Assembly (NCBI GenBank): GCA_015232645.1
Contig: JADFZF010000005.1
Location: 1-41,343, forward strand
DNA: 41,343 bases
DNA from: Magnetococcales bacterium
GTDB taxonomy: Bacteria; Pseudomonadota; Magnetococcia; Magnetococcales; UBA8363
Direction: 5' to 3'
Shown: piece by piece, positions 1 through 41,343 of the stretch
How positions within the stretch are numbered: position 1 is the first letter of the stretch
Layout: each line of letters opens with the position of its first letter
Made by a program: the position numbers and the translations under genes
Notes under the pieces: model-generated
Database searches by the model: none
What the model saw: only the letters and a program-made list of their open reading frames with translations
What the model was told of the DNA's origin: nothing

Positions 1-1
1 G

Positions 2-625
2 GCCAACAAGTCGGCCTTGCGGCATCGATTGATGTTGGAACAGTGTGATCGTCCCATCGTGGCCTATATTGGACGATTGGATACCCAGAAGGGGGTCCAT
101 CTGATTCGTCATGCCCTGTTCACCGCCGTTCATAACGGCGCTCAATTTGTTTTGTTGGGAACCAGCCCCGAATACGGCATCAACGAACATTTTTGGCATT
201 TGAAGCATTATCTCAATGATAACCCTCATTGTCATTTGGAGATCGGGTTCAATGAGGAATTGTCGCGGTTGATCTATGCCGGATCGGATCTGTTTGTTGT
301 GCCCAGCTTGTTTGAACCGTGCGGTTTGACCCAATTGATCGCCATGCGTTATGGAACGGTCCCCATCGTTCGTGCCGTCGGAGGGTTGGTGGATACCGTC
401 TTCGACTGGGATTTTTCGTCCAAGCCCAAGGAGGAAAGAAACGGGTTCACTTTCGATTCCGCCGACTATGCCGGTATCGAATCGGCTATGTTTCGCGCTT
501 TTGGATTATACCACAACCCGGAGTATTGGAAAAAAATTCGCGCCACCTGTATGCGTACCGATTATTCATGGAATTATCCAGGGCAGGATTATCTCAAGAT
601 TTACGACTTCATTCGGCATAGATAG
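2..625 (+). CDS. glgA: Glycogen synthase, C-terminal part (5' end outside window)
   Basis: This is the C-terminal GT-B half of an ADP-glucose-dependent glycogen synthase, which elongates alpha-1,4-glucan in the cytoplasm. The frame is open from base 2, with no stop before the first visible TTG at 17, so the gene starts outside the window. Diagnostic family motifs are the nucleotide-sugar-binding stretch with GRLDTQKGV, followed by EPCGLTQLIAMRYGTVPIVR, which holds the retaining-GT catalytic glutamate region, and then GGLVDTV. About 207 residues remain out of the roughly 480 usual for the family. It is followed after 75 bases by a GH57 enzyme on the same strand, which fits a glycogen metabolism cluster. 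No sign of decay is seen in the visible part. The family assignment is very secure; the missing N-terminus is simply not in view. Confidence 0.95.
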   Translation, partial: ANKSALRHRLMLEQCDRPIVAYIGRLDTQKGVHLIRHALFTAVHNGAQFVLLGTSPEYGINEHFWHLKHYLNDNPHCHLEIGFNEELSRLIYAGSDLFVVPSLFEPCGLTQLIAMRYGTVPIVRAVGGLVDTVFDWDFSSKPKEERNGFTFDSADYAGIESAMFRAFGLYHNPEYWKKIRATCMRTDYSWNYPGQDYLKIYDFIRHR

Positions 626-700
626 TCCTCCGCGGACCCCGCTTGGGAACTTCATGTGTCGCAACGGATTTGAGCTTTAGGGCAAAAAAAGGAGCCTGAC

Positions 701-2164
701 ATGCACGAAATTCCCGAGTCCATCGGTGGTCTGCCTAATCTTTCCGGTTTCGAAGGGTTGTTGCAGGATCAGTTGGTTGCCAACAAGGATAAGCCGGTAT
801 TTCTTGGCGGAAGTGATATAAGTTTTTCAGACATCCAGAGTGCTTTTGCGGTGGCATTACACATGCATCAGCCACTGATTCCCGCGGGTGGGGGACCTTT
901 GGCGACCGCAGAGATGATCAGCAATCTTAAAGCGATGATGAATAATCCGGGTATTGGGGACAACCACAATGCCGGGGTTTTCCTCGACTGTTATCGACGC
1001 ATGGGTCGAATCCTCAAGCAGTTGATTCACGAAGGTCGGTCACCGCGGGTGATGTTGGATTATTCGGGGACGCTGTTTCACGGACTGCGGCGAATGGGGG
1101 CGGACGAGGCGTTGGCGGATCTGCAGGAGATCACCTGGAACACCGATTACCGCCGCAGCGTGGAATGGTTGGGAATGGCCTGGGGGCATCCGGTGGCACC
1201 ATCGACTCCGGTTGTCGATTATCGTCTCCATGTGCAGGCTTGGCGGCATCATTTTGCAGCGATTTTTGGTCTGGAGGCGTTGCAACGGGTGCGAGGATTC
1301 TCGCCTTCGGAAATGGCTCTCCCCAATCATCCCGATGTGGCCTGGAATTTTGTCAAGACCCTGAAGGATAATGGCTATCAATGGGTGTTGGTGCAGGAAC
1401 ATACTGTGGAGCAACCTGACGACGGTTACCATCCCAGAGAGCCCCATCTCCCCCACCGTTTGGTCTGTACCAGTTCTGACGGGCAGACCGAAAGCATCAT
1501 CGCCATCATCAAGACTCAAGGGTCCGATACCAAGCTTGTGGGGCAGATGCAGCCCTACTACGAGGCCAAAAGTCTGAACCGCAAGGGACTGGGAGGACGG
1601 ATGATTCCGCCGCTGGTGACTCAGATTGCCGATGGCGAAAACGGGGGAGTGATGATGAATGAGTTTCCCCCGAAATTTCTCGATGTCATGCGCGAATGTT
1701 CCGGCAGCAGGCATCCGGCGATGCATGTCACGGAGTATCTGGAACATTTGTTCGCCTCCGGGATCAAAGAGTCGGATCTGCCGCTGGTGCAGCCGGTATG
1801 GCAACGGCGCATTTGGGAACGGATGCGTCCTGGGGAAGGGCCGGAAACCCTGGCCAAAGTGATCGCGGCACTCAAGCAGGAGGAACATCGCTTTCATATG
1901 GATGGTGGTTCATGGACCCAGTCCATTTCGTGGGTCAACGGGTACGCCCACGTTTTGGGTCCTATGGAAGAGTCAAGCGCCTTGTTTCATCAAAAAATTC
2001 CCAATCCTGGAGCCGTTTCGGAGGAACACCGTTATAGAAATGCCTTGTTTCACCTGTTGACATCCCAGACCAGTTGTTACCGTTATTGGGGGGAGGGAGA
2101 GTGGACCGATTTTGGCCGCGAAATATGCCGTCGGACCAAAGCCATCCTGGAGTATGATTTTTAG
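701..2164 (+). CDS. GH57 family alpha-glucan hydrolase/transferase
   Basis: This 487-residue protein belongs to glycoside hydrolase family 57 (amylase, 4-alpha-glucanotransferase or branching-enzyme-like). The first conserved family block is HMHQP at residues 54-58. The GFSPSEMAL segment places a glutamate (E204) where the family nucleophile lies, and ADGENGGV supplies an aspartate (D311) in the position expected for the acid/base. The GHP segment near 162-164 resembles the second conserved block. There is no signal peptide, so a cytoplasmic role on glycogen or maltodextrin is likely. A ribosome-binding site (AAGGAG) sits about 8 bases before ATG 701. It lies directly downstream of glgA, as such GH57 genes often do. 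Exact specificity (amylase versus transferase) cannot be decided from sequence alone. Confidence 0.88.
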   Translation: MHEIPESIGGLPNLSGFEGLLQDQLVANKDKPVFLGGSDISFSDIQSAFAVALHMHQPLIPAGGGPLATAEMISNLKAMMNNPGIGDNHNAGVFLDCYRRMGRILKQLIHEGRSPRVMLDYSGTLFHGLRRMGADEALADLQEITWNTDYRRSVEWLGMAWGHPVAPSTPVVDYRLHVQAWRHHFAAIFGLEALQRVRGFSPSEMALPNHPDVAWNFVKTLKDNGYQWVLVQEHTVEQPDDGYHPREPHLPHRLVCTSSDGQTESIIAIIKTQGSDTKLVGQMQPYYEAKSLNRKGLGGRMIPPLVTQIADGENGGVMMNEFPPKFLDVMRECSGSRHPAMHVTEYLEHLFASGIKESDLPLVQPVWQRRIWERMRPGEGPETLAKVIAALKQEEHRFHMDGGSWTQSISWVNGYAHVLGPMEESSALFHQKIPNPGAVSEEHRYRNALFHLLTSQTSCYRYWGEGEWTDFGREICRRTKAILEYDF

Positions 2165-2311
2165 GAGAGGTGGCCATGTCCTGTTTCCAATCCTGTTTTC
2201 GGGATGGATCAAGGTAAGCCCTGCCCTGTCGTGAATCGTCCGTACATTTTCCATGGAGGGCGACGATTATAACCCCAACAGGGCTGTGAATGGCACCAAG
2301 GGCGGTGGCAG

Positions 2312-2800
2312 ATGGAAGGGAGATGGCTGAGCAAACTTGGGCTGGACCAGATCACCTTGCAGGTTGCCACGCTGGGCGGGATTGGCCAATCCCCGGTGGC
2401 CCCGGGAACGATGGGGACCATGGCATCCCTGCCGTTGGTCTACCTGGTGATGCAGGGTGGTTTGGCGTGGCACCTTTGGGTCCTGGGGGGAGTGGTTGTC
2501 ATCGGTACCTGGGCGGCCCACAGGGCGGCTTTCCTTCTGGGTCGGGACGATCCCAGTGAAGTGGTGGTGGATGAACTGGCGGGTATGTTGTTGACCATGG
2601 TCGGCCTTCCTCTGGATTGGGTCTGGTTGTTTGTGGGATTTTGCGCCTTTCGCCTGTTCGACATCTGGAAACCCTGGCCGGTCAGCTGGATCGACAGGAC
2701 ACTGCCGGGAGGATGGGGCATCATGGCGGACGACCTGGCGGCTGGAGTTTATGCCCGCCTGCTGGTAACAGTGCTTATTGTGTGGATGGAATCGGGATGA
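2312..2800 (+). CDS. pgpA: Phosphatidylglycerophosphatase A
   Basis: PgpA dephosphorylates phosphatidylglycerol phosphate to phosphatidylglycerol at the inner membrane. The 162-residue protein has the family's ordered motifs: a GIGQSPVAPGTMG segment near residues 23-35, DDPSEVVVDELAG near 79-91, FCAFRLFDIWKPWP, and the terminal GGWGIMADDLAAG with its conserved acidic pair. Hydrophobic segments between the motifs fit the known integral membrane topology. Length is normal for the family. Its TGA stop overlaps the ATG of cinA (ATGA at 2797-2800), so the two are very likely translationally coupled; pgpA-cinA pairing is common in proteobacteria. The ribosome-binding site before ATG 2312 is weak, so the exact start is moderately certain. 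Confidence 0.93.
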   Translation: MEGRWLSKLGLDQITLQVATLGGIGQSPVAPGTMGTMASLPLVYLVMQGGLAWHLWVLGGVVVIGTWAAHRAAFLLGRDDPSEVVVDELAGMLLTMVGLPLDWVWLFVGFCAFRLFDIWKPWPVSWIDRTLPGGWGIMADDLAAGVYARLLVTVLIVWMESG

Positions 2801-3945
2801 AATGTCTCCTTGTTTTACCACTGTGGAGTGAGTCGAAATCGATCTATCCCGCTTCGGGAAGGCCATATCTGGATTTGTTACTGCAGTGTCTAGGGTATAC
2901 GGACATCATTACCAGGGAGCTGGAATATGATGCCCCTTTTGATCCGCGTGCCGTCGAGGATGAGTTCAGCCTGATTTTGATCCAATCCGATTGTGGCAAC
3001 CCTCACGGTCGGTTGCGTCGTTCGGTGTTGTCCAATCTGGGGCTTTCCCTGGGCCTGGACGGTCAGGCGTCCGACCGGCTTCGGGTTGTGGGAGCCCGAC
3101 CGCTGTATGATCCTTCCGGAATTCCCAGCGGCTTCGTCATCCGCAGACGGGGCAGGATCGTCGCCTTTTTTGAAAAACCGTTGTGGAACCTGCGTATGGA
3201 GCTGGTCCATGTCGTTCGGACCCTGCTGCATGAAGAGGAAAGTTTCCGGCGTCCAAAGTTTGATATTTGCTGGCTGTTGGAATCCTACGGTCAGGGACTG
3301 GATTTTCCGCCCGGGGACTGGGAGGAGGATGTGGCTCAATTTCAGATCCGCTGCCTCCCGGATGGCGATTGTGCTGTCATGATGTCCTCCACCATCGGTG
3401 AAGAACTTCGCAACCGTTTGCGAGCCCAGTTTGGCACCCGTGTTTATGCGTTAAGTCCCCGGCCGCTCGAGGAGGTTTGCGGGCAGATGTTTCGGGATGC
3501 CAACCTGACGGTCGCAGTCGCCGAATCCTGTACCGGAGGTTTGGTTTCGACGCGTCTTTCGGCGATCCCCGGAAGCAGCAGCTACTTGATGGCGGGGTTC
3601 GTGACCTACTCCAATCAGGCGAAAAACAGGCATCTGGATGTGGCCGAGGTATTGGTGGAACGTTGCGGGGCTGTCAGTCCCGAGGTCGCCTTGGGAATGG
3701 CCAGAAATGCCTTGCGTACCAGCAATACCGATCTGGCTGTGGCGGTGACCGGTATCGCCGGACCGGATGGCGGAAGTCGGGAAAAACCGGTCGGTCTCGT
3801 TCACTTGGCAGCGGTATCCCGCAAGGGCAGTACCTTGGAATTCAAGGCCAATTTTACGGGGAGTCGGGATCGTATTCGTTTGCAGTCCAGCCAGACGGCG
3901 TTGCATCTTTTACGTCGCTTGGCATTGGATTATCGGCCTTCCTGA
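2797..3945 (+). CDS. cinA: CinA-family protein with PncC-type nicotinamide-nucleotide amidohydrolase domain
   Basis: The C-terminal ~160 residues are a clear CinA/PncC domain, which deamidates NMN to nicotinate mononucleotide in pyridine nucleotide salvage. Visible motifs are AESCTGG, TYSNQAKNR, GAVSPEVA and GIAGPDGG followed by KPVGLVH. The N-terminal ~215 residues occupy the place of the COG1058 (MoCF-like, ADP-ribose pyrophosphatase) domain of full-length CinA, but I do not recognise that domain's usual motifs, so it is either strongly diverged or a different domain. Start 2797 was chosen because its ATG overlaps the pgpA stop; the same frame extends upstream to 2617, but that part would lie inside pgpA. 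The total of 382 residues is close to the ~400-420 of two-domain CinA. It is the last gene of the plus-strand block, ending before a long inverted repeat. Confidence 0.88.
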   Translation: MKCLLVLPLWSESKSIYPASGRPYLDLLLQCLGYTDIITRELEYDAPFDPRAVEDEFSLILIQSDCGNPHGRLRRSVLSNLGLSLGLDGQASDRLRVVGARPLYDPSGIPSGFVIRRRGRIVAFFEKPLWNLRMELVHVVRTLLHEEESFRRPKFDICWLLESYGQGLDFPPGDWEEDVAQFQIRCLPDGDCAVMMSSTIGEELRNRLRAQFGTRVYALSPRPLEEVCGQMFRDANLTVAVAESCTGGLVSTRLSAIPGSSSYLMAGFVTYSNQAKNRHLDVAEVLVERCGAVSPEVALGMARNALRTSNTDLAVAVTGIAGPDGGSREKPVGLVHLAAVSRKGSTLEFKANFTGSRDRIRLQSSQTALHLLRRLALDYRPS

Positions 3946-3969
3946 TAGACGAGGACGCCATAGGAGCTT

Positions 3970-4031
3970 GACCAGTTCATGGGACGGGTGGGCAGGGACC
4001 CTTCCCTGCCCACCCGTCCCATGAACTGGTC
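3970..4031. repeat. 29-bp perfect inverted repeat with 4-base loop
   Basis: Bases 3970-3998 are the exact reverse complement of 4003-4031, with a loop CCCT at 3999-4002. The repeat lies between the convergent ends of cinA (3945) and the SemiSWEET gene (4048), where a bidirectional terminator would be expected. Neither side has a run of T residues after the stem, so it is not a textbook intrinsic terminator. The stem is unusually long and perfect for a bacterial terminator, and it could also act as a transcript-stabilising hairpin or form a cruciform. Confidence 0.9.
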
Positions 4032-4047
4032 CATGCTTAACCATACA

Positions 4048-4302
4048 TCAGCCATATTTTATTTTCATAAGCAAAACGATGAAAAGAAGAAGGCAGGCGG
4101 TGGCATTGGCGATAATGATGGGCCAAGCATTTAATATCACACCGTATATCACCCATAGAAAAGCGCCCAGGCTGGACATGGCATACATCCAGAACGATAG
4201 ATCATGTGTCTCCCGGGTTTTTATGGTTCGAACTACCTGAGGAACCAGTCCGAACGTAGTAAAAAATGCGGCGATATAACCTAAGAATGAAATATAAGTC
4301 AT
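4048..4302 (-). CDS. SemiSWEET family sugar transporter
   Basis: This 84-residue protein is a SemiSWEET (MtN3/PQ-loop) transporter, a small inner-membrane protein that dimerises to move sugars by facilitated diffusion. It has three hydrophobic helices: residues about 4-22, 36-57 and 61-80. The family PQ motif appears as GLVPQVVRTIKT after the first helix, followed by the conserved DLSFWMY and then NAWPIIIANA in helix three, where the Asn of the substrate pocket lies. Length matches bacterial SemiSWEETs (about 85-100). It is a single gene converging on cinA. The start ATG at 4302 has only a weak upstream ribosome-binding signal. The family call is strong; the transported sugar is unknown. Confidence 0.88.
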   Translation of the reverse strand: MTYISFLGYIAAFFTTFGLVPQVVRTIKTRETHDLSFWMYAMSSLGAFLWVIYGVILNAWPIIIANATACLLLFIVLLMKIKYG

Positions 4303-4630
4303 TCATGGCCTGTCATGGTACGAGGAAAGGATGCCCAACAAAGGCGTGGCGCGTCCCGGCCAATCGGGTTGCCAGGGTTTGCAAGAGCGGTATCGGCCTA
4401 ATAAGGGGTCAAAAAAGGTTTCGAGCGCGGGATCAAACCGTCGATCCAACAAGGAGAACGACCTTCCCGGACTCATTTGCAACATGTTCAACGGCAAGAC
4501 TGAACGGTGACGAAGCCGCTACGCATCGGATGCGGTGGACATGGTGCACCGCGAATGGCCGACGGTGGCATTCTATTAAAGAAAGACTGGTCATGTCACG
4601 GATTTTTTACCTCCTGGTTGGGCGGGTGGA
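4303..4630. other. Intergenic region, no gene recognised
   Basis: These 328 bases separate the divergent SemiSWEET gene and the GT4 glycosyltransferase and should hold both promoters. Open frames here have no recognisable protein pattern, and no RNA or repeat was identified by eye. Confidence 0.5.
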
Positions 4631-5818
4631 ATGAATATTCTGACCTTTACCACCCTCTACCCCAACGACTCGCAACCGAACCATGGGTTGTTCGTGGAAC
4701 ATCGTATTCGTCGGCTTGCGGAAAGCGGTCAGGCAGGCATACGTGTTCTCGCTCCAGTGGCGTGGTTTCCATCCGCCCATCCCCGTTTTGGCAATTATGC
4801 CGGCCTAGCCAAAATCATCAGACAGGACCGGCGTTACGGTTTGATCATCGACCATCCGCGTTATCCATTGCTTCCTAAAATAGGGATGAATCTGACCCCA
4901 TGGACCATGGCGGCGGCGATGATCGGACCGATACGCAGGATACAACGGGAAGGATTTGATTTTCAGTTGATCGATGCCCATTTTCTTTATCCGGATGGTG
5001 TCGCGGCTGTTCTGTTGGGGCGATGGTTCCGACGTCCAGTGGTGATGACCGGTCGGGGAACTGATATTACTTTATTGCCAAAGTTTTCTGGACCACGACG
5101 TATGATCTCCTGGGCCTGCCGGAACTCGGCGGCGGTCATTACGGTATGCCAAGCACTCAAAGAGGCATTGCTGCCGTTATCCATCCCCGAAGGACTCATT
5201 CGGGTGTTCCCCAATGGTGTTGATCTCGAATTGTTCCGGCCACTGAATCGGGAACAGGCTCGTGGCGAGTTGGGCATGGCCGGAATGACGATGCTTTCCG
5301 TGGGGCATCTGGTACAACGTAAAGGTCATGATATTCCCATACGTGCCTTGACGCAGTTGCCCGAAGTTCGATTGGTCATTGCAGGTGGTGGTGGGACTTT
5401 TGAAGATGACAACGAGGCGGAATTGAAACGGTTGGCCCGGGATCTGGGGGTTCAGGATCGGGTCAGTTTTGTCGGTCCGGTCCCACAGACCCGATTGCCA
5501 TGGTATTATTCCGCGGCGGACCTCTTGGTGTTGGCGTCGTCGAGGGAAGGGAGGGCCAATGTGCTTTTGGAAGCCATGGCATGTGGTCTGCCGGTGATCG
5601 CTTCACCGGTATGGGGAAATCCAGAGGCGGTTACGGCTCCCGAGGCTGGGGTGATCATGCGGGAACGTTCGGTGGCAGGTTTGATCGATGCCTTTTATCG
5701 TCTGACAGTCGCTATGCCCGAGCGTCTCATGACGCGTCGATATGCAGAAAGGTTTTCCTGGGATCAGACAACCCGGAACCAGCTCGAACTGTTTCGCCAG
5801 ATCATCGGGCAGCCTTGA
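4631..5818 (+). CDS. Glycosyltransferase family 4 (GT-B)
   Basis: This 395-residue cytosolic or membrane-associated glycosyltransferase is of the GT4 type used in exopolysaccharide or lipopolysaccharide assembly. The N-terminal Rossmann half has the acceptor-side pattern with DAHFLYPDGVAA at about 115-126 and GRGTDI at 141-146. The C-terminal half has FPNGVDLELF (193-202), SVGHLVQRKG (223-232) and a catalytic E-x7-E pair at E306 and E314 inside SSREGRANVLLEAMACGLPV. Length is complete for the family. It resembles the TuaC/EpsF-like branch, but the sugar donor and product cannot be inferred. The gene stands alone on the plus strand with a weak Shine-Dalgarno before ATG 4631. It is 10 kb from the Pel genes, so participation in the same polymer is speculative. 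Confidence 0.88.
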   Translation: MNILTFTTLYPNDSQPNHGLFVEHRIRRLAESGQAGIRVLAPVAWFPSAHPRFGNYAGLAKIIRQDRRYGLIIDHPRYPLLPKIGMNLTPWTMAAAMIGPIRRIQREGFDFQLIDAHFLYPDGVAAVLLGRWFRRPVVMTGRGTDITLLPKFSGPRRMISWACRNSAAVITVCQALKEALLPLSIPEGLIRVFPNGVDLELFRPLNREQARGELGMAGMTMLSVGHLVQRKGHDIPIRALTQLPEVRLVIAGGGGTFEDDNEAELKRLARDLGVQDRVSFVGPVPQTRLPWYYSAADLLVLASSREGRANVLLEAMACGLPVIASPVWGNPEAVTAPEAGVIMRERSVAGLIDAFYRLTVAMPERLMTRRYAERFSWDQTTRNQLELFRQIIGQP

Positions 5819-6133
5819 CCTTTTTTCCGCAACCACACGTGTACGCAAGGAATTCGACATGCTACTTCAGGTCAATTGCGCTTGAATGAGGAGATTTATT
5901 TTTGATTTTTCTGGTGATATCGATCCCATGATGGAACAACCCTGCGGGTCCCCCCCCCCCTTCTTCAGGGGGTGTGGGCATGAAGATTTAAAGAAGAGAA
6001 AGGGCCTGGAAGCCATTCCTCAGACCTCGGTTATTCTTGATTGTTTCCAGAAGCAGGGGGGATATGAATGAGCACGATGGAGCATGATTGATTGGGTCAG
6101 GATCATTTTGTCCATTGACCCTGTCATATTTTA

Positions 6134-6309
6134 TTCTCCCTTGTCACATTCATTAATTGGAATGGATGGCTAATTATTTATTGATATATGAAAATATTGA
6201 AAGAAAAAAGGGGGCTGGGGGATCGCCCCCCCTTTTTTTCCAAAATTTATTATATATATCAGTACACTGTCAATGGTTTGCCCAAATCAATGAATGCAAC
6301 TAAGTAAAA
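6134..6309. repeat. MITE-like element, long copy
   Basis: The 25-base left end (6134-6158) and the right end (6285-6309, read on the opposite strand) are imperfect inverted repeats sharing a CATTCATT core; about 17 of 25 positions match by eye. The same left block (6139-6182) recurs at 32443-32486 with a single mismatch over 44 bases. The right block (6273-6314) recurs at 32489-32530 with roughly 35 of 42 positions matching. Compared with that 88-bp copy, this one carries about 90 extra bases in the middle, holding a terminator-like hairpin. No transposase is encoded. Confidence 0.65.
6204..6238. terminator. Bidirectional terminator-like hairpin inside the repeat element
   Basis: An A6G5 arm (6204-6214) pairs with a C5T6 arm (6228-6238), giving an 11-bp stem around a 13-base loop. 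Read in either direction, the stem ends in a T-rich run, which is the form of a bidirectional intrinsic terminator. The nearest plus-strand gene ends 385 bases upstream and the nearest minus-strand gene ends 650 bases away, so the hairpin is not placed tightly behind either. Confidence 0.5.
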
Positions 6310-6589
6310 TTAAGACAGATGCGGATCGGTGGACGGCCCATGGCCAAGTCCCATACGCCTACTATTTTACTGCTTTCAGACTGGAGAGCTGGAGAAATCA
6401 CTTCCCGGTTGGAACCGTTCACTCTCCCCCGTCCTCAGGACGCGTTCGTATGGACGATAAAAAGAAAGGGGGACGGGGGTATGGCCCACGGAAATTTGAT
6501 TTTATTTATTTTTCCATTCACACGCCCCATGATCCGAAGCGGGAAGACCGAGCATATTGGGTGGGAATCTCGCATGGACGCGCATCCTG

Positions 6590-6628
6590 GTTGACCTTTC
6601 TTTGCGCTTGTGACGAAGAAAGGTCAAC
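6590..6628. repeat. 13-bp inverted repeat
   Basis: Bases 6590-6602 (GTTGACCTTTCTT) are the exact reverse complement of 6616-6628, around a 13-base loop. No T-run follows. It stands about 260 bases beyond the end of the minus-strand REC-GGDEF gene and could end or stabilise that transcript, or be a dispersed repeat. Confidence 0.6.
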
Positions 6629-6885
6629 GCCCAGTCAGGTGTCAAGCCGGACAACCGACAAGGCCGACTGATTGTTTCGCCCAAACCACTCGGAAAAACG
6701 CCTCGGGTCAAAGGGGAAGAAAACAGACAAAATCAAACTCCTGGAGGCCATCCCCCGCATCCCATTCCTTTTCCATCCCGAGGGCAGGGTTCTGAACAGT
6801 AACCTTGATCGTTTCCAGAAGCGGGGGGGACCTCAATGGTTACCATCGGGCCGACTCCTGGCGCTGGTGCTGGTTCAATAGCACT

Positions 6886-7788
6886 TCACACGTTGGCACA
6901 CAGACGATTGCGCCCCTGTCTCTTGGCTTCATACAACAATGCATCGGCCGTCTGTTGCAACTGCTCCAGCGTGGTGGTCGCGGACGGCGTCATCGTAGCC
7001 ACTCCCAAGCTGATGGTCACATGCGTGGCGACCGTGGACAGGGAATGCGGTATGGCCAGCGCCGAAACCGCCTGACGCAACTGTTCTCCCACCTGCATGG
7101 CCCCGGTCGCATCGGTGTTGGACAAGACCGCGACGAATTCCTCTCCCCCATAGCGCGCCACCAGATCTCCAGGACGATGAACACACCCGGCCAATGCCCG
7201 CGCCACCCGTTGCAAACACCTGTCCCCACCCGAATGGCCGTAGTGATCGTTGAATTGCTTAAACTGATCGACATCCATCATGATCAGGGAAAGGGGTTCG
7301 CCAGTACGCAATCCCCGCGCCCATTCCCGTTCACGCACGACATCGAAGGAACGACGATTGGGAATCTCCGTCAAACCGTCCAGAGATACCATGCGCTCCA
7401 ACAAGGCCATCTTGCGCTGCAGACCCAGATGGGTCTGAATGCGGGCGTAGACGATGGTGGCATGAAACGGTTTGGAAATATAATCCACCGCCCCCAGGCG
7501 CAACCCCTTGACCTCCGCATCAACATCATGAAGCGCCGTCAAAAAAATCACCGGAATGGAACGAGTCATCGGGTCGTCCTTGAGGCGGCGTATCACCTCG
7601 AAACCATCCATCCCCGGCATCATGATATCCAACAGGATCAAATCGGGCAAACCATCGGCCCGTATGGCCCGCAATCCCTGCTCCCCAGTTTTGGCCACCA
7701 CGATGCGATAGTCCGACCGTAACAGACCGACCAAGGTCTCGATCACAAAGGTCTCATCATCGACAATCAAAATTTTGGGTTGTTCCAT
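6886..7788 (-). CDS. REC-GGDEF response regulator, diguanylate cyclase
   Basis: This 300-residue protein would convert two GTP to c-di-GMP under phosphorylation control. Residues 1-120 are a receiver domain with the acidic pair D10-D11, phospho-acceptor D54 in LILLDIMMPGMDG, T84 and K106. Residues 135-300 are a GGDEF domain opening with DGLTEIPNRRSF and carrying an intact GGEEF active site at 214-218. An allosteric RxxD I-site (RPGD, 205-208) is spaced five residues before it, so product inhibition is expected. The architecture resembles PleD/WspR-type regulators with one REC. Its ATG lies one base after the stop of the hybrid kinase gene, so the two are co-transcribed and the cyclase is a probable output of that kinase. 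Confidence 0.95.
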   Translation of the reverse strand: MEQPKILIVDDETFVIETLVGLLRSDYRIVVAKTGEQGLRAIRADGLPDLILLDIMMPGMDGFEVIRRLKDDPMTRSIPVIFLTALHDVDAEVKGLRLGAVDYISKPFHATIVYARIQTHLGLQRKMALLERMVSLDGLTEIPNRRSFDVVREREWARGLRTGEPLSLIMMDVDQFKQFNDHYGHSGGDRCLQRVARALAGCVHRPGDLVARYGGEEFVAVLSNTDATGAMQVGEQLRQAVSALAIPHSLSTVATHVTISLGVATMTPSATTTLEQLQQTADALLYEAKRQGRNRLCANV

Positions 7789-7789
7789 G

Positions 7790-10700
7790 TCACGGCTCTA
7801 TGGTGGCAAGGAGTGGCAAAATTCTCGAGAAGGTCTCCCGGGCATCGTCGAAATCAAAAGACGCGACCTGTCGCCGCAGCAAAGACAACAGTGGCTCGTG
7901 ATCCCCCACACCGTAATAGTGCAACAGTTCGTCCGTAGTGTCGAGGGCATCCGGGTTGTGTTGCCGCAACTGCCGCTCCAACGTTTCTGACAACGAAACA
8001 AGATGATCGCGATCCTTCGGCGCGACCTTGGGGACGGGGTGCGAGACATCGGATTCCCCTTGGCTCCATTCGGCCAAGGCGGCCATGAGTGCGGTCAAGG
8101 CCACCCCAAGCTCTTCCACCAGCGTCGTGGTTTGCCGGCGGTCAGCCCGTTCCAGGGCCGACTCCAGATTGATCGCCACCTGCTGCAACTCCTGGGCCCC
8201 CAAAGAACCGGCAATCCCTTTCAAGGTATGAGCCAGACGTCGCGCCGTGGCATCATCGCCCTCGCCCACAGCCTGTCGCAACCGTTCCGGATCACCGGCA
8301 TGCTGTTCCATAAAGTGATGCAGCAACCGTCGCAACAACTCCTGATTGCCTCCCACCCGCACCAAAGCGGTCTGCAGATCCATCCCCCGCACCCCTTTCA
8401 GAGCCGAGAAATCGTTGACGACTGATCGCGGCGGACAGATCCCCGGCGACGTCAATTGCAGGCATTCTCCCAGGGCGTCATATAAGAGTTGGGGGTCGAT
8501 GGGCTTGGCGACGTAACCGTTCATCCCCGATTCTTCGATCCGGGACCGATCCTCGGCATTGGCGGTCATGGCGATGATGGGAAGATCCCCACGAATCCGA
8601 TCATCGCGACGAATCCGCCAAGCGGCGCTGTATCCATCCAATACCGGCATCTGAACGTCCATCAATACGACGTCGAATTCCCTCTGGCACAGCCTTTCCA
8701 GAGCTTCCCGGCCATCATTGGCCACCACCACTTCCATCCCCGCCTGATGCAGCAACTCGCAGACGATCTGTTGGTTGATGCCATTGTCTTCCGCCAACAG
8801 CGCTCGCCGACCCGCCAAACCGGGAGGAGTCTCACCATCTGGAGTTTCTTTACGCCGCTGCTCCTGTTCCCACTCCCCACCCGCCAACCCGAACAGCTTC
8901 ATGATCCCCCGATACAACACCGGTGGCGTCAGGGGTTGCGGCACGACCTGATCCACCCCAGGCAACCGTTCGAGTTCCAAGACACCTGGGCCGACCCCAC
9001 CCAAAAGCATGATGCGCATGGGTACCGGGCCCCTGTCCCATTGACGCAGACGTTGCGCCAATTGGACGCCGCTCATGTCCGACAGGGTTTCGTCCACCAG
9101 GACCAATGACCATGGGGGGGCGGCCATGGTCACCGCCTCCAGCGCCGCCCGGGCATCCGCCACTCCGGTCGCCGACAGGCCCCACGCCGTCAGATAACGC
9201 ACCACCATGTCCCGTGTCTCCTCCCCCTCATTGACCACCAATACCCGCTCCCCTTGAAGTGGCGCCGGCAACGGTTCCGACTCTTGGCGCTGCGGATCAA
9301 TTTTTTGCGTCAATGTACAATGAAAGGTGCTGCCCACATTCAGCGCGCTCTCCACCCAGATGCGCCCTCCCATCATGGCCACCAACTCCCGGCAAATGGC
9401 CAATCCCAATCCCGTGCCGCCAAATTGGCGCGCAATGGAAGCGTCTACCTGGGAAAATGCCTGAAACAATACCCCTTGCTGCTCCGCCGTCATACCGATC
9501 CCCTCGTCCCGGACCGAAATCTTCACCTCCACCTGCTGATCCTGGCGGGAATGAAGCCGCAGCAAGGTCACCACCCGGCCCGAGGGGGTAAATTTGACCG
9601 CATTGTTGACCAGGTTGAGCAAAACCTGCCCCAGACGCAGCGGATCCCCCAATAGCTGCGGCGGCAGATCGGGATCACGACAAAATTCAAGCTTCAATCC
9701 TTTTTCCTGCCCTTTCACCTGGGTCATGGCGGCCACCTGCGTCAACACCTGATCCAACGAATAGGGCACCGTTTCCAGCGTCAGACGCCCCGCTTCCATC
9801 CGCGATATGTCCAACAGGTCGTTGATGATCTGCAACAACGTTTTCCCCGCCGCCTGTACCTTGGTCAGGTAGTCCTTCTGCCGTTGATCAAGTCTGGTCC
9901 GGAGGCACAGATCAGTCAAACCCAATACCGCTGTCATGGGGGTACGCAGTTCGTGACTGACGTTGGCGATAAAAGCGCTTTTGGCCTGGATCAGCAAACG
10001 GTTTTTTTCCAATTGCAACAGATGCGGCAGCAACAGGCTCGACGATAACAACACCATGGCCACGATGGGATAAACGGGATCCACCAGCAGGTGTTGGTGG
10101 ACAAAGAGCCAGAAAGCCCATTGTACCAGCACCAACGCCATGAATCCGTTGAACCCGAGCAACCACCACAGGTCCCCGCGCCGCATCAGCGCACGGACGA
10201 CGAACCATGCCACTATCAGCCACAACCCGACGACCAGGTTTTCCCACCAGGGGCGCAGGAGATAATTTTTTTGAAGCAGTTGCTCCACCACCTGCATGTG
10301 CACCTCAACCCCGGGAACAATCTCCCCCAGGGGGGTAGCGACGTGATCTCCCACCCCTTTGGCGGTCACGCCCAAAAAGACCAGATGATCCTTGATCAAC
10401 GAAGCCTCCGCGTCCTTATCCAGGATCTCCTGCGCCGACAGATAGCGATAAGGATTGAAATGACGGTAATGCAGCCAGATTTGACTGTCGGATCCAGTGG
10501 GATACAAGGTACCGCCCAGACTCACGCCGGTCAGGGCAGGAATGGCGCTATCCAGAAACGGGTCGGTGGCCAACTGGATCAGTTTCAACCCATTCATGAC
10601 CCGCAGGGTCTCCAGCCCCAAGGCCGGGTAAAGTCCGGAACGGATATGATACACCAGCGGGATATGTCGGATCATGCCATCGGGGTCGCTGCCTGCCATC

Positions 10701-11329
10701 GAGATGGCCCCCTGCCCCTGAGCCACCTTCTGAAACAGCGGCAACGAGACGATGCTGCCGGTATAACGGGTCAGGGTTCGGCGCACATCCCATTGGCCTC
10801 TCCCATCCCCATCGGCATTGGTCGCTATGAAACCCGCTTTTTCCGTCGGCAATGGGGTTGGTGCCTCGGCCACCAGGGGGGCGAATCCCAACACGGTCGC
10901 CGCTTTGCTCATGCTGTCCGCCAGGCGGCGATCCTGATCGGGCAAACCGTCGAGTAGCCGCCGCCAATCCTCATTGCCCGGCCACAACGCCGCCAGATTG
11001 CCGGGAGATATTCGATCCGGCTCCGGGAACAGCAGGTCCACAACGATCACCCGCGCCCCATCGGCACGCAACCGATCCAACATCTTGGCCAAGCGCGACC
11101 TAGGCCAGGGCCACTGGCCGTGGCGGCGTAGGCTCGCTTCATCGATGGCGGCCACTCTGAGCGGCAAGGTCCATGGATATTCCCTGGGGGCGTGCCGTTG
11201 CATGATGTCGAACGACAGTTGCTCCAACCCTCTCCGGGGCAGGGGCAATAGCGCCAGCAACAACACCAGCATCAGCCAACCCCACGTATATCCCCCCACC
11301 ATTTTGTCCCATCGAACCACCTGACCCAC
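7790..11329 (-). CDS. CHASE2 hybrid sensor histidine kinase (HK-REC-REC-Hpt)
   Basis: A 1179-residue membrane sensor. Residues about 15-32 are a first membrane helix, and 40-355 form an extracytoplasmic CHASE2 domain (DEASLRRHGQWPWPR; FLGVTAKGVGDHVATPLG). Helices at about 363-380, 387-412 and 418-438 follow. The HisKA domain has NVSHELRTP with H459, and the HATPase has N576, DEGIG and GGTGLGLAI. A first REC domain (695-815) keeps D746 but has NEGEE instead of the acidic pair and lacks the KP lysine, so it is probably degenerate. The second REC (842-955) is canonical, with D848, D891 and K942. An Hpt domain has H1034 in AHTLKGIAGS. The start is uncertain: 11329 is a GTG, while a GTG at 11320 has GGAG eight bases upstream. 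It likely feeds the adjacent REC-GGDEF protein. Confidence 0.94.
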   Translation of the reverse strand: MGQVVRWDKMVGGYTWGWLMLVLLLALLPLPRRGLEQLSFDIMQRHAPREYPWTLPLRVAAIDEASLRRHGQWPWPRSRLAKMLDRLRADGARVIVVDLLFPEPDRISPGNLAALWPGNEDWRRLLDGLPDQDRRLADSMSKAATVLGFAPLVAEAPTPLPTEKAGFIATNADGDGRGQWDVRRTLTRYTGSIVSLPLFQKVAQGQGAISMAGSDPDGMIRHIPLVYHIRSGLYPALGLETLRVMNGLKLIQLATDPFLDSAIPALTGVSLGGTLYPTGSDSQIWLHYRHFNPYRYLSAQEILDKDAEASLIKDHLVFLGVTAKGVGDHVATPLGEIVPGVEVHMQVVEQLLQKNYLLRPWWENLVVGLWLIVAWFVVRALMRRGDLWWLLGFNGFMALVLVQWAFWLFVHQHLLVDPVYPIVAMVLLSSSLLLPHLLQLEKNRLLIQAKSAFIANVSHELRTPMTAVLGLTDLCLRTRLDQRQKDYLTKVQAAGKTLLQIINDLLDISRMEAGRLTLETVPYSLDQVLTQVAAMTQVKGQEKGLKLEFCRDPDLPPQLLGDPLRLGQVLLNLVNNAVKFTPSGRVVTLLRLHSRQDQQVEVKISVRDEGIGMTAEQQGVLFQAFSQVDASIARQFGGTGLGLAICRELVAMMGGRIWVESALNVGSTFHCTLTQKIDPQRQESEPLPAPLQGERVLVVNEGEETRDMVVRYLTAWGLSATGVADARAALEAVTMAAPPWSLVLVDETLSDMSGVQLAQRLRQWDRGPVPMRIMLLGGVGPGVLELERLPGVDQVVPQPLTPPVLYRGIMKLFGLAGGEWEQEQRRKETPDGETPPGLAGRRALLAEDNGINQQIVCELLHQAGMEVVVANDGREALERLCQREFDVVLMDVQMPVLDGYSAAWRIRRDDRIRGDLPIIAMTANAEDRSRIEESGMNGYVAKPIDPQLLYDALGECLQLTSPGICPPRSVVNDFSALKGVRGMDLQTALVRVGGNQELLRRLLHHFMEQHAGDPERLRQAVGEGDDATARRLAHTLKGIAGSLGAQELQQVAINLESALERADRRQTTTLVEELGVALTALMAALAEWSQGESDVSHPVPKVAPKDRDHLVSLSETLERQLRQHNPDALDTTDELLHYYGVGDHEPLLSLLRRQVASFDFDDARETFSRILPLLATIEP

Positions 11330-11592
11330 TCCAAATGGTTAAGTGTGGACCAGTCCCCGGGAGGGGACTGGAAAGGGACGGCTCCCTCCCCGGTGAGGCT
11401 TCGGGCGCGGTCCGAGGGTGTTGATCTTCTCTATCCCCCGTCACACGACTGAATTCTTGTCGCGCGGCGCAATCAATTGGCGGTGCGGGACCACCATTGA
11501 AGGGGGGGGGGAAAGAACGATGAAAATCAAACACCTTGGGGCTCCGTCCCCTCCACTAGGAAGGGCCATCCCCCTTCCCCAACCCATCCCAT

Positions 11593-13077
11593 TCACTGGT
11601 CAAAATGATTTTGCCCTTTGGCCAGGTCAGGGCCCACCGGCCGCTCCCAACCACCACCCAGGCTTTTATAGACTGCAATCAGGTCCAGAGTACAATCGGC
11701 GCGAGCGTTGGCAAGCCGATCCCGCGACGCCAATAGGGTACGTTCCGCCTCCAATACTTCGAGTTGCGAAGTTGTCCCCTGTTGAAAACGCTCCCGGGCG
11801 ATGTCGCGTACCTGCTGGTCTTTTTCAACCTCATGCAGGGCCGATCGCAACACCACTTCCTGTTGGTTGTAAGCGGTAAGCGCCCGTTCCACATCCGCCA
11901 AGGCGGCAAAAATACTTTTTTGATAACTGGCCAGCGCCTCTTGTTGCCGAGCATTGGCCACTTCCCATTGTGCCGCCAGAAATCCCAGGTTGAACACCGG
12001 TACCCGAATACCGGCATCGGCACGCCAGGATCGCTGACCGGACGCCATCAGGTCAGCGGCATCGGTCCCCAGAAAACCAAAAAAACCGCTCAAGGAAAGG
12101 TTGGGGAAGAAACGGGCGGTGGCGATCCCCTGCTGCGCCGTTGCCGCCGCCAATTTCCGCTCCGCCACACGAATGTCGGCACGTCGGGCAATGACTTCGA
12201 CCGGTGTCGCCCAGACCAGATCCCTCTCCAGGGTGGGAATGGGGGCCGGATTGGCCAGCAGTTCATGTGTCACCCCCGGACGTTCACCCAGGAGGACATC
12301 CATGCTGTATTCGTTCTGCCTCAGCCGGGCGTTGAGGTTGGGAAGCGTTGATTGCACCTGTGCCCCTCTGGCCTCCGCCTGAACCACGTCCATATGCGCC
12401 ACCTGGCCCGCCTGAAAGCGCTGTCGGGCGAGGATCACCATTTTTTGATGAACGGCGATGGTTTCGGCAAGAAGGTGCCGTTGCCGCTGATCGCGGCGAA
12501 TGGCAACGTAGGTCCGGGCAATCTCCGCCAGCAGGCTGACCCAGACGTCGGCACGCGCCGCCAGTGCCCCTTCCCATTGCGCCGTGGCCCCCTCTTCGGC
12601 ACGACGATGACTACCGAACAGATCGAGTTCCCAACTGGCATCAAATCCTGTTTGAAAAATATCAAAAGGGATCTGCGACAGAGAAGCCAATGGGGTGCTA
12701 TTGCCACCCGGCATCGCCATCTGATTGGCCTCACGGGTGGCAGACGCCCGGAAATCACCCCCGGGAAGCCCGGCGGCCCGAGCCTGGGCCATACCAGCCC
12801 GGGCCTGAACCACCCGGGCGGTAGCCATTTTCAAGTCCAGATTGCCCGAGGCCGCCTGATCCAACAACCGAGTCAGTGTGGGATCGTTGAAATGGCTCCA
12901 CCATTGAGCATCGTTGCGAATCCTGGCGGTCTTTCCCAAGTCCCGATCGGCATGCCAGACGGTTGGGACCTCGACCACTGGCGGTTGATAGTCGGGGCCG
13001 ACGGCGCAGCCGCACAAGGCCAACGCACAACCCGCTATCCCGCCAAGGCGCTGAATCATGATCGATACCGGTGCCAT
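11593..13077 (-). CDS. NodT-family RND/MFS efflux outer-membrane lipoprotein
   Basis: This is a TolC-like outer-membrane channel of the NodT/OprM family, completing a tripartite efflux pump. With the start at 13077 the protein opens MAPVSIMIQRLGG and has a lipobox ending in LCGC (Cys at about residue 24), followed by the family hallmark AVGPDYQPP. The rest shows the two repeated OEP domains: long helical segments rich in Q/A, such as QARAGMAQARAAGLPG, and a closing DLIAVYKSLGGGWE. The frame is open further upstream to a TTG at 13143, but that adds a hydrophilic stretch before the signal peptide; the true start lies within this interval. It is 22-90 bases downstream of an EmrB-like antiporter and probably in one transcript with it. 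Confidence 0.9.
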   Translation of the reverse strand: MAPVSIMIQRLGGIAGCALALCGCAVGPDYQPPVVEVPTVWHADRDLGKTARIRNDAQWWSHFNDPTLTRLLDQAASGNLDLKMATARVVQARAGMAQARAAGLPGGDFRASATREANQMAMPGGNSTPLASLSQIPFDIFQTGFDASWELDLFGSHRRAEEGATAQWEGALAARADVWVSLLAEIARTYVAIRRDQRQRHLLAETIAVHQKMVILARQRFQAGQVAHMDVVQAEARGAQVQSTLPNLNARLRQNEYSMDVLLGERPGVTHELLANPAPIPTLERDLVWATPVEVIARRADIRVAERKLAAATAQQGIATARFFPNLSLSGFFGFLGTDAADLMASGQRSWRADAGIRVPVFNLGFLAAQWEVANARQQEALASYQKSIFAALADVERALTAYNQQEVVLRSALHEVEKDQQVRDIARERFQQGTTSQLEVLEAERTLLASRDRLANARADCTLDLIAVYKSLGGGWERPVGPDLAKGQNHFDQ

Positions 13078-13165
13078 CTTGTCGTTGTTCCCGTCCCCAT
13101 GGTCGTCCATGCCCAGGATGCCCCGCTCGGTCTCCGCTGGCAACCCCTAAGAAAAAGCCCAGGTC

Positions 13166-14776
13166 TCATTGTCGATTCCCGTTTGGTTTTCGACGCCCAT
13201 CGTTCATCCCTGGTGGGGGGGGCTTGACCTCATGAATCTTGTTGCGCGGCAGAAACAATGCGGCTACCGCGAGCGTGCCGATAAAAACGGCAAATATTTG
13301 AAACGCATCGCCATAACCGAGAATGACCGCATGATGCATGAGATGCCGATGCATGACTTCCATGGCCTGCGTGGGGGCGCTCGACGGCGGATAACCGTGA
13401 TCGATCAGGGTCCGGGTCACCGTGGCCAAAGTCGTTTGCATGGCGGTATCGGTCGTGGCCAAATGTTGCCCGAGGATGGTTTGATGCCATTGTTGGCGCT
13501 GCAGGAGGTAACTGAGAATAATGGCAATACCGAAGCTTCCCCCCAGATTGCGCATCATCGAAAAGAGGGCCGAGGCCTTGTTGCTCTTTTCCTTGGGGAT
13601 GGCGCTGAAGGCCATGGTGCTGATCGGGACAAACAGAAATGGCAGACCCGATACCTGAAGAATCCGCATCAGGACGAAGGTGGAATAATCGGTCTGCGGG
13701 GTGAACAGGGCCGTCATCGCCATGCCGGAACCGGTCAGCGTCATGCCAACGACAATGAGGTAGCGGGATTGGATTTTATTGACCAATTTACCGACCGTAG
13801 GCATCAGAACGATGACCGCCAGTCCGCCTGGGGACAGTACCAGACCGGCGAGGGTGGCGTCGTATCCGAATTGTGATTGGACCAGCATCGGCAGCAGAGT
13901 CGAAGAGCCATAAAGGACGAATCCGACAACAAAAATCATCAAACAGGCAGGTCCAAAATATCGGTCCTGGAGCAGACGCAGGTCAACGATGGCCTCATTT
14001 TGTCGCCAGAGCCACAGGAAGGCGGCGATTAGGCTGATGGCGGCGACGATGGTGCAGAGGATGATGAAATGACTGTCGAACCAGTCGTCCTCTTCGCCCT
14101 TGTCCAGGACGATCTGCATCGCCCCGAGGCCCAGGGCCAAAAGCCCCATACCGATATAGTCGATGGAGAACAGCCCTTTGGCTCTGGCATGGGGTGGATC
14201 GGTGACCAGGGCTTTGACCAGCAGCACCGCCAGGAGACCGACGGGTACGTTCATGAAGAAAATCCAACGCCAGCTGAAATGATCGGTAATGTACCCCCCC
14301 AGGGTGGGCCCGAGGATGGGGGCCACCACCATGGTGATACCGGTGATGCCGAAGGCGACGCCGCGTTTTTCCGGAGGGAAGCTGTCCATGATGATGGCCT
14401 GTTGCATGGGCTGCAAGCCGCCTCCAGCCAGTCCCTGGAGCAGGCGGAAACCGATGAGTACCGGTAGCGAAGTGGCGATACCGCAGGCAAAGGAGGCGAC
14501 GGTGAAACAGGTGATGCACAGCAGAAAGAAATTTTTGCGCCCCATGACCCCGGCCAGCCAGCCCGACAGCGGGAGGACGATCCCATTGGCGACGAGATAG
14601 GATGTGAGGACCCAACTGCTTTCATTCTGGCTGGCGGCGAGGCTGCCGGCAATGTGGGTCAGGGAGACGTTGGTGATAGTGGTATCCAGAACCTCCATGA
14701 AGGCGGCCAAGCTGACGACTACGGCGACCAGCATCGGGTGAGGTGGTGCGATGGCCGGGGTATCCGCCTTCTCCAT
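13166..14776 (-). CDS. DHA2-family (EmrB/QacA-like) multidrug MFS transporter
   Basis: A 536-residue inner-membrane drug/proton antiporter with 14 predicted helices, characteristic of the EmrB branch. Seen in the sequence: LDTTITNVSLTHI in helix 1 (the D/T motif), QNESSWVLTSYLVANGIVLP in helix 2, the motif A remnant GVMGRKNFF, and the motif C series VVAPILGPTLGGYITDHFSWRWIFFMNVPVG. It normally works with an EmrA/HlyD-type membrane fusion protein and an outer-membrane channel. The NodT channel is directly downstream, but no fusion-protein gene is present on either side. ATG 14776 has a modest GAAGAG signal upstream. Substrates cannot be predicted. The family call is strong; symbol emrB is avoided because the partner is missing. 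Confidence 0.93.
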   Translation of the reverse strand: MEKADTPAIAPPHPMLVAVVVSLAAFMEVLDTTITNVSLTHIAGSLAASQNESSWVLTSYLVANGIVLPLSGWLAGVMGRKNFFLLCITCFTVASFACGIATSLPVLIGFRLLQGLAGGGLQPMQQAIIMDSFPPEKRGVAFGITGITMVVAPILGPTLGGYITDHFSWRWIFFMNVPVGLLAVLLVKALVTDPPHARAKGLFSIDYIGMGLLALGLGAMQIVLDKGEEDDWFDSHFIILCTIVAAISLIAAFLWLWRQNEAIVDLRLLQDRYFGPACLMIFVVGFVLYGSSTLLPMLVQSQFGYDATLAGLVLSPGGLAVIVLMPTVGKLVNKIQSRYLIVVGMTLTGSGMAMTALFTPQTDYSTFVLMRILQVSGLPFLFVPISTMAFSAIPKEKSNKASALFSMMRNLGGSFGIAIILSYLLQRQQWHQTILGQHLATTDTAMQTTLATVTRTLIDHGYPPSSAPTQAMEVMHRHLMHHAVILGYGDAFQIFAVFIGTLAVAALFLPRNKIHEVKPPPPGMNDGRRKPNGNRQ

Positions 14777-14997
14777 CGTGTCTCTTCATGACTCTGGGAG
14801 GAATGAAGTCCCTAAACATAATCAACGCAGAGGGGTGGCTCCGTCAAAACTCGATTTGGCCGTATGCCGCCGTATCGATCCGGATGCCGCAGGGTACAGC
14901 CGATCGATCCGAGGGTAAAGGGATGTTTTTCCACCCCTCTTGGCGCTGCCGAAAGGCGCTCCAGGTCCAAGGGCAGGCGGGTGGCGGTCAAAGGAGT

Positions 14998-16380
14998 TTA
15001 TTTTCCCACCGAAGCGTTCTGGGTGACGAAAGTATGATATGGAAGATCCAGCAGATGATCGAAGGTAATGATGACCGCCACCATGAAAGTAATCAGGCTG
15101 GCGGCAAAATAACCATAACCGTAAAATGAGAATCCGAGGTATAGGCAGAACCAGGTCATCAGGCTGTTGGTTAGCAAAAACACCAGACCCACTTGCAAGG
15201 CTTTTTTCCGACAATCAAAGTAGGATAACATAATATTCATGAACAGAACGGCCACATGGTAGAAAGCCCCCAGGGCTCCCAGGCGATACATGGCCAGTTG
15301 CTTGAAATTGATATCCAACCAAGCAAACAGTTGCGGCGCCAACAGGATGGCCAATAGAGTGATACTGCCCTGAAGGATGATGAAATTGCGACCGCTCACA
15401 TGAATGGCGTTGATGAGTTCCCGATGAATGGCCTGAATGGCCTGAAAATGGGAATGTTTCTGGATCTCACGATAAAACTTCAAATAATATTCAAAAAATC
15501 GTGTTTCCATGCTCAGAACGAAGGAGGCCATGGAGGGGACGATGGTCAAATAGGCGAGGAACATGGCACTGTCGTAATTGGAGTAGGAGATGAAACCTCC
15601 CGCGACTTCTTCCCGTTCGGGAGCGAACCACATGATCCACTTATCGACCCAGGTGGCGAGGTTGAAGGTGAACCCCAGGAGTGCCAGATCCCAATAGCGG
15701 CGAAAATAACCGAGGAAACGAAAAAAATTCACCGCCTCATAGGGATACTCGGCAAAGATGCGGGCGATGATGCCGAACAGGATGATGACCAGGCCGGAAT
15801 TGAACCCGGTATACATCCCCACCACCCCCATATCCTTGGAGAGAAACGGGTTGAAAACGGCACCCATGGTCATACCCAGCAAAAAAATGCGCATGATGGT
15901 TCGGTAATCCTTCAGGGCGGTGATGAAGACAGTGGCAACCCAGATGCCATTGATCAAAAAATAATTGGTGAAAGCGCTGATGGCGGACGACAATTCCATA
16001 TCGAGATAGAAAAAATAAAAATAGATGGCCAGAGGCAATTGCGTGGCATACACCAGCATCAGTCCCCCGATCAGGGCGCCCGGGGCGTTTTCAACCTGTT
16101 TGATAAAGACGAGATCGGCGAGATATCGGGTCAATACCAGAACGACGGGACCGGAAAAGACCAGAGAAAAAGAGAAATTATAGATGACGGTGATGCGAAA
16201 GGCCATCTGCTGGTCGAAAGTGGTGAACATGGACCCCAGGGCCAGTATGCTGGTGAGGGAAATGATGGTGAACAGCCAGGGCCCCGTGGCGATGAGAGCA
16301 GAATAGGCAAACCCACCCAGAAGACCGAAAAGATTATCCTTGGTGGTCAAATGGCGCAGAACGAAACCGATGCCGGCCAT
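14998..16380 (-). CDS. pelG: Pel exopolysaccharide export protein PelG
   Basis: PelG is the inner-membrane, flippase-like component of Pel polysaccharide export, belonging to the MOP/Wzx-type superfamily. This 460-residue protein begins with the typical MAGIGFVLRHLTTKDN and has about a dozen hydrophobic helices along its whole length, with family-like segments such as FAYSALIATGPWLFTI, NLATWVDKWIMWF and SYSNYDSAMFLAYLT. Length matches PelG (about 450). The ATG follows the pelF stop by three bases, so it is coupled to pelF. It acts with PelF to polymerise and move a GalNAc/GlcNAc-type cationic polymer across the inner membrane. No periplasmic or outer-membrane Pel genes (pelA, pelB, pelC) lie in the window. 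Confidence 0.93.
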   Translation of the reverse strand: MAGIGFVLRHLTTKDNLFGLLGGFAYSALIATGPWLFTIISLTSILALGSMFTTFDQQMAFRITVIYNFSFSLVFSGPVVLVLTRYLADLVFIKQVENAPGALIGGLMLVYATQLPLAIYFYFFYLDMELSSAISAFTNYFLINGIWVATVFITALKDYRTIMRIFLLGMTMGAVFNPFLSKDMGVVGMYTGFNSGLVIILFGIIARIFAEYPYEAVNFFRFLGYFRRYWDLALLGFTFNLATWVDKWIMWFAPEREEVAGGFISYSNYDSAMFLAYLTIVPSMASFVLSMETRFFEYYLKFYREIQKHSHFQAIQAIHRELINAIHVSGRNFIILQGSITLLAILLAPQLFAWLDINFKQLAMYRLGALGAFYHVAVLFMNIMLSYFDCRKKALQVGLVFLLTNSLMTWFCLYLGFSFYGYGYFAASLITFMVAVIITFDHLLDLPYHTFVTQNASVGK

Positions 16381-16383
16381 GGT

Positions 16384-17964
16384 TCAATTCGAGACCCCGG
16401 GAGCAATGGAGGAACGTTGGCACAGATCGGTGTATAGATTCCGATAGGTTTGGGTCAAGATGTCTTGATCGTAATAGATCCGGACGCGCTGGCGCATGGC
16501 CTGTGAGCATTGTTGCCACCAGGAGGGCTGGGTCAGCAGGCGAAACAGTTGGTCGGCGGTTTCGGCGGGATTGGCGACCCTGGTCACCGCCCCCCCTGGA
16601 CCCAGCGGTGGATTTTCGTCGGGCATCCCCTCGATCATTTCTCGGCAGGCCCCCACGTCCGTGGCCACGGTCGGCACCCCGGCGGCGCCCGCCTCCAGGA
16701 TCACCAAAGGCTGTCCTTCACTGATGCTGGTCAACACGTTGACGTCGATCCGACCCAGATAATTCCGAAGATCCACCCGACCGGTGAAGGTGACCATGTC
16801 GCCCAGACGCAAATGTCGGATCATCCCCTGACATTCGGCGAAGTAGGTCGCATCTTCATCGGCCGGCCCCATGATCAAGGCCCGGGCATGGGGGAGAGAC
16901 TGCCGCAGCATGGCACAGGCCTGGATGAAACTCTTGATGTCCTTGATTGGAACCACCCGACCGATCAAGGCGACCGTCGGCGGCCGGGTCCCCTTGTCGG
17001 AATCAAGGGTCTCATAATGACGCCAGTCGATGCCGTTGGGGATCACCCGCATCCGGCCGGGATCGGCCCCATCCGCCTTTTGAAAATTTTGATTGCCGCC
17101 ATAGATCGTGATGATTTGATCGCACGCCTGATAGCAGGCCTTGGAATAGGACTGAAACGCATCGATCCATAATTTGCGACAGTCGTTGCTACCGGGCTGC
17201 AATTGGAAGCCGCTGCGACGGTCTTCATACAGCCAGTCGGCCATGGTGATTTCGATGCGACGTTCGTTGGTGTAGATGCCGTGTTCGCACACAATGACCG
17301 GACGTTGGGACTCCAGATGGGCCCGCGCCAGAAGCAGACCGGCGTAGCCGGTGGAAACGGCATGATAGGTCCTGGCTTGAGGCAACTCACAGGCCAACAA
17401 GGTCAACAGGTTGCCCGCAAGATAACGCCAGGTCCAAAAAAAATCCAAAAACGGCCCCTTGGGCAGCAATCGGTCGTACAAACGCAGCAACAGCTCCCAG
17501 GCCGGCCTGGAATTGAGCAGCTCCCCCAAGTCCAATGATCCTCGATAGGGCGACAGGGTTTGCAGCAGACTCCGTAACGTTTCCAGCCCCCCTCCGACCT
17601 GAAATTGATATAAATCCAATTCCAGGGCGTCGAAGAGGGTAAGTGGCAACCGCCTCCCCCCCCTGTCTCCCCGGGGAGGGGCCAAAAACAGATGGGTGAT
17701 CCCGGCGATATTGCCCGGCAGCTCATAGCGGGGCTGCAATTTTTGTCCGGGCGGCAGGAGCGCCAGAAGGTGGAAGCTCAGCTCGGGCAACCCCCGAATC
17801 AGGGCATGGACCCAACCCGATACCCCTCCGGCAACGTACGGATAGGTTCCTTCGACGATCAGGCATACATCGGCGGCAGCCGCTGGCGACCGCTTCCGTG
17901 CCACCCGACGGCCTGACCATGACCAAGCGGTGAGAGGAAACGGGCTGCGGGGACCTTGGCTCAT
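16384..17964 (-). CDS. pelF: Pel polysaccharide glycosyltransferase PelF
   Basis: PelF is the cytosolic GT4 glycosyltransferase that polymerises Pel from UDP-sugars. The 526-residue protein has the PelF/DUF3492 N-terminus (CLIVEGTYPYVAGGVSGWVH from about residue 34) and CEHGIYTNERRIEI (226-239), both typical of PelF. The C-terminal donor half has VIPNGID, LIGRVVPIKDI, and the catalytic E-x7-E pair E416/E424 within SISEGQPLVILEAGAAG. Its ATG overlaps the stop of the preceding membrane/cNMP gene by the ATGA sequence at 17961-17964, and its own stop is three bases before pelG. This is the gene order expected of an E-F-G block. A basic N-terminal extension of about 30 residues precedes the domain. 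The assignment is secure. Confidence 0.95.
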   Translation of the reverse strand: MSQGPRSPFPLTAWSWSGRRVARKRSPAAAADVCLIVEGTYPYVAGGVSGWVHALIRGLPELSFHLLALLPPGQKLQPRYELPGNIAGITHLFLAPPRGDRGGRRLPLTLFDALELDLYQFQVGGGLETLRSLLQTLSPYRGSLDLGELLNSRPAWELLLRLYDRLLPKGPFLDFFWTWRYLAGNLLTLLACELPQARTYHAVSTGYAGLLLARAHLESQRPVIVCEHGIYTNERRIEITMADWLYEDRRSGFQLQPGSNDCRKLWIDAFQSYSKACYQACDQIITIYGGNQNFQKADGADPGRMRVIPNGIDWRHYETLDSDKGTRPPTVALIGRVVPIKDIKSFIQACAMLRQSLPHARALIMGPADEDATYFAECQGMIRHLRLGDMVTFTGRVDLRNYLGRIDVNVLTSISEGQPLVILEAGAAGVPTVATDVGACREMIEGMPDENPPLGPGGAVTRVANPAETADQLFRLLTQPSWWQQCSQAMRQRVRIYYDQDILTQTYRNLYTDLCQRSSIAPGVSN

Positions 17965-19556
17965 GTCAGGCCCAAAAATTGTTGTATCTGCCCGCGAATC
18001 TCCCGGAAACGTTCCGTCAAACGTTGCGGATCGTCGTCAAGCAACCGACCGTTGACAAGGGCTTCGCGTTGTATCTGCCGTGAGGCGATCTCCCGGGCGA
18101 TGGCATTGAGAAAATCGCTCCGCTCACGGATGAGGGGAAGGATGGCGGTGGGAGGAATTTCCATGACGCGGCTGGTTTCGGTCAGCACCACCACATCCGC
18201 CTGGCGGGGGGCGCCGGTCAACAGCGACATCTCTCCGAAATAGTGCCCTTCCCCAAGATGCCCCACCTCCACGTTCCTGCCATCCGGATTGGTCAGCAAA
18301 ATCGCAACGACGCCCGATAAGATGACATACAGGATGTCACCGCCGTCACCCTGGCGGACAATCGTGGTTCCCCTCCTGAATTCGATGATGGAAGCGGACT
18401 GGGCCAACGAGGTTCGTTGCTCCAGGGTCAGAAAGGAAAACAGATGCACCCGGTGCAGACCATCGCCGTTGTACCATCCCGACCACAAATCCACCGCATC
18501 GCGTAGCGAAAGCATCCAGCTCTCGTCGCCAACAAACGTGTGTCGATGCTTCTCGGCCAACCGGTTGAGTTCGTCATGGCGTTTCAGCTTGTACAACGTT
18601 TCCATGGTCCAGGTAATGATGGAATGGTCATTATTGCCTTGAGCGATGAGATTGGAAAAAAATTCAGCCGCTTCCGCCAGTGCCCCAGAACGGACCAGGG
18701 TACGTCCCAAGGCCGTTGCGGTCTGGAAATCGTTGGGACGCTCCTCCAGGCAACGGCGATACCAGGCGATGGCCTGTCGGCGATTTTCGGCCTCGCGCAG
18801 GGGATCCAGAAGGCCAGTAAAGGCAAAATCGTCATAATGACGCCCCAAGCGCTGCATCTCATTCCATTGCAAATGCTTGGCCGTCGCCAGGTGTTCCAAC
18901 TCCATGGTGGTCCGCATGAATCGGCTTTCCAGATGTGATATGGCACTGGCCGCCTGCACGCGGACCGAATTGTCGGGATGGTTGACGGCTTCGCGCAACA
19001 CCGGGGCAAAGGTGGGTTGGAAATGACGTGACATTTTGGCAATCATGGTCTGCTGCTGACTTTGCGAGCCGTAGGCCAGAATGTCCATGAACGGTGTCAA
19101 TACCGTCCGAGCGGTGTCTCCCTGAACATCCAAACGTTCCATCAATTCCATGGCGGCACTTGATTGGTGTTCAGGAAACAGGCTGGCATACCACTGGTCA
19201 AAAGGGGGCGCCGATTTGGCAAACTCCAAATACAACCCCAGAGCCAGTAAAACCCCAAGCACTCCGATGATACTCATGGTGGCTGCGGCCAGGGGGAGAA
19301 GGAAATAAAATCCATTCAGACAAGGGCCGGGGGTTCGTTTTTGTCGATACCAGGCCACACCCAGTAATAGCGCGACCAAGAGGGCATGGGTGGCCGCCAG
19401 CAGGAGAGAACTCTCCATGGGGGAGAAAGATCGCCCCCAGGCAACGAAAGGAAGTTCCCGGGAGATTCCCCATTGAAAAAACAGTTCGACCGTCAATAGT
19501 GACAGACACAAGGCCAGAAACCCCAATGTGCATGAAAGATCACGTGCGGTTCCCAT
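17961..19556 (-). CDS. Membrane HEAT/TPR protein with C-terminal cyclic-nucleotide-binding domain, PelE position
   Basis: This 531-residue protein heads the Pel block and is coupled to pelF by ATGA. It has three N-terminal membrane helices at about 9-29, 48-70 and 82-111. A helical region follows with a HEAT-like segment (about 187-211) and TPR-like repeats (about 259-345). Residues about 366-495 form a cNMP-binding domain whose phosphate-binding cassette reads FGEMSLLTGAPRQADV, keeping the conserved Glu and Arg. Membrane helices plus TPRs before pelF match the PelE position and plan, but the cNMP domain is not part of known PelE proteins as I know them. The PelE relationship is inferred. The start at ATG 19556 is preferred over a GTG at 19571, because AAGAAA precedes the ATG. 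Confidence 0.8.
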   Translation of the reverse strand: MGTARDLSCTLGFLALCLSLLTVELFFQWGISRELPFVAWGRSFSPMESSLLLAATHALLVALLLGVAWYRQKRTPGPCLNGFYFLLPLAAATMSIIGVLGVLLALGLYLEFAKSAPPFDQWYASLFPEHQSSAAMELMERLDVQGDTARTVLTPFMDILAYGSQSQQQTMIAKMSRHFQPTFAPVLREAVNHPDNSVRVQAASAISHLESRFMRTTMELEHLATAKHLQWNEMQRLGRHYDDFAFTGLLDPLREAENRRQAIAWYRRCLEERPNDFQTATALGRTLVRSGALAEAAEFFSNLIAQGNNDHSIITWTMETLYKLKRHDELNRLAEKHRHTFVGDESWMLSLRDAVDLWSGWYNGDGLHRVHLFSFLTLEQRTSLAQSASIIEFRRGTTIVRQGDGGDILYVILSGVVAILLTNPDGRNVEVGHLGEGHYFGEMSLLTGAPRQADVVVLTETSRVMEIPPTAILPLIRERSDFLNAIAREIASRQIQREALVNGRLLDDDPQRLTERFREIRGQIQQFLGLT

Positions 19557-19571
19557 GTTTCTTACAACCAC

Positions 19572-20157
19572 TGCGGTGTCTGAAACGTGACTTGACGCAT
19601 GTCACTTTGTTGGCTGTCTGATTTTCCAGGCATCGACGGCGGCCACAGAAGCATCAATCGTCGGTCATCCGGCCTCGAAACCAACTCCGATACCGAAACC
19701 TGAGACTATGGCCTAGCCCTATCCCGGTCCGCTTCCATGCCAAACTCGCCCCCTTCGCCACCCGACGCCCGAACTGCCAACCCCAACCTTTAAAGCCGTC
19801 GCTGGTGACGGAAGGAAAAAATCTCCTCCCCGGAGGGACCTGCAAAAGCGAAAAAAAACGCCGGATTCTCGGCCCCGGTCGCATTTTTCAGAACAACTCC
19901 CCCCTTCCCCTGGATGAATGGGTAAAGAAAAACGATCAGAGGAAAGGACCCGTGACGTTGTCACTGCGAAACACTCTATCCATGTATTGGCTGACAATCC
20001 AGGGAAAAGTATTTCCTTGGTCGAAAGGGGAAACAAGCCCCCCCACCCAGAATCGGCAGAGCTTCGATCCTTGGAAAATGTCGATCAAGGTAATACACTG
20101 TCGGCAGTCACCAAGCTTGCCTTGGGAAAACCAAAAATTCTTCATAGGGAGCGATCA
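19572..20157. other. Intergenic region between divergent genes
   Basis: About 590 bases between the Pel block (minus) and the small Cys-rich protein (plus). It should contain the Pel promoter. The plus frame of the small protein stays open upstream to 19918 but lacks a plausible protein pattern there. No repeat, RNA gene or strong promoter was recognised. Confidence 0.5.
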
Positions 20158-20421
20158 ATGTTTAAAAAATTAATATTGTTTTTTGCCGCCACTTTTTTTG
20201 CGAGTATGGCTTTCGCCGGCGACATCAAATGCGGCGCCGATGCAGCCAACCCCGATGCCGAATGTGGCCCCGATATGGTTTGCATCCTCGTGGCCAATCC
20301 ACCTGTCTGTAAACCGCCTCTGCCCACCGGTCAACCCTGCAAACGCGATAAGGTGTGCGCCTCAAAAACATGTGAAAGGCCTGCTGGCGCCAAGCCGGAC
20401 GACAAAGGGGTCTGCAAATAA
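20158..20421 (+). CDS. Small secreted cysteine-rich protein
   Basis: An 87-residue protein with a clear Sec signal peptide (MFKKLILFFAATFFASMAFAG, cleavage after AFA). The mature part of about 66 residues contains eight cysteines, with patterns such as ECGPDMVC, LPTGQPCKRDKVC and SKTCERP. The spacing recalls Dickkopf-type or other disulfide-knot Cys-rich domains sometimes annotated in bacterial exported proteins, but I cannot assign a family. Even cysteine number suggests four disulfides formed in the periplasm or outside. The start at 20158 was chosen over the longer frame from 19918 because of the signal peptide and an AGGGAG ribosome-binding site seven bases upstream. It is monocistronic and followed by a stable hairpin. 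Function unknown. Confidence 0.8.
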   Translation: MFKKLILFFAATFFASMAFAGDIKCGADAANPDAECGPDMVCILVANPPVCKPPLPTGQPCKRDKVCASKTCERPAGAKPDDKGVCK

Positions 20422-20440
20422 TCGGCAGCCTTCGGCCCCG

Positions 20441-20472
20441 ACCGAAGTGGTCCCGCATCGGACCGCTTCGGT
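20441..20472 (+). terminator. Hairpin downstream of the Cys-rich gene, possible terminator
   Basis: A 13-bp stem (20441-20453 with 20460-20472, one G-T pair) with a six-base loop begins 20 bases after the stop codon at 20421. It is well placed to end the transcript, but only a short TTGT follows, so it is a weak intrinsic terminator at best. Confidence 0.45.
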
Positions 20473-20689
20473 TGTACACTCGACAGGTCGAACCCGGGCG
20501 TGGCAGCGAATGCGCCCAACCGTCTCGTGAACCTGTCCGATGAAAAATAATCACCAGGTGACATCGCCGGTCGTAGCTGCAAAATCAAGCCGGTCATCGA
20601 TCGACTTCAAGGAGGGTGGCAACGCGGTTGCACACCGCCTCTTGTTGACCCGCCAGGCGCGTGGACCCCAAGTCGAGATCAACCCCTGT

Positions 20690-22189
20690 TCAGGCCTCCG
20701 GTCGGCATTTCCGCCCCACCCATTTCCAAACCATGGCGCGATAGGGAACCATTTCCATTTTGGTTTCGAACCGTCGGCGTACGAAAAAATTAAAGGTCTG
20801 TCGAAGGATGGCGAAGGGATGATAACGAAATTTCCACAGAAGAAAGGAAAGATACAGACGTTTGCGAAAATGATTCAGCTCGGCATAGTCGGGCCGCCAA
20901 GTCGGTGTAAAGTTCAGATCGGAAAGGGAATCAAAACCCTCCGCCTCCTGAAACAACTCCGAACCGGGGGTCGGGGTGATCATGAACAAAGCGATTTCAT
21001 CCACCCCTGCCCGAGTCAAGGTATGCACCAAATCTCTGGTTTGTCGTCGGTGGTCCGAGGTTTCGCCCGGAAACCCTAAAACAAAACAGGCCTGGGAGCG
21101 GATGCCATGAGCCTTCATATGACCGATGATCTTCATGGCATGATTGAGCTTGAACGGCTTGTGCATCGCCTTGAGCATCTCTTCGGCGCCGCTCTCGGGT
21201 GAAATCGAGACATAACGACATCCCGCCGCCGCCATGAGACCAACGGTTGTCTCATCCTTGATGGATTCTACTTTGGTACCGGCAGCGATCTTCCATGAAA
21301 TATTCAACTTTTTCTCAATAATCTCGACACAAATATCGCGTATCCGTTGATCCGACATGGTGGGATTGAGATCCTCGATGTGAAATTCATCGACGCCGAA
21401 GCGATGCTGCAGAAAGACCATCTCTTCCACCACCCTCTGGGCGGAACGGGGACGCCATCTTCTTCCGGTGGTGGCGGGGGCCACACAAAAACGGCAGGGA
21501 TAGGGACACCCTCTCGAGGTCTGCATGGGCAGATAGCGCTGGCGGCTTTGGGGCCCATGGGCAAAACGCAACGACCAATAATTGGCGAGTGGAAACAGCT
21601 CCCAGGCGGGGAATGGCAAGGAATCGAGGTCGGGAGGGGAATTTCGTCCGCTACCGCGATGACTGGGGGTAAGGACGCCGGCCATGGGGGGAAGGTCTGG
21701 CAGGCCATGACCCGCCTGCAGCCATTGGGCCACGGCGATACCACCCACCTCCGGATCGCCGGTGACCGCCAAATCGGCGCCATGATGAAACAATTCCTCC
21801 GCTACCGGGCCAAGGGCATAAGCGGTGACGGCCTGGGCGTTTTCCAGAATACCCAACGGCCATGGCTGACGAACTCCCTTGATCGCCTCAATGCATTGCA
21901 CAACCGACACATGATTGATCACCTGGTTGGCAAAGATGAAGATCAGCTGGGTGTCGGCGGGGATTTGGCGCAGCATCTGCTGCGGATCCAGACCCAACAA
22001 AAGAAATTTGCCCTGACACCGTCCATGACGGGGCGCCAGACCGAAAGTATCGACGACACTCACATCCAGCCCAGTGGCCATCAGGGATGCGGCAAAACTG
22101 GCGAGAGTCACGGGCATATAGACGATGCCCGTGGTCAATGGATCGTTTTGCTGCACCACCAGATTGGGATTGATCAGGGTTATGCGCAT
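20690..22189 (-). CDS. B12-binding-domain radical SAM protein
   Basis: A 499-residue enzyme of the cobalamin-binding radical SAM class. The N-terminus from MRITLINPN is a B12-binding-like Rossmann domain (residues 1-150), though no DxHxxG cobalamin motif is evident. The radical SAM core has the cluster motif C228-x3-C232-x2-C235 in TSRGCPYPCRFC, then EDLNPTMSD and a GCRYVSISPESGAEEML segment typical of the BchE/MiaB-like group. The C-terminus includes ITPTPGSELF. Start 22189 was chosen because the frame upstream (to 22402) lies inside the methyltransferase gene, whose stop is only five bases before this ATG. The pair suggests a modification of a lipid, glycan or secondary metabolite, but the substrate is unknown. 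Confidence 0.88.
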   Translation of the reverse strand: MRITLINPNLVVQQNDPLTTGIVYMPVTLASFAASLMATGLDVSVVDTFGLAPRHGRCQGKFLLLGLDPQQMLRQIPADTQLIFIFANQVINHVSVVQCIEAIKGVRQPWPLGILENAQAVTAYALGPVAEELFHHGADLAVTGDPEVGGIAVAQWLQAGHGLPDLPPMAGVLTPSHRGSGRNSPPDLDSLPFPAWELFPLANYWSLRFAHGPQSRQRYLPMQTSRGCPYPCRFCVAPATTGRRWRPRSAQRVVEEMVFLQHRFGVDEFHIEDLNPTMSDQRIRDICVEIIEKKLNISWKIAAGTKVESIKDETTVGLMAAAGCRYVSISPESGAEEMLKAMHKPFKLNHAMKIIGHMKAHGIRSQACFVLGFPGETSDHRRQTRDLVHTLTRAGVDEIALFMITPTPGSELFQEAEGFDSLSDLNFTPTWRPDYAELNHFRKRLYLSFLLWKFRYHPFAILRQTFNFFVRRRFETKMEMVPYRAMVWKWVGRKCRPEA

Positions 22190-22194
22190 GGGAG

Positions 22195-22932
22195 TTATTT
22201 TTGTGCGATGACCAGATAGCTGTCGGACAGATGGAAGTGATTGAACAGGGCGGCCAGACGGCACAAGGGCCAAGCGGTCACCGGATTGATAAAGAAACCC
22301 AGCCAGGAGGGAAAACCGGAGACTTGATCGATACCGCTCCGGATACTGCGGGCCATGAGACTTTGATCCTGCAGGCGATCCTGATGTCGTTGGGCGTGCC
22401 ACTGGCGGGGCCGGTGCAACCAGTTGACGAACGGGTAGCCATAACTCACGAGTTGCTGGGTGTGGAATCGGGCATTGGCGAGCAGGAGCGATAAGGCCTC
22501 TCGTTCATAACGCCGTACATGGCCCGCCAGCTCATCATGCACCGACCAATGCCGCATTCCCGCCGGCACCGACAAGATCAATTGCCCCTGCGGTTTCAGG
22601 AGGGCATAAAGCCGATGGATGAAAGCCTGATCATCGGGGACATGTTCCAACACTTCGCAGCAGATGATACCATCGAAGCCATGGAGATCTTGAAACTGTT
22701 CCAGAGTATCCGAGCGCAGTTCCAGGCGATTTCTGATCTCCTGAGGCAGTTCTTGCCACAGTTTTTCGGCGGCCGGAGCGGGTTCGAGAACGGTTCCTGA
22801 TTGAAAAAAAGCCGCCAGTTCCCGGGCCAGAAGCAGAGAACCGCCACCGACTTCCAAAAATCGCTCACCTCGACGGAGATGACGCAGAATTTCATGGCGC
22901 CGGAACAAATAACGAGGGGGATAATAAACCAC
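22195..22932 (-). CDS. Class I SAM-dependent methyltransferase
   Basis: A 245-residue methyltransferase of the Methyltransf_11/UbiE-like type. Motif I is FLEVGGGSLLLAREL (residues 25-39), which binds SAM. The acidic strand-2 end is VLEPAPAA, and the post-motif region FDGIICCEVLEHVPDDQAFIHRLYALLKPQGQLILSVPAG is diagnostic. The C-terminal portion has hydrophobic segments (GFFINPVTAWPLCRLAALF) that may associate with the membrane, so a lipid-linked substrate is possible. It sits between an IalB-family gene and the radical SAM gene, with five bases separating it from the latter. Length is complete. Substrate not determinable. Confidence 0.88.
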   Translation of the reverse strand: MVYYPPRYLFRRHEILRHLRRGERFLEVGGGSLLLARELAAFFQSGTVLEPAPAAEKLWQELPQEIRNRLELRSDTLEQFQDLHGFDGIICCEVLEHVPDDQAFIHRLYALLKPQGQLILSVPAGMRHWSVHDELAGHVRRYEREALSLLLANARFHTQQLVSYGYPFVNWLHRPRQWHAQRHQDRLQDQSLMARSIRSGIDQVSGFPSWLGFFINPVTAWPLCRLAALFNHFHLSDSYLVIAQK

Positions 22933-23030
22933 GTCGGCAGCCGTAACTGGAATGGGACAATGAATATTGGCGAGGTATCATCGAAGAAGGTCGCGCATCC
23001 CCGCCGAAAAGCGCCGTTCCATTGCTGAAG

Positions 23031-23627
23031 TCACAGCATCAAATCCGGTTCTTTGCCATCCTGGGGAAGGACCGGTACCGTCTCTTGTTTGATTTTAGCC
23101 ATCCCCTCGGCGATTCCTTTCAAGGGGACGGGAATTATAAAAGGAATTTTTTTTTCGCTCCAAAGGACAAAGCCGATTTTCAGCGAGGTTCCGGTGGTCA
23201 GCTCGGTGAAGAATTCGGGCTTGACCTGCAAGGCGGCAATGCAGGCCTGGGGCTGACATCGCTGCAAAGCTGTTTTGAACTGTTTGCCCTGATCGACCTT
23301 GACCAGAACCCCCGTGTCGAGAAAAATGTTCATGGGGGTGTGGATGATGAGGACCAACTCGTTATTTTTTCCGAGATAGCCGAGAATGACCTTGACGATG
23401 TTCTTGCCGGTCTCTTTGATGGTGAGCACCTGGACCAAACCACAGCGAGTCTTATCCACCCCGACAGCGGTACACGAAAAGCTCCAAGGTCCGAATTTTT
23501 CGCCGACATTCAAGCGGGCGTAGGCGGGATGAGGGGCGAAAACCATGGCCCCCACAACCACCATGAGAGTGGGCAGGAACGGGGTGGCAAAGAAACGGGG
23601 CAGAAGGTTGGGCAGGTCGACTTTCAT
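23031..23627 (-). CDS. Invasion-associated locus B (IalB) family exported protein
   Basis: A 198-residue exported protein of the IalB family, periplasmic proteins of unclear biochemical role found mostly in alphaproteobacteria. Residues 1-37 are a signal peptide ending in HPAYA. The mature protein has the family opening FGPWSFSCTAVG followed by CGLVQVL, a central VLVKVDQGKQFKTALQRC with QACIAAL, and later SLKIGFVLW, in the expected order with four conserved cysteines. Start 23627 (MKVDLPN) was preferred over the frame's first ATG at 23678 because it gives a normal signal peptide; the ribosome-binding site is weak for either. It is 98 bases upstream of the methyltransferase gene. Confidence 0.85.
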   Translation of the reverse strand: MKVDLPNLLPRFFATPFLPTLMVVVGAMVFAPHPAYARLNVGEKFGPWSFSCTAVGVDKTRCGLVQVLTIKETGKNIVKVILGYLGKNNELVLIIHTPMNIFLDTGVLVKVDQGKQFKTALQRCQPQACIAALQVKPEFFTELTTGTSLKIGFVLWSEKKIPFIIPVPLKGIAEGMAKIKQETVPVLPQDGKEPDLML

Positions 23628-23926
23628 GGGGAGATCATAGCATGCGAAAGACCGACAAGCCATACCAGAATGAAACAAAATGCGCCTCGGGTGGGAGTCA
23701 AGGCGGTGAAAGGATGGCGATGAAGGCCCCCAAAAATGTCAAGATTGTGAAAGTCCCTGGGGGGGAGTGATGTCCCATCCGGTCCCTGGCAGTGGCGCCA
23801 AAAACCGGGCGGACATGGCAATGGATGATAACAGCAGTGCAAGACCTGGCTGGTCGATTACAGAGCGCGGGTCAGGCGGTGGGAACGGTTGACTTGAGAA
23901 GGTTCGACAGGGATACCGGAAAATGC

Positions 23927-24280
23927 TCACGGATCACGAATGAGAAACTGATTACGATGTTGGCCACTTTTTTCCAGTTCCCGCAGCCATTTGGGTGTCG
24001 GCCCTTTACCACTCCAGGTTTGCTCGGGATCACCGGGATTGCGGTATTTGGGTGGAAGCTTGATCCCTTTATCACTTCTGGTCATCCGGCTGCTTTGACT
24101 TTCCATGAACTCTTCAATCGACTCAAAACCGGCTACTCTGGCAAGTTCATTCATTTGCGTACGGATTTGTTTGGATTTTTCCCGCCGTTTTTTTTTGATG
24201 ATGGCGTCAAGCTCTGTGCTCAGAGCAACCAGCTCTTCGAGAGGCATTTGTTCCAGATCGGAACTGTGAATGGTGTTCAT
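23927..24280 (-). CDS. H-NS histone-like nucleoid protein
   Basis: A 117-residue H-NS family DNA-binding protein. The N-terminal part (residues 8-60) is a charged helical oligomerisation region (LEELVALSTELDAIIKKKRREK). The C-terminal H-NS DNA-binding motif reads KYRNPGDPEQTWSGKGPTPKWL at about 78-99, matching the family's consensus of aromatic, TWSG and PxWL elements. Such proteins silence AT-rich DNA and bridge nucleoid segments. The ATG at 24280 has GAGGAA eight bases upstream, and a near-consensus sigma70 promoter lies 75 bases further. It is transcribed divergently from the isocitrate dehydrogenase gene. Function beyond DNA binding is not shown. Confidence 0.93.
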   Translation of the reverse strand: MNTIHSSDLEQMPLEELVALSTELDAIIKKKRREKSKQIRTQMNELARVAGFESIEEFMESQSSRMTRSDKGIKLPPKYRNPGDPEQTWSGKGPTPKWLRELEKSGQHRNQFLIRDP

Positions 24281-24354
24281 GGATCGAATTCCTCGGTTGA
24301 AAATGGAAAACCAGTGAATATTGAAAACACAGGCAGTGGCAAAAAACCCTGGGC

Positions 24355-24383
24355 ATGATATACGCGGAGGATACCGACGTCAA
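24355..24383 (-). promoter_or_regulatory. Sigma70-type promoter for the H-NS gene
   Basis: On the minus strand, TTGACG (complement of 24378-24383) is followed by a 17-base spacer and TATCAT (complement of 24355-24360). Both boxes and the spacing are close to the sigma70 consensus. The predicted start point lies near 24348, giving a 5' leader of about 70 bases to the H-NS ATG at 24280. Confidence 0.65.
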
Positions 24384-24572
24384 TGCCAAGTCATAATATC
24401 TTCATCAAGAGATCGTTATCAAGAGACAATGGACCATTCCGCGACAAATTTTGAATAGTGAAAATTTTGTAAGGTGGATACATTGTCAGCTATGTTCGTG
24501 ACAGAAGTAGAAAGAACGGGAACAGTGGTGAATCCTACCAACGTGAAAAAAACACCCCATCGGGAGACGTGC

Positions 24573-26825
24573 ATGTCAACAGAATCTCGAATCACCCCAC
24601 CGGACATCATCTATACCAAGGTCGATGAGGCTCCGGAGCTTGCGAGTGCGTCATTGCTTCCTATCGTACGTGCCTTTCTCCATCAAGGAGGTATAACAGT
24701 CGGGACAAGGGACATATCCTTGGCCAATCGGATCCTGGCGGCCTTTCCCGAAAAAATGCCCCCCCATTCCGTGGCGGTCGATGATCTGCAAGAATTGGCG
24801 GAATTGGTGACCACTCCCACAGCCAACGTGATCAAATTACCCAATATCAGCGCCTCGGTGCCGCAACTCAAAGCGGCCATCCGGGAATTGCAGAACCAGG
24901 GCTATCCCTTACCGGACTATCCCGAGACATTCAATACTCCCGAGGAAAAAGAAATCCGGGACAAATACGATCGGGTCAAAGGGAGTGCAGTCAATCCGGT
25001 GCTGCGTGAGGGAAATTCCGATCGCCGGGTACCCCGATCGGTCAAAGAATATGCACGAAAAAATCCTCACTCCATGGGAAAATGGCATTCCGATTCCAAA
25101 ACCCATGTCGCAACCATGGAACATGGAGATTTTTTCCATAATGAAAAATCGGTGACCATCACTACTACCGATGCTGGCAAGGCGAATATTGAGTGGGTCT
25201 CCGAGGATGGAACGGTCGCCATTCTCAAAAGAGGGGTGGAATTGAAAGTTGGCGCAGTGGTGGATGCCACCTTTATGGATATTCAAGCACTGATCGCTTT
25301 TCTTGAGGAACAGATTCGACAGGCATCCGCCCAAGGAGTTTTATTTTCGCTCCACCTCAAGGCGACCATGATGAAGGTATCCGATCCAATATTGTTCGGC
25401 CATGCGGTGGTGGTTTATTTCCGGGAAGTTTTTGCCAAGTATGGACAGATATTCGCCCAACTGGGGGTGGATGCCAAAAACGGATTGGGTGATTTGCTGT
25501 CCCGCGTGCAGACTTTACCCTCGGAATCAAAAGATCGCATCCTGGCCGATATTCAACAATGCATGGCCAGGCAGCCGCCATTATTCATGGTCAACTCCGA
25601 CAAAGGCATAACCAATCTGCATGTACCGAGCGATGTCATCATAGACGCCTCCATGCCGGCCCTGATTCGGGCAGGCGGAAAGGGATGGGGCCCCGATGGC
25701 AGGACTTACGATGTCAAATGCGTGATTCCCGACAGCAGTTATGCGGGGATTTATCAGGAAACCATCGACTTTTGCAAACAAAATGGCGCCTTCGATCCGA
25801 CCACCATGGGCAGCGTCGCCAATGTCGGACTCATGGCCCAGCAGGCCGAGGAATATGGGTCGCATGCCACCACCTTTTCCGCCCCCGGAGAAGGTCGCAT
25901 CCGAGTGGTGGCTGCCGACGGCGTCGTGCTCCTAGAACATACGGTACGCAAGGGGGATGTTTGGCGCCTGTGCCGGACCAACGATGCCGCCATTCAGGAT
26001 TGGGTACGCCTGGCCGTCAACCGCGCCCGCCTGACCGCTACACCAGCCGTCTTCTGGCTCGATTCGGCGCGGGCCCACGATCAACAACTGCGGCACAAGG
26101 TCGAACAATCTTTACAATCACTGGAGACCACCGGTCTGGATATCCGCATCCTCCCTCCCAGGGAAGCGACCCGATTGTCGCTGCAGCGGGCCCGTGAAGG
26201 AAAGGATACCATTTCCGTGACCGGAAACGTCCTCAGGGATTACAATACCGACCTGTTTCCCATCCTGGAGGTGGGGACCAGCGCCAAAATGCTCTCCATT
26301 GTCCCTCTGATGCAGGGAGGTGGATTGTTCGAAACCGGTGCCGGCGGTTCCGCCCCCAAACATGTGCAACAGTTCATGCAAGAAGGGCATCTGCGTTGGG
26401 ATTCCCTCGGAGAGTTTGCCGCATTGGCCGCCGCCCTGGAGCATTTGAGCATGACCAGAAATTATCCCCTGGCCGCTCTCATGGCCAAAACTTTGGATCG
26501 GGCCACGGAACAAGTCCTGATCAATGACCAATCCCCCAAACCAGATACCGGGAAATTGGACAATCGTGGCAGCCATTATTACCTGGCCCTCTATTGGGCC
26601 CAGGCCTTGGCCGAACAAAACGACAATGACACCATCAAACAATGCTTCATCCCCATTCATGCGCAGTTACTGCAAAAACAGGCGGATATTATCGCTGAAC
26701 TGAATGCCACCCAGGGGCAGGCCATCGATCTGGGGGGATACTACCATTGCCCCCCCGAAAAAATGGCGGCTGCCATGCGTCCCAGCCGGACGTTCAATGC
26801 CATCATCGATGGAATGATGACCTGA
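24573..26825 (+). CDS. Monomeric NADP-dependent isocitrate dehydrogenase
   Basis: This 750-residue protein is the monomeric type of NADP-isocitrate dehydrogenase, converting isocitrate to 2-oxoglutarate with NADPH. Length is typical of the class (about 740). Class-specific motifs include [18 protein letters not shown] near the N-terminus, [20 protein letters not shown] (NSDRRVP at 148-154), [73 protein letters not shown] and [22 protein letters not shown] [16 protein letters not shown]. Start 24573 was chosen over the longer frame from 24474 because GGGAG lies six bases upstream and the protein then begins like its relatives. It supplies NADPH and links to the 2-oxoacid metabolism of the POR operon 6 kb away. 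Confidence 0.95.
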
Positions 26826-26922
26826 GCCGCGTCGAATCATGGCCCACATGGATCGGGAAGGGGGTTGCCCCTTCTCCATCCCCTCGGCCATACTTCCTCC
26901 GAAGGGGGTAACCGCTATTGCG

Positions 26923-27453
26923 ATGGATACCATGCAAAAAGAAAAATTATACAATAACAATCATGAATTCACCTTGGATGATCGTGTCATTCCCGACGAC
27001 AGGCAACGGGTGCGTGATCTGGTAATCGCCTGTGGTAATTTTTGCGCCGAGGATGTGGAACTGGCGGTGGAATTGGTGGAATCTTATCTCTCCCAGGGGG
27101 AAAAATCGGGCTATTATTTTTTATTTTCCAGATCCCCTTCGGGATCCCTGCGCGGTTATTCGTGCTACGGTCCCATCACCGCCACCGACGGCAGGTTTGA
27201 TTTCTATTGGATCGCGGTATTGCCTGAATACCAAGGGAGTGGGCTGGCGACCTATTTGCAGGTGGCCACCGAATCAGCCATGGTACGAATGGGAGGAAAA
27301 CGGTCGTATCTGGAAACCTCCTCCACCGATGGCTACCTGGCGGCACGAAAGTTCTACACCAAAGCTGGCTATATCCACGAATGCAGCGTCAAGGATTTCT
27401 ATCGCAAAGGGGACGACAAATGCATCTTTGTCAAACCTCTCGTTCAGGAATAA
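26923..27453 (+). CDS. GNAT family N-acetyltransferase
   Basis: A 176-residue GNAT acetyltransferase that would transfer acetyl from acetyl-CoA to an amine. The acetyl-CoA-binding motif is visible as YWIAVLPEYQGSGLATYLQ, and motif B-like ETSSTDGYLAARKFYTKAGYI follows, with a C-terminal KGDDKCIFVK. Length is normal for a single-domain member. The longest frame starts at 26839, but the upstream part has no family pattern; ATG 26923 (or ATG 26932) is the likely start, after a GAAGGGGG stretch. It follows isocitrate dehydrogenase by about 100 bases, with a small hairpin (26857-26874) between them. Substrate unknown. Confidence 0.82.
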   Translation: MDTMQKEKLYNNNHEFTLDDRVIPDDRQRVRDLVIACGNFCAEDVELAVELVESYLSQGEKSGYYFLFSRSPSGSLRGYSCYGPITATDGRFDFYWIAVLPEYQGSGLATYLQVATESAMVRMGGKRSYLETSSTDGYLAARKFYTKAGYIHECSVKDFYRKGDDKCIFVKPLVQE

Positions 27454-27506
27454 TCCTTGCGTTTGCGTAATCATCTTCATCCACGGCGTAAACGGTACGA
27501 GCTTGA

Positions 27507-28598
27507 TTATCCGCCCCCTTCACCCGAAGTCTTGGTCAACTCATCCTCAATCACCCTGTCCCCTGGCAGGACCTCATCCCACACCTCCACTTCATGGGTG
27601 GCGCCGTGAACGATGTCGGCCAATACTCCCTGCCGCACCAACTCATCAAAACAATTGATCTGGTTGCGGCCGTTCTCTTTGGAATAGTAAAGCGCTCTAT
27701 CGGCCTTCTCTATGAGATCGGAGGGAAAATCCCGATCATTGACCATGACGAACCCAATACTGACCGTCACTTTTTGTACCTGGGGAAAGTGGTGACTGGC
27801 AATGCTTTCCCGGAAACGTTCCAATGCCGCCCAGGCTTTGTCCAAATCGACGTCCAGCAACAGGACCAAAAACTCCTCTCCCCCGAAACGATATAAAATA
27901 TCAGCGACACGAAACATACGCTCCATCTGCCGTGCGAACAGAATCAGCACCTCATCGCCTATGGCATGGCCAAAAGTATCGTTGACCCTTTTGAAATGAT
28001 CGATGTCGAACACCGCCAGGCAGGCCCCAGCCCCTCCGAGACGATTCGGCTCACTGATACAGGTAATATTATCCAAAATGGTAGAAATCGTTTCGTCGAA
28101 TGATCGACGGTTAAGCAACCCGGTCAAGGGGTCCTGATCCTTGGCACGGATGGTTCGTTCCAGATTGACGAACATGCCCCAAAGGAGGTGGGCGGTTGTT
28201 TCGTCGGCGATACTCAGCTTGGAGGTATTCAGGAGTAACAGACTTTTGATTTTCGAACCATCGATCAGGGAAAATATGATTTGCTCCCGGGCATCGGACT
28301 CGATACAGGTCACCGGAACGGCCGAGTGGCAGCTTTGCCGGATCATCATGCTCAGGGCCGGAATGTCTTCAATGGGGACACCGGTGCATTTCGGGCACAA
28401 CGGTTCAAACAGAACGAAATCCAACAGCAACTTCCCTGGCTCGGCCTGTTTGACCGCTTTCTGATGCAGGTCGAAATAACGGACCATACTGGCGGAGGTA
28501 AACTTGTGCAGAGTTTTGATGAGTTGTGAAATCAAACCGATCCGGTCCGATTGCCCGGTCATTTCCACCAGATAGGGGATGAGATCCTGGGAAATCAT
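27507..28598 (-). CDS. GGDEF diguanylate cyclase with N-terminal sensory domain
   Basis: A 363-residue soluble diguanylate cyclase. The C-terminal GGDEF domain starts at DPLTGLLNRRSF (156-167), has FDIDHFKRVNDTFGH, the active site GGEEF at 239-243, and an RVAD I-site at 230-233 with the standard five-residue spacing, so c-di-GMP feedback inhibition is expected. Residues 1-150 look like a divergent GAF-type sensory domain, with a CPKC pair (68, 71) and further Cys at 90 and 98 that could bind metal or sense redox. An acidic tail (WDEVLPGDRVIEDEL) follows the catalytic domain and is unusual. The start has no strong ribosome-binding site. It is about 130 bases after the FtsX-like gene on the same strand. 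Confidence 0.92.
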   Translation of the reverse strand: MISQDLIPYLVEMTGQSDRIGLISQLIKTLHKFTSASMVRYFDLHQKAVKQAEPGKLLLDFVLFEPLCPKCTGVPIEDIPALSMMIRQSCHSAVPVTCIESDAREQIIFSLIDGSKIKSLLLLNTSKLSIADETTAHLLWGMFVNLERTIRAKDQDPLTGLLNRRSFDETISTILDNITCISEPNRLGGAGACLAVFDIDHFKRVNDTFGHAIGDEVLILFARQMERMFRVADILYRFGGEEFLVLLLDVDLDKAWAALERFRESIASHHFPQVQKVTVSIGFVMVNDRDFPSDLIEKADRALYYSKENGRNQINCFDELVRQGVLADIVHGATHEVEVWDEVLPGDRVIEDELTKTSGEGGG

Positions 28599-28731
28599 GG
28601 TAACTGGAACACCATCGGCGCCACATCGGACAACGGTGGAGACTCCCGGTAGTCATGAAAACAACAGATCTTTGGAGTTGCAGCCAGCCTGAAGACAGGA
28701 TACCGCGAGTTCAACGGCCTCGTTACCCGAC

Positions 28732-30597
28732 TCATGGTGCCACCCATCCCTTTTTTGGAGTCCTTCTGGGGGCTCGTCCATCACCATGAAGGAGATCGGA
28801 TGGAGCGGTATTGGGGCGCAGGGGAAGCCGAAACAAAACGAACAGCGTGACCGCGATCAACACGGCAAACACCTCCCCCACCGTGACGACCATCGCCTTC
28901 CAGGATAACGGCAGCACCTCAAACTCATATCCTGGGGGCAGAAGCCCTTTGTAAAGAACGATGATTTGTCGAAACCCATCTTCCAGAAGGTAACGCAAGC
29001 CGGGGATCATGGCAAAAATGGCCAGGGAACTGGCCACAACGGTTCCCAAAGCCATTTGCCAGATCAGTTTGGCATAGATTCCGGACCAGCGAAAACCCCG
29101 GCTCAACAGGATTCCATAGTGGTGCTGGCGATGGCCGATGAGGGTCCCGACGTTGGCCAACAGCATGGCTCCCAGAAAGACGCCGAAGGTCAAGGCGTAA
29201 GCGGGCACCATGGTGGACAGCAGGTCGCTGAGCAGATTGAACCGATTGAGGGCTTCCTGGTACATGGGATGGATATTGAGCGCCTGTTGTCCATCCTTGG
29301 TGCGGATGGACAGGAGGGTTTGAATGCCTCGAGTCAACTTGGTGGGATCGGGGACATAGACATGCACCGCTTCGAAGGAAGTTCCGGCACTGGTGACGTT
29401 CCACGGCAACAGCATGACCGTCCCCTGGCTGTTGGAACTCCAGTTGGAACACAAGGCCTGACGCACTGGGCTGCTGCGGGGCAAACGGTGGCAGGGCAAC
29501 CATAGATTGTTATCCATATCGTGAACCAGGGAGTCGGCGATCACCTGCCCCGATGGCATCTGACCGGTGACCTGCCCGAGTTCAGGGGGAAGATTGGGTT
29601 TGCGACAGCGATCCTGACTGATCACCGACAATTCCGCCATACCGCTGGCTTCGATCTCCTTGGCAACGCATAGGGAATAACTCGCCAACTCCTTCACCGG
29701 ATACGACGCTGCCTTGAGGCGGGCATAATCCTGCGGATTTCCTATTCCCAGGTTATCGGGGTCATAGACCAGTTCGGGCAGGTGGTGGGCGGCCAGCAAG
29801 GCGTTGTAGGTAGTCAAGGGAAACAAAAAGGCCACTTTTTCCATGGCGGGAATATGATCGATCCAACGCACCTGAAAGGGAATCAGCTTGTCCGCGTCTC
29901 CGACCCTCATACGCAGCCACAGGGAGGAGAGGTTATCCTTGTATTGTTTTTTTTCCAACTTGTCCGGGAGGCGACGTAGTTTTCGTTCTTCCAAGATCGG
30001 CTGCACCTCCTCTTTATAGGCGGAATAATCGAACTGGGAGGCAAACAAGGATTCGTTGAGAACCAACGTCAGGGGAAGATCATACCAACCTTTCGGACCG
30101 TTGGCATTCCGGACCCCGGACCGATAGGGCTCCTGATCCAGATTCCACAGGGGATCGTCGGGGTAGACGGCCCAGCCGAGAAACGGAACGCTGGGATCCC
30201 AGGCGGAATGGCCCGGCAGGGTAATTTGTGGACTGTTGTTGGCGATACGCCGGTACGGATACGCCGTGATGCCAAACGCTTCCCCAGGGACCCGCTCCTT
30301 CATTTCATCCAGGCGTTCCAACAGTCCCGAATGGATGCCATTCTGATTTTGCCAATAAGGGGTGGCCCAGATGGGAACGCCGTAAGGACGGAGAGTTCCC
30401 AGCAAAGCGTCGGTGAATCGTTCCAACAATCCGGCCCGGCTCCCCACCAGCAACAAGGCCATGGCGATCACGAGTGACAACAGCAGCGTCAGCCAAGCGA
30501 AGTCTCTGCCACCGTCCACGCAACCAAAACGACCGCAGCTGAAGGAGCGCCAGTAGGCCTTCCATCCCAAAGGTACCCACACGGGTAGCCATCTCAT
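28732..30597 (-). CDS. FtsX/MacB-like ABC transporter permease, orphan
   Basis: A 621-residue inner-membrane protein with the FtsX-like topology: one helix near the N-terminus (about 34-52), a large extracytoplasmic domain of about 400 residues, and three C-terminal helices (roughly 465-490, 515-540, 569-589). It ends in RLPLRPNTAPSDLLHGD, which resembles the closing P-xx-LLRG of FtsX/MacB permeases. The periplasmic domain shows Cys residues (CVAKE, DRCRK, LPCHRL, ALCSNW) that may form disulfides, and no family I can name. No ABC ATPase gene is adjacent. A GGAG ribosome-binding site seven bases before ATG 30597 supports the start. It might partner a remote ATPase or act in lipoprotein or envelope processes. 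Function unknown. Confidence 0.75.
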   Translation of the reverse strand: MRWLPVWVPLGWKAYWRSFSCGRFGCVDGGRDFAWLTLLLSLVIAMALLLVGSRAGLLERFTDALLGTLRPYGVPIWATPYWQNQNGIHSGLLERLDEMKERVPGEAFGITAYPYRRIANNSPQITLPGHSAWDPSVPFLGWAVYPDDPLWNLDQEPYRSGVRNANGPKGWYDLPLTLVLNESLFASQFDYSAYKEEVQPILEERKLRRLPDKLEKKQYKDNLSSLWLRMRVGDADKLIPFQVRWIDHIPAMEKVAFLFPLTTYNALLAAHHLPELVYDPDNLGIGNPQDYARLKAASYPVKELASYSLCVAKEIEASGMAELSVISQDRCRKPNLPPELGQVTGQMPSGQVIADSLVHDMDNNLWLPCHRLPRSSPVRQALCSNWSSNSQGTVMLLPWNVTSAGTSFEAVHVYVPDPTKLTRGIQTLLSIRTKDGQQALNIHPMYQEALNRFNLLSDLLSTMVPAYALTFGVFLGAMLLANVGTLIGHRQHHYGILLSRGFRWSGIYAKLIWQMALGTVVASSLAIFAMIPGLRYLLEDGFRQIIVLYKGLLPPGYEFEVLPLSWKAMVVTVGEVFAVLIAVTLFVLFRLPLRPNTAPSDLLHGDGRAPRRTPKKGWVAP

Positions 30598-31118
30598 GGG
30601 CCATCTCCGTCAAGCATGGTAACCAAGAAAAAATCCGATATTAACCCCTGGTACGGAATAAAATCCAGGATCGCCCTGTGGAAATGGGCAATCATTGAAA
30701 AAAAAATTACGTGGGGCTAGATCATCCCCTTGATCCTTTCTCAGGTCAACCCAGCATTGGCAATCATCTCCCGCCGTTGCTCTCTCTCCCCTTGTTCATT
30801 TCTCCCGATGCCGATGTTTCCACCGGACGTGGAACCGGGGCGGTTCCGTCCTTGATCTGCAAAACATTTCAACGATGGGTTGGCAAGCGATGATACGACC
30901 CAAAAACGTGGCACAAATCAAAACTATGGGAAAACCGAGGGATTCGGTTGGCCACTGGTCGGGATGGAACTCTACTCTCACCCTTTGGATGGCCCTGGAT
31001 GACCGAGCCAAGTGGCAGCGGCCTCCTCTCAAATCAAACCCGGGAGAACAGCTCCCCCGGGTCTCAATGCCGACTACATGTCACCAGGGGCTGTTCCAGG
31101 GATTGGCCCCTCTGCCCG
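30598..31118. other. Intergenic region, no gene recognised
   Basis: About 520 bases between the FtsX-like gene and the small secreted protein, both on the minus strand. It contains a hairpin at 31038-31062. Open frames are short and show no family pattern. Confidence 0.5.
31038..31062 (-). terminator. Possible terminator of the small secreted protein gene
   Basis: ACCCGGGAG (31038-31046) pairs with CTCCCCCGGGT (31052-31062) apart from a two-base bulge, with loop AACAG. It lies about 57 bases past the stop at 31119 in the minus direction. The following minus-strand bases TTGATTTGAG are only mildly T-rich. Confidence 0.35.
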
Positions 31119-31382
31119 CTATTTCCAACCAGCTTCCTTGTCACACTCGGCCTGTTCCTTGGGATGAGACTTTTCCCAGGCGCTGATCGACTGGGTCTCG
31201 TTGTCGGACATCTTATTATTCATGCAGGTGCAATATTTGGTGATGGTTTCAATGGCGACATTCTCCTTGGCGTTATCTTTGACGCACTTCGCCACCCAGG
31301 CCGCATCGTCCGCACCGGCAAATGCGACACTACTAGCCAAAAGGGCTCCGGAAAACATCACCAGCATAGTTTTTATTTTCAT
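31119..31382 (-). CDS. Small exported protein with four cysteines
   Basis: An 87-residue protein with a Sec signal peptide (MKIKTMLVMFSGALLASSVAFAGA). The mature part has four cysteines in KC, KYCTC and EC contexts and is mostly helical and charged (MSDNETQSISAWEKSHPKEQAECDKEAGWK). It recalls small periplasmic helical hairpin proteins with paired CxnC motifs, but I cannot name a family. The start at 31382 is supported by GAGGAG eight bases upstream; the frame is open further (to 31430), but that stretch overlaps the -10 box. It has its own promoter and a possible terminator, so it is probably a single-gene unit. Function unknown. Confidence 0.8.
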   Translation of the reverse strand: MKIKTMLVMFSGALLASSVAFAGADDAAWVAKCVKDNAKENVAIETITKYCTCMNNKMSDNETQSISAWEKSHPKEQAECDKEAGWK

Positions 31383-31425
31383 GGTGTTGACTCCTCGTTG
31401 ATAAAGATTATTGTGATCTGACCGC

Positions 31426-31455
31426 ATCATAGAAGAAGCTTCGCCATCATTTCAA
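31426..31455 (-). promoter_or_regulatory. Sigma70-type promoter for the small exported protein
   Basis: On the minus strand TTGAAA (complement of 31450-31455) is separated by 18 bases from TATGAT (complement of 31426-31431). Each hexamer has five of six consensus bases. The predicted start near 31419 gives a leader of about 37 bases, in which the GAGGAG ribosome-binding site lies. Confidence 0.6.
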
Positions 31456-32370
31456 AGGAAATTCATTGAATATTGAATCATAATTTTCCTTGACATTATT
31501 GTTACCTCTTTTTTCTTGAACCTATTTACAGTCGATCATAATTCAAAGAAATACCTCCATAGGGCCTGAAGCCACACCATTCCCTTGGAATCAAAAAAAC
31601 GAATATTTGTTAATATTGATACCGTCTTTACACCACCTACCCTGGCCGTTGGCATAACTCAACGGACCGGTTGTCTCGTGATGCAGATGTGCCAATCGCC
31701 TGGGGATATCAGACAAATTATGTTATTAAAAATATTTTTATAGATAATGACGACATCGAATAACTCCAAAATGTATAATCGCACCTATCAACATACGGTT
31801 AATTGCTGATAATAAAATATTTCCCCTTATTTGCACACGGGTCCGTGACACATTTGATATCATTTCGCTTCCATCCCCAATAATATTAATAAATAATGTA
31901 GCCAACCGGGTTGATATTTTGGGCAAGATCGCCAGCAGAAACGTTTGCCCCATTGTTTGATATTTCAACGAGTATACCGTACCGCTATAACCTGTATTTG
32001 ATTACCCCGTATGCACCAATCATCTTCCCCATCTGGGCCATATTGGGAACATTCACCATATGTCCATGGCGACTTCTGAACGTAGCCGTTCCGGCCCCTC
32101 CACTTCAAGGCATATTGGCATGGATTAATAAAAAAGAGAATGAGGGATGGCCCCCAAGGTTTCGGCTTTGACTCTGTTTTTACTATTTTCACGCCCTTTG
32201 ACCCGATGCCAGATCCCCGCATGCATTTTGCGGAAATCTAACGCAGGCGCGCACCTTGATTCTTTCGTTGGGATCTTTGCGATAAATGGTGCGATGATGA
32301 TGATGGTCAATTCTTAAATGCTGATGCCTGACGCTTGGTTGCCGGCAAACGCCGTCCAGATATGAGTTGA

Positions 32371-32414
32371 CCCGGAATCCATTCTGGTTCTGCGAAAACC
32401 AGATTGATTCCGGG
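32371..32414. repeat. Nested 9+7 bp hairpin
   Basis: CCCGGAATC (32371-32379) pairs with GATTCCGGG (32406-32414). Inside it, TCTGGTT (32383-32389) pairs with AACCAGA (32397-32403), separated by a small internal loop (three and two bases). The loop is seven bases. No T-run follows, so it is not an obvious terminator; it could be part of a structured RNA or an element end. Confidence 0.7.
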
Positions 32415-32437
32415 ATCTTGCCACTGGCTCAGCTTAG

Positions 32438-32525
32438 TTCTACCTTGTCACATTCATTAATTGGAATGGATAGCTAATTATTTATTATATGGTTTGCTCA
32501 AATTGATGAATTTAACAAAGTAGAA
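32438..32525. repeat. MITE-like element, short copy
   Basis: An 88-bp element whose 25-base ends (32438-32462 and 32501-32525) are inverted repeats matching at about 21 of 25 positions by eye. Both halves recur in the longer copy at 6134-6309. No clear target-site duplication was seen and no protein is encoded. It lies about 210 bases past the end of the NfnB-NfnA-like gene. Confidence 0.7.
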
Positions 32526-32740
32526 TTGGAATCCTTCGAGAAGGAAACAAGTCTCTTCGGTAAGAAGGGGCATTTCCCCGCTATTAAAAACGCCCCAGAA
32601 AAAAACGCGGATCTGAATGGTTACGATGAGCCATTCAATCCCATCATGAAGCCTGTTGCCCATGGGCCTTAAGGAAGGTCCCCCCCCCTTCCCCGTACGC
32701 CCAATTCGGCCCTCCCAGCCCGTTTGTCCCTCCAACCCTC

Positions 32741-35611
32741 CTAGGTCTTCAACCCATGCTTTTCCATACTTTTAAGTTCCTTGGCACGGAATTGCATAAA
32801 CCTGGGCATGAATTTTTCCCAATCGATGCTATGGGCATCCAACTCCGGACCATCGATACAGGCGTGCTTTCGTACCATCTTGCCTTTGACGGTCACCGGC
32901 ACCATGCAGGCTCCACACATGCCCGTTGCATCCACCATGATGGAATTCAAACTGGCAACGGTCTTGACACCAAATGGACGAGTCAAATCGCTCACGGCAC
33001 GCATCATCAACGGTGGCCCAATGGTAACCACTTCACCAATCTTACGTCCCTGCCCATCCCGCTCTTTTTCCAGCAGCTTCAACAGCGGACCGGTCACGAA
33101 CCCCTTGAACCCCATACTGCCATCGTTGGTGGTATAAATGACGTCCAGAGTTTGGGGAAATTGCGCCTGCAGCCGCCCCACCCGCTCATCGCTCCGCGAC
33201 CAAAAAATATGACCCTTGCTGCGAAAACCGGAAATCAACGTCACATGATTGCCCTTGCGCAGATGTTCACGCATGATGGGATAGACCGGCGGCAAACCAA
33301 CCCCGCCGGCAGTGAATACCACCGTCTCACCATTTTCATAACGGTGCAGCTCACTCGGAAGACCCAGGGGACCGGCAATACCATAAAAAGCCTCTCCCTC
33401 GGCCATTTGGTTGATCACCATGGAACTGGTACCCAACCCTTGCACCACCAGGGTGATGGTGCCACGACGGGCGTCCCAGTCGGCCAGAGTCAGCGGGATC
33501 AACTCCCCCTTCTGCCACGCCAACACCCGGACGAATTGTCCCGCCTTGGCGGATCGGGCAATCAAGGGGGATTCGACCACGAATTCGACAATCCCATCGG
33601 CCAACAATCGTTTTTCCCGGATGACCGCCTTGGCCTGTCCCTGACGGGTGTAATGAATCGCCTTGGAGATCATCTTGCGGATGGCCAACGGTTCCTCGGG
33701 AATGTCCCGATTGATCTCACGGGCGGCGCTCAATCCATCTCCCGCTGCCTTGATGGCGGTCGAACCACCACGGGCGGCGTCGCCACCGCTGAACACGTTT
33801 TCGATGGATGTCTTTTGGGAATTGGGCTGGACCTCGATGGAGCCCCATTTGGTGGTCTTCAATCCCGGTTCCGCATCCTTGACGATGGGATTGGAGGTAT
33901 TACCCAACGCCATGATGGCCAGATCGATCTGGATGGTTTCGGTATGCCCGGTATGGACCGGACTGCGCCGCCCCGATGCATCGGGTTCACCCAGAGTCAT
34001 GATGTCCAGTACCGCCTCTCTGACGAAATGGTGGTTGTCACCGCGAAATTCGATGGGGGTGCGCAACACCTTCAGGGCGATCCCTTCCTCCAGGGCGTGA
34101 TGCAACTCTTCCACCCGCACCGGCATCTCCTCACGGGTCCGCCGATAAACGATGGTCACATCCCCTCGCAGTCGCTTGGCGGTACGCGCTGCGTCCATGG
34201 CGGTGTTGCCACCACCGATGACGATCACCTTCTTGCCCTCGACATCGGGTAACGGTGTCTCATAATCCTCCCGGTGGGCCTGCATCAGGTTGACGCGGGT
34301 CAAAAATTCATTCGCCGACATCACCCCGTTCAAATGTTCCCCCGGAACGTTCAAGAATTTGGGCAGCCCCGCTCCGGTGCCGACAAAAATCTTCCAGAAT
34401 CCCGCCTCCTTCAACTGCTCCAGAGTCGCCGTCTTGCCCACCAGGAAGTTGGTGACGAATTCCCCACCCAACTGCTTGATCTTCTTGATGACATCATCAA
34501 TCAATTCATTGGGAAGACGGAATTCGGGGATGCCATAGCGCAACACCCCTCCCAACTCGTGGAAGGCTTCGAACACCGTGACCGGAAACCCTTCCTTGAG
34601 CAACAGATAGGCATTGATCATTCCCGCAGGGCCCGACCCCACCACCGCAACAGGGGGCTTCTTTCCTGTTTGCCAGGGGGAGACATAATCGCTCGCTATT
34701 TGAAACAGTGCCTCGGGATCCCGAACCTTGCGACTTTGCGGCAGATACCATTCTACCTGCCCGATTTCCATGGGCCTTTCCGCCAGGGTGCACACGCCTT
34801 GACACTGATGTTCCTGGGGACAGACCCGGCCGGTGACGTTGGGCAACGGATTGGAATCGCGAATGATGGCATAAGCCTCTTCAAACCGCCCCTCTCCCAG
34901 ACAACGAAGCATCTCCGGAATGTGAATCTTGACCGGACATCCCCCCTGCGGTTCCGACTTGCCACAGGGAATACCGATTTCGCACGGACGGTCATCGCAC
35001 TGTTTGTCGCGCAACACCTCCAGCCAGACGAACAGTTCCACCTCTCGGAACGAATATCCCAACCCCATGTAGCCCAGATACCCCTGGTTGACCAGATCGA
35101 AATCCTTGTTACGCTCATCGGCGGGGCGAATGTAGGGAGGAATATTGTTCTGACTGGGCCAGTTTTTCGACAACCCCTTGAACATCGGATATCGTTCCGA
35201 CAGATGATTGTCGATGGCCTGGATGAACCGCCGTTTGAATTTCAGCGGCACGTCCCAGACGAAACGCATCAGCACCGTGCTCATGGCATCGCCCTGGAGC
35301 AAAAGATTCCAGAATTTGTTGACAAACTCCTGACTCATCTCCTCCTTTCTGAACTCACTGGCGATGGCATCGATCCCCTCCTCAATGAAGATGCTGCGAA
35401 ACATGGCGGGGTGGTTGAACAGGCGTTCCTTGAGCAAGTCCAGTTGTTTTTGAAAAATTTCCACCGCATGCCGACTCTCCAGAGCCTTCATCTGCTCTTC
35501 CACCGTCTGCTGGTGGTGGCTGGTGGCCTCGATCACCTGGCTCGCCCGATAGTAGCGCTCCAGATCGGAAGGATCATAGTTGTATTCCGTCGTGGTATGG
35601 AAATTATCCAT
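32741..35611 (-). CDS. NfnB-NfnA-like fused flavoprotein (ferredoxin/NAD(P)H oxidoreductase)
   Basis: A 956-residue fusion. Residues 1-170 are a helical N-terminal domain that I do not recognise. Residues about 205-640 are a GltD/NfnB-like module: an N-terminal cysteine-rich Fe-S region (C205 to C274), the FAD site GSGPAG (325-330), GGVLRYGIPEFRLP, and the NAD(P) site GGGNTAMDAAR (466-476). Residues about 650-956 are an NfnA/SudB-like FNR module with AGQFVRV (690-696) for flavin, FTAGGVGLPP for the nucleotide, and a C-terminal 2Fe-2S motif C899-x2-C902 with C918. NfnAB enzymes exchange electrons among NADH, NADPH and ferredoxin; here both subunits are one chain. AGGAGG six bases before ATG 35611 supports the start. 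It follows the POR gene by 34 bases, so it plausibly recycles POR electrons. Direction is inferred. Confidence 0.88.
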   Translation of the reverse strand: MDNFHTTTEYNYDPSDLERYYRASQVIEATSHHQQTVEEQMKALESRHAVEIFQKQLDLLKERLFNHPAMFRSIFIEEGIDAIASEFRKEEMSQEFVNKFWNLLLQGDAMSTVLMRFVWDVPLKFKRRFIQAIDNHLSERYPMFKGLSKNWPSQNNIPPYIRPADERNKDFDLVNQGYLGYMGLGYSFREVELFVWLEVLRDKQCDDRPCEIGIPCGKSEPQGGCPVKIHIPEMLRCLGEGRFEEAYAIIRDSNPLPNVTGRVCPQEHQCQGVCTLAERPMEIGQVEWYLPQSRKVRDPEALFQIASDYVSPWQTGKKPPVAVVGSGPAGMINAYLLLKEGFPVTVFEAFHELGGVLRYGIPEFRLPNELIDDVIKKIKQLGGEFVTNFLVGKTATLEQLKEAGFWKIFVGTGAGLPKFLNVPGEHLNGVMSANEFLTRVNLMQAHREDYETPLPDVEGKKVIVIGGGNTAMDAARTAKRLRGDVTIVYRRTREEMPVRVEELHHALEEGIALKVLRTPIEFRGDNHHFVREAVLDIMTLGEPDASGRRSPVHTGHTETIQIDLAIMALGNTSNPIVKDAEPGLKTTKWGSIEVQPNSQKTSIENVFSGGDAARGGSTAIKAAGDGLSAAREINRDIPEEPLAIRKMISKAIHYTRQGQAKAVIREKRLLADGIVEFVVESPLIARSAKAGQFVRVLAWQKGELIPLTLADWDARRGTITLVVQGLGTSSMVINQMAEGEAFYGIAGPLGLPSELHRYENGETVVFTAGGVGLPPVYPIMREHLRKGNHVTLISGFRSKGHIFWSRSDERVGRLQAQFPQTLDVIYTTNDGSMGFKGFVTGPLLKLLEKERDGQGRKIGEVVTIGPPLMMRAVSDLTRPFGVKTVASLNSIMVDATGMCGACMVPVTVKGKMVRKHACIDGPELDAHSIDWEKFMPRFMQFRAKELKSMEKHGLKT

Positions 35612-35645
35612 AATGTGCCTCCTTAAGGGGCATGGGATGAATCAC

Positions 35646-38600
35646 TCAAGCGGGACGATTGAATTGAATGATTGCCGCATCACAATCATTGGCGACCCGT
35701 TCTGCTTTCTTGATCAGGTCGGGGGTCAGTTCGATGCTGCCCAACACCCCTTGTTTCACCCGACTCACCTCCTTGGATTTGCCTTCATGCATGATGGTGA
35801 CGTTTTCGAACAGAGCACCGACATCCAAGTAGCATTTTTTACAATTGGTACATTTATGGGCATCTTCAGGGGCGATGACCACCAAAGGTTTGGCGGAAGT
35901 ACCCTTGCTGCCCGCCGCGGTGGCCGCATCGCCCGCCGTGGACACGCCCGCCCCAGCCAGAACCGAACCGACGATGCCTGCCGCCGCCGCCCGGGCCCCC
36001 GAGGCCAGTTCCGACATGCCCCGGGCGATGGAGTCCATCGACTCCTCCCGTTCCTTGACGGCCTGCTCGTAACGTTGTTTCCAGAGTTCCATCTCCTTGC
36101 GATGGCTCTCTGCCATCTGCCCCAACTGCATTCCGGAAAGAGTCTGCAACGAACGCCAATTGCGCAGGCAGTCGTCGGTCAGGTTGACAATCGCCGGCGA
36201 AACCGCCAGTCGGGTCAGATGGTTCTTTTTATCGGTGCCCCAGATGAACGGGGTCAACCCCTCCCGGGCCTCGCGCGACAGGGCGATATACTGGGATATT
36301 TCCTTCAGTTCATCCTCATCGCGTACCGGACGGAAATGTTTCTTGAAACGCCCTTCGCGAACGGCGAAATCGGCGGGTGTGAAAGGAATCTGCTTGATTT
36401 GCGGATGGCCCTCATCGTCATCGTAGGTGAAAGTAGTCTGGCTCCAATCCTGAGAGGGATCGGGGTTGCCCTCGATGGAAAAGCGTTCCGCCAGAGTCTC
36501 GCCCGCCAATGGATTATGGACGAATACCGGATTGAGCCGGCTTTGCACCGCTTCCCGCGCCCGCCGGGTCGAGGCATTGTCACCAATGCCGTGTTCCGGC
36601 TGACAGGGGGTGTACACCGTCAATAACGCCGGCGATTCCTGATAGTTGAGCAGCTCCAGGACGCTCTTGAGAAAATGATTCTGGATCCCCACCGAAGTCT
36701 GCACCACGAACACCTGCGGATGGAACGCCGCCAGAAGGCTGAACTCCTTGCGGCTTTCCGCCTTGCCCGGATGCTGCTGACCAAAACGGGACAAGTCCGA
36801 ATCCTGTCCGATATAACTGGAGGTGGAGGCCTGTCCACCGGTATTGGAATAGGTCCCGGTGTCCACCACCAGGCATTTGACCGGGGTGCGGGTGGATAAC
36901 AACCGCGACAAGGCGCCAAAGCCGATGTCAAACTGGGAACCATCGCCTCCCAGGGTGAAGACCGAGGGCAGCAATGCCCGTTCCTCGTGGCTGAAATTCT
37001 CCCAGCCGAAATATTTGAAATACCGATCGTGAACGCTGGCATCGTAGCCATCGTTCAACTCCAGTTCCGCCACCCGGACCGCCTTGAACTCCCGGGCCAC
37101 GCTTTGCGCCACCCCTTCAAAAATACCCTTGGCCAACGGGGCGGTATCGTGGAACAAACTGTTGACCCACGGATCGGTGTAGGGATTGAACGGAAACGTC
37201 GAACCATACACGCTGGTGCATCCGGTAGCATTGGCGAAAACGGCATTGGCGGGACCGTTGCCGGTGGGGCCGCTCTCCAGGTGGAACAGACTTCGCTCCA
37301 TGATGCGCAGGGATTCTTGCAACCGCTGCCGCCGCACCTGATCGCCATTAAGTTGCCCCAGCTTGTCTTTCACCGCCTGGATCAATTGTTCCAGCTGCAG
37401 GATGCGCCGCCGATAGCGTTCGCTGTGGAGAGCCCGGTTCATGCCGGTGACCAGGCGTACCGCCGTCACCTCACCGCAACCCCGGCAGGCGCCATGGCCG
37501 CCGGTCAGGGCGTAATAGTTCTTATGGTCCAACATCATCCGTTTGGTGTCGCCGGAGGGGGTAAGGGCGGTATTGAAAAAGCGGTTGGGGGTATTGGGTA
37601 GACGGGACAAAAACGTCAATCCCTCTTCCAGGGTATGGGCTATTTCCGGGGTCTGAACCTTTTCCACCAACGCATGCGGACCGCAGACATCGACGCATTC
37701 CAGACATCCGGTACACTTCCAAGGATCGACCACCACCGAATACAGGCCTCCGCTTCCCGGGACCGCTTTTTCCATGGCATCGAAAAAAGGCCGGGTTTTG
37801 GCCACATGGAACTTGGCCAGCACAGCGACCAGCTTGGAAAAATTTTCCCGGGTGGTGGTGCTGGAACCAAAATCCATACCGATATCCATCTGGAAGCCGG
37901 CATCCGCCACGATGTCACTGAATGATTTGGGGTCCTTGGGGGGCAATTTGCGATACATCTCCCGCACCACGTTGGACAGCGGGATCACCAGATCGCTCAA
38001 CGCATGGCGTTGCGGTTCCGGAATATCCAATTGGGCAATCCCGGTGGTGATCAAATCGTGGATTTCATGGACTGTGTTGGGAATGGCCGCGTCGGGACAG
38101 GCGATGGCGCACTCCATGCACCCGGTGCACAGGTGGGGGACGAATATCGGGACGTCGAGGCGAAACAATCCCTTGTCCTTCCAGGCCGCGGTGGCGATGG
38201 GAATATGCAGCCCCTGTCCGGGGTAGATGGGGCTTTCACTGATGGTCCCCGCCTTGAAAGGGTCGACGGCGGTGCGGCCGAAATAGTCCTGATCGAACAT
38301 GCCGGCACAATTGGAGGCGGGTCGACGCTGCACCATGGAAGCGGAAACCGCAACTCCTGCCCCTCGGGTGACATTGGCCACCCCCGCCTCAGCTTCGGCG
38401 AAAGCGGGTTCGTTGTAATCCACCCGGCGGGTTGCCAGGATGCCGCGTTTGATCACGGCCATGTTGCTGGCCACCACCTTGTCGCCTTTGGCGCCGAATT
38501 TTTTTTGAATCTGGTTTTGAATCTTGGTCAACAAAGTTTCTTCGCTGGAGGCCCCCATCACCTGCGCAACGTTGCCGCACATGGCGCCGATAAAGGCAAT

Positions 38601-40688
38601 CCCCATCATCCTGACCTGAAGGTCCTGGGTCGGGGCATTTTCTTTGGCGATGCTGAAGGCATCCACCACATAAAACTGGACCCCCTTTTCCCGGATCTGG
38701 CGTCGGGCTGCTGCCGGCAATCCCTTCCACACTTCCAACGGCGTCTCATTCGATTGCATGATGAAGGTCCCCCCATGCGCCAAGCCGCGCAGGGGGTTGG
38801 TGTGTTCGAAAACCTTATGATCGGGAGAGAGGACGATCTCCACTTCCTCCAGCTCCGCATTGGTGATCTTGATGGGTTCGGGACTGAGGGTCAGGTAGAA
38901 ATTGGTGGGGGCGCCGCTCTTTTCCGAACCGTATTTGGGGGCCGACTTGGAGTGCAATTCCATGACTCCCGCCAGGATATCGGTCAGCAGCTTGCCGGTG
39001 GCGATGGTACCGTACCCTCCCACCGAGTGAAACCGTACCCGCAAGGCCCCCTGGGGCAGAAGATGGGGATTGGGATCGGTGGGAAAGGACATCCGGACTG
39101 TTTCGGGATAGGCCAGCCGCAATTGTTGTTGCAGATCCATGAGTTCCTGGTCCTGGGTTTCCTCGAAAAACCGGGAGCCCAGATAGAACAACGGCACATT
39201 CTGTCCTTCTTCCATGTTACGGAACGCCGCCGCCAGATGTCTCGGCTGCAGGTCATGGCCGCCGAGACCGAAAATACCGGTGCACAGCGTCGGAGCCTCG
39301 GCCAGAGGTGGAATGTCGTCATGGCGTTGCTGCCGGTGGTTTTGCACCGCCTTGAACAAGGCATTGCCCACCAGTTCGCTCAACAGGGTGGAATCGGAAC
39401 GCTCCAAAACCGTCACCGCTTTTTTGCCGCTCAAAGCCTTGACCACGTCGCCCTCGGGAAACGGCATGAACTGCTTGATGGACACCGATCCCACCCTTTT
39501 TCCCTGCTGCCGCAGGTGATCCACCATCGCTTCGCAATCGTCGGTGACCGAACCCATGGAAACGATGACATAATCGGCGTCTTCGTTCCGGTAGGCCCGT
39601 ACCGGATGATAGACCCGACCAGTCAGGCGGGAATAATCGTCCATGGCTCTGCGGATGAACCCGGGGACCGCCCCGGCAAAATGGGTCCGATGGTCGGCCG
39701 ATCCCCCCTGAAAGTCGGGTTGGTTTTGCACCGGGCCGGTGCTTCCCGGATTATTGGGGTCGATCAGGGCGGGTACGCGTTGCCGCGTCCCTTTGGCATG
39801 GGCATGACGCCACTGCCGGCTCCATTTGGCCTGCAGGGAGGGGGGGATCCACTCCAGGGTGGCGCCGATGGTGGTTCCCTCGCCATCCTGTTCTATATCC
39901 CGGGCCTGGGCATCGAGATGCGCCATCAGGGGGGCGACAGCCGCTTCATCAAAATCGGCTCGATGTCTTTGGATGAACTGCTTGAGTTGAAACACCCTCC
40001 CCTTGGCACCAAAGAGCATCTCCTGCGCCATGGTGGGGCAAGGGATCCGTTCCTCGGGATCGCCCAAAAAGGTGGCCAGCAATTCCGGTTCCGGCAACCG
40101 CGCCTCGCTCTGCATGTGGGAGGTCGCAAACCCATCCATGGCGTTGGCCACTGGAATCAGCGATTGCGCGCTCACCTTGTAACTGATGGCTGCCAGATCG
40201 GCCGCCTCCTGAGGGTTACTGCCGAAGAGGATGGTATACCCCGAATTGACCATGGCATAGACATCGTCGTGTCCGGCCATGACGTTCAGGGAGTGTTTGG
40301 AGACGACACGGGCGGCGATGTGGAGGACGAAACCACCTACCTTTTTCCCGGCAGTGACATAATGGGATTCCAACCCGTAAAGAATTCCCTGACTTGAAGA
40401 GGCATTGGAGACATAGAGCCCTCCGGTCATGGCCGCCCCGAGGGCGCCGCTCTGGGCCGAATGTTCCCCCTCCGGTTCGAAGAAGAACGGATGTTTTCCC
40501 CAGACATTCATGCCACCGTTGGCACGGAATGATTCGTATATTTCAGAGATTTCCGTGGAAGGGGTGATGGGATAACCGATGACTCCACCACACACATGCC
40601 CCATGACATGAGCCACGGCGCCATTCCCATGGATGACCGCCTTCAAACCTGGGAATTTGGGCTGCTCTGAATGATTTCCATTTGCCAT
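35646..40688 (-). CDS. Pyruvate:ferredoxin (flavodoxin) oxidoreductase, long form with extra C-terminal Fe-S module
   Basis: This 1680-residue single-chain 2-oxoacid:ferredoxin oxidoreductase is of the NifJ/PFOR type, probably pyruvate-specific, interconverting pyruvate plus CoA with acetyl-CoA, CO2 and reduced ferredoxin. Order: alpha (GYPITPSTEISE, 38-49), transketolase-C (about 365-490), gamma (VGGYGTIATGKLL, 556-568), two 4Fe-4S motifs (C854 to C864; C992 to C1002), and the TPP domain (ACRGCGE 1067-1073; ATGCTSVYG; GDGSQFDIGFGAL 1248-1260; SNTGGQAS). A coiled-coil insert occupies about 1085-1140. Canonical enzymes have about 1200 residues. The C-terminal 1520-1680 adds a coiled coil, an Ala/Gly-rich linker and a CTNCKKC cluster motif (1613-1619) with C1669. 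GGGGAAA precedes ATG 40688. It heads the operon with the NfnB-NfnA-like gene. Confidence 0.93.
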   Translation of the reverse strand: MANGNHSEQPKFPGLKAVIHGNGAVAHVMGHVCGGVIGYPITPSTEISEIYESFRANGGMNVWGKHPFFFEPEGEHSAQSGALGAAMTGGLYVSNASSSQGILYGLESHYVTAGKKVGGFVLHIAARVVSKHSLNVMAGHDDVYAMVNSGYTILFGSNPQEAADLAAISYKVSAQSLIPVANAMDGFATSHMQSEARLPEPELLATFLGDPEERIPCPTMAQEMLFGAKGRVFQLKQFIQRHRADFDEAAVAPLMAHLDAQARDIEQDGEGTTIGATLEWIPPSLQAKWSRQWRHAHAKGTRQRVPALIDPNNPGSTGPVQNQPDFQGGSADHRTHFAGAVPGFIRRAMDDYSRLTGRVYHPVRAYRNEDADYVIVSMGSVTDDCEAMVDHLRQQGKRVGSVSIKQFMPFPEGDVVKALSGKKAVTVLERSDSTLLSELVGNALFKAVQNHRQQRHDDIPPLAEAPTLCTGIFGLGGHDLQPRHLAAAFRNMEEGQNVPLFYLGSRFFEETQDQELMDLQQQLRLAYPETVRMSFPTDPNPHLLPQGALRVRFHSVGGYGTIATGKLLTDILAGVMELHSKSAPKYGSEKSGAPTNFYLTLSPEPIKITNAELEEVEIVLSPDHKVFEHTNPLRGLAHGGTFIMQSNETPLEVWKGLPAAARRQIREKGVQFYVVDAFSIAKENAPTQDLQVRMMGIAFIGAMCGNVAQVMGASSEETLLTKIQNQIQKKFGAKGDKVVASNMAVIKRGILATRRVDYNEPAFAEAEAGVANVTRGAGVAVSASMVQRRPASNCAGMFDQDYFGRTAVDPFKAGTISESPIYPGQGLHIPIATAAWKDKGLFRLDVPIFVPHLCTGCMECAIACPDAAIPNTVHEIHDLITTGIAQLDIPEPQRHALSDLVIPLSNVVREMYRKLPPKDPKSFSDIVADAGFQMDIGMDFGSSTTTRENFSKLVAVLAKFHVAKTRPFFDAMEKAVPGSGGLYSVVVDPWKCTGCLECVDVCGPHALVEKVQTPEIAHTLEEGLTFLSRLPNTPNRFFNTALTPSGDTKRMMLDHKNYYALTGGHGACRGCGEVTAVRLVTGMNRALHSERYRRRILQLEQLIQAVKDKLGQLNGDQVRRQRLQESLRIMERSLFHLESGPTGNGPANAVFANATGCTSVYGSTFPFNPYTDPWVNSLFHDTAPLAKGIFEGVAQSVAREFKAVRVAELELNDGYDASVHDRYFKYFGWENFSHEERALLPSVFTLGGDGSQFDIGFGALSRLLSTRTPVKCLVVDTGTYSNTGGQASTSSYIGQDSDLSRFGQQHPGKAESRKEFSLLAAFHPQVFVVQTSVGIQNHFLKSVLELLNYQESPALLTVYTPCQPEHGIGDNASTRRAREAVQSRLNPVFVHNPLAGETLAERFSIEGNPDPSQDWSQTTFTYDDDEGHPQIKQIPFTPADFAVREGRFKKHFRPVRDEDELKEISQYIALSREAREGLTPFIWGTDKKNHLTRLAVSPAIVNLTDDCLRNWRSLQTLSGMQLGQMAESHRKEMELWKQRYEQAVKEREESMDSIARGMSELASGARAAAAGIVGSVLAGAGVSTAGDAATAAGSKGTSAKPLVVIAPEDAHKCTNCKKCYLDVGALFENVTIMHEGKSKEVSRVKQGVLGSIELTPDLIKKAERVANDCDAAIIQFNRPA

Positions 40689-41126
40689 TGTCTTTCCCCA
40701 TCTTGTAAATTTCGAAGATTCTTTCTCAACGTTTCGACCATATCATCCGAACACGACGGTTCCCCCGCACCAACGCGAAATGATCTGGGCAACTGGAGCG
40801 GCTTTCCGAAGACCCGAGGAGAGTTCCAATCCTTAGCATTGATCAAGAATCTCCTCACCGCAGGATACCGGTTCTAAAGCACCCTCGTCCCGGAAGCAAG
40901 CACAATTTGCATTTTTTTTATCTGCACAACCCGGGAAAGACCGTTGAAAACTGTCTCTGAAAGTCCGACAATCTTCCGGCAGGCAAGTTCCGAAAATATG
41001 CGATCTTAATTGTCGATCGTGCAGGACCCCTATCGCCGCGTTCGTTGCCGAAAGGGACCTTGAAGACCTGCATGATTTCAGAATAACCTGGGAAACTTCG
41101 GACGGCGATCGAAACATCATGCTCAA
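40689..41126. other. Intergenic region upstream of the POR operon
   Basis: About 440 bases between the minus-strand POR gene and the plus-strand tRNA. It should contain the POR operon promoter and the tRNA promoter. No confident promoter hexamer pair, gene or repeat was found by eye. Confidence 0.5.
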
Positions 41127-41216
41127 GGTGGGTTGGCAGAGCGGTTGAATGCACTAGTCTTGAAAACTAGCAAGGGGGTAACTCCTTCCAGGGTTCGAAT
41201 CCCTGACCCACCGCCA
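41127..41216 (+). tRNA. tRNA-Ser (anticodon TGA)
   Basis: The acceptor stem GGTGGGT pairs with ACCCACC, discriminator G at 41213, and CCA is encoded at 41214-41216. The anticodon arm is CTAGT-CTTGAAA-ACTAG with anticodon TGA, reading serine UCN codons. The long variable arm (CAAGGGGGTAACTCCTT region) is typical of tRNA-Ser, and the T arm CAGGGTTCGAATCCCTG is intact. A T-rich stretch follows and may terminate it. Confidence 0.97.
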
Positions 41217-41283
41217 TCTAGTTTTTTATTCTATTTTTATTAACCCGGCGATAAAATAGGCGCGATCTGGTATACTGCAGGGC

Positions 41284-41343
41284 ATGGAAAAAATCGATGC
41301 CCGCCGACTCGGAAGAGAGGCCCAGCAACAGTTAAGGAATCAA
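41284..41343 (+). CDS. IS630-family-like transposase, N-terminal fragment (runs off window)
   Basis: The first 20 codons read MEKIDARRLGREAQQQLRNQ and continue beyond the window. This resembles the N-terminus of IS630-type transposases (M-x-K-I-D-A-R-x-L-x-x-E-A-x-x-x-L-R), which precedes their helix-turn-helix. The ATG lies 67 bases after the tRNA-Ser gene; a TATACT box at about 41271-41276 is close upstream. With only 20 residues visible the assignment is tentative. If correct, the insertion sequence end should lie between the tRNA and this ATG. Confidence 0.5.
   Translation, partial: MEKIDARRLGREAQQQLRNQ

Follow-up and report, generated by a model that had tools for sequence, protein, structure and literature searches.

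Pel is a partly de-N-acetylated alpha-1,4 GalNAc polymer, and its synthesis is a standard example of post-translational regulation, in which c-di-GMP acts through PelD. The locus described here raises the question whether such control can be exchanged for, or extended by, another signal. It lies on a 41,343-nucleotide contig of a Magnetococcales bacterium from a genus of magnetotactic-type bacteria (contig C382 of genome G000, an assembly that is 74% complete), the whole of which was analyzed and is called the window. Magnetococcales bins also supply the nearest named relatives of the window's pelG. On this contig, pelF and pelG are preceded by a gene for a membrane protein that ends in a cyclic-nucleotide-binding domain (CNB), and pelD is missing from the block. 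In the initial annotation, this protein was proposed to combine the PelE scaffold with a regulatory role and to place Pel synthesis under cNMP control instead of c-di-GMP. The features concerned are the following:

6886-7788, (-): GGEEF diguanylate cyclase, response-regulator type, PleD-like
14998..16380, (-): pelG, Pel exporter (PF16933)
16384..17964, (-): pelF, GT4 glycosyltransferase (DUF3492 and GT4, NF038011)
17961..19571, (-): pelE-CNB, PelE-like membrane/HEAT-TPR protein with a CNB at the C-terminus
18123..18386, (-): cNMP-binding domain PF00027, residues 391-478 of the 531-residue form (78 bits)
18198..18239, (-): phosphate-binding cassette FGEMSLLTGAPRQA, with Glu447 and Arg456 in the numbering of the 536-residue form (Glu/Arg invariant in 6/6 homologues)
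18480..19202, (-): predicted helical HEAT/TPR solenoid, residues 124-364 (AlphaFold2 model; alignment with PelE of other genera)
19212..19550, (-): three long predicted N-terminal helices, residues 8-37, 51-79 and 86-120 (AlphaFold2, pLDDT mostly 83-96)

The open reading frames confirmed the gene order noted initially, with pelE-CNB overlapping pelF by ATGA and pelG following after a gap of 3 bases. Two starts are available for pelE-CNB, a GTG yielding 536 residues and the ATG at 19556 yielding 531. PelF was identified by the NCBIfam equivalog NF038011 (441 bits, cut-off 100) and by Pfam DUF3492 (1.1e-78) plus GT4, and PelG by PF16933 (410.6 bits, cut-off 29; E=1.1e-122). With its gene order pelE-pelF-pelG, the locus is best explained as the inner-membrane section of a system for Pel polysaccharide. 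The absence of pelD from the block was likewise upheld, as tblastn with two PelDs across the 41-kb window returned nothing at E 1e-3. A guessed PelA (L026:12140-14488) had no Pfam match, and it settles nothing, since its relatives occur in 8/8 genomes of the genus, including two without pelE. The diguanylate cyclase gene in the window is adjoined by a gene for a CHASE2 hybrid kinase.

The pelE-CNB protein matched no PelE family model in Pfam or NCBIfam. It was 27-39% identical to nine short PelE proteins, eight of them belonging to other genera and the ninth encoded at another pel locus within the genus; the gene of each stands directly or closely before pelF. The N-terminal helices of the AlphaFold2 model are presumed to be membrane helices. 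The solenoid was modelled with a pLDDT of 49-63 up to residue 160 and mostly 79-97 beyond, and the Pfam matches to TPR and HEAT repeats ahead of the CNB all stayed below threshold. Beyond the solenoid, the protein has approximately 170 extra residues, which hold the CNB. Going by its sequence, the protein before PelF is a PelE homologue with an added CNB; the likeness to PelE was seen against these nine short PelE and in the model.

The CNB was clearly identified by PF00027 (78-82 bits, cut-off 27.5; E=5.6e-22), in agreement with the earlier description of a membrane/HEAT/TPR protein ending in a CNB in which the cassette is kept. In such cassettes, the Glu contacts the ribose and the Arg contacts the phosphate of the nucleotide. 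Across four genomes, the CNB of the window gave the second-highest single PF00027 match (81.9 bits). Among solved structures, the best relatives were protein kinases dependent on cGMP or cAMP, together with the regulatory subunits of such kinases. The beta-roll itself was modelled poorly by AlphaFold2 (pLDDT block means of 29-57 over residues 401-470), and the structure matches had low TM-scores. PF00027 matches numbered 18 in G000 and 30-39 in each of three congeners, and because the domain is so abundant in the genus, it may have been disseminated as a module of general use.

Full-length PelE-CNB fusions were found in six of the eight genomes of the genus (G000, G001, G002, G005, G006 and G007), and no PelE match of any kind was obtained in the other two, G003 and G004. 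The fusion is therefore not a chance product, and it is not limited to the genome of the window. A survey of the order yielded 17 PelE proteins in 14 of 48 genomes: six fusions, all from this genus, and 11 others, none of which carried a CNB. The open frames of these 11 comprise 359-452 residues, with the exception of that of G023, which measures 497 from stop to stop and contains a PelE gene of 371 residues. When 398 genomes of the phylum were sampled, the PelE profile matched 18 proteins in 15 genomes; the CNB part was matched in the same six proteins only, and the other 12 end at profile position 361-371, although cases can be missed because three candidates were scored per genome. The survey also covered 61 named pelG loci drawn from many phyla. 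A PelE-like gene lay no more than 7 kb away in 44 of them, and a CNB, searched for with a profile built from the six PelE CNBs and not with PF00027, was present on one of these (L086, from the congener G002); the PelE-CNB proteins of G005 and G007 fall outside the 44, being encoded on contigs other than the pelG loci. Both kinds of PelE occur together in G007, each accompanied by a PelD of its own: the plain form is encoded on contig C205 and PelE-CNB on C202. As far as can be judged from these searches, the fusion recurs across the genus but was absent from every other genus that was covered.

The cassette Glu and Arg (GE...R) are invariant in all six fusion proteins. Invariant positions make up 9 of 14 in the cassette compared with 46 of 135 in the whole CNB (p=0.015), and 3 of 36 in the C-terminal tail, which is barely conserved. 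Deeper pairs of PelE CNBs are 50-62% identical. In G001 and G005, which form a close pair, dN and dS were 0.045 and 0.232 for the CNB, 0.014 and 0.136 for the solenoid, and 0.056 and 0.39 for the tail, which indicates purifying selection on the CNB, somewhat looser than that on the solenoid. Judged by its presence in 6/8 genomes and by the retention of the cassette Glu and Arg in 6/6 fusions, the CNB is a lasting addition to PelE.

A tree was built from 52 CNB domains, and in it the six PelE CNBs (the window copy being row L156) formed one clade with a support of 97/96, so that a single origin is likely. The next group, joined to them with 85/88, consists mostly of tandem-CNB proteins; an FHA domain was found in the one that was scanned, L159. 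The tree was midpoint-rooted and has open forks, its bootstrap did not settle, and a long-branch warning was raised; for these reasons, any donor of the CNB named from it would be tentative. MscS-CNB channels were considered as donors, being the top non-Pel matches by whole protein, but the tree places the PelE CNBs beside the mostly tandem-CNB group, and this origin was rejected as unproven.

A pelD gene could be identified elsewhere in the genome. It lies at G000:C196:1966-3297 (E=2e-201), truncated at the 5' end where the contig stops, and was detected with a profile of ten local PelDs that were assigned by position and GAF domain. This match rules out that the genome has no PelD. The Pfam model PelD_GGDEF (PF16963) was silent in this genome, as it was in the control; this silence is uninformative, because the model misses 10/10 members of the order whose position and GAF domain mark them as PelD. 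Altogether, pelD was found in five of the six fusion genomes, G000 included, each with the RxxD motif. The profile detected none in G001 and G003 and gave a short, weak match in G004.

In three congeners, G002, G006 and G007, pelD lies directly upstream of pelE-CNB, and a pelC-like gene, pelD, pelE-CNB and pelF are contiguous; pelG is next in G002 and G006. The pelC-like gene, named by position and with just sub-threshold LpoB-type Pfam matches, is present in 4/8 genomes of the genus; it was not found in the 74% complete G000, where the pelD contig, of 3322 bases, ends right at the 5' end of pelD. No pelE follows pelD on this contig (best tblastn E 0.64). Downstream of this pelD, an unclassified frame and an opposite-strand histidine kinase gene are located. 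In G005, the genes are distributed over three contigs, with the pelC-like gene and pelD on one, pelE-CNB and pelF on another and pelG on a third. Upstream of pelE-CNB in G005 lies a SecG-like frame (recognised by eye), and there is no contig end there. This layout and the G000 pelD with no pelE after it indicate that the operon is split in G005 and, on present evidence, in G000. Separate loci for pelD and pelE-CNB in these two genomes are the likely explanation for the 'missing' pelD, and a pel block without pelD can thus reflect operon splitting and not replacement.

For P. aeruginosa PelD, the available part of the published account names R367, D370 and R402 as needed for c-di-GMP binding, with R367 and D370 lying within the RxxD motif (PMC2170427). 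In the alignment, G000 PelD carries RNTD at this site. RxxD was present in all 13 PelDs of the order that were aligned first, and in 36 of the 51 rows having residues there (57 were aligned, six of them without such residues), five of the 36 being second copies of the same gene. Near the counterpart of R402, a Lys is invariant in ten aligned PelDs, R402 itself not being placed with certainty. The model of G000 PelD had a mean pLDDT of 84.8, and its best Foldseek match was the diguanylate cyclase 4zmu (E=7.5e-9). It also matched the P. aeruginosa PelD crystals (4etx, E 2.2e-8; the c-di-GMP complex 4dn0, E 1.9e-7), with TM-scores of 0.22-0.27 by query length and 0.34-0.38 by target length and a whole-chain rmsd of 17-18.

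These results bear directly on the proposal that PelE-CNB replaces PelD and that Pel is under cNMP control instead of c-di-GMP. What speaks for replacement is that the window lacks pelD and that pelE-CNB and pelF stand without an adjoining pelD in G000, G001 and G005; the proposal is kept alive mainly by G001, in which no pelD was detected; this assembly is just 75% complete and, although pelE-CNB and pelF are present, pelG is not detectable either. Against it stand the RxxD-bearing pelD in 5/6 fusion genomes, contiguous with pelE-CNB in three of them, and the PleD-like GGEEF cyclase in the window. Replacement is thus highly improbable: the pelD found elsewhere in the genome largely goes against it, the third binding residue being not placed, and in the related pelF neighbourhoods the cNMP protein adjoins pelD in three congeners and does not take its place. 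The other half of the proposal, a PelE scaffold with a regulatory role, stood up better, and such a role is reasonable because a conserved CNB with its ligand-contact Glu and Arg is carried on PelE. It is concluded that the CNB is an addition to PelE and no stand-in for PelD.

CNB proteins of the CRP family that bind c-di-GMP exist, namely Clp and Bcam1349, and by this precedent the CNB of PelE might bind c-di-GMP or another dinucleotide and provide a second c-di-GMP site on the synthase. That c-di-GMP is the standard Pel signal (available part of PMC2170427) would suit such a site. The cassette, however, fits the classical cAMP/cGMP type, and the best solved relatives are the cyclic-nucleotide-dependent kinases named above, so that a dinucleotide ligand seems very unlikely. 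Numerous proteins with a CNB fold bind no ligand, or one of another kind. The CNB could also be ligand-free or structural, docking PelE to another protein or stabilizing the complex with no nucleotide signal involved. In line with this, sequence change has been faster in the CNB and tail than in the solenoid, and CNBs are so common in the genus that the acquisition could be incidental; the invariant ligand-contact Glu and Arg and the very canonical PF00027 match argue against it, which makes a ligand-free or structural CNB rather unlikely, if less so than the two preceding alternatives.

The reading preferred here, to which we assign a probability of approximately 0.6 from domain logic and conservation, is that the CNB lets the Pel synthase take input from another ligand besides c-di-GMP, probably cAMP or cGMP. 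PF00211 nucleotide cyclase domains were found in 8/8 genomes of the genus, with two matches in G000, one of them weak (1.2e-4); together with the GGEEF cyclase of the window, they suggest that both types of messenger are likely made, and both may reach the PelE-CNB protein. A PelE scaffold would have gained a C-terminal CNB, and the pel operon would be split, this locus being one of its halves. PelD, PelE-CNB, PelF and PelG would assemble into a single synthase complex, as their counterparts do in P. aeruginosa, and c-di-GMP bound to PelD would still be the main switch. When cAMP or cGMP occupies the CNB, which sits at the end of the solenoid, the domain might then shift relative to PelF or PelD and thereby raise or lower polymerization, as a second post-translational input. 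A direct gating of polymerization in this genus by two second messengers that act on one complex, c-di-GMP via PelD and cAMP/cGMP via the CNB of PelE, is put forward tentatively, as possible rather than probable.

If correct, a cyclic-mononucleotide domain on PelE, retained in most of the genus beside an RxxD-bearing PelD, would give the synthase of a biofilm polysaccharide a second allosteric input, and the CNB would offer a handle on the job of PelE in the complex. A location of pelEFG apart from pelD would further let the cNMP-responsive half be made alone.

Within the genus, the MscS-CNB proteins (L039, L036 and L041) and an Ion_trans-CNB protein (L171) are likewise membrane proteins with a C-terminal CNB; they differ from PelE-CNB in being channels and not part of a polysaccharide synthase, and in the tree their CNBs cluster separately from those of PelE. 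A CNB on PelE or in a Pel system was not described in the literature searched, which comprised titles and abstract openings, with subscription journals thinly covered. A survey of Pel operons counts PelE among the divergent components, and the part of it available does not mention a CNB (PMC7112194). With the pelABCDEFG system of P. aeruginosa and its PelDEFG complex, as far as the available portions of the reports describe them, the Magnetococcales system shares PelF and PelG orthologues, the N-terminal helices of PelE and its TPR-type solenoid (PMC12345266, PMC2170427). The P. aeruginosa and G000 PelDs also have in common a TM-GAF-GGDEF-like fold and RxxD, with pelD in the same genome as pelEFG. 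In contrast to what these portions give for P. aeruginosa, PelE here bears a C-terminal CNB, and pelD is unlinked from pelEFG in G000, where pelA, pelB and pelC have no certain location. According to the available text on Seep-SRB pel operons, these contain pelA, E, F and G and no recognised PelD, for which an unassigned membrane protein was suggested as a substitute; unlike for PelE here, no CNB is mentioned in it (PMC10553843). Published work already documents such variation in the regulatory part of Pel. Gram-positive pelDEA(DA)FG variants are known, among them a Streptococcus PelD without GGDEF, and like the present case they show that lineages differ in the regulatory end of their Pel synthase (PMC7112168, PMC12345266, as far as available). 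In the Gram-positive variants so described, however, it is PelD that was changed, by loss of GGDEF and gain of an SDR-type domain, whereas here PelD is kept and PelE gains a domain.

The window carries a response-regulator diguanylate cyclase gene and, adjoining it, a hybrid histidine kinase gene, and the cyclase lies ∼7 kb from pelEFG:

6886-7788, minus strand, GGEEF diguanylate cyclase with an RxxD motif
7790-11329, minus strand, CHASE2 hybrid histidine kinase

The GGEEF diguanylate cyclase is a possible source of c-di-GMP for Pel. Directly upstream of the start of pelE-CNB, the gene for the PelE-like scaffold with a C-terminal cyclic-nucleotide-binding (CNB) domain, an inverted repeat (GTGAC-N9-GTCAC, 19587-19605) was spotted by eye, and a small divergent ORF is found further upstream:

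19918-20421, plus strand, Cys-rich ORF with a sub-threshold match to Dickkopf_N

In two congeners, pelG genes 75-76% identical to that of the window stand next to TPR genes (locus L024 on contig C48 of genome G005, and L020 on C130 of G007, where the contig ends shortly upstream of pelG), and pelE-pelF are located elsewhere. Two other pel loci, L123 and L087, each carry a gene for a stand-alone CNB protein downstream of pelG:

L123:8742-9980, CNB-histidine kinase, ∼0.4 kb after pelG
L087:12569-13390, CNB protein of 273 aa, 1.2 kb after pelG

In four Nitrospirae bins (L132, L133, L134, and L135; frames of 1188-1327 aa), PelG itself is extended at its C-terminus by roughly 700 residues, for example:

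L133:10001-13582, extended PelG

The extension of L133, the one scanned of the four, matched no Pfam family.

In the alignment of the c-di-GMP receptor PelD, the RxxD motif, whose Arg and Asp are needed for c-di-GMP binding in P. aeruginosa, is not conserved in 15 of 51 rows (L089-L092, L094, L105, L113, L119, L121, L123, L130, L136, and L139-L141), which belong to Minwuia/Kordiimonadales, Lambdaproteobacteria, Parachlamydiaceae, Francisellaceae, Spirochaetales and others. This absence hints that some Pel systems might be independent of c-di-GMP.
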